A DNA stretch of 48,817 bases, taken from NCBI GenBank assembly GCA_030532685.1, contig JAUNKN010000013.1, forward strand, positions 1 through 48,817, written 5' to 3'. Origin of the DNA: Bacteroidales bacterium (GTDB taxonomy: Bacteria; Bacteroidota; Bacteroidia; Bacteroidales; Bacteroidaceae). The notes below the pieces were generated by a model that worked only from the letters and a program-made list of their open reading frames with translations, was not told the origin of the DNA and did no database searches. Below, one piece after another: positions 1 to 48,817 of this stretch. Both the position numbers and the translations under genes were made by a program. The first letter of the stretch is position 1; each line of letters opens with the position of its first letter.

Positions 1-70
1 CGTGGGAAGGAAAAAATCCTACGTGGGACGCAGGATTTTCTACGTGGGAAGAAGAAAATCCTGTGTGGGG
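1..70. repeat. 21-bp repeat cluster, copy 1 (cut by window edge)
   Basis: Three head-to-tail units of 21 bp are visible (1-20 incomplete, 21-41, 42-62) plus a decayed piece to about 70. Each starts with (A)CGTGGGA and ends with TCCT or TTCT. The first 41 bases, reverse-complemented, match 24857-24897 at 38 of 41 positions by eye, so this is an inverted copy of the cluster near 24.9 kb. Other copies are at 7216-7266 and 33204-33275. No coding role is seen here. I do not recognise the family by name. Confidence 0.9.
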
Positions 71-368
71 AGTTGAAAAATGAGAGCTCGAAAGGCGGCT
101 CTCTGGAGGGCAATAAAACACTCGAGAAGAGGAGCAATTTCGACTTGTTGCTCAAGGGGAAAGGACAGGGAGGGCAACTGGGGAGAAGAGGAGGGAGGCC
201 TGTTTGGATATTTCTGTGCTTCTGCTACAGTTTTTGCACTTTTACGCCTCAAATAGTGTGCCGAAAGCTCAGGAAACGAGGACGTTTGGTTTATTTTAGG
301 ATTAAGCGAAAAATCACTCAGTATTTTTTTGTACATTTGCCGAGAATACTCATTTTCTATTCTGATAT
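71..368. other. Non-coding region before rlmN
   Basis: Apart from the repeat cluster at 1-70 and the rlmN promoter box at 332-339, no gene is supported. Short open frames exist on both strands, but they overlap the repeats or the promoter and have no recognisable product. The stretch 110-200 is purine-rich, and a small hairpin (GAGCAA/TTGCTC) lies near 134-155. Confidence 0.6.
332..339 (+). promoter_or_regulatory. Bacteroidetes -7 box upstream of rlmN
   Basis: TACATTTG matches the Bacteroidetes primary sigma -7 consensus TAnnTTTG exactly and sits 29 bases before the rlmN ATG. No clear TTG at -33 is seen. Confidence 0.55.
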
Positions 369-1451
369 ATGTCCACAGCTTTTTCCAACGAAAAACCAGC
401 CCTTTTGGGGATGACCCTCGAAGAACTTACAACGGTGGCCACCGATTTAGGATTGCCACGTTTCGTTGGCAAGCAAATATGTGGATGGATTTACGACAAG
501 CACGTGCGTTCGATAGAGGAGATGACCAATCTCTCTAAAAATGCACGGCAACTGCTCGCCCAGCATTATCAGTTGGGAATATCTACCCCTGTAGAGAGTG
601 TGGAATCGCGCGATGGTACCATCAAATATCTGTATCGCACTGTTCGTGGTCAGTATATCGAAACGGTTTATATCCCGGATGGGGAGCGCGCCACGCTGTG
701 TGTCTCTTCTCAGGTAGGATGTAAGATGGCTTGCGCCTTTTGCATGACAGGGCGGCAGGGATTTATGGCCCATCTTTCGGCGGCCGATATCCTCAATCAA
801 ATATACTCCTTACCTCAGCGCGAGAAGCTCACCAATATAGTGTTTATGGGGCAAGGCGAACCGATGGACAATATCGACAATGTGCTGCGAGCCACCGCAG
901 CCATGACAGCTTCTTGGGGGTATGCCTGGAGTCCCAAACGCATCACGGTATCGACAGTTGGACTGGTCAAGGGCTTGACACGTTTTTTGGACGAGAGCCA
1001 ATGCTCGTTGGCTATATCTCTGCACCATCCTCTGGCCAAGGAGCGTCAGCAAATGATGCCTGCCGAGCGTGCCTTCAGCATTGAGGATATGGTGAATCTC
1101 TTGAAACAGTATGACTTTGCGCGCAAAACGGACGAGGATTATGCCGAAGGGGCCAAACAGCGACGCCTCACTTTTGAATACATCGTGTTTCGTGGGCTTA
1201 ACGATAGTGAGGCGCATGCCGATGCTTTGGTGAAACTACTTGCACCGCTCGATTGCCGCATCAACCTCATTCGTTTCCATCATATCCCCGACACTCCATT
1301 TCAAGGTACAGACGATGCCGGGATGGTGCGTCTGCGAGATTATCTCACACGAAAAGGTATCACGACGACCATACGTGCTTCTCGAGGGCAAGATATTTAT
1401 GCAGCTTGCGGCATGCTCACTACTAAGAAAATGATGGAGGAGCGTGCTTGA
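369..1451 (+). CDS. rlmN: 23S rRNA (adenine2503-C2)/tRNA methyltransferase RlmN
   Basis: Radical-SAM enzyme that methylates C2 of A2503 in 23S rRNA and A37 in some tRNAs, in the cytoplasm. The 360-residue protein has the usual length. The Fe-S motif CX3CX2C is at C118, C122 and C125 (CKMACAFC). The second catalytic cysteine, which forms the methyl-carrying intermediate, is C347 in AACGM near the C-terminus. The GEPMDN segment near residues 160-166 is the SAM-binding GGE-like motif. The ATG at 369 follows a TAnnTTTG box by 29 bases; a frame starting upstream would cross that promoter. pdxA follows 117 bp downstream on the same strand. Confidence 0.96.
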   Translation: MSTAFSNEKPALLGMTLEELTTVATDLGLPRFVGKQICGWIYDKHVRSIEEMTNLSKNARQLLAQHYQLGISTPVESVESRDGTIKYLYRTVRGQYIETVYIPDGERATLCVSSQVGCKMACAFCMTGRQGFMAHLSAADILNQIYSLPQREKLTNIVFMGQGEPMDNIDNVLRATAAMTASWGYAWSPKRITVSTVGLVKGLTRFLDESQCSLAISLHHPLAKERQQMMPAERAFSIEDMVNLLKQYDFARKTDEDYAEGAKQRRLTFEYIVFRGLNDSEAHADALVKLLAPLDCRINLIRFHHIPDTPFQGTDDAGMVRLRDYLTRKGITTTIRASRGQDIYAACGMLTTKKMMEERA

Positions 1452-1452
1452 T

Positions 1453-1496
1453 AGGGAAGGGCCCGCTCTCGTGTAACGCGCTGACTTCCCTTTCTT
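1453..1496 (+). terminator. Weak hairpin after rlmN
   Basis: AGGGAAG (1453-1459) pairs with CTTCCCT (1485-1491) across a 25-base loop and is followed by TTCTTCCC. The stem is short and the T-run poor, so this is only a possible partial terminator between rlmN and pdxA. Confidence 0.3.
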
Positions 1497-1568
1497 CCCA
1501 AATAAGGAGCGAAGACTGAAAAGAAGACTCTACCCAACTCGGAATAGAGGATTCAATAATAATGATTT

Positions 1569-2630
1569 ATGCAAAATAAAATAAGAGTGGGTATCACCCA
1601 CGGCGACACCAATGGCATTGGTTACGAATTGATATTGAGAACTTTTGCCGAACCTGAAATCTTAGAGCTTTTTACTCCCATTGTTTACGGCAGCGATAGT
1701 GCTGCACGTGCTCATGCTCAAGCTCTAGAGCTTGAGGAGAGCTGGAAATGCATAACCTCTTGGGACGAAGCTGTCGACGGGCAACTCAATCTCATTGACG
1801 TGGCCCAAGGGGCACAGATACCAGTGGAATTCGGACAGCCTACAGCCGAGGCTGGACAGTGGGCGAGAAAAGCACTTGACGCGGCAGTGGCTGACGCTCA
1901 AAATGGTAAGCTGCAAGTCTTGGTGACCTGTCCGATCAACAAAGCCACGGTGCAGGGAGAGGACTTTCTATTTCCTGGACACACCGAATACCTGGCCGAA
2001 AAGTTGGGTGGGCAAGCTCTCATGGTGCTCATGAACGAATTGATGCGTGTGGCTCTCGTTACAACGCACATTCCGGTGAGCGAAGTGGCGCAACACATCA
2101 CTACCGAACGTTTGGCCCATCGTTTGCATCAGTTGTTGGTGAGTTTAAAACGAGACTTCCTGCTTTCTACACCACGTATCGCGATGTTGAGTCTCAACCC
2201 CCATTGTGGCGACGAAGGTGTCATAGGGCGAGAGGAGTGCGACGTGATTCGTCCACTCGTCGAGCAGCTTTCGCAAGCTAGTGTGCCTTGCTTTGGCCCC
2301 TACAGTGCCGATGGTTTTTTTGGAGCTGGACAGTATCGTCATTTCGATGCCGTGCTGGCCATGTATCACGACCAAGGTTTAGCTCCTTTCAAGACGCTTG
2401 CGATGGAGACAGGGATTAACTTCACCGCGGGATTGCCCATTGTTCGCACATCGCCAGATCACGGAGTGGCATACGATATTGCAGGCCGTGGAGTCGCTTC
2501 TATATCCTCGTTCCGTGCGGCTATTTTTGCTGCTATCGATATTTATCGCAATCGCCTGCGACACGATGAGGCCACGGCCCAACCTTTACCTTTTTCCAAC
2601 AAAGAGCGGCGTGACAACCGACGTTTATAA
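1569..2630 (+). CDS. pdxA: 4-hydroxythreonine-4-phosphate dehydrogenase PdxA
   Basis: NAD-dependent oxidation of 4-phosphohydroxy-L-threonine, which then condenses with deoxyxylulose phosphate (PdxJ) to give pyridoxine phosphate in the DXP-dependent vitamin B6 pathway. The 353 residues begin with the family motif GITHGDTNGIGYE (residues 8-20). The three metal-binding histidines are H138 (GHTE), H212 (NPHCG) and H267 (YHDQG). The protein is cytoplasmic and normally dimeric. The ATG at 1569 immediately precedes the conserved N-terminus. The DUF5686 gene starts 35 bp after the stop, so the two may share a transcript. pdxJ is not in the window. Confidence 0.95.
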   Translation: MQNKIRVGITHGDTNGIGYELILRTFAEPEILELFTPIVYGSDSAARAHAQALELEESWKCITSWDEAVDGQLNLIDVAQGAQIPVEFGQPTAEAGQWARKALDAAVADAQNGKLQVLVTCPINKATVQGEDFLFPGHTEYLAEKLGGQALMVLMNELMRVALVTTHIPVSEVAQHITTERLAHRLHQLLVSLKRDFLLSTPRIAMLSLNPHCGDEGVIGREECDVIRPLVEQLSQASVPCFGPYSADGFFGAGQYRHFDAVLAMYHDQGLAPFKTLAMETGINFTAGLPIVRTSPDHGVAYDIAGRGVASISSFRAAIFAAIDIYRNRLRHDEATAQPLPFSNKERRDNRRL

Positions 2631-2665
2631 TTTTTTATTCGCAACACTTCCCAACTTTATCTTCT

Positions 2666-5311
2666 ATGGAAAAGAAGCTTTTGCTCTTTCTTCTCCTTTG
2701 TTGCTCCACGCTCGGAGCATTGGCCCAGCAATTGGTGGGTCGAGTGATTGATGCTAAAACGGGGGAGGCCGTCCCCTTTGTCAATGTGTTTTATGATGGA
2801 GGAAAAAATGGTGTTCAAACGGACACCGAAGGGCATTTCTCACTTCCCTTGCGTCGTGGTGTGAAACTTTTTGTTTCGAGCGTGGGGTACGAAACGTGGA
2901 GTCAACGCATCACGAAGGGCGATTCTGTCATCGTAAAACTGCGTGGCACGGACTTTGGATTGAACGAAGCCACCGTAAAGGGCAAACGCGGAAAGTATTC
3001 TCGCAAGAACAATCCTGCGGTGATACTCATGGAAAAAGTGATAGCGGCCAAACGAGCGAGCAATCTGCGCAATAACGACTATTATAGCGTGGAGAAATAC
3101 GACAAGCTCTCGTTTGCCGTTAGCGATGTAACGCCTAAAATCTTTGAAGAGGGAGCATTCAAAAACTTTCCCTTTCTTAAAGAACACGTAGAGATATCGA
3201 AGGAAACGGGGAAGCTCATTCTACCGCTTTCGGTCGATGAAACCGCCGCCCAGGAGATATATAGGAAAGACAAAAACGAGAAGAAAACAATCATCAAAGG
3301 GCAGCGAACTACGGGAATGAACGAACTGATTGATACGGGCGACATTCTCAACTCGATGCTCCAAGATGTGTTTACCGAGGTAAACATTTACGAGGACGAC
3401 ATACGTTTCCTACAATCTCAATTCTTGAGCCCTTTGGCGGGAAAGTCGGCCATTGCCTTTTATCGCTACTTTCTCGAGGATACGACCTATGTTGCTGGAA
3501 ATAAGTGTATTCAAGTAAGTTTTGGGCCAAACAATTCTCGCGACTTTGGCTTCACTGGTTCGCTCTATATCCATGCTGATAGTACTTATCGTGTAGCCAA
3601 GGCTGACATCAGCATTCCGATTAAATCGACTGTAAATTTCGTGAAGCGCATCAATATAGCGCAGGAGTATGCTCCACTTCCTACGGGCGAACAAGTACTC
3701 GTGAAGAACGACATGTTTGTGGTGCTTGAGGCGGTCAAGTTCCTCAACAAAATGGAGGTGAAACGCTACACGGAATATACCAACTATTCTTTTGAACCGC
3801 TTTCTCAGAGATTGTTCCGCTTCAAAGGCGACACCAAAATTGAAGCAGATGCCCGCATGCAAACGGAGCAGTTTTGGGGAGAACACCGTACGGAGAAACT
3901 CACAAAGACAGAGGGGACGATGTCGCTTTTTGTGAAGCGATTGCTCAATATGCCAGGTTTGAAGCCCATTATTTGGACCACCAAGTCGCTTATTGAGAAC
4001 TTTGTCCCCACTTCTATCGACGAGGAGCATCCTTCTAAGGTAGATATAGGCCCCGTAAATACGATCGTAACGACCAATCCCGTAGACGGCATTCGTCTTC
4101 GTGCTTCTGCGCAAACAACAGCCCATTTCAGTCCAAATCTCTTTTGGCGTGGCTATGTGGCCTATGGTTTTCGCGACCAGCGTTGGAAGGGTATGGGCGA
4201 AGCAACTTACTCTTTTCGCAAGAAGAACTACCGCCCGATGGAGTTTCCCGTATCCAACCTCACGCTCAACTATTCTTATGACGTGATGACGCCTTCCGAT
4301 CAATGGCTCTCTACCGACAAAGACAATATGTTTGTCGCACTGAAATGGAGCCCCGTACAGCACATGATGTACAATCGTAGTTTCAAGCTCTATTACGATC
4401 GTGAATGGGAGAATGGCCTACAATGGAAGACCCAGCTGCGCTATGACCAGCTTGAACCTACCTATAAGCTGTTTTATCAGCCTGTCGGATTGAGTAAGCA
4501 TATCGGCACGGGAAATGATTATCGCACCGTGCCATACGGTACAGCCGATCGCGTAAATTTGGCAGACCGTAATGTGCGCTATCTCAACATGACCGATTTG
4601 TCGATGATGTTGCAGTACCAACCAGGTGTTGCTTACATCAATACCAAACAGCGCCGCATTCTTGTGAATAAGGAAGCTCCGATTTATCGTGTTTCCCACA
4701 CGCTTGGTCTTAAAGGGCTCTTGAGCGATTATACCTACAATCTCACGGAAATAGGCGTACGCAAGCGCTTTTGGTTGCACTCTTGGGGACGAATGGACTT
4801 CGACATGGCCGCTGGTGCGCAGTGGAATCGTGTTCCCTTCCCTTTGCTCATTATGCCCCGCGCCAATTTAGCCTACGTCTATGACGACGATATGTATTAT
4901 TTGGTCGACAACATGGAGTTTCTCAACGACCGCTATGCCCAGCTCATGTTCAACTGGAATCTTCATGGCAAAATCTTTAATCGCATTCCACTCATCAATC
5001 GTCTGAAGATACGTGAACATATCGGTTTCAACGTCCTATGGGGACGCCTCACGGATAAGAACAATCCTTACTTGGAGGCTAACAAGGAGCGCACCGATTT
5101 GTATCATTTCCCTGGCGTGTTTGAGCACGACGGAACATTCCGTTCGACCAGCCGGGTTATGAACCCTGAGCAACCCTACATGGAGTTTGCTGTGGGCATA
5201 CACAACATTTTCAAGATTTTGCACGTGGACTATGTGCGGCGTCTCACTTATATCAATGACCCACACACCACGAAGTGGGGAATACGCTTCTATTTCCGCG
5301 TTATCTTCTAA
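2666..5311 (+). CDS. DUF5686 outer-membrane protein with carboxypeptidase-like regulatory domain
   Basis: 881-residue exported protein of a family widespread in Bacteroidetes. Residues 1-20 form a signal peptide (leucine-rich core, cut after ALA). Residues about 22-96 resemble the CarboxypepD_reg-like beta-sandwich (GRVIDAKTGEAVPFVNVF, then FVSSVGYE). The remainder fits DUF5686: alternating hydrophobic and aromatic strands ending in GIRFYFRVIF, whose terminal phenylalanine is typical of outer-membrane barrels recognised by BAM. The N-terminal domain is shared with many TonB-dependent receptors, but I see no plug domain, so it is not called a receptor. Substrate and role are unknown. It lies between pdxA (35 bp gap) and ettA (45 bp gap), on the same strand as both. 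Confidence 0.85.
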   Translation: MEKKLLLFLLLCCSTLGALAQQLVGRVIDAKTGEAVPFVNVFYDGGKNGVQTDTEGHFSLPLRRGVKLFVSSVGYETWSQRITKGDSVIVKLRGTDFGLNEATVKGKRGKYSRKNNPAVILMEKVIAAKRASNLRNNDYYSVEKYDKLSFAVSDVTPKIFEEGAFKNFPFLKEHVEISKETGKLILPLSVDETAAQEIYRKDKNEKKTIIKGQRTTGMNELIDTGDILNSMLQDVFTEVNIYEDDIRFLQSQFLSPLAGKSAIAFYRYFLEDTTYVAGNKCIQVSFGPNNSRDFGFTGSLYIHADSTYRVAKADISIPIKSTVNFVKRINIAQEYAPLPTGEQVLVKNDMFVVLEAVKFLNKMEVKRYTEYTNYSFEPLSQRLFRFKGDTKIEADARMQTEQFWGEHRTEKLTKTEGTMSLFVKRLLNMPGLKPIIWTTKSLIENFVPTSIDEEHPSKVDIGPVNTIVTTNPVDGIRLRASAQTTAHFSPNLFWRGYVAYGFRDQRWKGMGEATYSFRKKNYRPMEFPVSNLTLNYSYDVMTPSDQWLSTDKDNMFVALKWSPVQHMMYNRSFKLYYDREWENGLQWKTQLRYDQLEPTYKLFYQPVGLSKHIGTGNDYRTVPYGTADRVNLADRNVRYLNMTDLSMMLQYQPGVAYINTKQRRILVNKEAPIYRVSHTLGLKGLLSDYTYNLTEIGVRKRFWLHSWGRMDFDMAAGAQWNRVPFPLLIMPRANLAYVYDDDMYYLVDNMEFLNDRYAQLMFNWNLHGKIFNRIPLINRLKIREHIGFNVLWGRLTDKNNPYLEANKERTDLYHFPGVFEHDGTFRSTSRVMNPEQPYMEFAVGIHNIFKILHVDYVRRLTYINDPHTTKWGIRFYFRVIF

Positions 5312-5356
5312 GGCACGCTTTCTTCTTTTTCGTTTGACAACAACATACAATATATA

Positions 5357-7051
5357 ATGGCAACAGTAGACGATAAAAAAATCATTTTCTCGATGGTGGG
5401 GCTCACCAAGACCATCAAGCAAAGCAACAAAACGATACTCAAGGATATTTATCTGAGCTTTTTCTATGGCGCTAAGATTGGCATCATCGGTTTGAACGGT
5501 TCGGGTAAATCCACGCTGATGAAAATCATCGCAGGGCTCGACAACGATTATCAAGGCGAAGTCGTGTTCTCTCCTGGTTACTCTGTGGGCTATCTGCCTC
5601 AGGAACCCCATTTGGACGACGACAAAACAGTACGCCAAGTTGTAGAGGAAGGAGTGCAGCATGTGGTAGATGCACTGGCCGAGTATGAGGAAATCAACCA
5701 AAAATTTGGTTTGCCGGAATACTATGAGGATGCTGATAAAATGAATGAGCTCTTCGCTCGTCAAGGCGAGTTGCAAGATATCATTGATGCTACCGACGCC
5801 TGGAATCTCGACAGTCGTCTGGATCGCGCGATGGCTGCTCTCAACTGTCCACCAGCCGATCAGAAATGCGAATTTCTTTCAGGAGGTGAGCGCCGTCGTG
5901 TTGCTCTTTGCCGTTTGCTGCTGCAAAAACCAGATGTTCTACTCCTTGACGAACCCACTAACCACCTCGATGCCGAGAGTATAGACTGGCTTGAGCAGCA
6001 TCTCAACCAATACGAAGGCACAGTGATAGCCGTGACCCACGACCGTTATTTCTTGGACGATGTTGCGGGCTGGATTCTCGAACTCGACCGTGGCGAGGGA
6101 ATTCCTTGGAAGGGCAACTACACCTCTTGGCTCGAACAGAAGTCGAAGCGCATGGAGCAGGAGGAAAAAACGGCTTCCAAGCGTCGCAAAACTTTGGAGC
6201 GTGAGTTGGAATGGGTGCGCATGGCTCCAAAAGCTCGACAAGCCAAAGGAAAGGCTCGTTTGAACAATTATGACCGACTGCTTAACGAAGACCAGCGTGA
6301 GAAGGAACAGCATTTGGAAATCTATATTCCCAATGGTCCTCGCCTTGGCAACAAAGTTATCGAAGCCATCAACGTCAAGAAAGCCTTTGGGGAAAAGACA
6401 CTTTTCAATGATCTGAACTTCATGCTCCCTCCCAACGGCATCATCGGTGTCATTGGACCCAATGGAGCTGGAAAAACCACGCTTTTCCGGATGATTATGG
6501 AGCTCGAAAAGGCCGATGCAGGCACCTTTGAAGTGGGCGAAACAGTGAAGCTCAGTTACGTAGACCAGCAACATAAGGATATCGACCCCAACAAGAGTGT
6601 TTATGAAGTTGTCTCGCAAGGTAATGAGTTGATGCGCATGGGCGGGCGCGACATCAATGCCCGTGCCTACCTTTCTCGTTTCAATTTCTCGGGCAGCGAC
6701 CAAGAAAAAAAGTGTGGCGTACTCTCTGGCGGAGAACGTAATCGTTTGCACTTGGCGCTTGCGCTGAAGCAGGAGGGCAATGTCCTGTTGCTCGACGAAC
6801 CTACCAACGATATCGACGTTAATACCTTGCGCGCTTTGGAAGAAGGTTTGGAGGCTTTTGCAGGCTGTGCCGTCGTTATTTCGCACGACCGTTGGTTCTT
6901 GGACCGCATCTGTACTCACATTCTCGCTTTCGAGGGCGATGGCAATGTCTTCTACTTCGAGGGCTCTTATTCCGACTATGAGGTGAACAAGGCGAAGCGT
7001 TTGGGCACAGAAGAACCCAAGCGCATCCGTTACCGCAAGCTCGAAGAATAA
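5357..7051 (+). CDS. ettA: Energy-dependent translational throttle protein EttA (ABC-F ATPase)
   Basis: Cytoplasmic ABC-F protein that binds the ribosomal E site and gates the first elongation steps according to ATP/ADP. 564 residues with two ATPase cassettes: P-loop GLNGSGKST at 45-53, signature LSGGE at 174-178 and Walker B LLDEPTNHLD at about 196-205; then P-loop GPNGAGKTT at 367-375, LSGGERN at about 456-462 and LLLDEPTNDID around D480/E481. The PTNDID sequence and the following ALEEGLEAFAG resemble EttA more than other ABC-F subfamilies (Uup, ABCF2 or antibiotic-resistance types). No transmembrane segments are present. A strong terminator follows 30 bp after the stop. Confidence 0.93.
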   Translation: MATVDDKKIIFSMVGLTKTIKQSNKTILKDIYLSFFYGAKIGIIGLNGSGKSTLMKIIAGLDNDYQGEVVFSPGYSVGYLPQEPHLDDDKTVRQVVEEGVQHVVDALAEYEEINQKFGLPEYYEDADKMNELFARQGELQDIIDATDAWNLDSRLDRAMAALNCPPADQKCEFLSGGERRRVALCRLLLQKPDVLLLDEPTNHLDAESIDWLEQHLNQYEGTVIAVTHDRYFLDDVAGWILELDRGEGIPWKGNYTSWLEQKSKRMEQEEKTASKRRKTLERELEWVRMAPKARQAKGKARLNNYDRLLNEDQREKEQHLEIYIPNGPRLGNKVIEAINVKKAFGEKTLFNDLNFMLPPNGIIGVIGPNGAGKTTLFRMIMELEKADAGTFEVGETVKLSYVDQQHKDIDPNKSVYEVVSQGNELMRMGGRDINARAYLSRFNFSGSDQEKKCGVLSGGERNRLHLALALKQEGNVLLLDEPTNDIDVNTLRALEEGLEAFAGCAVVISHDRWFLDRICTHILAFEGDGNVFYFEGSYSDYEVNKAKRLGTEEPKRIRYRKLEE

Positions 7052-7081
7052 AGTTTACTATCTTCCCTTTTTAAGCCTACT

Positions 7082-7135
7082 GCCGCAGCTAAGCGTAGAT
7101 TCTCACAAAGACTACGCTTGGGCTGCGGCTTTTTT
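7082..7135 (+). terminator. Rho-independent terminator of ettA
   Basis: GCCGCAGCTAAGCGTAG (7082-7098) pairs with CTACGCTTGGGCTGCGGC (7112-7129), with a 13-base loop, followed by TTTTTT. A long GC-rich stem and clean T-tract make this a strong call. Confidence 0.9.
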
Positions 7136-7215
7136 GTTGAGCTATTCATAGAACATGTTTTTTTGTTAAGAGGGATTGCTTGCTGCCTGTTGGAAGAAAT
7201 CCTCCAAATCGTGGT

Positions 7216-7266
7216 GCGTAATTTTTCTTCCCACGTAGGATTTTTTTCTTCCCACGTAGAATTTTC
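7216..7266. repeat. 21-bp repeat cluster, copy 2
   Basis: Units at 7216-7236 and 7237-7257 both end in CTTCCCACGT, and a third truncated unit (AGAATTTTC) ends near 7266. Relative to copy 1 the units are on the opposite strand. The cluster is about 80 bp past the ettA terminator and about 115 bp before the hpt promoter box, so it disrupts neither gene. Confidence 0.88.
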
Positions 7267-7323
7267 TAAATCGGACCTTTATTTTTCCGTTTTTGAGCCC
7301 GAAACTTTTTTCTCGTAGCATTT

Positions 7324-7360
7324 CTCACCTATCAAGTAGAAAAAACGCAGGATAGGTGAG
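7324..7360. repeat. 10-bp inverted repeat upstream of hpt
   Basis: CTCACCTATC (7324-7333) and GATAGGTGAG (7351-7360) are perfect inverted copies separated by 17 bases. The right arm ends where a -33 element of the hpt promoter would lie. It could be an operator dyad, or a weak terminator because a T-rich stretch follows within 20 bases. Confidence 0.6.
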
Positions 7361-7380
7361 TTCCTTTCAGTCTTTTTTTG

Positions 7381-7388
7381 TATTTTCG
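7381..7388 (+). promoter_or_regulatory. Possible -7 box for hpt-adk-obgE-pgeF
   Basis: TATTTTCG differs from TAnnTTTG at one position and lies 19 bases before the hpt ATG. It is the best box in the 7.3-7.4 kb region and would drive four closely spaced genes. Confidence 0.4.
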
Positions 7389-7407
7389 CAGACAAATTTC
7401 TAGCACT

Positions 7408-7947
7408 ATGAACCTCGTAACGATCAACGACCGCCAATTTACCATTTCTATCACTGCCGAACAGATTCAGCAACGTGTAGCCGAGGTTGCTGCACAGATA
7501 GATAAGGACTTGGCGGGCAAGAATCCCCTGTTTCTTGCCGTACTCAATGGCTCTTTTGTTTTCGCAGCCGACTTGATGCGTGGCATCACAACGCCAAGCG
7601 AAATCTCCTTTGTGCGTTTGGCAAGCTATGAAGGCATGGGCACTACGGGCCATGTGAAAGAAGTGCTGGGGCTTACCGAGAATCTCGAAGGTCGCACCGT
7701 TGTGATCATTGAGGATATCATTGACTCGGGCTTTACGATGCAGAAACTCGTGGCCGACTTGCGCAAGCAGAATCCTGCGGCACTTCACTTGGCAGCTTTG
7801 CTCGTAAAACCTGGCAATATGCAAGTAGAGCTCGATATCGACTACACTTGCTTTTCCATTCCCAACGACTTTATCGTAGGTTATGGATTGGACTATGATG
7901 GCTATGGTCGAAATCTTCCAGCCATTTACACTGTGGTAAACAACTAA
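7408..7947 (+). CDS. hpt: Hypoxanthine phosphoribosyltransferase
   Basis: Purine salvage enzyme that joins hypoxanthine (and usually guanine) to PRPP to give IMP (GMP). 179 residues from the ATG at 7408. The PRPP-binding signature VVIIEDIIDSGFT is at 98-110, with acidic residues E102, D103 and D106. An in-frame TTG at 7378 is open, but it would place the start upstream of the likely -7 box, so ATG 7408 is chosen. adk follows after 21 bp, linking IMP formation with adenylate balance in one transcript. Confidence 0.93.
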   Translation: MNLVTINDRQFTISITAEQIQQRVAEVAAQIDKDLAGKNPLFLAVLNGSFVFAADLMRGITTPSEISFVRLASYEGMGTTGHVKEVLGLTENLEGRTVVIIEDIIDSGFTMQKLVADLRKQNPAALHLAALLVKPGNMQVELDIDYTCFSIPNDFIVGYGLDYDGYGRNLPAIYTVVNN

Positions 7948-7968
7948 GCAATACAAAATAAACTCTCC

Positions 7969-8538
7969 ATGAAAAATCTTGTCATTTTCGGTGCTCCTGG
8001 TTCAGGTAAGGGCACACAAAGCGATATTTTGGTAGAAAAATATGGTTTTGACCACATTTCTACAGGCGATGTGCTGCGCGCCGAAATCAAGGCAGGCACG
8101 GAATTGGGGAAGACCGCCCAAGGATTCATCGACAATGGGCAGCTCATTCCCGACTCGTTGATGATCGACATCCTTGCCGCAACTTACGATGCATTGCCCA
8201 AGGAACAAGGAGTCATTTTCGATGGTTTCCCCCGTACGATTCCTCAAGCCGAGGCCCTCAAAGCAATGTTGGCCGAGCGTGGAACTCAGGTGCACGCGAT
8301 GCTTGAGCTCAATGTGCCCGACGAGATGCTGATGGAGCGCCTCATCAATCGTGGTAAGACCAGCGGTCGTGCAGACGACAATGAAGAAACCATTGCCAAG
8401 CGTTTGGCTGTTTATCACTCGCAGACTTCACCCCTCATTGAGTGGTATGACAAGGAAGGCATTCGCAACAGCGTGCAAGGCTATGGCGAATTGCAAGAAA
8501 TCAATGCCAAACTCTGCGCGGTAATCGACGCTATCTAA
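7969..8538 (+). CDS. adk: Adenylate kinase
   Basis: Catalyses ATP + AMP to 2 ADP. 189 residues. The P-loop GAPGSGKGT is at residues 8-16, the AMP-binding STGDVLR follows near 30-36, and DGFPRT near 85-90 is the conserved NMP/hydrophobic core motif. The LID is short ([13 protein letters not shown], near 124-136) and has no zinc cysteines, the short-type enzyme common in Bacteroidetes. It sits 21 bp after hpt and before obgE on the same strand. Confidence 0.96.
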
Positions 8539-8562
8539 TTCTCGTACAACTGTATTCACTTA

Positions 8563-8588
8563 TGCGCTGGCGCACCTCGTCAGCGCAT
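8563..8588 (+). other. Hairpin between adk and obgE
   Basis: TGCGCTG and CAGCGCA form a 7-bp stem with an 11-base loop, 18 bases before the obgE start. There is no T-tract, so it is not a classic terminator; it could be an RNA-processing or stability element. Confidence 0.35.
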
Positions 8589-8606
8589 TCCCATTTTCAA
8601 AAAGCT

Positions 8607-9764
8607 ATGGAATCCAATTTCATCGACTACGTCAAGGTCTACTGCCGCTCGGGAAAGGGCGGCAGTGGCTCTATGCACATGCATCGTGGCAAGTATCAAC
8701 CCCTTGGAGGCCCTGATGGTGGCGATGGTGGTCGTGGAGGCAACGTCTATTTGCGTGGCAACCACAACTATTGGACGCTGCTTCACTTGCGCTATGAGCG
8801 CCATATCTTTGCGGGCCATGGTGGTAACGGCTCTAAATGTTGCTCCACGGGCAAAGATGGAGAGGATCGCTACATAGATGTGCCTCCAGGAACAGTGGCC
8901 TATGATGCAGAGACGGGGAAATTCCTTTGTGATGTCTCTGAAGATGGTCAAGTGGTGATGCTCTTGAAAGGAGGGCGTGGCGGATTGGGAAACTACCAGT
9001 TCCGAACTGCTACCAATCAGGCTCCTCGTTTTGCACAGCCAGGCGAACCTATGCAGGAGATGATGGTGGTCTTGGAGCTCAAATTGCTAGCCGACGTAGG
9101 ACTTGTCGGATTTCCCAATGCGGGAAAATCCACGCTCGTATCTTCGCTTTCCAATGCACGCCCCAAAATCGCGAATTATCCCTTCACCACACTCGAGCCT
9201 TCTTTGGGAATTGTGCCTTATCGCGATGGGCGTTCGTTCGTGATAGCCGATATTCCGGGGATTATTGAGGGGGCAGCAGAAGGAAGAGGCTTAGGCTTGC
9301 GTTTTTTGCGTCACATCGAGCGCAACTCTTTACTCTTGTTCATGGTGCCAGGCGATACCGACAACATCAAGAGAGAATATGAAATCCTTCTCAATGAGGT
9401 GGGCTCTTTCAATCCAGGTTTGCTCAATAAACATCGGATGCTGGCGGTGACCAAAAGCGATTTGTTGGACGAAGAACTCATGGAGATGCTCCGAGAAGAT
9501 CTTCCCGACGACTTGCCCGTGGTGTTTATTAGTGCCGTATCTGGCTACCACATCCTGCAACTCAAAGATATGCTTTGGGAAGAACTCAACTCAGAGAGCA
9601 ACAAACTGCAATCGGTGGCCGAAGGAGGAAGCATCGTGCATCGAGATCGTGAGGTAGAACGCTTTGACCGCGACTTCCATGACTGGGATGATGATGCCTT
9701 TGAGGTAGACGACGATGATATTGAGGAAATCGAAGATTACGAAATTGAAGACGTGGAAGATTGA
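8607..9764 (+). CDS. obgE: GTPase Obg/CgtA
   Basis: Essential ribosome-associated GTPase involved in 50S assembly and stress signalling. The N-terminal glycine-rich Obg fold (residues 1 to about 160) has repeated GGxGG motifs. The GTPase domain has P-loop GFPNAGKST at 168-176, the G3 motif in [10 protein letters not shown], and TKSD as G4. The C-terminal tail is very acidic ([14 protein letters not shown]), as in many Obg proteins. The start is placed at ATG 8607 ([11 protein letters not shown]), where homology begins; the in-frame ATG at 8562 would add 15 unconserved residues encoded by the intergenic hairpin. Length 385 residues. The stop is only 3 bp before the next ATG, suggesting translational coupling. 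Confidence 0.95.
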
Positions 9765-9767
9765 GCT

Positions 9768-10538
9768 ATGGAATTGTTGAACTATGATTGGGGCAGCGAG
9801 ATTCGTGCTTTTTCCACTTTACGTAGCAGTGGAGGTTGTGGAGAAGGAGCCTATGCCAGCTTTAATCTCACCCCCTATGTGGCCGATAGGGAAGAGAATA
9901 TCGCTCTATCACGTCAGCAGTTGTGCCAAGAGTTAGGTATCGAGGAGTCTCGTCTGTTGCTACCTCATCAAACGCACACGGCACAGGTCTTCACCGTAGA
10001 CGCTAATTATTGGTCACTGAGTGCTGATGAGCAAAAAGATGCGCTACAAGATATCGACGCCTTGGTCACGCAGGAAAGAGGATTGTGTATAGGAGTATCG
10101 ACTGCCGATTGTGTGCCGCTTTTATTGCACGACACTACGAGTCAAACGATTGCCGCCGTACATGCGGGTTGGAAAGGAATGGTGCAACGCATTCCTCAAC
10201 GAGCTCTCGAAGTGATGCAGGCTTTAGGAGCAAATCCCAGTACAACGCGTGCACTGATAGGACCCAGTATTTCGGTGGCTTCTTTTGAAGTGGGCGAAGA
10301 GGTGGTACAAGCCTTTTTGCAAGCGGGCTTTCCCGAAAGCATTGTTGCCCGACACTATACCCGTCCTCACGTGGATTTATGGGCTGCTTGTACACATCTT
10401 TTAGAAGAGAGTGGGATATTGCTGGAACATATACTTGTCGCGGGGATAGATAGTTACCAGCAAGACGATAGTTTCTTTTCTGCTCGCCAACAAGGATTGC
10501 ATTCTGGTCGAACCTATACGGGGATTATGATGCGCTAA
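9768..10538 (+). CDS. pgeF: Laccase-domain purine nucleosidase / peptidoglycan editing factor (PgeF/YfiH family)
   Basis: 256-residue member of the YfiH/LACC1 family. Family members have been linked to purine nucleoside phosphorolysis/deamination and, in E. coli, to removing mis-incorporated L-serine from peptidoglycan precursors. The metal-site residues are visible: H67 and H70 in PHQTH, C115 in ADC, and H132 in VHAGWKG. No signal peptide or membrane segment is seen. It lies 3 bp after obgE and is the last gene of the hpt operon; a perfect palindromic terminator follows. The purine-salvage neighbours (hpt, adk) fit a nucleoside role, but that is inference. Confidence 0.85.
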   Translation: MELLNYDWGSEIRAFSTLRSSGGCGEGAYASFNLTPYVADREENIALSRQQLCQELGIEESRLLLPHQTHTAQVFTVDANYWSLSADEQKDALQDIDALVTQERGLCIGVSTADCVPLLLHDTTSQTIAAVHAGWKGMVQRIPQRALEVMQALGANPSTTRALIGPSISVASFEVGEEVVQAFLQAGFPESIVARHYTRPHVDLWAACTHLLEESGILLEHILVAGIDSYQQDDSFFSARQQGLHSGRTYTGIMMR

Positions 10539-10554
10539 AACGATTTTATACAAG

Positions 10555-10594
10555 AAGAGCCGTGGTCAAACTCGAGTTTGACCACGGCTCTTTT
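10555..10594 (+). terminator. Palindromic terminator between convergent pgeF and ispF
   Basis: AAGAGCCGTGGTCAAACTC (10555-10573) is followed at once by its exact reverse complement (10574-10592) and then TTT. The 38-bp palindrome has no extra loop, so a few central CTCGAG bases must form the turn. It ends the + operon and may also block readthrough from ispF on the - strand. Confidence 0.88.
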
Positions 10595-10676
10595 ATCGGA
10601 TTTAAGAGCAAGGAAATATGAATGTAGGGAGAGCGACTCCTTGAGATAGAATAGAAAATGAAGAAGGAAGACTCGT

Positions 10677-11156
10677 TCAATCTCGTTCTATGAGTGCCGT
10701 AGCGTAAGCCGTGAAGCCTTCCTCTCTACCTGCATAACCCATTCGTTCGCAGGTGGTGGCTTTGATAGAGACATCTTCGATAGAGATGTTCATCAAAGGA
10801 GCTAAACAGGCTTGCATCGCAGGAATATGAGGGTTGAGTTTAGGCTGCTCAGCCACAATCGTACAGTCAACATTGCCTATACGATATCCTTTTTCGGCCA
10901 ATAAGCTGGTGGTGCGTTGCAGAAGGATTTTGCTGTCTATTCCTTCGTATTCGGCTCCTGTGTCGGGGAAATGGAAACCTATATCTCGCAAGTTGGCAGC
11001 TCCGAGGAGCGCATCGCAAATAGCGTGGATGAGTACATCGGCATCGCTATGCCCCAAAAGCCCATGAGTGTGGGAGATTTTTATACCTCCGAGCCAAAGG
11101 TCGCGATTGGGAACGAGACGATGAACATCGAAGCCAAAACCTACTCTGATTTTCAT
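10677..11156 (-). CDS. ispF: 2-C-methyl-D-erythritol 2,4-cyclodiphosphate synthase
   Basis: MEP-pathway enzyme that cyclises CDP-methylerythritol 2-phosphate with loss of CMP. 159 residues, the normal length. Zinc ligands D10 and H12 (GFDVH) and H44 (VLIHA) are present, with GHSDAD at 35-40 and the C-terminal ATTCERMGYAGREEG near 132-146. The trimeric enzyme is cytoplasmic. It is the last gene of a - strand group with ispE two genes upstream, so two steps of the same pathway are co-transcribed. The start is 10 bp after the HD-protein stop. Confidence 0.96.
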   Translation of the reverse strand: MKIRVGFGFDVHRLVPNRDLWLGGIKISHTHGLLGHSDADVLIHAICDALLGAANLRDIGFHFPDTGAEYEGIDSKILLQRTTSLLAEKGYRIGNVDCTIVAEQPKLNPHIPAMQACLAPLMNISIEDVSIKATTCERMGYAGREEGFTAYATALIERD

Positions 11157-11166
11157 AAAGAAGCAA

Positions 11167-11805
11167 TTAGTGTTGTATGGTAGTTTCTAAACATTGAGCG
11201 GTGAGAAAATCGGCCGCTTGGAGAAGAGGGACGAGGTGGCAGGATTGGCAAGCGTTATAGAAACTCTTGCGGCCTGAGGAACCATTCTCTGTCATTTCAA
11301 ATGCTCCCATGTGCCAACGGATGGCAAGGAGCTCCTCGCGCGTAAGACGAATGTAATGGTGAATGAGAATGCAGGATTTTTCGCCATGTCCGAAAGGGAA
11401 GTCGTCGACAAGTTCGTAGCCTTGGTAAGACTGCCAGCGGCCATGCTCATCTTTACGCCATTTTTCGGTTTCGTGGTAGATATTGCATTTACACACGTCG
11501 TGGAGTAGGGCGCAGATAGCGATACTTTCGTCGCTGATTGTTTCTTGTCGATTGGAGCGCCCTGCCTCTATGGCAGGCTTGAGAATAGCACGATGCAGGC
11601 GCAATGCCGTGTCAAAGACATTGAGGGAGTGCTGACATAGACCACCTCGTTCGTTGAGATGGAAGGAGGTGGAAGAGGGAGCAGTATAGAAGTCGGTGGA
11701 ATGCTCGAGGTAATGAAGTAGGCGCTCCACTCCTTCTCGTTTGATATACTCGCGACACAAGTGTTGGAAGTACTGCTTGTTTTCTTCTATTTGCTGGTCT
11801 GTCAT
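11167..11805 (-). CDS. HD-domain phosphohydrolase-like protein
   Basis: 212-residue cytoplasmic protein. Metal-site residues of the HD fold can be seen: H59 in GLCQHS, the HD pair H102-D103 in CALLHDVCK, and further histidines in FGHGEKSCILIHHYIR. Such proteins hydrolyse phosphates of nucleotides or nucleic acids; the substrate here is unknown. It lies between ispE (12 bp) and ispF (10 bp) on the same strand. This indicates co-expression with isoprenoid genes but not a role in that pathway. Confidence 0.75.
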   Translation of the reverse strand: MTDQQIEENKQYFQHLCREYIKREGVERLLHYLEHSTDFYTAPSSTSFHLNERGGLCQHSLNVFDTALRLHRAILKPAIEAGRSNRQETISDESIAICALLHDVCKCNIYHETEKWRKDEHGRWQSYQGYELVDDFPFGHGEKSCILIHHYIRLTREELLAIRWHMGAFEMTENGSSGRKSFYNACQSCHLVPLLQAADFLTAQCLETTIQH

Positions 11806-11817
11806 GGCTTTGACAAG

Positions 11818-12651
11818 TTAGGGCATTCGCAGTTTTGTTTCGTAGACAAAGCAATCACGAAACACCTCTTCGGCTTCGGGTTGGCTTTTGCGGAAAAGTC
11901 CAAACACACTGGAGCCGCTACCTGACATAGAAGCATAAACAGCTCCCATATCGTATAGTGTTTGCTTGATGGCTGCAATCTGAGGATATTGGGCAAAAAC
12001 ACTTGCTTCAAAATCATTTGTTACGGTGTCGCGCCAAGTTTCTATGGGGCGATCGAGGGAAAGCAAAAGATTTTCGTGCGAGGGCTTAGGCTGTACGAGC
12101 GAATAGGCTTCGCGAGTGGAAACGTGGATGTTCGGTTTGACCAGTACGAAATCCCAGCCTGCGAGATCGAAAGGGATAGGAGTGAGAACATCGCCAATCC
12201 CCGTGGCATAGGCGGGGCGAGAGTGATAGAAGAATTTGCAATCGGCTCCCAAACGCGACAAGCGAAATTCGATGTCTTCGTCGGTCATCTCAAGGCCAAA
12301 CTGTTCGTTGAGCAGGCGCATCATATAGGCCGCGTCGCTACTACCTCCTCCCAATCCTGCTCCCGAGGGGATACGCTTGTGCAACCATATTTCGACCGGG
12401 GGAATTTGCTTGTAATCTTCGCGGAGTAAATTCAGTACACGCACAACAAGGTTGTTGTCAGGACTTCCTTCAACGTCCAAACCTGTTTGGTGCAGCAAAT
12501 AGGGGGCGGTGGCATTACGGGCTTCGAGTACCTCGAGATTGTCGTGCAAGGGGATGGGATAGAACACCGTTTCGAGGTTGTGATAGCCATCGGAGCGACG
12601 TGCAACAATATTGAGCCCTAAATTGATTTTGCAGCAGGGATAAACGAGCAT
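11818..12651 (-). CDS. ispE: 4-diphosphocytidyl-2-C-methyl-D-erythritol kinase
   Basis: GHMP-family kinase that phosphorylates CDP-methylerythritol at O2 in the MEP pathway. The start is at ATG 12651 (MLVYPCCKINLGLNI), which matches the family N-terminus and leaves a 14-bp gap after the GH13 stop; a longer open frame would overlap that gene. Length 277 residues. The ATP loop PSGAGLGGGSSDAA is at 95-108. The GAD motif (LGADCKFF) carries the catalytic aspartate, although the usual VPF after GAD reads CKF. The C-terminal GSGSSVFGLF matches the third GHMP motif. The product feeds ispF after an IspF substrate step. Confidence 0.93.
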   Translation of the reverse strand: MLVYPCCKINLGLNIVARRSDGYHNLETVFYPIPLHDNLEVLEARNATAPYLLHQTGLDVEGSPDNNLVVRVLNLLREDYKQIPPVEIWLHKRIPSGAGLGGGSSDAAYMMRLLNEQFGLEMTDEDIEFRLSRLGADCKFFYHSRPAYATGIGDVLTPIPFDLAGWDFVLVKPNIHVSTREAYSLVQPKPSHENLLLSLDRPIETWRDTVTNDFEASVFAQYPQIAAIKQTLYDMGAVYASMSGSGSSVFGLFRKSQPEAEEVFRDCFVYETKLRMP

Positions 12652-12665
12652 GAGAGCTTTCGGTA

Positions 12666-14345
12666 TTAGTGGGTCTTGAAAGAGAGAGCGATACAGGAGC
12701 GTGCAGGAACGCTTACGTGACAATGTTTGTCGCGCAGGAGAGCAAGCTTACTTTTTTGATGGGTAATCAAATCGGTAGCAAGATATTCTCCTTCGGAGAG
12801 ATTTAGACACTCGAAGGCGTGAGACGGAATACGCACTCCACAAGCTGCAATATTGTCAGAGAAATTAGCAACAACGAGTATCGTTTCCTGTTGAGTATGA
12901 CGCAAGAATGCATAGTGACGATCGGGATTGAAATTTTCTGCCCAATCGTAATTGGCATACATCACATCGTAGAATGCACCTTCGCGAAAGGCAGTTCTCT
13001 CGTTGCGAAGTTGAAGCAGGGTGCGGTAGCTGTCGTAGAGGAACTGCTCTTCTTTCGTAAGTTGGTTTTCTTGAGGAAGAGCGGCTAATTTACGTAAACT
13101 TTCTGGACTCCAATAGTCAAAGATGGTGGTACGCCCATCTCTTCCTGAAAATCCCTCTTCTTCCATTCCACGTTCACCGACCTCTTGACCAGCATAAATC
13201 ATGAAGGGATTGTGTCCCAAAAAAGCCGCTACAGCTGCAGCAGGAAGAGCTTTGTGAGCCTCTCCTACGAAATAGTCTGAGGCGATACGCTGCTCGTCGT
13301 GATTTTCTAAAAAATACAACATGTGCTCCCTAATGTCGTCGGTGGCTTGCCAAGCTCCAGTAATTGCTGCCGCTGGAGCCTCGTGACGGATTATGGAGCG
13401 GAGCGTGTCGTAGAGTCCGACTTTGTCGTAAAGATAGTCGAACTTACCATGGTGAACGTAGTTGCGATATTCTGCAGGGTTATAGACTTCGGCGATGAAG
13501 ATAATATGAGGAAAATCGCGCTTGATTTCGCCAATCGCATAATGCCAAAACTCTACAGGCACCATCTCTGCCATATCGCAACGAAAAGCATCTACTCCTT
13601 TGTGAGCCCAGAACTGTAGGATGCTTAACATCTTGCTCCACGTGGAGGGCATTGGCTCGAAATGACGTGTTCGTCCGCCACAATAGTCAATACCGTAGTT
13701 GAGCTTAATCGTTTCGTACCAGTCGTTTCGTGACGGCCATGCTTCGAACTGATCGTTGCCCGTAGCTTTTGCTGGATATTCTAAGTAGGGGTATTCTTGA
13801 GGAGCCCCATGGCTGAAATTGTCGGTATGAAGAGGTTCGCCCCAGCAATAGTAAAAGTTATTGCGCGTGGAGAAGTGTAGTTCACTATCGTCACTAGCTC
13901 CCAAATCCTCTACATCTTTGGGAGCGGCGTCGGAATGGTATTGGCGTGCGACATGGTTGGGAACAAAATCAATGACCATCTTCAAACCAACTTCATGGAT
14001 GCGGTGAACAAGCGACTCAAACTCGTCCATCCTGCTTTCTATGTTGATCGCCAAATCAGGGTCTATGTCGTAGTAGTCCTTAATAGCATAAGGAGAGCCA
14101 GCCTTACCTTTGACCACAGCAGGATGGTCTTTGGCTATTCCATGAAGAGAATAGTCTGTTTGTGTGGCATGTTCTATAACTCCAGTGAACCACACGTGCG
14201 AGAATCCGTAGTCCTTTATACGACGAAGTTTCTCGGTGGTAAAAGACTCGAGTTTGGCTGATCCGTTCTCCGTCAGAGTGCCATGAGGGATATTAGAACT
14301 ATTAGGATTTCCGTAAAGACGGGTGAAGATTTGGTAGATGTTCAT
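12666..14345 (-). CDS. Cytoplasmic GH13 alpha-glucan hydrolase (alpha-amylase family)
   Basis: 559-residue glycoside hydrolase family 13 protein. The four GH13 regions are recognisable: DFVPNH (126-131), GVDAFRCDMAE with nucleophile D257, FIAEVYNP with acid/base E286, and FLENHDEQR with the third carboxylate D350. The C-terminal beta domain includes TILVVANFSDN. No signal peptide is present, so it probably acts on cytoplasmic glycogen or maltodextrins, not on imported polysaccharide outside the cell. Exact specificity (amylase, maltogenic or neopullulanase-like) cannot be read from the motifs. It sits between fabD and ispE; there is no obvious link to either. Glycogen synthase and phosphorylase are at the right end of the window. 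Confidence 0.85.
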   Translation of the reverse strand: MNIYQIFTRLYGNPNSSNIPHGTLTENGSAKLESFTTEKLRRIKDYGFSHVWFTGVIEHATQTDYSLHGIAKDHPAVVKGKAGSPYAIKDYYDIDPDLAINIESRMDEFESLVHRIHEVGLKMVIDFVPNHVARQYHSDAAPKDVEDLGASDDSELHFSTRNNFYYCWGEPLHTDNFSHGAPQEYPYLEYPAKATGNDQFEAWPSRNDWYETIKLNYGIDYCGGRTRHFEPMPSTWSKMLSILQFWAHKGVDAFRCDMAEMVPVEFWHYAIGEIKRDFPHIIFIAEVYNPAEYRNYVHHGKFDYLYDKVGLYDTLRSIIRHEAPAAAITGAWQATDDIREHMLYFLENHDEQRIASDYFVGEAHKALPAAAVAAFLGHNPFMIYAGQEVGERGMEEEGFSGRDGRTTIFDYWSPESLRKLAALPQENQLTKEEQFLYDSYRTLLQLRNERTAFREGAFYDVMYANYDWAENFNPDRHYAFLRHTQQETILVVANFSDNIAACGVRIPSHAFECLNLSEGEYLATDLITHQKSKLALLRDKHCHVSVPARSCIALSFKTH

Positions 14346-14374
14346 TGACTTCTATGGTTGCAGCAAAACAAAGA

Positions 14375-14415
14375 GGGGCAGACGAGCGAAACCATGGGCC
14401 TCGCACATCTGCTCC
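14375..14415 (-). terminator. Imperfect hairpin between fabD and the GH13 gene
   Basis: On the - strand a stem of about 14 positions (roughly 11 paired) is formed by GGAGCAGATGTGCG and CGCTCGTCTGCCCC, followed by a T-rich stretch. It may partly separate fabD from the downstream genes. Confidence 0.4.
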
Positions 14416-14433
14416 TTTCTATTTGTTGTAAAG

Positions 14434-15336
14434 TTACATCGCAGCGCCTTGCACACTGATGGCTTCATTACCTTTTGCTATCTTGGCAATCATACCTTGT
14501 AGAGCCTTTCCAGGTCCACATTCGATGAAGGTAGTCGCACCAGCAGCAATCATCGCTTCGACCTCCTTGGTCCACAAAACAGAGGCCGTGAGTTGAGCTA
14601 TTAGATTTGCCTTGATCTCTTCTGGAGCCGTGTGAGCTGCGCCATCTACGTTTTGATAAACGGGGCAACGAGGGGTATTGAAAGTCGTAGCTGCAATAGC
14701 GGCTTCCAATTCTTCCTTCGCAGGCTGCATAACAGGAGAGTGGAATGCTCCTCCAACGGGCAACACCAATGCGCGTTTAGCACCGGCTTCCTTGAGACGA
14801 GTTGCGGCTGTTTCTACAGCCTCGCGTTCGCCAGAAATAACGAGTTGTCCAGGACAGTTATAGTTGGCACAGATTACAACTTTACCTGTCTCTTCACTTA
14901 CTTGACGGCAAATGTCTTCAATCTGAGCATCTTCGAGTCCTATGACTGCTGCCATTGTTCCTGGACGAGCTTCGCAAGCTGCTTGCATAGCCAAAGCGCG
15001 TTTGGCTACAAGGCGCAAGCCATCTTCGAAGGAAAGCGCACCAGCCGCAGTAAGTGCAGAAAGTTCTCCCAAAGAGTGTCCTGCTACCATATCGGGCTGA
15101 AAATCAATTCCTAAACAGAGCGCACTAATCACACTGTGTAGGAACACTGCGGGTTGTGTCACTTTGGTTTGTTTCAACTCTTCATCGGTTCCCGAAAACA
15201 TAATATCGGTAATGCGAAAACCAAGTATCTCATTAGCTTTCTCGAAGAGTTCTTTGGCCACGGGGTGCTTGTCATAAAGCTCCTTTCCCATTCCTACAAA
15301 TTGTGCGCCTTGACCAGGGAATACATATGCTTTCAT
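14434..15336 (-). CDS. fabD: Malonyl-CoA:ACP transacylase FabD
   Basis: Transfers malonyl from CoA to acyl carrier protein, the entry step for fatty-acid elongation. 300 residues, typical for FabD. The catalytic serine is S88 in GHSLGE and the catalytic histidine is H199 in GGAFHSPVM; the malonyl-carboxylate-binding arginine is R113. N-terminal PGQGAQ (7-12) is the oxyanion loop. The gene has its own upstream region of 182 bp with a TATATTTG box on the - strand, and an 88-bp gap with a hairpin separates it from the GH13 gene. No other fab gene is nearby. Confidence 0.96.
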   Translation of the reverse strand: MKAYVFPGQGAQFVGMGKELYDKHPVAKELFEKANEILGFRITDIMFSGTDEELKQTKVTQPAVFLHSVISALCLGIDFQPDMVAGHSLGELSALTAAGALSFEDGLRLVAKRALAMQAACEARPGTMAAVIGLEDAQIEDICRQVSEETGKVVICANYNCPGQLVISGEREAVETAATRLKEAGAKRALVLPVGGAFHSPVMQPAKEELEAAIAATTFNTPRCPVYQNVDGAAHTAPEEIKANLIAQLTASVLWTKEVEAMIAAGATTFIECGPGKALQGMIAKIAKGNEAISVQGAAM

Positions 15337-15426
15337 GTGGTTGTCTTGTTAATTTTTAGATTTGAATTGGAAACAGAGCCAAAGCCAAGCTCGAAAGTAC
15401 AAGGCTTTGCTCCCATTTTGCGAAGG

Positions 15427-15434
15427 CAAATATA
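15427..15434 (-). promoter_or_regulatory. -7 box upstream of fabD
   Basis: TATATTTG (read on the - strand) matches TAnnTTTG, about 90 bases before the fabD start. A second weaker box, TACTTTCG, lies closer to the gene. Confidence 0.45.
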
Positions 15435-15518
15435 CTGAAAAGTTGTCGATAATCAGTTGCTGTTTCTTGAAAATATGTTTAGTAGAGAATTTGAGAGGTT
15501 GCTTTGTTCCAAGAACTT

Positions 15519-16505
15519 TTATTTTCCTCCGATATTGGTGTGTCGAATATCTACTTGCATCAACCCCAAAATGCCGACTCCACCGATAATATTACTGTGG
15601 ATAGCAGGAGGATCTGCCAATCCCGCTTCTACAAGTGCAGAGTTGAATACATCTTCATCCCCATTGGTGAGCTGTGTCAGGTAACGATAGTAATCCTCTG
15701 TGATAGAATAGAGGCGTATCTCCCTCTTGCGATTCTGTTGAAGATAAAAGTCGGGAGCATGATTGCGTTCGACTAAACGAAGTGTATGGATTTGTCCATC
15801 AAAACGATCATCGTTGAAAGTCATTCCTTCTCGACGAGTTAGCAAATTGCTAGCATCGAACAAATCGACGGCTTTGAGTTGCGCACGAAACACTTCGTTA
15901 CGACTATAATCGATGTCGAACCCTGAACGGTACTCATCGAGTACTTGTATAAAATAATGGTTCCGTTCCTGTGCTGGATCAGAGAAGGTTATCTCGTAGG
16001 TAAATTCGCGGATGGTGTGTTTACCACTGCTTTCGTCAGGAAGAGGGATGTATTCTTTGTCTATACGATCGACGTAGGAGTGTTTAAAATCTTTGATAGG
16101 AACAAGGCGTGGCATTTTCCCCGTCGTGGTAGCATGGTTGCCTTCGGGAGTTTTGACTTCCAATTTAACATATTGTCCCTCTTGTACACGCAGTGGAGCG
16201 GTATAAAAACCTTTTGATTGTAGCTCTTTTAGAGATTCTGAACGGGGAGCGAGTACTACGGGATTGGCCCGATCTATACTTAACAGCACAGTCGCATTCT
16301 CCACGTGAGAGGGAGTGTTGCGGTTCGTAGCAAAAACTGTTTTTGCGACTCGCACAGTGACGTCATGTTGCGGGCTAATAATACTATTTACAACTAATGT
16401 GGGCGTAGGGCGTTGATAGTCGAGATCGATTTCTCGGACACAACTACTCATCAAGGCTGCAATAAGTATTGCAACACTGCTGATAATAATAGGAGTAGAA
16501 CGCAT
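15519..16505 (-). CDS. DUF4249 lipoprotein
   Basis: 328-residue lipoprotein. The signal sequence ends in a lipobox LMSSC with C22 as the lipidated residue. The rest fits DUF4249, a Bacteroidetes family usually encoded next to a TonB-dependent receptor and thought to act as its surface partner (inference from gene pairing). Typical segments are PTLVVNSIISP near residues 35-45 and the NPVVL region after a beta-sandwich start. It begins 4 bp after the stop of the receptor gene, so the two are certainly co-transcribed. The substrate is unknown. Confidence 0.85.
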   Translation of the reverse strand: MRSTPIIISSVAILIAALMSSCVREIDLDYQRPTPTLVVNSIISPQHDVTVRVAKTVFATNRNTPSHVENATVLLSIDRANPVVLAPRSESLKELQSKGFYTAPLRVQEGQYVKLEVKTPEGNHATTTGKMPRLVPIKDFKHSYVDRIDKEYIPLPDESSGKHTIREFTYEITFSDPAQERNHYFIQVLDEYRSGFDIDYSRNEVFRAQLKAVDLFDASNLLTRREGMTFNDDRFDGQIHTLRLVERNHAPDFYLQQNRKREIRLYSITEDYYRYLTQLTNGDEDVFNSALVEAGLADPPAIHSNIIGGVGILGLMQVDIRHTNIGGK

Positions 16506-16509
16506 AGCT

Positions 16510-18762
16510 TTAGAACTTTAAGGTATAAGATACCGAAGGAATAATAGGGAAAAGACTCACAGACTTGAACACCAAGCGCGTTTCGGAGGAGATATTTCCG
16601 TTGGGAAGAACATGAACTTCGCTTTTCTCTTCCTTTCGGAGTAAGATGGGATTCATGCGTGAGTAAGCATTGTAGAAACTAATGTTCCATATGCTCGTAC
16701 GTTTACTCTTCTTGTGAGGGCGATAGAAGTTGAACCCTACATCCAAGCGGTGGTAGGCTGGGAGTCGGAAGTTGTTCTTTTGGTTGATGTAATCCAGCGA
16801 GGACCGATTGTCGTAGTCGTTGGTCACAGGAGCATCTGGGTTCGTTGTGTGGGAGCGTTCATACTGTTCGAGAGCAAGTGTTGTACGACTGCCTGAGATA
16901 TACGTCCAGGCCACGTTGGCTTCGAAACGTGGAGTCGCTCTGAAACTTAATGCAATGTTGATTTTATGACGATTGTCGTATTTGGAAGGGTAGGGGCGTC
17001 CTCCATTATTTTTTTCAAATAGACGTTCGGTCCAAAGTAGCCCATAGCCAATAAATCCTGCCAATTGTCCAAAGTTCTTCTCTACTTGGAAATCTATGCC
17101 TTTGGCAGTTCCTACTCCAGAAGTCAATTTCTCACTCCACGATGCTGATGCTGATAGCAAATCGTATCCATCGCGATATTCGAGTAAATGATACATTTTT
17201 TTATACCATCCTTCTACGGAAAAATTCCAACGATTGTGCAACGTATAGTAGGCACCAATCGAATACTGATCGCTTGTGAGAGGACGCAAAGTATTGGTGA
17301 TAGGTACCCAATAGTCCGTAGGGAGAGAGATGAAAGCGTCGCTTACCTGTTGGACATATTGACTCATACGGGCATATCCAGCTTTTATACTCATATCGGG
17401 TAATAAGCGAGCATTGGCTGACCAACGAGGCTCAAATTCAAAGTAGTTGATGCCTTGTACGATGAAGTCAGACATTCGCACACCAGCATTGATTTGTAGC
17501 CAAGACAAAGGTCGGATTTCTCCATCGGCATAGATAGAGAGGTCTTGGGCATTGAGCGATTCGTTGCGATAGGGAGATTTTTGTCGAGGAGGATTGCTAC
17601 GCTCTTTAACTTTCTCTGGGCTAAAATGATGGTAGACATAATCCAGCCCCAAGCGCACCTTAGCATCCTTGTGTCCAGTCCATAACCATTGTGAACGCAA
17701 ACTATAATCTTGTATTCCATTGGCTACCTCGTGAAACAAGGTTGTTCGCTCGTAGTCACTTTGACCAGTTTCTCCTAGTTGGTTTTCTTCATCGGTGCTA
17801 ATGAGTGAACCATAACGAGTAAATGAGCTTGTTAGGCTATGTAACCATTGCTTTCCTATGGGGATTTGCCATTTGAGCGAGGCCAATAGATTGCCCCAAT
17901 TCATCACCCCTTCTATTTTGTTGCGGTAGGCATTGGAGCCTGTTAAGTGCCGAGGATTCCAATACTCAGACTCCATGGTGAGTCGATCGTTGCCATAGTA
18001 GCCAGTAAAGGCTAAGGTACCGAAGCGATCAAAGCGGTGGTTGAGCTGAACATTGATGTCGGTAAAGGCATAGGAGAATCCATTTTTTACTCCTTCCTCC
18101 TTGGTGGATGCGTTTTCCAAAGCCATAAGAGGTGTCAGTAGCAAATCGAACCAAGAGCGTCTCACTGCAATATTGAAAGAGCTCCGATTTTTCACGATGG
18201 GCCCACTGAACGCTAAGTTGGCAGCGGTGAGTCCTATATTGAAACTTCCATGGTATTTCTGCACATCTCCGGGCTTCGTGATAATGTCTACAACACTCGA
18301 AAGCCGTCCACCATATCGGGCAGGAAATGAACTCTTATAAAAAGCTACATCCCGTACAGCTTCGATATTGTAAGCCGAAAAAAGGCCGCCGAAGTGGTTC
18401 ATCTGATAAATGGGATTTCCGTCGATAAGGAAAAGATTCTGGTCGTCATTTCCTCCACGTACCATCATTCCTGCAAAACCCTCCAAGCCAGGAGATACTC
18501 CCGGTTGCATTTGTAGTGCTTTGATGATATCGGCTTCGCCAAAGAGTGTAGGGATACTCTTGATTTGTTCGGGGCGCAAATAGTTCAGCCCCATTGCCGC
18601 TGATTCAACTTTATTTTGGCGAGCCCCTACAACGAGGGCACTGCTCAGTTGATGGTCGGGCCGCTCTGTTGTATCGGCACGTTGTACGAGCAAGGAATCG
18701 TTCTGCTGTGCAAAAGTGGGTAGAACAATACCACAGGACAGAAGGAGTAAGAGATGCTTCAT
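16510..18762 (-). CDS. TonB-dependent outer-membrane receptor
   Basis: 750-residue receptor with signal peptide 1-18 (cut after TFA). The plug domain runs from about residue 40 to 170: IIKALQMQPGVSPGLEGFAGMMVRGG, NLFLIDGNPIY, VRDVAFYKSSFPARYGGRLSSVVDI. The following 580 residues are the 22-strand barrel, ending in VSYTLKF with terminal aromatic F. Only about 25 residues separate the signal peptide from the plug, so the carboxypeptidase-like N-terminal domain found in many Bacteroidetes receptors is absent. It is too short for a SusC protein (usually about 1,000 residues) and no SusD partner is present; the partner is the DUF4249 lipoprotein. Substrate unknown. Confidence 0.92.
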   Translation of the reverse strand: MKHLLLLLSCGIVLPTFAQQNDSLLVQRADTTERPDHQLSSALVVGARQNKVESAAMGLNYLRPEQIKSIPTLFGEADIIKALQMQPGVSPGLEGFAGMMVRGGNDDQNLFLIDGNPIYQMNHFGGLFSAYNIEAVRDVAFYKSSFPARYGGRLSSVVDIITKPGDVQKYHGSFNIGLTAANLAFSGPIVKNRSSFNIAVRRSWFDLLLTPLMALENASTKEEGVKNGFSYAFTDINVQLNHRFDRFGTLAFTGYYGNDRLTMESEYWNPRHLTGSNAYRNKIEGVMNWGNLLASLKWQIPIGKQWLHSLTSSFTRYGSLISTDEENQLGETGQSDYERTTLFHEVANGIQDYSLRSQWLWTGHKDAKVRLGLDYVYHHFSPEKVKERSNPPRQKSPYRNESLNAQDLSIYADGEIRPLSWLQINAGVRMSDFIVQGINYFEFEPRWSANARLLPDMSIKAGYARMSQYVQQVSDAFISLPTDYWVPITNTLRPLTSDQYSIGAYYTLHNRWNFSVEGWYKKMYHLLEYRDGYDLLSASASWSEKLTSGVGTAKGIDFQVEKNFGQLAGFIGYGLLWTERLFEKNNGGRPYPSKYDNRHKINIALSFRATPRFEANVAWTYISGSRTTLALEQYERSHTTNPDAPVTNDYDNRSSLDYINQKNNFRLPAYHRLDVGFNFYRPHKKSKRTSIWNISFYNAYSRMNPILLRKEEKSEVHVLPNGNISSETRLVFKSVSLFPIIPSVSYTLKF

Positions 18763-18792
18763 AAGATATGATGAGAAGGCTTTGGAGAGTGT

Positions 18793-19242
18793 TTAGATTT
18801 CTATTTTAGCAATGAGCTTTCTTAGGCTACCTTCTCCGATAATGGGAGCATGCGCATCTTCTGGGAACAGAATGTAAAATTGTCCAACTTGTGCCGTAAA
18901 ATAGGTTTCGGCCGGTAAGTCGTACAGAGCATAATCCTCTTCTGTATTGAAAGGAGATTCGCTGTCTTGCGTGATACGGTTGAGCGCAGTCCATCCACAT
19001 GTTTCACTCCCTGATAAGGGAAAATGAATGTCAATGTATCGACGATGCACCTCAAGTTTCTGTTCCTCTGCTTGTTTCAGTTTGACATCGGCTACATTGA
19101 TGTACAGCTTTTCGCCCTCGAGAACAATGCGCTCGGCGGGTACTTGGCGTAAATCGTGGTTCTTGATGTAGTCAAACAAGCGTTTGAACAAAGGGTGCAA
19201 ATTTTCGTAGCGTGCACTATCGTTTAGATTGGCTAAAATCAT
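18793..19242 (-). CDS. YhcH/YjgK/YiaL (DUF386) family protein
   Basis: 149-residue cupin-like protein. Conserved family segments are visible: EGEKLYINVADVKLKQAEEQKLEVHRRYIDIHF (about 42-74) and FYILFPEDAHAP with the C-terminal histidine. Members include the E. coli YhcH protein of the sialic-acid locus (N-acetylneuraminate anomerase activity) and EbgC; most act on sugars. The metal-site histidines H67 and H73 and a later H lie in the expected places. It is 30 bp upstream of the TonB receptor and 49 bp downstream of the transporter, so it may belong to a sugar or sugar-acid uptake unit; this is inference. Confidence 0.82.
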   Translation of the reverse strand: MILANLNDSARYENLHPLFKRLFDYIKNHDLRQVPAERIVLEGEKLYINVADVKLKQAEEQKLEVHRRYIDIHFPLSGSETCGWTALNRITQDSESPFNTEEDYALYDLPAETYFTAQVGQFYILFPEDAHAPIIGEGSLRKLIAKIEI

Positions 19243-19291
19243 AGTAAGTCGTTTAGTTAAAGAGGTGGAGAGATTACCGAAAGGAGGAAGA

Positions 19292-20227
19292 TTACGCAGA
19301 ATTGCGTTTGGCGAGTTGATAGCTGTTCCACACGTTGTGATAGATGGAATAAAAACCGCCAGCGATAGCTGACAAAGGATGAAAATAGGTATAGCCTACC
19401 CAAATCAAAAATACGGTATTCTTCTGTCCCAAGGATTGCCCCGCGGTGAGCGCATCTATGGGTGTTGTACCTAATTTCCTTCCTACGAAAAACTGCAAAC
19501 TACAAGCCAAAAATGTCACCAGAGCAATGGTGCTAATCAACACTAACGAGGCTTTGCTTTCTACAATACTTTTGGTGCTTACGGTGATAGCCAGAGTAAG
19601 GCTTATGGCCCAAAGATAGAAAGCTAAATCGCGAAAGGAGAGAATGTGTCGATGTAAATTTTTAAAGAACAAACGTACCCCTAAGGCCAAAAGAAGAGGA
19701 GCGACGAGCATAGGAAAAATGCGCGCGAGAATCGTCCATACAGCTTCCCATAAACCATGAGCATGAGCAGGGTGTACGATTGGAGCAACAAGGGGGATGA
19801 GTAATGCTGCGAGCAGATTGCTCAAGATGGTATAGCTCGTGGTTGCCTCAATGTTTCCTTTCATCTTACCAACCACAACGACTGCAGCGGTAGCTGTTGG
19901 AGTAATGAAACAGAGTATCGCAGCTTGTAGAACTGATGTCAGAAATGAAGGAGCAACGAGCGATAGTATTCCTCCTGCGAGGAACGCTCCAGCTTGTAGT
20001 CCCAAAGCTCTCCAATGCCAAGGATATAGGCGTAGCGCACGCAACTCGACTTTGCAAAAAGTGAGAAATAGCATCGCGAAGATGAGCCAAGGTTGGAGGC
20101 TCGAGATTCCTTTGATTGCCACACCCTCATAAGCAGGGCCAAAGGGTAAGGCCATCCAACCAAAATAGAGCGCGACCCCTAAGATGATGGAAAATACCAG
20201 CATCCATTTGCGTAAGAAACGAAGCAT
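19292..20227 (-). CDS. BASS/SBF-like transporter
   Basis: 311-residue integral membrane protein with about nine to ten hydrophobic segments. It resembles the bile acid:sodium symporter (SBF-like) superfamily: the TPTATAAVVVVG stretch near residues 109-120 and the GQSLGQKNTVFLIWVGYTYF segment near the C-terminus are characteristic. The start is ATG 20227 (MLRFLRKWML), 16 bp after the hemW stop; the longer frame from 20272 would overlap hemW. The substrate could be an organic anion such as a sugar acid or a keto acid. Confidence 0.75.
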   Translation of the reverse strand: MLRFLRKWMLVFSIILGVALYFGWMALPFGPAYEGVAIKGISSLQPWLIFAMLFLTFCKVELRALRLYPWHWRALGLQAGAFLAGGILSLVAPSFLTSVLQAAILCFITPTATAAVVVVGKMKGNIEATTSYTILSNLLAALLIPLVAPIVHPAHAHGLWEAVWTILARIFPMLVAPLLLALGVRLFFKNLHRHILSFRDLAFYLWAISLTLAITVSTKSIVESKASLVLISTIALVTFLACSLQFFVGRKLGTTPIDALTAGQSLGQKNTVFLIWVGYTYFHPLSAIAGGFYSIYHNVWNSYQLAKRNSA

Positions 20228-20243
20228 AGTGGTGAAAGAAAGA

Positions 20244-21371
20244 CTAATCGGCCATGAGATCGGCCATAACATAGTCGGAAACGAAAATTCCTTCGTAGGA
20301 CAAGGAGAGTCGATCCTTTTCTAAGCTGAGCCATCCTTTTTGCAGGTGAGGGCGAGCTGCTTGCAGCAAATGTTCTTGAGCAATTGCACCAAATTGCTGA
20401 GCAAACAAAGGTAGGGCCAGCCCTTCACGTGTGCGTAGACGAGTCATGATCATTTCGTTTTGCTGCTCTGTGATAGAAAGCTCCTCTAAGGTGTGTGGCA
20501 CGATGCCATCTATGCTTTCGGTGTAGCGAGCCAAGGAGTCTTGATTGTGACGGCGTGTTGTTTTTCCGTCGTAGGAGTGAGCTCCAGGCCCTAAACCGAT
20601 GTAGGGAGTTCCTGCCCAATAAGACGAGTTGTGTCGACTTTCATAATGAGGAAGGGCAAAGTTGGAGATTTCGTATTGCTCTAAACCCGCAGTGTGGCAA
20701 TGAGCAATCAGGGTGCGAAACATACGCAGGGATAGTTCCTCATCAGTTTCTTGAACAAGGCCTTGACGCAGTTGTTTATAAAGCACTGTGCCAGGTTCGT
20801 AACTGAGTGCATAGGCCGAAAGATGTTGTATGTCGAGTGCGAGTGCAGCACGAACATCCAGCTCCCATTGTTCGTGGCTTTGAGAGGGAAGTCCGTAGAT
20901 GAGGTCGATACTCACATTCTCTATTCCTGCGCGACGAATGGCCTCGACTGCTGCACGAGCTTGCTGAGCATCGTGGCGGCGATTGAGCGTGCGTAGCATG
21001 GCGTTGTCAAAACTCTGCACGCCTAAACTCACGCGGTTCACACCGAGGCTATATAGGTGGCGAGCTTTCGCCTCATCAATATCGTCGGGATTGGCTTCAA
21101 AAGTAATTTCGGCTGTGGGAGAAAGTTCATAATGCGTGCGCAATGCTTCGAAGCTTTGTTCCAACTCTTCTGCATCAAGCTGAGAGGGAGTTCCTCCTCC
21201 CCAATAGACCGAAGAAATGGGTTGTGAAGCAGGACGAGCTCGCATCTCTTCAATGAGCGTATGCATGAATGCCCCTCGCTCTTTCTTGCCTCGCGTAGTG
21301 CTGTAAAACGAACAGTAAGTACAGCGCTTTATGCAGAAAGGAACATGGATATAGAGGCCAAAATTAGACAT
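20244..21371 (-). CDS. hemW: Heme chaperone HemW (radical-SAM, coproporphyrinogen oxidase-like)
   Basis: 375-residue radical-SAM protein. The start is at ATG 21371 (MSNFGLYIHVPFC), which gives a 4-bp gap to lysA; the longer frame would overlap lysA. The Fe-S motif CX3CX2C is at C13, C17 and C20 with the family context YIHVPFC...C(T)YCSF. HemW differs from true HemN by its short N-terminus and has been shown to carry heme to target proteins in other bacteria. The GGGTPS SAM-binding motif is near residues 58-63. No other heme genes are nearby, so the earlier name HemN is less likely. Confidence 0.9.
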   Translation of the reverse strand: MSNFGLYIHVPFCIKRCTYCSFYSTTRGKKERGAFMHTLIEEMRARPASQPISSVYWGGGTPSQLDAEELEQSFEALRTHYELSPTAEITFEANPDDIDEAKARHLYSLGVNRVSLGVQSFDNAMLRTLNRRHDAQQARAAVEAIRRAGIENVSIDLIYGLPSQSHEQWELDVRAALALDIQHLSAYALSYEPGTVLYKQLRQGLVQETDEELSLRMFRTLIAHCHTAGLEQYEISNFALPHYESRHNSSYWAGTPYIGLGPGAHSYDGKTTRRHNQDSLARYTESIDGIVPHTLEELSITEQQNEMIMTRLRTREGLALPLFAQQFGAIAQEHLLQAARPHLQKGWLSLEKDRLSLSYEGIFVSDYVMADLMAD

Positions 21372-21375
21372 GGCT

Positions 21376-22515
21376 TTAGTCGGTGATGCTATGAGGAAGA
21401 GTGCGACAGTTGTATTGTGAGGCCATGATTTCTCCATAGGCTCCTGCCGAACGGAAAGCGAGAAGATCTCCTCGACGAGCCTCGGGGAGACGATAGTCCG
21501 TATGGAACACATCGCTCGATTCGCAAATGGGGCCTACGATGTCGTAGGTGTGGAGTTTGCCTTGAGGATGCGTCAAATTTTCGGTTTGATGATAACTGCC
21601 GTACATGGCAGGACGCACGAGGTCGGTCATTCCTGCATCGACGATGACAAAGCTCTTTTCATGCCCTTGCTTAACGTAGAGAACGCGTGTGATGAGGCTA
21701 CCGCATTGAGCCACGACACTGCGTCCAAGCTCAAAGTGCAATTCTTGATGCCCTCGTAGACGAAGATGCTGGCGAAATGTAGAGAAGTAAGCAGAGAAGT
21801 CTGGGATTTCGTGTGTATCGGGTGCTTGATAATCTATGCCCAAACCACCTCCCACATTGATGGTGCGAGTGAAGATGCCTTCATGTTCGAGTTGCTCTTG
21901 AAGCTCGTTGATACGTTCGCCCAACTCTGCAAAAGGTTGCATTTCCGTGATTTGACTACCGATGTGGAAGTGCAATCCCACGTATTCAACGTGCGAGAGT
22001 TGTTCGCAGCGCCGTATGGCAGGAAGCATATCGCTCATCGCTAAGCCAAACTTATTTTCGGCTAGGCCCGTAGTGATTTTGGCGTGAGTGTGAGCATCTA
22101 CGTTGGGGTTGATGCGAAAAGCTACCTTGGCAGCGGTTTTGAGTCGTGTGGCAATTTCGTTGATTACCTCCAATTCGGGCATACTTTCCACATTGAAGCA
22201 AGCAATTCCGAGCGAGAGTGCCAGTTCTATTTCCCAATCGGCTTTTCCCACACCTGCAAAAACGATGCGATGAGCAGGAAAACCATGCTCGTGGGCTGCC
22301 TTTACCTCGCCACCGCTCACACAATCGGCGCCCAGACCTGCGGCAGCTATTTCTCGTAGCACAGTGGGGTTGGCACAAGCTTTCACGGCATAGTGCACGT
22401 GATAGTGTGGGGTAGCGGAAATGCACTCGTTGATATGCGTAAGGGTGCGACGCAGAAGGGGGAGATTGTAGTAGTAAAAAGGAGTTTTCTCTTGAGAAAA
22501 ACGTTGAATATCCAT
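21376..22515 (-). CDS. lysA: Diaminopimelate decarboxylase
   Basis: PLP enzyme that decarboxylates meso-diaminopimelate to L-lysine, the last step of lysine synthesis. 379 residues from ATG 22515. PLP-binding lysine is K45 in HYAVKACANP. HFHIGSQ is present near residues 196-202. The C-terminal catalytic CESSDVF motif is also present. lysC, which makes aspartyl phosphate at the head of the pathway, lies immediately upstream on the same strand, with a 73-bp gap holding a strong hairpin (22534-22569) 18 bases before this start. Confidence 0.95.
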   Translation of the reverse strand: MDIQRFSQEKTPFYYYNLPLLRRTLTHINECISATPHYHVHYAVKACANPTVLREIAAAGLGADCVSGGEVKAAHEHGFPAHRIVFAGVGKADWEIELALSLGIACFNVESMPELEVINEIATRLKTAAKVAFRINPNVDAHTHAKITTGLAENKFGLAMSDMLPAIRRCEQLSHVEYVGLHFHIGSQITEMQPFAELGERINELQEQLEHEGIFTRTINVGGGLGIDYQAPDTHEIPDFSAYFSTFRQHLRLRGHQELHFELGRSVVAQCGSLITRVLYVKQGHEKSFVIVDAGMTDLVRPAMYGSYHQTENLTHPQGKLHTYDIVGPICESSDVFHTDYRLPEARRGDLLAFRSAGAYGEIMASQYNCRTLPHSITD

Positions 22516-22533
22516 ATCGTGTAGATGCAAAAG

Positions 22534-22569
22534 AAACCAATGCGTACCCCATAGGGCGCGCATTGGTTT
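22534..22569 (-). promoter_or_regulatory. Hairpin between lysC and lysA (possible attenuator)
   Basis: On the - strand AAACCAATGCG and CGCATTGGTTT pair over 11 bp, with extra pairing CCC/GGG inside the 14-base loop, followed by CTTTTGC. It sits between lysC and lysA, ending 18 bases before the lysA ATG. It could lower lysA transcription relative to lysC, or mark a processing site. No leader peptide or riboswitch was recognised. Confidence 0.55.
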
Positions 22570-22588
22570 TCATTGTATTAGTTGAGCG

Positions 22589-23908
22589 TTACTGTTCAAA
22601 AAGTTTGGTTTGTAGGGCTTGCAGAGCTCGCTGTTTGTCTTCCATCTTAACGAGGAAAGAAATGTTGTGGTCTGAGCCTCCATAGCTAATCATGCGCACG
22701 GGAACATCGTGTAGCGCTTCGACTGCTAAGCTTTCAAAACCTTGGTTGCTCCAACGCAAATCGCCAACGACGCAAATGATGCACATGTTTTCGTCGACAA
22801 CGACCGTTCCCACCTCTTTCAGTTCGTCGACGATGGCGGCCAAGTGACTCGTGTTGTCGATGCTCAACGACACACCCACTTCGCTGGTGGTGATCATGTC
22901 GATACTCGTTTTGTATTTATCGAACACATTGAACACCTTGCACATAAAGCCTGGAGCCAGCAACATACGAGAGCTCACAATCTTGATGGCCGTGATGTCG
23001 TCCTTCGCGGCTACAGCTTTGATCACACCTTCTTGTTGATCATTGTTGATGGTAGTACCTGCGGCCGTAGGTTCCATCGTGTTTTTCAACAGCACGGGAA
23101 CGCCTGCATATCGGGCGGGTTGTACGCAAGTGGGGTGCAAAATCTTAGCTCCGAAGTAGGCCAATTCGGCTGCCTCTTCAAAGTTGAGCTGACGCACAGG
23201 ATGGGTGTTGGGCACGAAACGAGGGTCATTGTTATGCATACCATCGATGTCGGTCCATATTTGAATTTCATCGGCACGAATAGCTGCTCCGATGAGCGAA
23301 GCAGTATAGTCCGAACCACCACGCTGCAAGTTGTCTACCTGTCCATCGGCATTGCGACAAATGAAGCCTTGTGTGATGTAGATATCATAGTTGGGATGAG
23401 CCTTCAGCAGTTCGCCTAAACGTTCGCGTATGTAGGCCAAGTCGGGCTCGCCATTGCGATCCAAACGCATATACTCGAGTGCAGGGAGCAGCACCGCCTT
23501 GATACCAATCTCTTTCAGATAGTTTGTCACCATATTGGTGCTCATGATTTCGCCTTTGGCCAGAATTGCTTTTTCATCGGCGTCGGAGAAATCGCGATTG
23601 CGAAACTCGTGGAGCTGAAGGAAAATCTCGTCGAGCAGACGGCGTGTTTTTTCCTCCACTTCGGAAGAGGCATAAAGGTTGGGGAGGTGCGCGTAGTAGG
23701 TGGAGCGAAGAGCATCGACCATATTGCTGGCTCCCTCGGGATTACCCTTGCGGAAGTAGTCTGCGATTTCGACAAGACTATTGGTCGTACCGCTCATGGC
23801 AGAGAGTACGATAATCTTTTGTTCGCCATCGCTGGTGATGAGTTGGCACACTTCCTTCATTCTTTCGGGCGTGCCCACAGAGGTTCCGCCAAATTTGTAC
23901 ACTTTCAT
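22589..23908 (-). CDS. lysC: Aspartate kinase
   Basis: Phosphorylates aspartate, the first step to lysine, diaminopimelate, threonine and methionine. 439 residues with the N-terminal KFGGTSVG (5-12) and the RGGSDYTASLIGAA motif near 205-218. The last about 130 residues form the ACT-type regulatory domains that bind the feedback inhibitor (TSEVGVSLSIDNTS near 340-354). It is monofunctional: no homoserine dehydrogenase domain follows. It starts 26 bp after ftsE on the same strand. Confidence 0.95.
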   Translation of the reverse strand: MKVYKFGGTSVGTPERMKEVCQLITSDGEQKIIVLSAMSGTTNSLVEIADYFRKGNPEGASNMVDALRSTYYAHLPNLYASSEVEEKTRRLLDEIFLQLHEFRNRDFSDADEKAILAKGEIMSTNMVTNYLKEIGIKAVLLPALEYMRLDRNGEPDLAYIRERLGELLKAHPNYDIYITQGFICRNADGQVDNLQRGGSDYTASLIGAAIRADEIQIWTDIDGMHNNDPRFVPNTHPVRQLNFEEAAELAYFGAKILHPTCVQPARYAGVPVLLKNTMEPTAAGTTINNDQQEGVIKAVAAKDDITAIKIVSSRMLLAPGFMCKVFNVFDKYKTSIDMITTSEVGVSLSIDNTSHLAAIVDELKEVGTVVVDENMCIICVVGDLRWSNQGFESLAVEALHDVPVRMISYGGSDHNISFLVKMEDKQRALQALQTKLFEQ

Positions 23909-23934
23909 CTTTATGTCTTTTAGAGGTTTCTGTC

Positions 23935-24642
23935 TTAATCTTCGTCTTCTTCGGTGCTATAATCCGTTTGGATAAACTCTTGACTGGCTTCGCGCAATGT
24001 TCCTTCGTGACAGCGATACACGACGCCAGGATAGTTGCGAAGGTAGCTCAGATTGTGAGTCACCATGACTACGGCCGTGCCTTGATCGGTGAGGGAACGG
24101 AGCAGTTGCATGATGCGATCGCTGGTTTCGTGGTCCAAATTGCCAGTGGGCTCGTCGGCCAAAATAATTTGAGGACGATTGAGCAATGCACGTGCTATGG
24201 CAATGCGTTGCTGCTCGCCTCCAGAGAGCTCGTGAGGAAAACTAAATTTCTTGTCGAGCATTTCGACCTGTTCGAGGACCTCGTCGATGCGTTGTTGGCG
24301 CTCTTCTTTGTCCTTCCAGTCGGTGGCTCTCAGCACAAAATCGAGATTTTTCTCTACAGTCATGTGTGGGAGTAGGGCGAAGTCTTGGAACACCATGCCC
24401 ATTTGTCGACGTAAGGCGGGGATGTGCTTCGTACGCAGGCGTGTGAGGTCTTGCTCCAATACGATGGCTTTATCTCCCTCAAAGTATTGCTCGGCATAAA
24501 TCGTCTTGAGCAGCGAGCTCTTTCCGCTCCCTACACGGCCTATGATATAGACAAACTCACCCTGACTGAGCGTGAAGTACACTTTGCTAAGAATAGTACG
24601 CTCTTGGATGATGATATTGAGGTTTTGAAAATCGATGAGCAT
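23935..24642 (-). CDS. ftsE: FtsE-like ABC transporter ATP-binding protein
   Basis: 235-residue ATPase from ATG 24642 (MLIDFQNLNI). P-loop GRVGSGKSS at 35-43, signature LSGGEQQRIAIARALL, Walker B IILADEPTGNLD, and H-loop VMVTHN are all present. The length and the GNLD Walker B context fit FtsE, the partner of FtsX, which activates peptidoglycan hydrolases at the septum. No ftsX is adjacent, so the related lipoprotein-export ATPases (LolD/MacB type) remain possible. The C-terminus ends in the acidic TEEDED. It is the first gene of the long lysC-lysA-hemW group. Confidence 0.75.
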   Translation of the reverse strand: MLIDFQNLNIIIQERTILSKVYFTLSQGEFVYIIGRVGSGKSSLLKTIYAEQYFEGDKAIVLEQDLTRLRTKHIPALRRQMGMVFQDFALLPHMTVEKNLDFVLRATDWKDKEERQQRIDEVLEQVEMLDKKFSFPHELSGGEQQRIAIARALLNRPQIILADEPTGNLDHETSDRIMQLLRSLTDQGTAVVMVTHNLSYLRNYPGVVYRCHEGTLREASQEFIQTDYSTEEDED

Positions 24643-24753
24643 AAAACGATGACGCTTTGAGAGGTAAAACCAACGATGGATGACAATTCGTTCAGAATTC
24701 TCCTTCACAAGGAAACACGGAGAAGGGAAACGAGCTATCAACTCGTATGAGTG

Positions 24754-24761
24754 CAAAGTTA
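24754..24761 (-). promoter_or_regulatory. -7 box of the ftsE-lysC-lysA-hemW group
   Basis: TAACTTTG on the - strand is an exact TAnnTTTG match, 111 bases upstream of the ftsE ATG. No clear TTG at -33. Confidence 0.6.
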
Positions 24762-24824
24762 CCGTTTTCTCGTGAAATCTTCTGCTTTAAGCTTCGTTTT
24801 TATAGAGGAGACCATCGTTTTTCT

Positions 24825-24907
24825 ACGTGCGTTGCAAAAAATCCTACGTGGGAAGGAAAAAATCCTGCGTCCCACGTAGATTTTTTTCCTTCCCACGTAG
24901 GATTTCC
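24825..24907. repeat. 21-bp repeat cluster, copy 3, with long inverted repeat
   Basis: Two units in one direction (24825-24845 and 24846-24866) are followed by units in the opposite direction (24857-24877 partly overlapping, then 24878-24898, and a fragment to 24907). The arms 24843-24864 and 24879-24901 (CCTACGTGGGAAGG... and its complement) pair over 22 bp with a single extra T, around a 14-base loop. It lies in the non-coding gap between the ftsE promoter and the glyA terminator. Confidence 0.92.
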
Positions 24908-25077
24908 CCTCTCAGAATTTTTTGTTGAAGTCTGCCTCTCTTAGATATAATTGAGCAGATAAGGAGTTTCGGGAATGGTGTGCTATTCTGAAAAAAGCCT
25001 ATGCTGGTAAGAAGCGATGAATACAAAGTTCTCTTTGTTAAGACTGAAAGGGATGGGGCGAGCCATTCATAAAAAGA

Positions 25078-25147
25078 GCCCGCTATCTTGATATCCTCAC
25101 AGCTATATCGGTAGAAGAGATAGGGAGTGAACATCAAGATAGCGGGC
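25078..25147 (-). terminator. glyA terminator with long loop
   Basis: GCCCGCTATCTTGAT (25078-25092) and ATCAAGATAGCGGGC (25133-25147) are exact inverted copies. On the - strand the stem is followed by TCTTTTTATG. The loop is 40 bases, unusually long, and can fold a small hairpin itself (CTATAT...). Confidence 0.8.
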
Positions 25148-25186
25148 TTTTCCATCAACAGGTGGAAAATGAGAGAGTGTGAAGCC

Positions 25187-26461
25187 TTACCAAGCGAACA
25201 GCGGGTACTTCTCCATGAGTTGGTTCACGTGGCTGCGTACTTCTGCGATGACGTTTTCGTTTTCGTAATCGTTGAGCACACGCTCAATGAGTGCCGCAAT
25301 TTCTACGACGAGGTCTTCTTTGGCACCGCGACTTGTAATGGCTGCTGTTCCTAAACGAATACCAGAGGTTTGAAAAGCAGAACGTGAGTCGAAAGGCACC
25401 ATATTTTTGTTGACAGTGATGTCGGCAGCTACAAGGGCGTTTTCTGCTTGCTTACCCGTAAGATTGGGGTATTTTGAGCGGAGGTCTACGAGCATGGAGT
25501 GGTTGTCGGTACCTCCCGAAACGATGTCGAAACCACGCTTCACGAGTTCTTCGGCTAGGCGAGCTGCATTCTTCTGTACTTGCGAAGCCCATTGCTTAAA
25601 TTCTGGGGCCAGTGCTTCGCCAAATGCTACAGCTTTGGCGGCAATCACGTGCTCAAGAGGACCGCCCTGAATACCCGGGAATACGGCACTATTTAGGAGT
25701 TGACTCATCATCTTGACTTCTCCCTTAGGCGTAGTAAGCCCCCAAGGATTGGCAAAGTCTTTGCCCATCAAAATGATACCACCACGAGGGCCGCGGAGGG
25801 TCTTGTGAGTGGTGGAAGTCACGATATGAGCATATTTTACGGGGTTTTCAAGCAGTCCTGCAGCAATAAGTCCTGCGGGGTGAGCCATGTCGACCATGAA
25901 GATGGCTCCTACGGCATCGGCAATCTTGCGCATACGTGCATAGTCCCATTCGCGGGAGTATGCCGAACCACCTCCGATGATGAGTTTGGGCTTGTGTTCC
26001 AAGGCCAAACGCTCCATCTCTTCGTAGTCTACGCGACCAGTCTTCTTGTCGAGATTGTAGCCAATGGGGCGATAGAGGATGCCGGAAGTATTTACTAAGG
26101 AACCGTGAGAAAGGTGGCCGCCATGGTCAAGGTTGAGCCCCATAAAAGTGTCGCCAGCCTGCAAGCAAGCAAGGAAAACAGCGGCATTGGCTTGAGCACC
26201 CGAGTGGGGCTGTACGTTGGCATATTCTGCACCAAAAAGTTGGCAAGCTCGATCGATGGCGATTTGCTCTACTTTGTCTACCACTTGACAACCGCCATAG
26301 TAGCGTTTGCCAGGATAACCTTCGGCATATTTATTGGTAAGCACACTGCCCATAGCCTCCATGACTTGTTGAGAAACAAAGTTCTCGCTGGCAATGAGTT
26401 CGATACCGCGCATTTGGCGTTGCTTTTCGGCTTCTATTAAGGAAAAGATTTCTTGATCCAT
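25187..26461 (-). CDS. glyA: Serine hydroxymethyltransferase
   Basis: PLP enzyme that moves a one-carbon unit from serine to tetrahydrofolate, giving glycine and methylene-THF. 424 residues from ATG 26461 ([16 protein letters not shown]), the conserved N-terminus; an upstream in-frame ATG would enter the pyrI terminator. PLP lysine is K220 in [13 protein letters not shown], and MDMAHPAG (189-196) is the conserved active-site stretch. The C-terminal part holds [17 protein letters not shown]. It has a strong terminator downstream. Confidence 0.97.
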
Positions 26462-26519
26462 CGTGTTTAAGGATATTGAATAAGATTGTTGGGTGGAGGA
26501 AAAAGTAAAAATGAAGAAG

Positions 26520-26560
26520 AGCGAACGCGTGCGAAGGAGCATGCTTCCTTTGTGTTCGCT
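26520..26560 (-). terminator. Terminator after pyrBI
   Basis: AGCGAAC...GTTCGCT outer arms enclose an inner GAAGGAGCATGCTTCC-type dyad. On the - strand it is followed by CTTCTTCATTTTTACTTTTT. It separates the pyrBI transcript from glyA. Confidence 0.7.
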
Positions 26561-26568
26561 TTGAGGGC

Positions 26569-27018
26569 TTACAACAATTTCACGCTGCCCAAATCTTGCT
26601 CTTTTTCGCAGTAATGACAAGTGAGCGTAGATTGATGAGCGGTGAAGCGTGTAGGCATAGGCTCATTGTTGCAAATACATTTGGGATTGTTGCACTGAAC
26701 GATATTGACCAGCTCCTGTGGAAGTTCCACCGTTTTCTTTTCCACCACTTCGTAGTCGCGTATCACAGAATGGGTGACATTGGGGGAAAGTACGGCCAAC
26801 TGATTGAGTTGCGCCTCGGTGTAAAAGCGGTTGGCCACCTTAACAATCCCTTTCTTGGGTAGCAGTTTACTGCGTAGGTTATAGCCGATAAATACCGCAT
26901 TGTCGTCTTCTTCGTCAATGCGTAGGAGGCGTACGACTTCAAAAAGACGATGCGCTGGAATATGATCGATAACGGTGCCGTTTTCGAGAGCGGCTACCAT
27001 GAGTTGTTCGCGTTTCAT
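26569..27018 (-). CDS. pyrI: Aspartate carbamoyltransferase regulatory subunit
   Basis: 149-residue allosteric subunit of ATCase that binds CTP and ATP. The start is ATG 27018 ([11 protein letters not shown]); the longer frame would overlap pyrB more. The N-terminal nucleotide-binding domain has [11 protein letters not shown] (14-24). The C-terminal zinc domain has four cysteines: C109, C114, C134 and C137 (an extra C116 is present). This is the archetypal PyrBI holoenzyme partner. The start lies 14 bp after the pyrB stop. Confidence 0.95.
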
Positions 27019-27031
27019 GCCGTACAAAAAG

Positions 27032-27982
27032 CTAGTCAATAATAGTGGTGTCTCGTTTCACGTCGTCGAGTGTAATGCCCAAAACATCACAAATGATGGC
27101 TTGGCGAGCATACAATCCATTTTGTGCTTGCTCGAAGTAATAAGCGTAGGGCGTGTCGTCGACATCTTGTGTGATCTCGTTGACACGAGGTAGCGGGTGG
27201 AGAATGCGCAAATTCTCTTTGGCCTTGTTGAGCATCTCTGCTCGCAAAATGTAAACATCCTTTACGCGCTCGTACTCCATTAAGTCGGTGAAGCGCTCTC
27301 GCTGCACGCGAGTCATGTAGAGGATATCGGCTTGTGCAATTACGTCTTCATTGAAATCTTCGTGCTCCACATATTTGATACCATATTGATGGCAGTATTG
27401 CTTGTATTCTTCGGGCATGGCAAGCTCACGAGGTGCAATAAAGTGAAACGTGGGATTGAAATGTCTCATGGCCATGAGCAACGAATGGACGGTGCGTCCA
27501 TATTTCAAATCACCAACGAGATGAATGTTGAGGTTGTCGAGCGTGCCTTGGGTTTGTAGAATCGTGTACAAATCAAGCAGGGTCTGCGAAGGGTGTTGGT
27601 GGGCCCCATCTCCCGCGTTAACGACAGGAGTCTTTGTGAGCTCGCTAGCATATAGTGCAGCCCCCTCCAAGTGATGGCGTATCACGATAACGTCGCTATA
27701 TTTGGACACCATCATGATCGTATCCTTGAGCGTTTCTCCTTTGGTAGATGAGGTTACCTTGGGGTCGGTAAAGCCGATTACCCTTCCGCCAAGTCGATTG
27801 GCCGCGGTCTCGAAAGAAAGGCGTGTGCGAGTGGAGGGTTCAAAGAAAAGAGTCGCCACGATGCGCCCATCAATGAGTTTGCGATTAGGGTGAAGCTCGA
27901 ATTCTCGAGCCATCTCCATAAGGTAAAGAATTTTCTCACGAGAAAGATGAGCGATACTGACCAAACTGCATTTATCTGCCAT
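27032..27982 (-). CDS. pyrB: Aspartate carbamoyltransferase catalytic subunit
   Basis: Condenses aspartate and carbamoyl phosphate in pyrimidine synthesis. 316 residues from ATG 27982. The carbamoyl-phosphate motif FFEPSTRTR is near residues 51-59, and [16 protein letters not shown] near 134-149 is the second signature. The HPLPRVNEI segment near 265 carries the carbamoyl-phosphate loop. The start is chosen because the upstream extension (from 28105) crosses the TAAATTTG promoter and is not conserved. pyrI follows at once. Confidence 0.96.
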
Positions 27983-28009
27983 GATGATGAAACGATTTAA
28001 GTTGCACGG

Positions 28010-28017
28010 CAAATTTA
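28010..28017 (-). promoter_or_regulatory. -7 box of pyrBI
   Basis: TAAATTTG on the - strand, exact TAnnTTTG, 27 bases before the pyrB ATG. Confidence 0.6.
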
Positions 28018-28197
28018 GTTTTTTTATTTCGGATAGAAAAGCGTGCGCGAAAGAAATATATCTTTCCCAATATATATTCTTTTCCTCGGTCTTTTCTCTC
28101 ATCAAAAACGCTCTTAAAACTTAGAACGCAATGCCAAATAAAAGAAGGAGCAATCAGAGTTTCTTAAGAGTTCGAGGAGGAAGATGGATAAGACAAG

Positions 28198-28244
28198 AAA
28201 GAAGTCAGGGAGCTGAAGAATTCTTCCAGCTCCCTGACTTCTTT
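28198..28244 (-). terminator. Terminator after the 87-aa gene
   Basis: AAAGAAGTCAGGGAGCTG and CAGCTCCCTGACTTCTTT are exact inverted copies at the two ends of 28198-28244, with an inner GAAGAATTCTTC dyad. It closes the ytxH operon on the - strand, where TCTTGTCTT follows; it may also stop + strand transcripts. Confidence 0.85.
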
Positions 28245-28271
28245 GTGACAGGACATCGTTCAATTGTCTAC

Positions 28272-28535
28272 TTATCTGCGTTTTTTTGACGAGAACATAC
28301 GGCTGATGCCACCAAAGCGTCGCATCAGCTTGTAACCCGTTAGTACGCCATCGACCACAAACCAAGCTCTCGAGGCCGACTGAACAAAGGTTTCAACTTT
28401 GTTGCTTGAAGGCTTCGCAGGAGCAACGAGCTGCTGGTAGTCAGCTGCGATTTCATCTTCGATCTTGCGCAACTTACGCAACACCGCTGTTTGGCGGAGC
28501 TGCAAAGCTGCAAGGGTGGAAGGAGAGGTCGTCAT
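28272..28535 (-). CDS. Small conserved-type protein of the YtxH/holin-like operon
   Basis: 87-residue basic protein, not recognised. An alpha-helical N-terminus (LAALQLRQTAVLRKLRKIEDEIAADYQQL) is followed by a linker and a mildly hydrophobic stretch (AWFVVDGVLTGYKLMRRFGGISRMF), ending in SSKKRR. Its start overlaps the stop of the holin-like gene by 4 bp (ATGA), so translation is coupled. It may be a small membrane-associated partner of that protein; function unknown. Confidence 0.7.
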   Translation of the reverse strand: MTTSPSTLAALQLRQTAVLRKLRKIEDEIAADYQQLVAPAKPSSNKVETFVQSASRAWFVVDGVLTGYKLMRRFGGISRMFSSKKRR

Positions 28536-28948
28536 AAAGAGGATGGAGTTTCGCAGTGAGTAAAAGCTTCTTCCTCTTCTTCAGAATCAACGACAGGTTT
28601 ATCGTCCAAAAGAAGAGAAGAGAGCAATCGAGCGATGGGATTCATGAAGAGTTGCTGGCGCAAACTGTAAGCCATAAGGGCTAACAATAGATAAGCTCCA
28701 GCAACAATAGCAGCCGCCCACGCATAGCCTACATAGTCGGCCAAGAGGAATAAAACTGCTAACGAGAGAAAAAAGATGACTATCCCCACAATGGCAAATA
28801 AAATCGCGCCAACAATGAGCGCCGTGAGCGCTATTGTAACTTTACTTACAGTACTTACTTGGAATGCTTCTAAACGAAGCTCGCCATACTTGCGTAAATT
28901 GCCGATGAGCCTAGCGAGGATGTCTATGTTCTTGTCGCTCGAAAACAC
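28532..28948 (-). CDS. Holin-like (Phage_holin_3_6 / Actinobacterial-type) membrane protein
   Basis: 138-residue protein with two adjacent hydrophobic segments (VTIALTALIVGAILFAIVGIVIFFLSLAVLFLLA about 35-70 and AWAAAIVAGAYLLLALMAYSL about 76-96). Despite the family name, Bacteroidetes chromosomal members are not phage lysis genes; they usually sit beside YtxH proteins, as here. It is 11 bp after ytxH. The role is probably envelope-related but unproven. Confidence 0.72.
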   Translation of the reverse strand: MFSSDKNIDILARLIGNLRKYGELRLEAFQVSTVSKVTIALTALIVGAILFAIVGIVIFFLSLAVLFLLADYVGYAWAAAIVAGAYLLLALMAYSLRQQLFMNPIARLLSSLLLDDKPVVDSEEEEEAFTHCETPSSL

Positions 28949-28959
28949 GAGATATCCAA

Positions 28960-29166
28960 TTAAGCGTTGGTAGCGTTGAGCTCGTCGGCGATATCGTCAA
29001 CGAGACTTTCCAGCTCTTTGCCGTTGAGCTTGATACCACGCTTACGGATTGCTTCTGCGATGCGTGAGCGTGTGTCTTCTCCACGTTCGGGAGCAAAAAG
29101 AATACCACATGCAGCACCTACAGCTGCGCCGCCTAAGAAAGCAGCAAGAATACTTAAACCTTTCAT
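28960..29166 (-). CDS. YtxH domain-containing protein
   Basis: 68-residue protein from ATG 29166 (MKGLSILAAF). A hydrophobic segment with GGAAVGAACGILFAPERGEDTRSRI (residues 11-35) is the YtxH signature; the rest is helical and ends in NATNA. Homologues in Bacillus are general-stress proteins. The upstream in-frame ATG (29226) would cross the TATCTTTG box, so the short start is used. Confidence 0.85.
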   Translation of the reverse strand: MKGLSILAAFLGGAAVGAACGILFAPERGEDTRSRIAEAIRKRGIKLNGKELESLVDDIADELNATNA

Positions 29167-29201
29167 TGTTTCAGTGTTTAGGGGGTGAATAATTGATGCT
29201 T

Positions 29202-29209
29202 CAAAGATA
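29202..29209 (-). promoter_or_regulatory. -7 box of the ytxH operon
   Basis: TATCTTTG on the - strand, exact match to TAnnTTTG, 36 bases before the ytxH ATG. A second box, TACATTTG, lies at 29234-29241. Confidence 0.55.
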
Positions 29210-29304
29210 GAGTTTATTCTCCACATTGCCGCACAAATGTAAAGAAAAATAGGACTTTAATGATTTTTTTGCTCTGTTTGTGGTTTAGGAAACGTATTTC
29301 ATTG

Positions 29305-29312
29305 TAACTTTG
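29305..29312 (+). promoter_or_regulatory. -7 box of the SPOR lipoprotein gene
   Basis: TAACTTTG is an exact TAnnTTTG match; the gene starts 109 bases further on. The leader contains three small hairpins (AACGCA/TGCGTT, ACCTT/AAGGT and ACTTA/TAAGT). Confidence 0.6.
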
Positions 29313-29421
29313 CGCGAAATAGAAGGCTATCTGTGTCTTGTTGAAACGCAAAAATGCGTTTACCTTCATCAAGGTGTGGATAGTAAAAACCTAACTTATT
29401 ATCGAAAAAACAGTAAGTCCC

Positions 29422-29919
29422 ATGAAGCAAATTGCCCTTTTTACACTCGGACTCGGTGCTGTAGCTCTTTTTTCGGCTTGTGGTAAGTCGCAAGAAAGTG
29501 CCTATCGTCAAGCTTATGAACGTGCACGAGCTCAAGAACAGCAGTCCAATACACAAACCGTGAGCGTTGCTCCTCAAAATCAGCAAGTCGCTCCCGTTGT
29601 GACTACTCCCGTTAATACCGACGATACGCCCGTACGTACCATTCAGGGTGGCTTCTCTGTGGTCAATGGTGAGCCTTTGAAGGCTTACAGCGTGGTTACG
29701 GGCAGTTTTGTAAACCAAACTAATGCCGAGGGTATGATGAATACGCTGCGTAATCGCGGTTATGCTGCTCGCATCGTCAAGACGAATGAAACCATCAATG
29801 GACAAACGGGCTGGTATCGTGTTGTCGCTTCCTCTTTCGATAGCAAAGCACAAGCTGTTCAGAGCCGCTCCACGCTCAGCGATACTTATCCTGGCAGCTG
29901 GTTGCTCTATAATAAGTAA
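29422..29919 (+). CDS. SPOR-domain lipoprotein
   Basis: 165-residue lipoprotein: the signal peptide ends in lipobox LFSAC with C20 lipidated. A low-complexity linker rich in Q, N, T and V runs from about 30 to 85. The C-terminal 75 residues fit a SPOR domain (AYSVVTGSFVNQTNAEGMMNTLRNRGYAARIV...GWYRVVASSF), which binds denuded peptidoglycan at division or remodelling sites. It has its own promoter and long leader, and a bidirectional terminator follows. Confidence 0.85.
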   Translation: MKQIALFTLGLGAVALFSACGKSQESAYRQAYERARAQEQQSNTQTVSVAPQNQQVAPVVTTPVNTDDTPVRTIQGGFSVVNGEPLKAYSVVTGSFVNQTNAEGMMNTLRNRGYAARIVKTNETINGQTGWYRVVASSFDSKAQAVQSRSTLSDTYPGSWLLYNK

Positions 29920-29950
29920 ACCGGTCGATGCGCTTTCGTCGCGCATGAGG

Positions 29951-30009
29951 CACAAATAAAGAGCGCGGTGAAAAAGAAAATATCTTTTTCACCGCGCTCT
30001 TTATTTGTG
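29951..30009. terminator. Bidirectional terminator between the SPOR gene and cdd
   Basis: A 27-bp perfect stem (29951-29977 with 29983-30009) with a 5-base loop (AAATA). The arms hold GAGCGCGGTGAAAAAGA and its complement, with A/T-rich outer parts that act as the T-tract on both strands. Convergent genes end on each side. Confidence 0.92.
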
Positions 30010-30024
30010 TGTTTGTATTTAAGA

Positions 30025-30516
30025 TTACTCCAAAGCCTCTCCCGTGAAGCGGAGTGGAAGAAGCTCCGAGGCCGAAGCGATTTCATAGATTGCATCACGT
30101 CCGTAGAGTAAGACGCGAAGTTTGCGCTGATAACGATTTTCTACCTCAACGAGCACTTGTCGGCACACACCGCAGGGACTAATGGGAGAAGCCAAAAAAG
30201 ATTGGTCCAACTCGCGCCAAGCAGCGATGGCGATAGTCGTCGGAGCGATATCGGGATATTCTGCATTGGCATAAAAAAGAGCCGTTCGCTCGGCGCACAT
30301 CGTGGGAGAGTAGGCTGCGTTTTCTTGATTGCTTCCGCTCACGATTGCTCCGTTTTCGAGCAAGACTGCTGCGCCCACATGAAAGGAAGAGTAGGGGGCA
30401 TAGCTCGTAGAAGTGGCAGCTTTGGCGCGTTCTACGAGTTGCTGGTCAAGCTCCGAGAGTTCTGAGCCGTCGGGGGCGTAGGTACGATATTCAAGTCGGA
30501 ATGTAGCTGTTTTCAT
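30025..30516 (-). CDS. cdd: Cytidine deaminase
   Basis: Deaminates cytidine and deoxycytidine to uridine forms. 163 residues. The zinc site is of the tetrameric three-cysteine type: C74 with catalytic E76 in MCAERTAL, and C115 and C118 in SPCGVCRQ. This replaces the histidine of the E. coli dimeric enzyme and is normal for short Cdd proteins. The N-terminus is about 25 residues longer than in the shortest homologues. It is transcribed alone, away from the lipoprotein on its right. Confidence 0.93.
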   Translation of the reverse strand: MKTATFRLEYRTYAPDGSELSELDQQLVERAKAATSTSYAPYSSFHVGAAVLLENGAIVSGSNQENAAYSPTMCAERTALFYANAEYPDIAPTTIAIAAWRELDQSFLASPISPCGVCRQVLVEVENRYQRKLRVLLYGRDAIYEIASASELLPLRFTGEALE

Positions 30517-30553
30517 TCTTGAGTGTGATTAGAGTTCTAAGGACTTAGGGCTG

Positions 30554-30561
30554 CAAATATA
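30554..30561 (-). promoter_or_regulatory. -7 box of cdd
   Basis: TATATTTG on the - strand, exact TAnnTTTG, 37 bases before the cdd ATG. Confidence 0.55.
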
Positions 30562-30647
30562 CTGATAAATCCCACAAAAGTATTCTCCTTTTGTCTCGAA
30601 ACCCGTAGAAAGACCTACAAAAGCATGAGGAAAAGCGCCTTTTTTCG

Positions 30648-30655
30648 TAAATTCG
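30648..30655 (+). promoter_or_regulatory. Possible -7 box of the small lipoprotein-uvrD pair
   Basis: TAAATTCG has one mismatch to TAnnTTTG, 21 bases before the lipoprotein ATG. Confidence 0.35.
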
Positions 30656-30676
30656 CCCATCAAACATCGACTTTAT

Positions 30677-31090
30677 ATGCCTAAAATCACGTTTTTTCTT
30701 TCTCTCTTTCTTTTCCTAACAGCCTGCCAGCCCAGTGCAAAAGAGCAGAGTGAACGCAGACAGCAGGACGAAGCTGCTGCTCTTCCTTTGTTGGCTACGG
30801 CACGCGTTGCTTTGGCAAAAAAAGATTTCAAAACTGCCCGTATCACGATCAAAACACTTCGTGAGGAATATCCCTATGCCTTGAGTGCACGTGAAACGGC
30901 TATTGTAGTGATGGACAGTGTGGATCTTGTAGAAGCGCAGGAGCAACTAATGCGTCAGGATAGCCTTTTGCGCAACTGTGCGGGCTCCTGCAAATTGCGC
31001 CAGGCCAAATATGACGAACTTGTACAGCGTGTGAAATTTTATCAGCGCAAAATACGCCATGATCAACACCCCCCTCTCCCCCATGAGTGA
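30677..31090 (+). CDS. Small lipoprotein with coiled-coil character
   Basis: 137-residue protein not recognised by name. The signal peptide ends in lipobox FLTAC with C17 lipidated. The mature part is helical and charged (EQSERRQQDEAAALPLLATARVALAKKDFKTARITI...), with alternating basic and acidic residues typical of a coiled coil, and a central ARITIKTLREEYPYALSARE that looks like a tetratricopeptide-like helix pair. Its last codons overlap the helicase start (ATGAGTGA at 31083-31090), so the two are translationally coupled. Confidence 0.75.
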   Translation: MPKITFFLSLFLFLTACQPSAKEQSERRQQDEAAALPLLATARVALAKKDFKTARITIKTLREEYPYALSARETAIVVMDSVDLVEAQEQLMRQDSLLRNCAGSCKLRQAKYDELVQRVKFYQRKIRHDQHPPLPHE

Positions 31091-33542
31091 TGCTTTTGAA
31101 TCTCGCCCTGATAGCTTCTGGCAATCTTTACTCAACCCCAGCCAGTGGGAAGCCGTGCATGTGTGCGATCGACCGTTGCTGGTCATTGCCGGTGCAGGTT
31201 CGGGCAAGACGCGGGTGCTGACCTATAAAATTGCCTATCTGCTCGAACATGGTTATGCTCCGCATCAAATCATGGCGCTGACTTTTACCAATAAGGCCGC
31301 CCGGGAAATGAACGAACGTATCGGGCAAATCGTGGGGTTGGGTAAAGCTCGTGGTTTATGGAGCGGTACTTTTCACAGCCTTTTTGCTCGTTTGTTACGC
31401 CAAGAAGCCGAGGCTGTAGGGATGAAGCGCGATTTCACGATTTACGACACGGCCGATTCGCGCTCGCTCATCAAATCTATTGTGAAAGAAATGGGGCTGG
31501 ACGACAAAAACTACAAGGCCTCTCGTATTCATGGTCGTATATCGGAGGCTAAGAATGCACTGATACTTCCTCAGGAGTATGCGCAGCACGAAGGAACAAT
31601 TGCTCGAGATCGCCGTGACAATATCGGAGAAACTCATCGTATCTATGCCGTCTATTTTCAGCGTTGTCGTACGGCAAATGCCATGGATTTTGACGATTTG
31701 TTGCTTTATACCTACCTTCTCTTCTCTCATAACGAGGAGATACGTCGCCGATATGCCGAACGCTTTCGCTATGTCCTCGTCGATGAGTATCAAGACACGA
31801 ACCATGCCCAACATAGCATTGTGGCTTTGCTTACTCGAGAAAATCAGCGCATCTGTGTAGTAGGCGACGATGCTCAGAGCATTTATTCTTTTCGTGGAGC
31901 CAATATCGACAATATCCTTCAATTTACCAAGCAGTATGAAGGAGCAAAAGTCGTGAAGCTCGAACAGAACTACCGTTCTACACAAAACATCGTGGGAGCG
32001 GCCAATAGCATTATTGGGCACAATAAGGAGCAGATTGCCAAGGTGGTGTATAGTGAGAATGAGCAAGGCCAACGCATTCGGATTATGCCTGCCGCGAGCG
32101 ACAAAGAAGAGGCTGCCAAGGTCGTGGGAACGATAGCTCGCTTGCATCGCACAGAGCAAGTGTCTTATGGTGAGGTGGCTATTTTGTATCGTACCAATGC
32201 CCAGAGCCGTTCGTTTGAGGATGCTTTGCGTGAGCGCAATCTTCCTTATCGCATTTATGGAGGGCTTTCGTTCTATCAGCGCAAGGAAATCAAGGACATC
32301 ATTGCCTATATGCGCCTGCTGCACAACCTCGACGACGAAGAGGCCTTTAAGCGCATTGTCAATTATCCCGCCCGAGGCATAGGAGCGACCACGCTACAAA
32401 AGGTGTTCACGGCCTCGCGCGAGCATCAAGTCAGCCTTTGGGCTGTGGCAGAGCAGCCCTCGCTCTATGGGGTGAAAATCAACAAAGGCACGGAAGCGAA
32501 GCTCACCAATTTTTGTAATCTAATTCTCGAGCTGAGAGCCAAATCGCCCCTTATGGGAGCATTTAACCTGGCAGTCGACTTGCTCGACACGACAGGCATA
32601 CGAGCAGATCTCGAACAGGAGGAGGGGCCAGAAGGGAAGAGCAAAAGAGAAAACGTTGAGGAACTGTTGGGCTCCATACGAGCATTTGAACAAGAAGTTC
32701 TCGAAGAAACGGGACAGGCACAGCCCTCCCTGAGCGATTTCTTACAGCAATCTGCTCTGCAAACCGATGCCGATCAAAAAGACGATGGAGAGGCCAAAAT
32801 CACGCTCATGACCATTCATGCAGCCAAAGGTCTTGAGTTCGATGCTGTCTTTGTGACGGGGATGGAGGACAACCTTTTTCCTTCTACCCAAGCTCGCCTC
32901 TTTCCACGTGAAATGGAGGAAGAGCGACGCTTATTCTACGTGGCCGTCACGCGAGCCAAACGTTTTTGTCATCTTAGCTATGCCAAAACACGCTATCGTT
33001 ATGGCAATTTGGAATATGCCGAAGAGAGTCCTTTCGTTCGCGACATTGCCCACCATTATTTGGAGGAAGAAGAGATGGGAGGCGACACACTGATGCAGCA
33101 CCTTGCACCCTCTTTGCGCCGAGCATTGTCGGGATTGCCTGTTTCGTCTTCTTCTACTTCTGTTGGAGAGGAAGAGCACAAAGCAACGCGAGCAGGAATT
33201 TCTTCTTCCCACGTAGAAAATCCTACGTGGGAAGAAAAAAAATCTGCTTCCCACGTAGAAAATTCTGCTTCTCACGCGCGTTTTCGCCCCACAACTCTGC
33301 GCCCTTCAACTTCCCCTCAAAGCCCACTTTCAAAGGGTGTGCAAGTATCCTCTACCAGCCGCGAAATCCCCCCTATCCCACAGTTGGAAGTGGGAAGTGT
33401 TATTAGGCACGAGCGTTTCGGGCGAGGTGTGATTTTAGAATTGGAGGGAAGTGGCGACAATGCCAAAGCTGTGGTCAATTTTGAGCAGGTGGGTACGAAA
33501 AAACTCCTCTTGAAATTTGCCAAATTCACTTTGTTGGCATAG
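31083..33542 (+). CDS. UvrD/PcrA-type ATP-dependent DNA helicase
   Basis: 819-residue superfamily 1A helicase for repair and replication restart. Walker A AGAGSGKT is at 36-43; VDEYQDTN (motif II, D234-E235), GDDAQSIYSFRGA (motif III), TIHAAKGLEFDAVFVTG (motif V) and FYVAVTRAK (motif VI) are intact. The last 50 residues (VGSVIRHERFGRG...) resemble the Tudor-like RNA-polymerase-binding domain of PcrA. Residues 708 to about 731, between core and this domain, are encoded by the 21-bp repeat (SSHVENP, TWEEKKS, ASHVENS). An alternative start at 31059 would add 8 residues; ATG 31083 gives an 8-bp overlap with the upstream lipoprotein. Confidence 0.93.
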   Translation: MSDAFESRPDSFWQSLLNPSQWEAVHVCDRPLLVIAGAGSGKTRVLTYKIAYLLEHGYAPHQIMALTFTNKAAREMNERIGQIVGLGKARGLWSGTFHSLFARLLRQEAEAVGMKRDFTIYDTADSRSLIKSIVKEMGLDDKNYKASRIHGRISEAKNALILPQEYAQHEGTIARDRRDNIGETHRIYAVYFQRCRTANAMDFDDLLLYTYLLFSHNEEIRRRYAERFRYVLVDEYQDTNHAQHSIVALLTRENQRICVVGDDAQSIYSFRGANIDNILQFTKQYEGAKVVKLEQNYRSTQNIVGAANSIIGHNKEQIAKVVYSENEQGQRIRIMPAASDKEEAAKVVGTIARLHRTEQVSYGEVAILYRTNAQSRSFEDALRERNLPYRIYGGLSFYQRKEIKDIIAYMRLLHNLDDEEAFKRIVNYPARGIGATTLQKVFTASREHQVSLWAVAEQPSLYGVKINKGTEAKLTNFCNLILELRAKSPLMGAFNLAVDLLDTTGIRADLEQEEGPEGKSKRENVEELLGSIRAFEQEVLEETGQAQPSLSDFLQQSALQTDADQKDDGEAKITLMTIHAAKGLEFDAVFVTGMEDNLFPSTQARLFPREMEEERRLFYVAVTRAKRFCHLSYAKTRYRYGNLEYAEESPFVRDIAHHYLEEEEMGGDTLMQHLAPSLRRALSGLPVSSSSTSVGEEEHKATRAGISSSHVENPTWEEKKSASHVENSASHARFRPTTLRPSTSPQSPLSKGVQVSSTSREIPPIPQLEVGSVIRHERFGRGVILELEGSGDNAKAVVNFEQVGTKKLLLKFAKFTLLA
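33204..33275. repeat. 21-bp repeat cluster, copy 4, inside the uvrD/pcrA gene
   Basis: Three 21-bp units at 33204-33224, 33225-33245 and 33246-33266, with a partial fourth. The first two are in opposite directions, giving a 14-bp perfect inverted repeat (33203-33216 and 33223-33236, 6-base loop). Each unit begins on a codon boundary, so the frame is kept and three 7-residue blocks are added. This copy is in coding sequence; the other three are not. Confidence 0.93.
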
Positions 33543-33559
33543 TGATTCTTACTTTTTTT

Positions 33560-33621
33560 GCTTGGGTGGCAATTCCTGTTTTGACATACCGTCTGAATGG
33601 AAATTGCCACCCAAGCGTTTT
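33560..33621 (+). terminator. Terminator after uvrD/pcrA
   Basis: GCTTGGGTGGCAATT (33560-33574) and AATTGCCACCCAAGC (33602-33616) are exact inverted copies, followed by GTTTTCC. The loop is 27 bases. Confidence 0.75.
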
Positions 33622-33710
33622 CCTCTGAATGAGGAGCAATGAAAAATGGGTATGGCAAAAAAATACATTCGGCAAAAGCCAATAAAAAGGGGAAAAAAAC
33701 GCATAGCCTG

Positions 33711-33741
33711 TTGGCCTCTTCCAAATCTTTTGCTACATTTG
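33711..33741 (+). promoter_or_regulatory. Promoter of tRNA-Gly
   Basis: TTG at 33711-33713 (-33) and TACATTTG at 33734-33741 (-7), spacing 20, both matching the Bacteroidetes consensus, 17 bases before the tRNA. Confidence 0.7.
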
Positions 33742-33758
33742 CAACACAAATTTTCGTC

Positions 33759-33834
33759 GCGGCAGTAGCTCAGTTGGTAGAGCATGGGCTTCCCAAGCCC
33801 AGGGTCGCGGGTTCGAGCCCCGTTTGCCGCTCCA
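33759..33834 (+). tRNA. tRNA-Gly (anticodon CCC)
   Basis: 76 bases with a complete cloverleaf: acceptor GCGGCAG/TTGCCGC, D stem GCTC/GAGC, anticodon stem TGGGC/GCCCA around loop TTCCCAA (anticodon CCC, reads GGG), T stem GCGGG/CCCGT with TTCGAGC. The 3' CCA is encoded (33832-33834). Confidence 0.97.
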
Positions 33835-33862
33835 TTAAAAACACATCTATATACAATAAAAT

Positions 33863-34840
33863 ATGGCCAAAATACGATGCGTGGGTGTGCTCACCTCCGG
33901 AGGAGATGCTCCAGGCATGAATGCTGCCATCCGTGCAGTGACGCGTAGCGCTATTTCCAATGGCTTTAAGGTAAAGGGTATTTACCGCGGCTATGAGGGA
34001 TTGATGAATGGAGAAATCAAGACTTTCACCACCGAAGACGTTTCGGGCATCATTCAGACAGGAGGCACCATCTTGCGCACTGCACGCTCCAAAGCTTTCG
34101 AAACTCCCGAAGGACGCAAGCGCGCCTACGACAATCTCGTGAGTGAAGGCATTGATGCTCTTGTCGTTATTGGAGGAAATGGTTCGCTCACGGGAGCGAT
34201 GCTTTTGGCCGAAGAATATGACTTCCCTTGTATCGGATTGCCGGGTACGATAGACAACGACCTCTATGGTACCGACAATACCATAGGCTACGACACCACG
34301 CTCAATACGATTATGGATTGCGTGGATAAAATTCGCGACACTGCCAATTCCCACGAACGCATCTTCTTTATCGAAGTGATGGGGCGTGATGCAGGATTTC
34401 TCGCACAATATTCGGCCATAGCTGCTGGTGCAGAGGCGGCCATTATTCCCGAAGATAGTACGGGAGCCGACCAGCTCATTCAATTCATGGAGCGCGGCAT
34501 TCGCAAGTCCAAGAAGAGCTGCATCGTCATTGTCAGTGAGAGCCCCGAGTGCGGCGCCATTTATTATGCCGACCGCGTCAATCGAGAATATCCCGAGTTT
34601 GATGTGCGCGTGTCCATCCTTGGCCACTTGCAACGTGGCGGAAAACCCTCTGCTCTTGACCGCATTTTAGCTTCACGTGTTGGAGTCGGGGCCATAGATG
34701 CACTGGTCAAAGGACAGCGCAATGTGATGGTCGGTATTCGCAACAACGATATTGTTTACGTGCCTTTTATCGAAGCCATCAAGGAGCACAAGCAGATGGA
34801 CATGCAGCTCATCAAGGTGCTTGACGAGTTGAGCATATAG
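33863..34840 (+). CDS. pfkA: 6-phosphofructokinase
   Basis: Phosphorylates fructose 6-phosphate to the 1,6-bisphosphate in glycolysis. 325 residues with [13 protein letters not shown] (8-20), PGTIDND (127-133, catalytic base D131) and LGHLQRGG near 252-259. G107 in the ATP loop indicates ATP rather than pyrophosphate use. The loop reads GGNGS: N106 stands where E. coli PfkA has the Mg-binding aspartate (GGDGS). The gene follows tRNA-Gly by 28 bp and precedes the ATP synthase operon. Confidence 0.93.
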
Positions 34841-34857
34841 TTTCAAAGTTGCATTAA

Positions 34858-36486
<1,629 letters not shown>

Positions 36487-36493
36487 GCCGACT

Positions 36494-36748
36494 ATGAAAC
36501 AAAACGACACATTGCACGCAACTATCGTTTCGCCAGAACGTACACTCTTTGACGCAACAGTAGACAGCGTTCTTGTACCCGGGGAACTGGGACAATTTGA
36601 AGTCTTGGTGCATCACGCTCCTATTATCTCTTCTCTCACTGCTGGTGAGGTTGTTTGTCGGGGAGTAGAGGACTTTTCTTTGTCTATCCAATCGGGGTTT
36701 ATCGAGGTAAAGGACAATGTCGTAACGCTATGTGTAGAAGTGGCTTAG
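36494..36748 (+). CDS. atpC: ATP synthase F1 epsilon subunit (short form)
   Basis: 84 residues, compared with about 130-140 in E. coli. Only the N-terminal beta-sandwich (HATIVSPERTLFDATVDSVLVPGELGQFEVLVHHAPIISSL) is present; the C-terminal helical hairpin, which in other bacteria inhibits ATP hydrolysis, is missing. This short form is common in Bacteroidetes. ATG 36494 is 7 bp after atpD. Confidence 0.9.
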   Translation: MKQNDTLHATIVSPERTLFDATVDSVLVPGELGQFEVLVHHAPIISSLTAGEVVCRGVEDFSLSIQSGFIEVKDNVVTLCVEVA

Positions 36749-36752
36749 CATT

Positions 36753-37145
36753 ATGAAACAACATTTGAAGTCTATCCTCATACTTGCGCTGGTTTTCTTG
36801 TGCTTAGCTCCTGCTTTGCTTTTTTTTGAACAAAAATGGAGTGGAGTAGACCTGGTGTTGATGGCGCAGCAGATTATGGGATTAGCCATTTTCTATTTTG
36901 CCTTCACCATTTTGGAATTATGGGTCGTTGGACAGCTTAGAGAGAAAGGACCTGCTTATTTTGTAGGAGCGAATCTTGGTTTTTCTCTATTGAGGTTGTT
37001 CTGTACAGTGGGACTTATTTTCTATTTCAAACAACAAGAAGAGGCTTATTTCACAACAGCGTTTGTCAACGTCTTGATTTTCTATTTTGCCACGCTGCTT
37101 TTTTCCACTCTACTTAGACATAGAGAAGACAGCCATACTAAATAA
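36753..37145 (+). CDS. Four-helix membrane protein in the atp operon (AtpI position)
   Basis: 130-residue protein with four hydrophobic segments (about 8-25, 34-58, 70-90, 100-118). It stands where many operons have atpI, between atpC (4 bp) and atpB (7 bp). Sequence similarity to AtpI was not recognised; the C-terminus is hydrophilic (LLRHREDSHTK). It probably helps assemble the c-ring or is a lineage-specific Fo accessory. Function is inferred from position only. Confidence 0.7.
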   Translation: MKQHLKSILILALVFLCLAPALLFFEQKWSGVDLVLMAQQIMGLAIFYFAFTILELWVVGQLREKGPAYFVGANLGFSLLRLFCTVGLIFYFKQQEEAYFTTAFVNVLIFYFATLLFSTLLRHREDSHTK

Positions 37146-37152
37146 ACAAAGC

Positions 37153-38220
37153 ATGAAACAATCGCTTCGGCATCATTTCCTTTTGCTCGTATTCCTTTTT
37201 TTAGGAAGTACGACGCCCCTTTGTGCATCTTCGCAAGGGGAAGCGGCAGCGGAAATTAACGTATCGGAGTTTGTGCTTGAACACTTGGCCGATGCTTACG
37301 AATGGCACATCACAACGTGGAATGGGAAGCACGTTTCTATTCCGCTTCCTGTCATTGTGAAAGGGCAAACTTCGGGGTGGCATCTCTTTAGTAGTAGCCG
37401 CTTTCATGAAGCGAAGGAATATGAAGGCTTTTATCTTTCCCCCGAGCATCACAACAAGATTTATGAGCGGCTTCCTGACGGGACGAGTGTACGTCCTTGG
37501 GATTTCTCGATTACGAAGAATGTGGCAACAATTTGGTTGGTCGTCTTCATCCTTTCGGCCACGTTCCTCGGAGTGGCACGTTGGTATAAAAAGCGAGACG
37601 CAAAGAGTGATGCGCCAAAGGGGGTCGTTGGAGCCTTAGAAATGCTCGTGATGTCGATCAATGACGACGTGATTAAAGCATCTATTGGAGAAAAGCATTA
37701 TAAGCGTTATGCTCCTTATCTCCTCACTGTGTTTTTCTTTATCCTGACTAACAACTTTATAGGACTCATTCCCATCTTCCCGGGAGGAGCCAATGTGACG
37801 GGAAATATAAACATCACGCTATTTTTGGCCGTAGGCACAATGCTTGCCGTCAATCTCTTTGGCAATAAAGAGTATTGGAGAGAAATCTTGTGGCCCGATG
37901 TTCCTGTTTGGCTCAAAATTCCGCCCATCATTCCCTTGATAGAAATCTTCGGAATTTTCACCAAGCCCTTCGCACTCATGATACGTCTTTTTGCTAATAT
38001 CATGGCGGGGCATGCCATTATTCTCTCTTTCACGTTCGTGATATTCATGACCTGGCAAATCAGTGCTACGATAGGAAGCGTATTTACCGTATTTAGTGCT
38101 GTGCTTATGGTATTCCTCAATTGCTTGGAAATACTGGTAGCTTTTTTGCAGGCTTATGTCTTCACCTTGCTTTCTTCAGTGTTCATTGGTTTGTCTTTGC
38201 CTGATCATCACGAAGAGTAG
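37153..38220 (+). CDS. atpB: ATP synthase Fo subunit a
   Basis: 355 residues, longer than E. coli subunit a (271). Residues 1-27 look like a signal peptide (HHFLLLVFLFLGSTTPLCA), followed by about 95 polar residues before the first conserved helix. The essential arginine is R278 in MIRLFANIMAGH. The last helices and LPDHHEE end the protein. The start is ATG 37153; the longer frame would overlap the previous gene. The extra N-terminal domain is typical of Bacteroidetes. Confidence 0.93.
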   Translation: MKQSLRHHFLLLVFLFLGSTTPLCASSQGEAAAEINVSEFVLEHLADAYEWHITTWNGKHVSIPLPVIVKGQTSGWHLFSSSRFHEAKEYEGFYLSPEHHNKIYERLPDGTSVRPWDFSITKNVATIWLVVFILSATFLGVARWYKKRDAKSDAPKGVVGALEMLVMSINDDVIKASIGEKHYKRYAPYLLTVFFFILTNNFIGLIPIFPGGANVTGNINITLFLAVGTMLAVNLFGNKEYWREILWPDVPVWLKIPPIIPLIEIFGIFTKPFALMIRLFANIMAGHAIILSFTFVIFMTWQISATIGSVFTVFSAVLMVFLNCLEILVAFLQAYVFTLLSSVFIGLSLPDHHEE

Positions 38221-38265
38221 CACGCTTCACAGCAACACAATTTGAACAAAAATAATCAACCCTAA

Positions 38266-38523
<258 letters not shown>

Positions 38524-38560
38524 ACCAAGGAGTCTTTTCCACGCAACACAACCATAAGAT

Positions 38561-39070
38561 ATGGAGTCATTGAACTTACCCTCAATTCTCACTCCCGACT
38601 TTGGCCTGCTCTTTTGGATGCTGGTGGCGTTTGCAGTGCTTTTCTTTATCTTGGGCAAGTTTGGACTTCCTGCGATTACAAGTATGGTCGAGGAGCGCAA
38701 ACAGTTTATTGATGAAAGCCTACAAAATGCACGTGCGGCCAATGAAAAGTTAGCAGGCTTGCAAGCCGAGAGCGAAAAGATGCTACGCGAAGCCCGCGAA
38801 AAGCAAGCTGAGATTTTGAAGGAAGCTATGGCTACTCGTGATGCTATCGTCAAGGATGCGAAAAGTAAAGCAGAGGCCGAAGGGCTCAAAATCCTTGAGG
38901 AAGCAAAGGCTCAAATTCAAGTAGAGAAAGCGAATGCTCTTTTGGATATTCGCTCACAAGTGGCCGATTTGTCGATTCAAATTGCAGAGAAAGTTGTGCG
39001 CAGAAAAATCAACGAAGATGGTGCACAGGAGGCTTTTGTCAATGGAATCTTAGACGACATCGCTAAATAA
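38561..39070 (+). CDS. atpF: ATP synthase Fo subunit b
   Basis: 169 residues: one N-terminal transmembrane helix (FGLLFWMLVAFAVLFFILGKFG, 14-35) followed by a long charged helical stalk (NARAANEKLAGLQAESEKMLREAREKQAEILKEA...), the peripheral stator. ITSMVEERK (40-48) is the typical b-subunit transition. Confidence 0.94.
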   Translation: MESLNLPSILTPDFGLLFWMLVAFAVLFFILGKFGLPAITSMVEERKQFIDESLQNARAANEKLAGLQAESEKMLREAREKQAEILKEAMATRDAIVKDAKSKAEAEGLKILEEAKAQIQVEKANALLDIRSQVADLSIQIAEKVVRRKINEDGAQEAFVNGILDDIAK

Positions 39071-39078
39071 TACACGAA

Positions 39079-39630
39079 ATGGATATCGGTATCGTAGCCT
39101 CACGTTATGCCAAAGCTTTATTGCGTTTCTCTTCCCACAATCAGGAAGAGCAACTCGTATATGCAGAGATGAAGCAGTTGCATCGCAGCTATTTAGGAGC
39201 TCCGCAGCTTGCTGCTGCATTGGGAAATCCAACAATGGGCGATAAAGAAAAAGGCAGATTGCTTCGTACAGCGAGTCTTGTTTTGCAGCGTGAAACATCC
39301 AGCCAAAGCACAGCAAAGTTTATCGATTTGGTTACCCAACAGAAACGTACGCATCTCATGCCTTTCATTGCGACTTCGTTTTTGAGTCAATATGAACGAA
39401 GCAAAGGGATGACAAGTGCACAACTTTGGGTGGCTACTCCCGTTGGTGAACAGACCGAACAGCGTCTCAAAGATTTAGTGGCGCAGCGTACGAAAGATAA
39501 CGATGTCCATTTGACAGTAAGTATTGATCCTTCGCTCGAAGCAGGCTTTGTCCTTGAATATGATGATTATCGTATGGACGCAAGTCTGCGCGGACAGTTT
39601 GAACGTCTGCGCCGCCAATTCAAGAAGTAA
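39079..39630 (+). CDS. atpH: ATP synthase F1 delta subunit
   Basis: 183 residues. N-terminal helical domain with VASRYAKALLRFS (6-18), C-terminal domain including DPSLEAGFVLEYDDYRMDASLRGQFERL, the delta/OSCP signature. It connects b and alpha subunits. The start is 8 bp after atpF. Confidence 0.92.
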   Translation: MDIGIVASRYAKALLRFSSHNQEEQLVYAEMKQLHRSYLGAPQLAAALGNPTMGDKEKGRLLRTASLVLQRETSSQSTAKFIDLVTQQKRTHLMPFIATSFLSQYERSKGMTSAQLWVATPVGEQTEQRLKDLVAQRTKDNDVHLTVSIDPSLEAGFVLEYDDYRMDASLRGQFERLRRQFKK

Positions 39631-39651
39631 TCCTAACCGCAAGAAACAATT

Positions 39652-41235
39652 ATGTCGAATAATATAAAGCCCAGCGAAGTTTCAGAGGTACTCTTGCAGC
39701 AACTGCAAGATCTTGCTACCGATGTGAAATTTGAAGAAGTGGGCATTGTACTCACCGTCGGCGACGGCGTAGCTCGTATTTATGGACTCACTAAGGTTAC
39801 AGAAAATGAGCTTATCGAATTTTCCAATGGTGTAATGGCTGTGGCCATGAACCTTGAAGAAGATAATGTCGGTGCTGTGCTCTTGGGTTCTTCGGAAGGA
39901 ATCAAAGAGGGCGATCGCGTAAAACGTACTGGACGCGTGGCCTCAATCATGGTCAACGAGCAAATGCTTGGCCGTGTTATCAATCCTTTGGGTACTCCTA
40001 TTGATGGAGGAGGAGAGATAGCGGGGGAGAAATATCTGATGCCTCTCGATCGTAAAGCTCCAGGCGTGATCTATCGCCAGCCCGTAACAGAGTCTCTTGC
40101 CACAGGTCTGAAGAGTGTGGATTCCATGATTCCCATTGGTCGTGGGCAGCGTGAGCTGATTATTGGCGACCGACAAACGGGAAAAACGGCGATAGCCATC
40201 GATACGATTATCAATCAGCGTCAGTACTTTGAAGCTGGAGAGCCTGTTTATTGTATTTATGTAGCCATTGGTCAGAAGGCGTCGACTGTAGCAAATATAG
40301 TCAACACTCTGAAAGAAAATGGCGCGATGGACTATACCATCATTGTATCGGCTACAGCAGCGGAAAGTGCTGCTCTCCAGTATTACGCACCATTTGCAGG
40401 TGCTGCTATTGGCGAGTTTTTCCGCGACCGTGGTAAACACGCTCTTGTTGTTTATGACGACCTTTCTAAGCAGGCTGTAGCCTATCGAGAAGTATCGCTT
40501 ATCTTGCGTCGTCCTTCTGGTCGTGAAGCCTATCCTGGAGATGTCTTTTATCTTCACTCTCGTTTGCTCGAACGCGCTGCTAAAATCAACAATCAGCAAG
40601 AGGTTGCAGAACAGATGAATGACCTTCCTGACGCTCTCAAAGGATTGGTCAAAGGAGGAGGCTCGCTTACGGCTTTACCCATTATCGAGACCCAAGCGGG
40701 TGACGTTTCAGCCTATATTCCTACGAATGTAATTTCGATTACCGATGGTCAAATTTATCTTGATACTGCACTCTTCAACCAAGGCTTTCGTCCCGCCATT
40801 GATGTAGGTATATCGGTGTCCCGTGTGGGAGGTTCTGCCCAAATCAAGTCGATGAAAAAGGTTGCAGGTACGCTCAAAATTGATCAAGCACAGTATCGAG
40901 AACTTGAAGCCTTCGCAAAGTTCTCTTCCGATATGGATGCCGTCACTGCAATGACCATCGATCGTGGACGTAAAAACAATCAGTTGCTCATACAATCACA
41001 ATATAGCCCTATGCCCGTTGCAGAACAGGTTGCAGTGCTTTATTGTGGAACTAAGGGGCTCTTGTCTAATGTTCCTTTGGAAAAAGTACGTGACTTTCAA
41101 GAGCAGTTCCTCAATGTGATGCGTGCCTCTTACAAGGACAGCGTGTTAGCTCCGCTGGCTGCGGGACAACTCACGGAGGAAGTGGAAGGACATATTCGCA
41201 AAGTTGCAGCGGATTTAGCAGGACAATATCAATAA
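39652..41235 (+). CDS. atpA: ATP synthase F1 alpha subunit
   Basis: 527 residues. P-loop GDRQTGKT at 172-179, YVAIGQKAS near 204, and the arginine-finger region near [10 protein letters not shown] (residues about 380). It is non-catalytic but nucleotide-binding. It starts 21 bp after atpH. Confidence 0.97.
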
Positions 41236-41248
41236 TTAAGCAGATACT

Positions 41249-42112
41249 ATGGCCTCACTCAAAGAAGTAAAAACGCGCATCGCTTCGGTCAATAGTACGC
41301 GAAAGATTACAAGCGCGATGAAAATGGTGGCGAGCTCCAAACTCCACCATGCTCAGCAGGTCATTGAACAAATGCGTCCTTATGAGCGCAAACTCAATGC
41401 AATGATGAGTACTTTCGTGGCTTCGCTCGAAGGAGAAATCTCTTCTCCTTATGCTCAAGCTCGTCCTGTACAGCGCATCGCCTTGATTGTTTTTACCTCC
41501 AATTCCAGTCTTTGTGGAGGTTTTAATGGCAATGCTATCAAACAGATGCGTGCTTTGCTCGAAGAGTATCGTGCCAAGGGAATTGAAGTTTCTCGCCTGT
41601 ATCCCATAGGAAAGAAAGGAGCGGATGCCGCTCGAAAATTAGGGTTTGAGGTTGATTATTCTCTTTCTGAGATACTAGACACCCCAAGATATGCGCCTAT
41701 CGCTCAATTGTCCGCCACCTTGATGCAGCTTTTTCTTACAGGAGAAATAGATTGCGCGATTACAGTCTATCATCATTTCAAGAGTGCCGGTAGTCAAATC
41801 CTCAGAACCGAGCAATTACTACCCATTGTCTTTCCTCAACAGGAAGAGAAAGTTGTAGAGAACAATTTCATTATAGAACCTAATCCAGAAGTTCTTATCG
41901 AAACCTTGCTTCCGCGCGCGCAGCATTTGAAACTTTATGCAGCGATGCTTGACAGTTTAGCTTCAGAGCATGCCGCTCGTGTGATAGCGATGCAAGTTGC
42001 AACGGACAATGCAGACGAACTATTGCGAGAACTTACATTGCAGTATAATAAGACGCGTCAGCAAGCTATTACAGCCGAGTTATTGGACATTGTTGGAGGA
42101 AGTCTGCAATAA
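41249..42112 (+). CDS. atpG: ATP synthase F1 gamma subunit
   Basis: 287 residues forming the central rotor shaft. The conserved N-terminus is ASLKEVKTRIASVNSTRKITSAMKMVASSKL, and the C-terminus has ATDNADELLRELTLQYNKTRQQAITAELLDIVGG. It is the last atp gene and lies 9 bp before a PAP2 gene. Confidence 0.96.
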   Translation: MASLKEVKTRIASVNSTRKITSAMKMVASSKLHHAQQVIEQMRPYERKLNAMMSTFVASLEGEISSPYAQARPVQRIALIVFTSNSSLCGGFNGNAIKQMRALLEEYRAKGIEVSRLYPIGKKGADAARKLGFEVDYSLSEILDTPRYAPIAQLSATLMQLFLTGEIDCAITVYHHFKSAGSQILRTEQLLPIVFPQQEEKVVENNFIIEPNPEVLIETLLPRAQHLKLYAAMLDSLASEHAARVIAMQVATDNADELLRELTLQYNKTRQQAITAELLDIVGGSLQ

Positions 42113-42121
42113 TCCTTCCTT

Positions 42122-42763
42122 ATGAGAATCGATAGTACAATTACTTTTCTGTTGAATGGAAGCCACTCCCTCTATGTAGATGGAGTGGCTTGGTTTGCCA
42201 CACAAACTCTTTCGTGGATTCCTCTATTGCTTGCATTACTTTATGTCCTTTTTCGAGCTCATAGCCTGAAGCAATTTATTTATCTTTTGCTGGTTCTAAC
42301 TCTTTGTGTCCTTATTGTAGATCAGGTTTCCTCTTCTCTCTTTAAGCCAATGGTGGAGCGATATCGTCCATCACAGAACCCTTATGTGATGCATCTCGTT
42401 GATATTGTTAATGGATACCGAGGAGGAAGTTATGGTTTCTTCTCTTCACATGCTGCCAATACTGCCGCAGTGAGTACTTTTTCCGCATTGTTGTTAAGGC
42501 ATCGGTATGTAACTTGGAGCTTAGGAGGATGGACGGTCATTAACTGCTGGACACGTTTATATTTGGGAGTCCATTATGTTGGCGACATCCTAATGGGGCT
42601 TTTCATGGGAGGGATGGTAGCTACGGTACTATACTTCTTGTATTTGTATATCTGTCCAGAGCAAAAGGGGCGTTCCTATTCCCCTCTTTTGCTAAAGATT
42701 ATTCCGACAGGTCTAGCTCTTTCACTTTGTTCGAGCACAATTCCTTGGAAACATTTTTTTTAA
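42122..42763 (+). CDS. PAP2-family phosphatase
   Basis: 213-residue integral membrane phosphatase with about six hydrophobic segments. The three-part motif is intact: KX6RP at K75-R82-P83, FSSH at 107-110 in place of PSGH, and TRX5HX3D with R145, H151 and D155. Such proteins dephosphorylate undecaprenyl-PP, phosphatidylglycerophosphate or lipid A; the substrate is unknown. It directly follows atpG and may be co-transcribed with the atp genes. Confidence 0.85.
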   Translation: MRIDSTITFLLNGSHSLYVDGVAWFATQTLSWIPLLLALLYVLFRAHSLKQFIYLLLVLTLCVLIVDQVSSSLFKPMVERYRPSQNPYVMHLVDIVNGYRGGSYGFFSSHAANTAAVSTFSALLLRHRYVTWSLGGWTVINCWTRLYLGVHYVGDILMGLFMGGMVATVLYFLYLYICPEQKGRSYSPLLLKIIPTGLALSLCSSTIPWKHFF

Positions 42764-42785
42764 TTCACGATACCAAATAATTGAT

Positions 42786-43016
42786 ATGGATTATCATGCA
42801 CATGCTATTCTCGATATGATGGAGGGGCGTATATTTACCGATGAAACTTTATTGTTGGCCATTCAGCAACAGTTTGGTACAGATGCAACCTTTCATACTT
42901 GTAGTGTGGATGGAAAATCTCCTCAAGACATCATTACTTTCTTGAAAAATAAAGGCAAGTTTATTGATATGGAAGAGGGATATACCGTCAATACTGCCGC
43001 TCGTTGTAAACATTAA
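42786..43016 (+). CDS. YecH-like (DUF2492) small protein
   Basis: 76 residues, similar to E. coli YecH. HAHAILDMM (4-12), FHTCSVDGKSPQDIITFLKNKGKF (36-59) and CKH at the end carry conserved His and Cys residues that could bind a metal. It lies 22 bp after the PAP2 stop. Function unknown. Confidence 0.8.
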   Translation: MDYHAHAILDMMEGRIFTDETLLLAIQQQFGTDATFHTCSVDGKSPQDIITFLKNKGKFIDMEEGYTVNTAARCKH

Positions 43017-43070
43017 ACTCAGAGTCTTTGATTTTTTTCTTCTGATCGTATAGAAAAGAGGAAGAAACCC

Positions 43071-43100
43071 TTGGAATGCAAATATTTTTTTGTACTTTTG
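43071..43100 (+). promoter_or_regulatory. Promoter of tRNA-Pro
   Basis: TTG at 43071-43073 (-33) and TACTTTTG at 43093-43100 (-7), with 19 bases between them, 21 bases before the tRNA. Confidence 0.75.
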
Positions 43101-43121
43101 CAATCGATTTCAAGGGAATCG

Positions 43122-43194
43122 CGGGGCGTAGCGCAGTTGGTAGCGCACCTGGTTTGGGACCAGGGGGTCGCAGGTTCGAATCCTGTCGCCCCGA
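43122..43194 (+). tRNA. tRNA-Pro (anticodon TGG)
   Basis: 73 bases: acceptor CGGGGCG/CGCCCCG, D stem GCGC/GCGC, anticodon stem CCTGG/CCAGG around TTTGGGA (anticodon TGG), T stem GCAGG/CCTGT, discriminator A. CCA is not encoded (next bases CTTTTA), unlike the tRNA-Gly of this window. Confidence 0.96.
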
Positions 43195-43203
43195 CTTTTA
43201 GAG

Positions 43204-43241
43204 AAGCTGTATCAAGGTAAAGAACTTGATGCAGCTTTTTT
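43204..43241 (+). terminator. Terminator after tRNA-Pro
   Basis: AAGCTGTATCAAG and CTTGATGCAGCTT pair over about 12 positions (one mismatch), with an 8-base loop, followed by TTTT. Confidence 0.82.
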
Positions 43242-43473
43242 AGTTTTGTTTTCTCCTGAAATGCGGTTTGGCTTCTTTATCTTTCTACTCGTGATGAGGT
43301 TAGAGAGAGGTTCGAAAAATAGTGTAAAACTTCCCCTTGTTTATACAAGAGGGAGATGCGTTGAGGACTAACCTTTCGGCATAGTTAGTTTTATTGCCTT
43401 CGTTTGATTTTGATTGCTCCACAAATTAAAGAATTTCGGAGCCTGCACCTGTTAGAGGAGGGAACAGTATGTA

Positions 43474-43516
43474 AAAAATCCGTGTCGGAGTTTGAAAAAC
43501 TCCGACACGGATTTTT
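43474..43516 (-). terminator. Terminator of the glycogen operon
   Basis: Perfect 20-bp stem (43474-43493 with 43497-43516), loop GAA, core ATCCGTGTCGGAGTTT. On the - strand a T-run follows. This is the strongest hairpin for its size in the window. Confidence 0.93.
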
Positions 43517-43581
43517 ATAGAAAGAATTGTTCGTTCAAACAAAAGGTAGAGCTACATGAATCTATGTAATGCCCATGTAGT

Positions 43582-46215
43582 TTAGAACCAACGTACGTAG
43601 CAAAGATCTTGACGAGAGGTCAGTTGTTTGTTCTTGGGGTACATGCGGAAAGCTGTACGGAACGAACCTGCCTCCTCGAGAGTTGCTTTTAGTTCGAAGG
43701 TATACAAGTTGCCTTCGCTTTTTACCACTTGCATAGGAAGTACCTTGAACACTATGTCATGACCAGTTTCGATGTCTTGGCGCATTACAACGAGATCTAT
43801 GCCAATAGCATCGTCCAGACCTTGTTCGTCCACGACATGCGTAACACAGAATTCCTTGTCTGAAACAAGGGTGTTGTGATCATATCCTTCTCCGTAGTGG
43901 CTTTCTACTACGCGGATACTATCCCAACGTTGTGTCACCGCCTCTTTCCAAGCTGCGATTTCACGCGCCACCTTGTTATTGTTGGCAGAGAGGATGGAAA
44001 AGCGATCGCGCAGAGGGTTGTAGAAGCGAGCATAGTAGTCGTCCAGCTGGCGCTTCATGGTGTAGTGAGGAGCAATTTGAGCGATGCTATTCTTTACTGT
44101 TTTCACCCAACCTTCACTATAGCCTTTGGCACCACGACTATAATAGAGCGGAATGATTTCACTTTCGAGCATACCATAGATTGTTGCGGCATCGAGCTTG
44201 TCTTGCTGCCCTTGATCTTGGTAGGTACGCTTGTCAGTGAGAGCCCAACCTGCCCCAGGACGGTAGCCTTCGTACCACCAACCATCGAGCACGGAGAGGT
44301 TGACAACTCCGTTCATCAGTGCCTTTTCGCCCGAAGTACCCGAAGCTTCGAGAGGACGTGTTGGCGTGTTCATCCAAATATCTACACCACTCACCAATCG
44401 GCGGGCAAGCTCCATATCGTAGTTATCTAAGAAGATGATTTTTCCGATAAACTCGGGGCGCATCGAAATGTCGTGAATCTTCTTGATAAGTCCCTGTCCT
44501 GCGCCATCGGCTGGGTGTGCTTTTCCTGCAAAGAGGAATTGTACGGGATAGTCAGGGTTGTTGACTATTTTGGCCAAACGCTCCAAGTCTGAGAAGAGTA
44601 AGTGAGCTCGCTTGTAGGTGGCAAATCGACGTGCGAAGCCGATGATGAGAGCATTGGGATTGATCTTGTCGAGCAAAGACATTACACGCGCAGGATCACC
44701 TTGGTTTTTCAACCAATTATCGCGGAAGCGATCGCGGATATATTCGATGAGCTTCTTTTTCAGAGCCACACGAGTTTCCCATACTTCTGTATCGCTTACG
44801 TTGTAGATGTTTTCCCAAATGCTCTGATTGCTTTGGTCGCCAAAGAAGTTTTCACCGAAATACTTCTTATGAACGGCTTTCCACTCGCTGGCACACCAAG
44901 TGGGGTAGTGCACACCATTGGTCACGTAGCCTACGTGGCTTTCTGTTGGATTGATATTATAGGCCTTCTCGTATTCCTCGTGTGTGAGGATTTGATGTTC
45001 GCGATGGCTCTCATCGGGCATATAGCCAGGCCAAATAGGTTTGAACATCATTTGTGAAACCTTACCATGCAACCACGATACTCCATTTACCTCTTGACAA
45101 GTTTTGCAAAGGAAGGTACTCATGCAGAAGCGTTCACCCTTATCGGCAGGGTTTTGGCGGCCTAATCCCATGAAGTCGTCCCAAGAGATACCGAGCTTCT
45201 CGGGGTATTGACCCAGGTATTTTCCACAAAGTCCCTCGTCAAAGTAGTCGTGCCCAGCGGGCACAGGAGTGTGAACGGTGTAGAGCGAAGAGGCACGCAC
45301 CAATTCAAGAGCTTCGTCGAAGTTGAGCCCTGAAGCAACAAAATCAGCCAAGCGTTGCACATTGGCCAAAGCAGCGTGTCCTTCGTTGCAGTGATAGACT
45401 TCCTTCTTGATACCCAATTTGTCGAGTGCAAGCACACCACCGATACCGAGGAGGTATTCTTGCTTCATGCGGTTTTCCCAGTCGCCACCGTAGAGCGAAT
45501 GCGTGATGCTACGGTCGTACTCGGAGTTCATGTCATTGTCGGTATCGAGGAGATAGAGAGGCACACGGCCCACATTGACACGCCAAATCAAAGCATGTAC
45601 CGTATATCCTGGGAAAGGCACATCTACTACGACTTGCTTGCCTTCTGCATCGAGTACGCGTTCGATGGGCATGCGGTCAAAATCTTGAGCTTCGTAGTTT
45701 GCAATTTGTTGGCCATCCATGGAGAGCGTTTGGCTAAAGTAGCCATAGCGATACAAGAAGCCCACTGCACACATATCGACATTGCTGTCCGAAGCTTCCT
45801 TAACATAGTCGCCAGCCAATACTCCCAAACCACCAGAGTAAATCTTTACGTTGTGGTTCATGCCATACTCCATACACAAGTAAGCCACCGAAGCACGTTC
45901 GGGATTGGGCTTCTCGTCCATGTAGTTGCGGAAGAGTTGATACACCTTTTCCACACGTGCCATCACTTCTGTGTTGGCAGCCAGCTCTTTCATGCGAGCA
46001 TAAGACATACGGTTCAGGAGTTCCACGGGATTCTGGTCTACTTCCTCCCACAGCTTTCCGTCTAGACTACGGAACAGGTCGATAGCTTCTTGATTCCAGC
46101 AGAACCAAAGATTGTGAGCAATTTCGTCGAGAGGTTTCAAAGCAGAAGGGATGTGGCTTTTTACCGTCACCGTCTTCCATTGGGGATGATTGGCGTTAGT
46201 TATTTTGACTTGCAT
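43582..46215 (-). CDS. glgP: Alpha-glucan phosphorylase (GT35)
   Basis: Releases glucose 1-phosphate from glycogen or maltodextrin. 877 residues from ATG 46215. An N-terminal DUF3417-type part (residues about 20-120, [27 protein letters not shown]) precedes the GT35 core. The PLP lysine is K631 in [38 protein letters not shown] near 150 is a typical active-site stretch. The gene follows a DUF4488 gene by 23 bp in the glycogen operon. Overall it resembles the alpha-glucan rather than the classical glycogen subtype. Confidence 0.92.
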
Positions 46216-46238
46216 GGTCGTTATAAGAGGTTGATATT

Positions 46239-46700
46239 TTACATTGTTGAAAAATTGCTTGGCTGTTCCTCTTTTCTTATTTGAGGGAGAGCCAAACGTA
46301 CCCAAATTTCTTGAAATTGGTTGGGGTTACCAGGTATGAAAAACGTAGAAATCAATATTCTACCATCTTGATTGAACCGCAGCGTTACGTCGCTGTCTTT
46401 GCCCAAAAGGTCAAGAGTGTTGATGGTTTGGTCAATATGTTCGCGCATGGTGCTATCGTTGAGCATCTTGTAAGTCCCGAATTGCGTGATGCGGAAAGGC
46501 TTTGTAATCTTCGTTTGTCGAAAAAGGACAAAACTTCCATCTTTACGAATCTCTTTGAATACGGGAAGGTAACTAGGATCACCCTCGTTGTCGATTACTA
46601 CCATTTGCCATATCCCTACAACATCATGTTTTGTTTGAGCCATCGCTCCGAGTCCAAGCGTCAAGCTGAGAATAGCATAAATAAGTGTACGTAGTTTCAT
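46239..46700 (-). CDS. DUF4488 exported protein
   Basis: 153 residues with signal peptide 1-21 (cut after AMA). The mature part resembles the lipocalin-like DUF4488 family: [25 protein letters not shown] near the start and [11 protein letters not shown] around 90. It is placed between glgA and glgP (27 and 23 bp gaps), so it is co-transcribed with cytoplasmic glycogen enzymes although exported. The role is unknown. Confidence 0.82.
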
Positions 46701-46727
46701 GACCGGATATATTGAAGATAAAACTTT

Positions 46728-48383
46728 TTACGCATTAAGCGCAAGGGAATAGGCTTTATAATAATGCGTGATGAACTCACTCCATTGTGCTTTTTCGGCA
46801 AATCGAGTCGCTTTTTTGCGCATACGATCGCGTGCCGTCTTGTCGGCTTGGAGATATTGCTGAATGCAATCGGCCATTTCTGAGGCACAAGTGTAGTAGT
46901 TGCTATCGTCGCGGTGCAACACTCGCACGCCATCTTCCAACTGTCCATTGCGTCCCAACACACTATCCACCCATTGCCCAAACCCACTCAGGTCGGTGGT
47001 GATGCAAGGAGTACGGAAGGCCACACTTTCTAAAGGGGTATAGCCCCAAGGTTCGTAGTAAGAGGGGTATAGTGTCAAGTCGTTGGCCGTGAGCATATCG
47101 TAGTAGTGCAAGTCGAACACACCATCTGCACCATCCAAATAGCAGGGGACGAGCACGACTTTTACGTTTTGTTCTCGACTATTGTCCAGGCCCATTTCTC
47201 GAATCAAGCATAAGATGCGATCCTCATTGAGGTTGTACAAGTCGTGCGAGGTGTTGGGATAGGGGAGTGCCGCAGCCCATTCTGTTTCGCCCTTTTGCTC
47301 CATCGCAGCTACGCGTTCTTGCACATCTTTGCGAGGACCGAAGAGCCAGCAGGGCACCTCAATGAGCGAGAGTACCTTTTGCTCTGTGCCCCGCAGACGA
47401 GTGTTGAGTTGTGCCATAGCCTCCAGGTAAACGTCGAAGCCTTTGCAACGAAAATCATTTCGCCCCGAGGTCGAAATGATGAGTGTGTCGTCGCTCAAAG
47501 TTTCGCCACAGAGGGCGCTGGCTACATTGAGTACACGTTTGCGCGCTTGCTTGCGTTTCTTCGTGAAACTTGCCCCCTTGGGCACAAAGTCCAGTTCAAA
47601 ACCATTGGGCAGTACAACATCGGCTGCCTTGTCAAGCAGTTGGGCACACTCACGATTGGTAAAATCAGACACTGTCGTGAAGCAATGCGCGCGGTGTGCA
47701 CTTTGCTTCTCGATACTGTGCTTTGCTTCCATGTTGAGCTCGGCTGCCATTTGATCGCCGTTGTAGCCCGAGAAATACTGATATAGGAGCTTGTCATTGC
47801 CTGCGATGCTCCGTCCTATGCTGGTAGCATGAGTCGTAAAGATGGTGCGTACCTCGGGGCAAGCTTCTTGCACAAACAACATTCCTAAGCCCGACATCCA
47901 TTCGTGGGCTTGGTAAATTACTTTTTTTCCTTGAAAAGCCGACTTAACGACACTCTCTGCAAACTTACCTGCAGCATAGCTAAACATAGAGGCCTCGTCG
48001 TAGTCGCCATAGGCATGTAGCGAGTCGACACCAAATCGCTCCCAAGCTTCCTTATAAATATGGTCTTTCTCGGCGAAGTAGGGTTGAAAATCGACCAACA
48101 CAGCAACAGGCTCACCTGGTACATTCCAGCGTCCTATGCGTACAGATATTCCTGCTTCGGTAGCGGCTTTTTTCCAAGCCGAATGTAAGCGTTTGTTTTC
48201 TATAAATAGAGGATTCTCTTTTTCCTTCCACACATCTGGGCCGATAAACACGAGATTATCCCCCATTTGTGCTTGCAGAGTTTTGGCGCGTGTGGAAAGG
48301 ACGGTGTAGATGCCTCCCACTTTATTGCACACCTCCCAGCTTGTTTCAAAAATCACGGCTGGAAGTTCCTTGGAGTTCGTCAT
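46728..48383 (-). CDS. glgA: Glycogen synthase of the eukaryote-like GT3 type
   Basis: 551 residues. The N-terminal ETSWEVCNKVGGIYTVLSTRA (13-33) resembles the GT3 (yeast and animal) enzyme, which uses UDP-glucose, more than the bacterial GT5 GlgA with its KTGGL motif. The C-terminal SYYEPWGYTPLES (about residues 456-468) contains the conserved acidic pair of retaining glycosyltransferases. It is cytoplasmic. The promoter box lies 32 bases upstream. Gene symbol is used broadly; the enzyme subtype is the key point. Confidence 0.88.
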   Translation of the reverse strand: MTNSKELPAVIFETSWEVCNKVGGIYTVLSTRAKTLQAQMGDNLVFIGPDVWKEKENPLFIENKRLHSAWKKAATEAGISVRIGRWNVPGEPVAVLVDFQPYFAEKDHIYKEAWERFGVDSLHAYGDYDEASMFSYAAGKFAESVVKSAFQGKKVIYQAHEWMSGLGMLFVQEACPEVRTIFTTHATSIGRSIAGNDKLLYQYFSGYNGDQMAAELNMEAKHSIEKQSAHRAHCFTTVSDFTNRECAQLLDKAADVVLPNGFELDFVPKGASFTKKRKQARKRVLNVASALCGETLSDDTLIISTSGRNDFRCKGFDVYLEAMAQLNTRLRGTEQKVLSLIEVPCWLFGPRKDVQERVAAMEQKGETEWAAALPYPNTSHDLYNLNEDRILCLIREMGLDNSREQNVKVVLVPCYLDGADGVFDLHYYDMLTANDLTLYPSYYEPWGYTPLESVAFRTPCITTDLSGFGQWVDSVLGRNGQLEDGVRVLHRDDSNYYTCASEMADCIQQYLQADKTARDRMRKKATRFAEKAQWSEFITHYYKAYSLALNA

Positions 48384-48414
48384 TGCGAAGAAATAAATAA
48401 GATTGAACTGCCAG

Positions 48415-48445
48415 CAAAAATAACAAAAAAACTTTCCTTGTCCAA
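48415..48445 (-). promoter_or_regulatory. Promoter of the glgA-DUF4488-glgP operon
   Basis: On the - strand: TTG at 48445-48443 (-33) and TATTTTTG at 48422-48415 (-7), 20 bases apart, 31 bases before the glgA ATG. Confidence 0.65.
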
Positions 48446-48485
48446 CTTTTTTGTACTAAAACGCTCTTCCCCCTCGGATACTAAA

Positions 48486-48493
48486 TACTTTTG
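48486..48493 (+). promoter_or_regulatory. Orphan -7 box facing the right edge
   Basis: TACTTTTG is an exact TAnnTTTG match on the + strand, but no gene follows within the window. No -33 TTG at the usual distance. Confidence 0.3.
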
Positions 48494-48770
48494 TCAATCC
48501 CATTGCGCATCAAATGGTTATGCTTCGGGAATTTTCCTATACTTGTGGTTTGAAGAAAAGAGAAATGAGCCTTTCGCCACTTTGGAGCGAAAGAAAAAGA
48601 GATAATAATCTTTATTTCGGGAAGAGCGTCCTGGTTCTAATATAAAATTGAAGGAGATTTTGCAGAGGAGAGGACTGTACGGATAGAAACGAGAGGGGAA
48701 AAGGAGAGGGCAGCCTGAGGAGAAAAAGTCCTAATCAGGAAGAGAAAAAACATTAGCCTATTCAAAAACT

Positions 48771-48817
48771 GTATTCAGCGCCGTCGAATGTGCATTCAAA
48801 GCCGCCGAATGTGTATT
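48771..48817. repeat. Second 21-bp tandem repeat, cut by the window edge
   Basis: Units 48771-48791 and 48792-48812 agree at 17 of 21 positions, and the third begins at 48813 (GTATT). Each unit contains ATTC...GAAT arms around a GCCGCCG- or GCCGTCG-type centre. This sequence differs from the CTACGTGGGAAG family although the period is the same. Confidence 0.75.

What the first reader, a model, noticed from the sequence alone, without database searches (positions are those of the whole stretch)
24825..24907. Dispersed 21-bp repeat family with a 22-bp inverted arrangement
Units of exactly 21 bp containing CTACGTGGGAAG occur at four places in under 50 kb (1-70, 7216-7266, 24825-24907, 33204-33275), in tandem and in both directions. 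Here they form a 22-bp stem with one bulge around a 14-base loop. The spread, fixed length and tandem form suggest an active or recently active small repeat (REP- or MITE-like), a protein-binding array or a recombination target. I do not recognise the family by name.
Basis: partly seen in the sequence, partly recalled or inferred. Interest (0 to 1): 0.8.

Follow-up and report, generated by a model that had tools for sequence, protein, structure and literature searches.

The report
Evenly spaced 21-bp palindrome arrays
This bacterium's genome carries a hundred or so short DNA arrays built from 21-base near-palindromic units; relatives have arrays of the same design with different spelling, and in the three species tested the arrays tend to keep about five kilobases apart, which suggests a mobile or chromosome-organising repeat whose mechanism is still unknown.

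Summary
CTACGTGGGAAG occurs 126 times in the 1.87-Mb genome (reversed control 0); two sister words have 76 and 45 copies. Units sit on a 21-bp lattice: a 15-bp quasi-palindromic core (CTAC-N7-GTAG or a half-changed form) plus a 6-bp A/T-rich linker, in either orientation within one frame, up to about 6 per array, mostly intergenic. One window array lies in frame in a PcrA/UvrD-like helicase linker.

(1) Some relatives in the genus (probably Bacteroidetes) use the same lattice with other words: G114 CTCWGAGGTAG (206 vs control 1), G142 TAACGAGTAG (130 vs 11). (2) Arrays repel: gaps under 5 kb were 0 of 55 here (17.0 expected; 2 of 60 when small contigs are included), 1 of 32 in G114 (8.0) and 3 of 37 in G142 (10.1). 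An E. coli REP control shows none (6 of 18 vs 5.2).

No RAYT was found in this genome, and no shared leader/tail or clear target duplication. Best reading: protein-binding arrays that spread by copying and are excluded near existing copies. Mobiliser and binder are unidentified; a selected chromosome-organising role is a serious rival.

The parts
1..78 (+). Array 1, cut by the contig start: partial unit, then units from 16, 37 and 58 (the last degenerate)
   Evidence: its first 55 bases recur exactly at the start of contig C10 (L041) and the end of C12 (L045)
7200..7283 (-). Array 2: two good units (7221-7262) facing minus, with a weak unit on each side; between an EttA-like gene (5357-7051) and a hypoxanthine phosphoribosyltransferase-like gene (7408-7947), both +
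24820..24903 (.). Array 3 (the finding): units from 24820 (degenerate), 24841 (+), 24862 (-), 24883 (-); can fold into one long hairpin; between an FtsE-like ABC ATPase (23935-24642) and a serine hydroxymethyltransferase (25187-26461), both -
33178..33282 (.). Array 4 inside a gene: units from 33199 (-), 33220 (+), 33241 (-), weak units at each side; translated in frame within the variable linker of the helicase
31059..33542 (+). PcrA/UvrD-like helicase gene holding array 4; UvrD domains at residues 25-643 and tudor domain at 778-821, the array lies between them
   Evidence: NCBIfam pcrA score 759.6 is below its curated cut-off 911.2

Best explanation
The feature is one member of a dispersed family of DNA arrays. 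Shown: each array is a row of 15-bp quasi-palindromic cores separated by 6-bp A/T-rich linkers, so that cores repeat every 21 bp, about two turns of B-DNA; core words differ between species while the lattice is kept in several of them; neighbouring arrays are rarely closer than about 5 kb. Inferred: each core is a dimer-type binding site for a DNA-binding protein, and the 21-bp step puts bound dimers on one face of the helix. Inferred: whole arrays or runs of units are copied to new, mostly intergenic places, which explains species-wide words and unconserved positions. Inferred: new copies are blocked near existing ones, in the manner of cis-immunity of Mu, Tn7 or Tn3, because a protein loaded at an array clears or guards the adjacent few kilobases. 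The inverted repeats around each 7-bp core centre would let centres flip in place, which would explain mixed orientation inside one frame. The enzyme that copies and the protein that binds were not found.
For: 126, 76 and 45 copies of three words with control 0. The first word is at background in 150 other genomes of the family, 0-2 copies each, and the third in 57 others of the genus, 0-1 each. Lattice frame kept for both orientations in 91 of 95 clusters. Same lattice, other words, in relatives; G114 206 vs 1, G142 130 vs 11. Gaps under 5 kb: 0 of 55 vs 17.0 expected, 0 of 5000 simulations as few; 0 of 14 vs 4.1-4.3 when sites are confined to intergenic regions, P 0.003-0.004; G114 1 of 32 vs 8.0, P 0.00015; G142 3 of 37 vs 10.1, P 0.001; E. 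coli REP control 6 of 18 vs 5.2. Large gaps are tolerated (to 105 kb in G114), which fits local exclusion better than a need for coverage. Array pairs sharing 36 bp: 70 vs 12.0 for shuffled units; 42 bp: 15 vs 1.3. In-gene array seen in this species only: 0 of 29 relatives have a lattice inside the scanned end of the helicase gene. Mu cis-immunity is strongest around 5 kb (PMC7350765, passages).
Against: No transposase or binder was identified. No shared leader/tail (5 similar flank pairs among 160 flanks) and at most a slight excess of shared flank words (29 of 81 arrays with 6 bases or more vs 22.9 expected). Arrays fade into degenerate in-frame units (17-19% of the adjacent units vs 0-1% off frame), unlike a clean insertion. 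Short gaps exist: on C1-C46 2 of 60 are under 5 kb (902 bp, where one side is a lone in-gene word, and 4412 bp); G114 has a 513-bp pair, G142 659- and 860-bp pairs. In other species of the genus arrays with unlike words lie 3.9-5.0 kb apart in the 20-kb samples (L259, L253). The shared-segment test is inflated because shuffling units breaks linker junctions.
Confidence: 0.4

Rival explanations
1. The arrays are chromosome-organising sites kept by selection: a nucleoid or domain-boundary protein binds the two-turn lattice, and near-even placement every 8-12 kb is itself the function, as proposed for gyrase-binding BIMEs or domain boundaries.
For: Even spacing in three species; lattice geometry kept while words change; the 4 weak, decayed arrays found in about 304 kb fall in the larger gaps, each at least 7.7 kb from its neighbours.
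Against: Coverage is not complete: gaps of 26-34 kb here, 66 and 105 kb in G114. Word replacement would need a co-evolving binder. Array neighbourhoods are not conserved (3 of 11 vs 33 of 115; low power).
Confidence: 0.25
2. Ordinary REP/BIME-type repeats spread by a RAYT or other HUH enzyme that is lost or lies in the missing 15% of this genome.
For: High-copy intergenic palindromes, alternating orientation, species-specific words, and an in-gene copy in a UvrD-type helicase, which Di Nocera et al. also report for REPs (PMC3733652, sections read). Y1_Tnp occurs in 28 of 58 genus genomes, among them lattice-bearing G114, G158, G168, G179.
Against: No Y1_Tnp match in this genome nor in lattice-bearing G142, G155 and G172. 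No unpaired GTAG or CGTC tag: GTAG pairs with CTAC in the core. REPs in 300 kb of E. coli show no 5-kb exclusion (small sample, words recalled).
Confidence: 0.2
3. RNA-level or promoter elements: hairpins that end or stabilise transcripts, or bidirectional promoters as in BrickBuilt.
For: Very stable predicted hairpin in array 3; mostly intergenic, tens to hundreds of bases from flanking genes.
Against: Not concentrated between convergent genes: of 74 clusters with two flanking genes 46 are co-directional, 20 divergent, 8 convergent, roughly the intergenic base share. Many arrays are direct tandems. It does not explain 5-kb exclusion. My gene calls are crude.
Confidence: 0.1
4. Assembly or binning artefact: contigs break at arrays and short pieces between close arrays were lost.
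For: Several contig ends lie in arrays, e.g. C3, C10, C11, C12, C13, C36, C37, C38, C41 and C49; the two shortest contigs that I met are 5.7-5.8 kb.
Against: The gaps tested are within contigs. G114, in about 30 contigs and 97% complete, with tested contigs of 167-530 kb, shows the same exclusion. The arrays are unit lattices found inside contigs in several genomes.
Confidence: 0.05

Closest known systems
REP / BIME repeats, GTAG and CGTC super-families (Di Nocera et al. 2013, PMC3733652; parts read)
   Same: Short intergenic palindromes in high copy, species-specific, clustered in mixed orientation, sometimes in frame inside DNA-repair helicase genes.
   Different: Continuous 21-bp lattice with 6-bp linkers; no unpaired terminal tag; no RAYT here; lattice conserved while words change; neighbour exclusion around 5 kb.
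BrickBuilt minisatellite-MITE of Porphyromonas gingivalis (Klein et al. 2015, PMC4596501; abstract, outline and passages seen)
   Same: Tandem units of about two helical turns (23 nt), no spacers, intergenic, dispersed, species-restricted, cause assembly gaps.
   Different: BrickBuilt has leader and tail with IS5-type terminal inverted repeats, direct repeats, 19 copies in one strain; here no shared leader or tail, mixed orientation, over 100 arrays.
Rickettsia palindromic elements (RPE; described in PMC3733652 as read)
   Same: In-frame insertion in protein genes.
   Different: RPEs are not a 21-bp lattice; here coding copies are the exception (3 arrays seen).
Ends of Mu/Tn7-type transposons with cis-immunity (PMC7350765, passages)
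   Same: Exclusion of new copies strongest around 5 kb; transposase sites of about 22 bp in rows (the latter recalled).
   Different: No defined ends, no clear target duplication, no cargo; the transposase was not searched for.

Membership tests
REP (GTAG/CGTC super-families) | High-copy, mainly intergenic short palindromes | tested here: met
   126/76/45 copies; 74 of 95 clusters intergenic between two called genes, 17 at a contig or stretch end, 4 in genes
REP (GTAG/CGTC super-families) | Unpaired GTAG or CGTC tag at one end of the hairpin | tested here: not met
   GTAG stands opposite CTAC at the two ends of the 15-bp core; the commonest cores have CTAC at one end and GAAA/GAAG-type ends at the other
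REP (RAYT-driven) | RAYT/Y1_Tnp gene, flanked by the repeat | tested here: not met
   0 matches in G000 (85.5% complete); 28 of 58 genus genomes, not tracking arrays. Flanks of the Y1_Tnp genes of relatives were not examined
MITE / BrickBuilt | Shared terminal inverted repeats or leader/tail | tested here: not met
   5 similar pairs among 160 150-bp flanks of 80 arrays
MITE | Target site duplication | tested here: inconclusive
   Shared flank words of 6 or more bases in 29 of 81 vs 22.9 expected
CRISPR | Identical repeats with unique spacers of constant length | tested here: not met
   Both cores and linkers recur among arrays
Elements with cis-immunity (Mu/Tn7/Tn3 type) | Depletion of second copies within several kb | tested here: met
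   control. It shows depletion, not its cause
Elements with cis-immunity (Mu/Tn7/Tn3 type) | Cognate DDE transposase (and MuB/TnsC-type ATPase) | not tested
Chromosome-organising sites (matS, parS, gyrase/BIME type) | A protein bound at the arrays in the cell | not testable with these tools
   needs ChIP or pull-down

The most novel reading that the evidence does not exclude
A genus-wide, self-spacing chromosomal repeat system: two-turn (21/22-bp) palindrome lattices whose geometry is conserved while each species rewrites and homogenises the core word, presumably with a co-evolving binder, and whose copies are laid out along the chromosome by a short-range exclusion rule.
Probability: 0.3. Interest if true: 0.85.

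Novelty: new variant of a known kind. Interest (0 to 1): 0.62.

Why it matters
Known dispersed bacterial palindromes (REP, BIME, MITE) are not, in the papers that I found, reported to avoid one another or to keep one helical lattice while their words change. If exclusion holds in closed genomes, these arrays offer a natural record of target immunity or of selected chromosome spacing, and comparing close strains would tell the two apart. The changing words also give a way to look for a fast-evolving DNA-binding partner.

Tried and rejected
Relatives outside the genus: the scan of named genomes for the tandem form gave 2 stretches, L100 (uncultured Bacteroidetes MAG) and L101 (Methylococcaceae MAG). 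Both are 21-bp tandem arrays; L100's word occurs 8 times at one place in a 3.8-Mb genome, so I treat them as unrelated. About 2 chance hits were expected by my own estimate. The tool may leave out records of the window's own genome.

Other genera of the family: 22-bp palindromic arrays seen in G005 and G010 are not dispersed families by the one word tested (10 vs control 5; 3 vs 4). The lag profile of 20 stretches from outside the genus is much flatter.

Spelled lattice CTAC-N7-GTAG-N6-CTAC-N7-GTAG in the genus: 11 of 58 genomes match with one mismatch allowed, but G151 (1 vs control 1), G156 (1 vs 8), G172 (1 vs 1) and G180 (2 vs 1) are at or near control level, G166 (1 vs 0) is a single hit; G114 is 10 vs 5. 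47 of 58 have none, so this spelling is a minority feature of the genus.

Conserved positions between species: no enrichment. RAYT: rejected for this genome. Shared flanks: none beyond a few. CRISPR: rejected by anatomy. Coding-period explanation of 21 (7 codons): 22-bp arrays in relatives and intergenic location speak against it.

Limits: one search used 19 of 54 contigs (1.22 Mb of 1.87 Mb); C47 and C50 were left out because the listing was cut at 100 of 126 places or the contig was held in part, and small contigs were left out; the small ones are counted. G114 spacing used contigs C1, C3 and C4 only, G142 16 contigs, for 8 of which I assumed a length. G142's 10-base word has 11 control hits, so some of its sites are chance. 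The phylum is inferred from one weak SusC/RagA hit below cut-off.

Full report
Observation. In the whole genome G000 (1,867,492 bases, 54 contigs, 85.5% complete) the 12-mer has 126 exact copies, control 0. Two sister words, CTACGTGGGACG and CTACGTGCGTCG, have 76 and 45 copies, both with control 0. The first word is at background, 0-2 copies, in the 150 other genomes of the family sampled; the third at 0-1 in the 57 other genomes of the genus.

Anatomy. I read 95 word clusters in about 0.65 Mb of this genome. Cores of 15 bp alternate with 6-bp A/T-rich linkers (AAAATC, GATTTT, AAAAAA and the like), giving a 21-bp step. Plus and minus units share one frame: the distances of 24 and 18 bp between opposite cores add up to 42 bp. 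Of the 95 clusters 4 are off phase. Main cores are CTACGTGGGAAGAAA, CTACGTGGGACGCAG and CTACGACGCACGTAG with variants. Other core words also sit on the lattice in some arrays, for example CGCGCTGCGAGCTAG. Array 3 of the window can form a long hairpin.

Context. By a simple gene caller of my own, 46 of 95 clusters lie between co-directional genes, 20 between divergent, 8 between convergent genes, 17 at a contig or stretch end and 4 in genes. On five contigs with 19 clusters the classes follow the intergenic base share. Three of the four in-gene clusters are lattice arrays read in frame: the PcrA/UvrD-like helicase of the window, a DUF5074-type protein (L037) and a 209-aa open frame without a Pfam match (L137); the fourth (L065) is a lone word. 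In 29 relatives' helicase loci the scanned gene end holds no such lattice, though two have a 22-bp array just downstream.

Relatives. In 358 kb from G142, G155 and G114 self-similarity at lag 21 was far above other lags. Arrays in G142, G114, G179, G168, G158 and G172 have CTA...TAG cores and A/T-rich linkers in the same 15+6 frame but other words; these were found with a CTAC/GTAG pattern, so that those ends are conserved is partly by selection, whereas the lag-21 hits were not so selected. In 400 kb from 20 further genus species, outside long ORFs, lags 21, 22, 42 and 44 gave 10, 10, 9 and 7 places and the other lags from 10 to 60 gave 0-3. In 20 stretches from outside the genus the profile was flat (lags 21-23: 5, 6, 5; lag 14: 7; lag 18: 5). 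G114's word has 206 copies (control 1) and G142's 130 (control 11).

Spacing. On 19 contigs of this genome (74 sites, 55 gaps) the shortest gap is 5336 bp; 17.0 gaps under 5 kb are expected for uniform placement and 0 of 5000 simulations had so few. Restricting sites to intergenic regions on five contigs gives 0 of 14 vs 4.1-4.3, P 0.003-0.004. Counting contigs C1-C46 with small ones included, 2 of 60 gaps are under 5 kb: 902 bp, with a lone in-gene word, and 4412 bp. G114: 1 of 32 vs 8.0, P 0.00015. G142: 3 of 37 vs 10.1, P 0.001. E. coli K-12 REPs in 300 kb: 6 of 18 vs 5.2. A weight-matrix scan of about 304 kb of this genome found 4 further weak arrays, each at least 7.7 kb from the next.

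How it may have spread. Arrays share multi-unit segments more often than shuffled units do (36 bp: 70 pairs vs 12.0; 42 bp: 15 vs 1.3), with the caveat that shuffling breaks linker junctions. Positions are not conserved against relatives (few cases). Flanks show no common leader or tail, no clear duplication, and fading in-frame units. No Y1_Tnp was found here.

Reading. The step of two helical turns and the dyad cores suggest rows of dimer sites on one face of DNA (inference). The lower limit on spacing without an upper limit suggests local exclusion of new copies more than a need for coverage; Mu cis-immunity has a similar reach (PMC7350765, passages). I commit to mobile protein-binding arrays with short-range exclusion at 0.4; organiser sites 0.25; RAYT-type REPs 0.2; RNA or promoter elements 0.1; artefact 0.05.

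Known work. Di Nocera et al. (PMC3733652: opening part, sections 6 and 15, first part of the Discussion) describe REPs with unpaired GTAG/CGTC tags, RAYT links and intragenic copies including UvrD/REP helicases. Klein et al. (PMC4596501: abstract, outline, passages) describe BrickBuilt. PMC12306157, PMC8049555 and PMC5771137 were seen in passages. Eight searches of the open library listed no paper whose title or shown abstract describes a 21-bp palindrome lattice with neighbour exclusion; subscription papers are mostly not held.

Noticed in passing
window 1-55, L041 1-55, end of L045: The window's first 55 bases recur exactly at the start of contig C10 and the end of C12: the contigs break inside near-identical arrays.
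   Followed up: partly
L037 about 2498-2560; L137 about 15047-15110: Arrays inside other open reading frames, read as 7-residue repeats (e.g. KNLRGKE, NFLRGKE).
   Followed up: partly
L172-L176 (G114): Another dispersed repeat, around CTTAAATTTGAGTACCTTTGCAGT, at 10 places in 96 kb.
   Followed up: no
L160-L165 and L200-L203 (G142); L212, L216, L219, L220 (G114): A CGCGCGTRCGCGCG-type word near several arrays, and a CACTGCCTTCGCAAAA / AAGGCAAGTGAAGGCA repeat in G142.
   Followed up: no
L100 5916-6096: An uncultured Bacteroidetes MAG has one 21-bp tandem array of 8 units whose core changes only by transitions (CTAYRYRYRTAG).
   Followed up: partly
L081, L134 and L149, right flanks of arrays: About 50-85 bp of similar sequence beside different arrays, perhaps another small repeat.
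   Followed up: no
L104 about 4016; L110 about 4024: 22-bp repeats just downstream of the helicase gene in two relatives (G114, G168).
   Followed up: no
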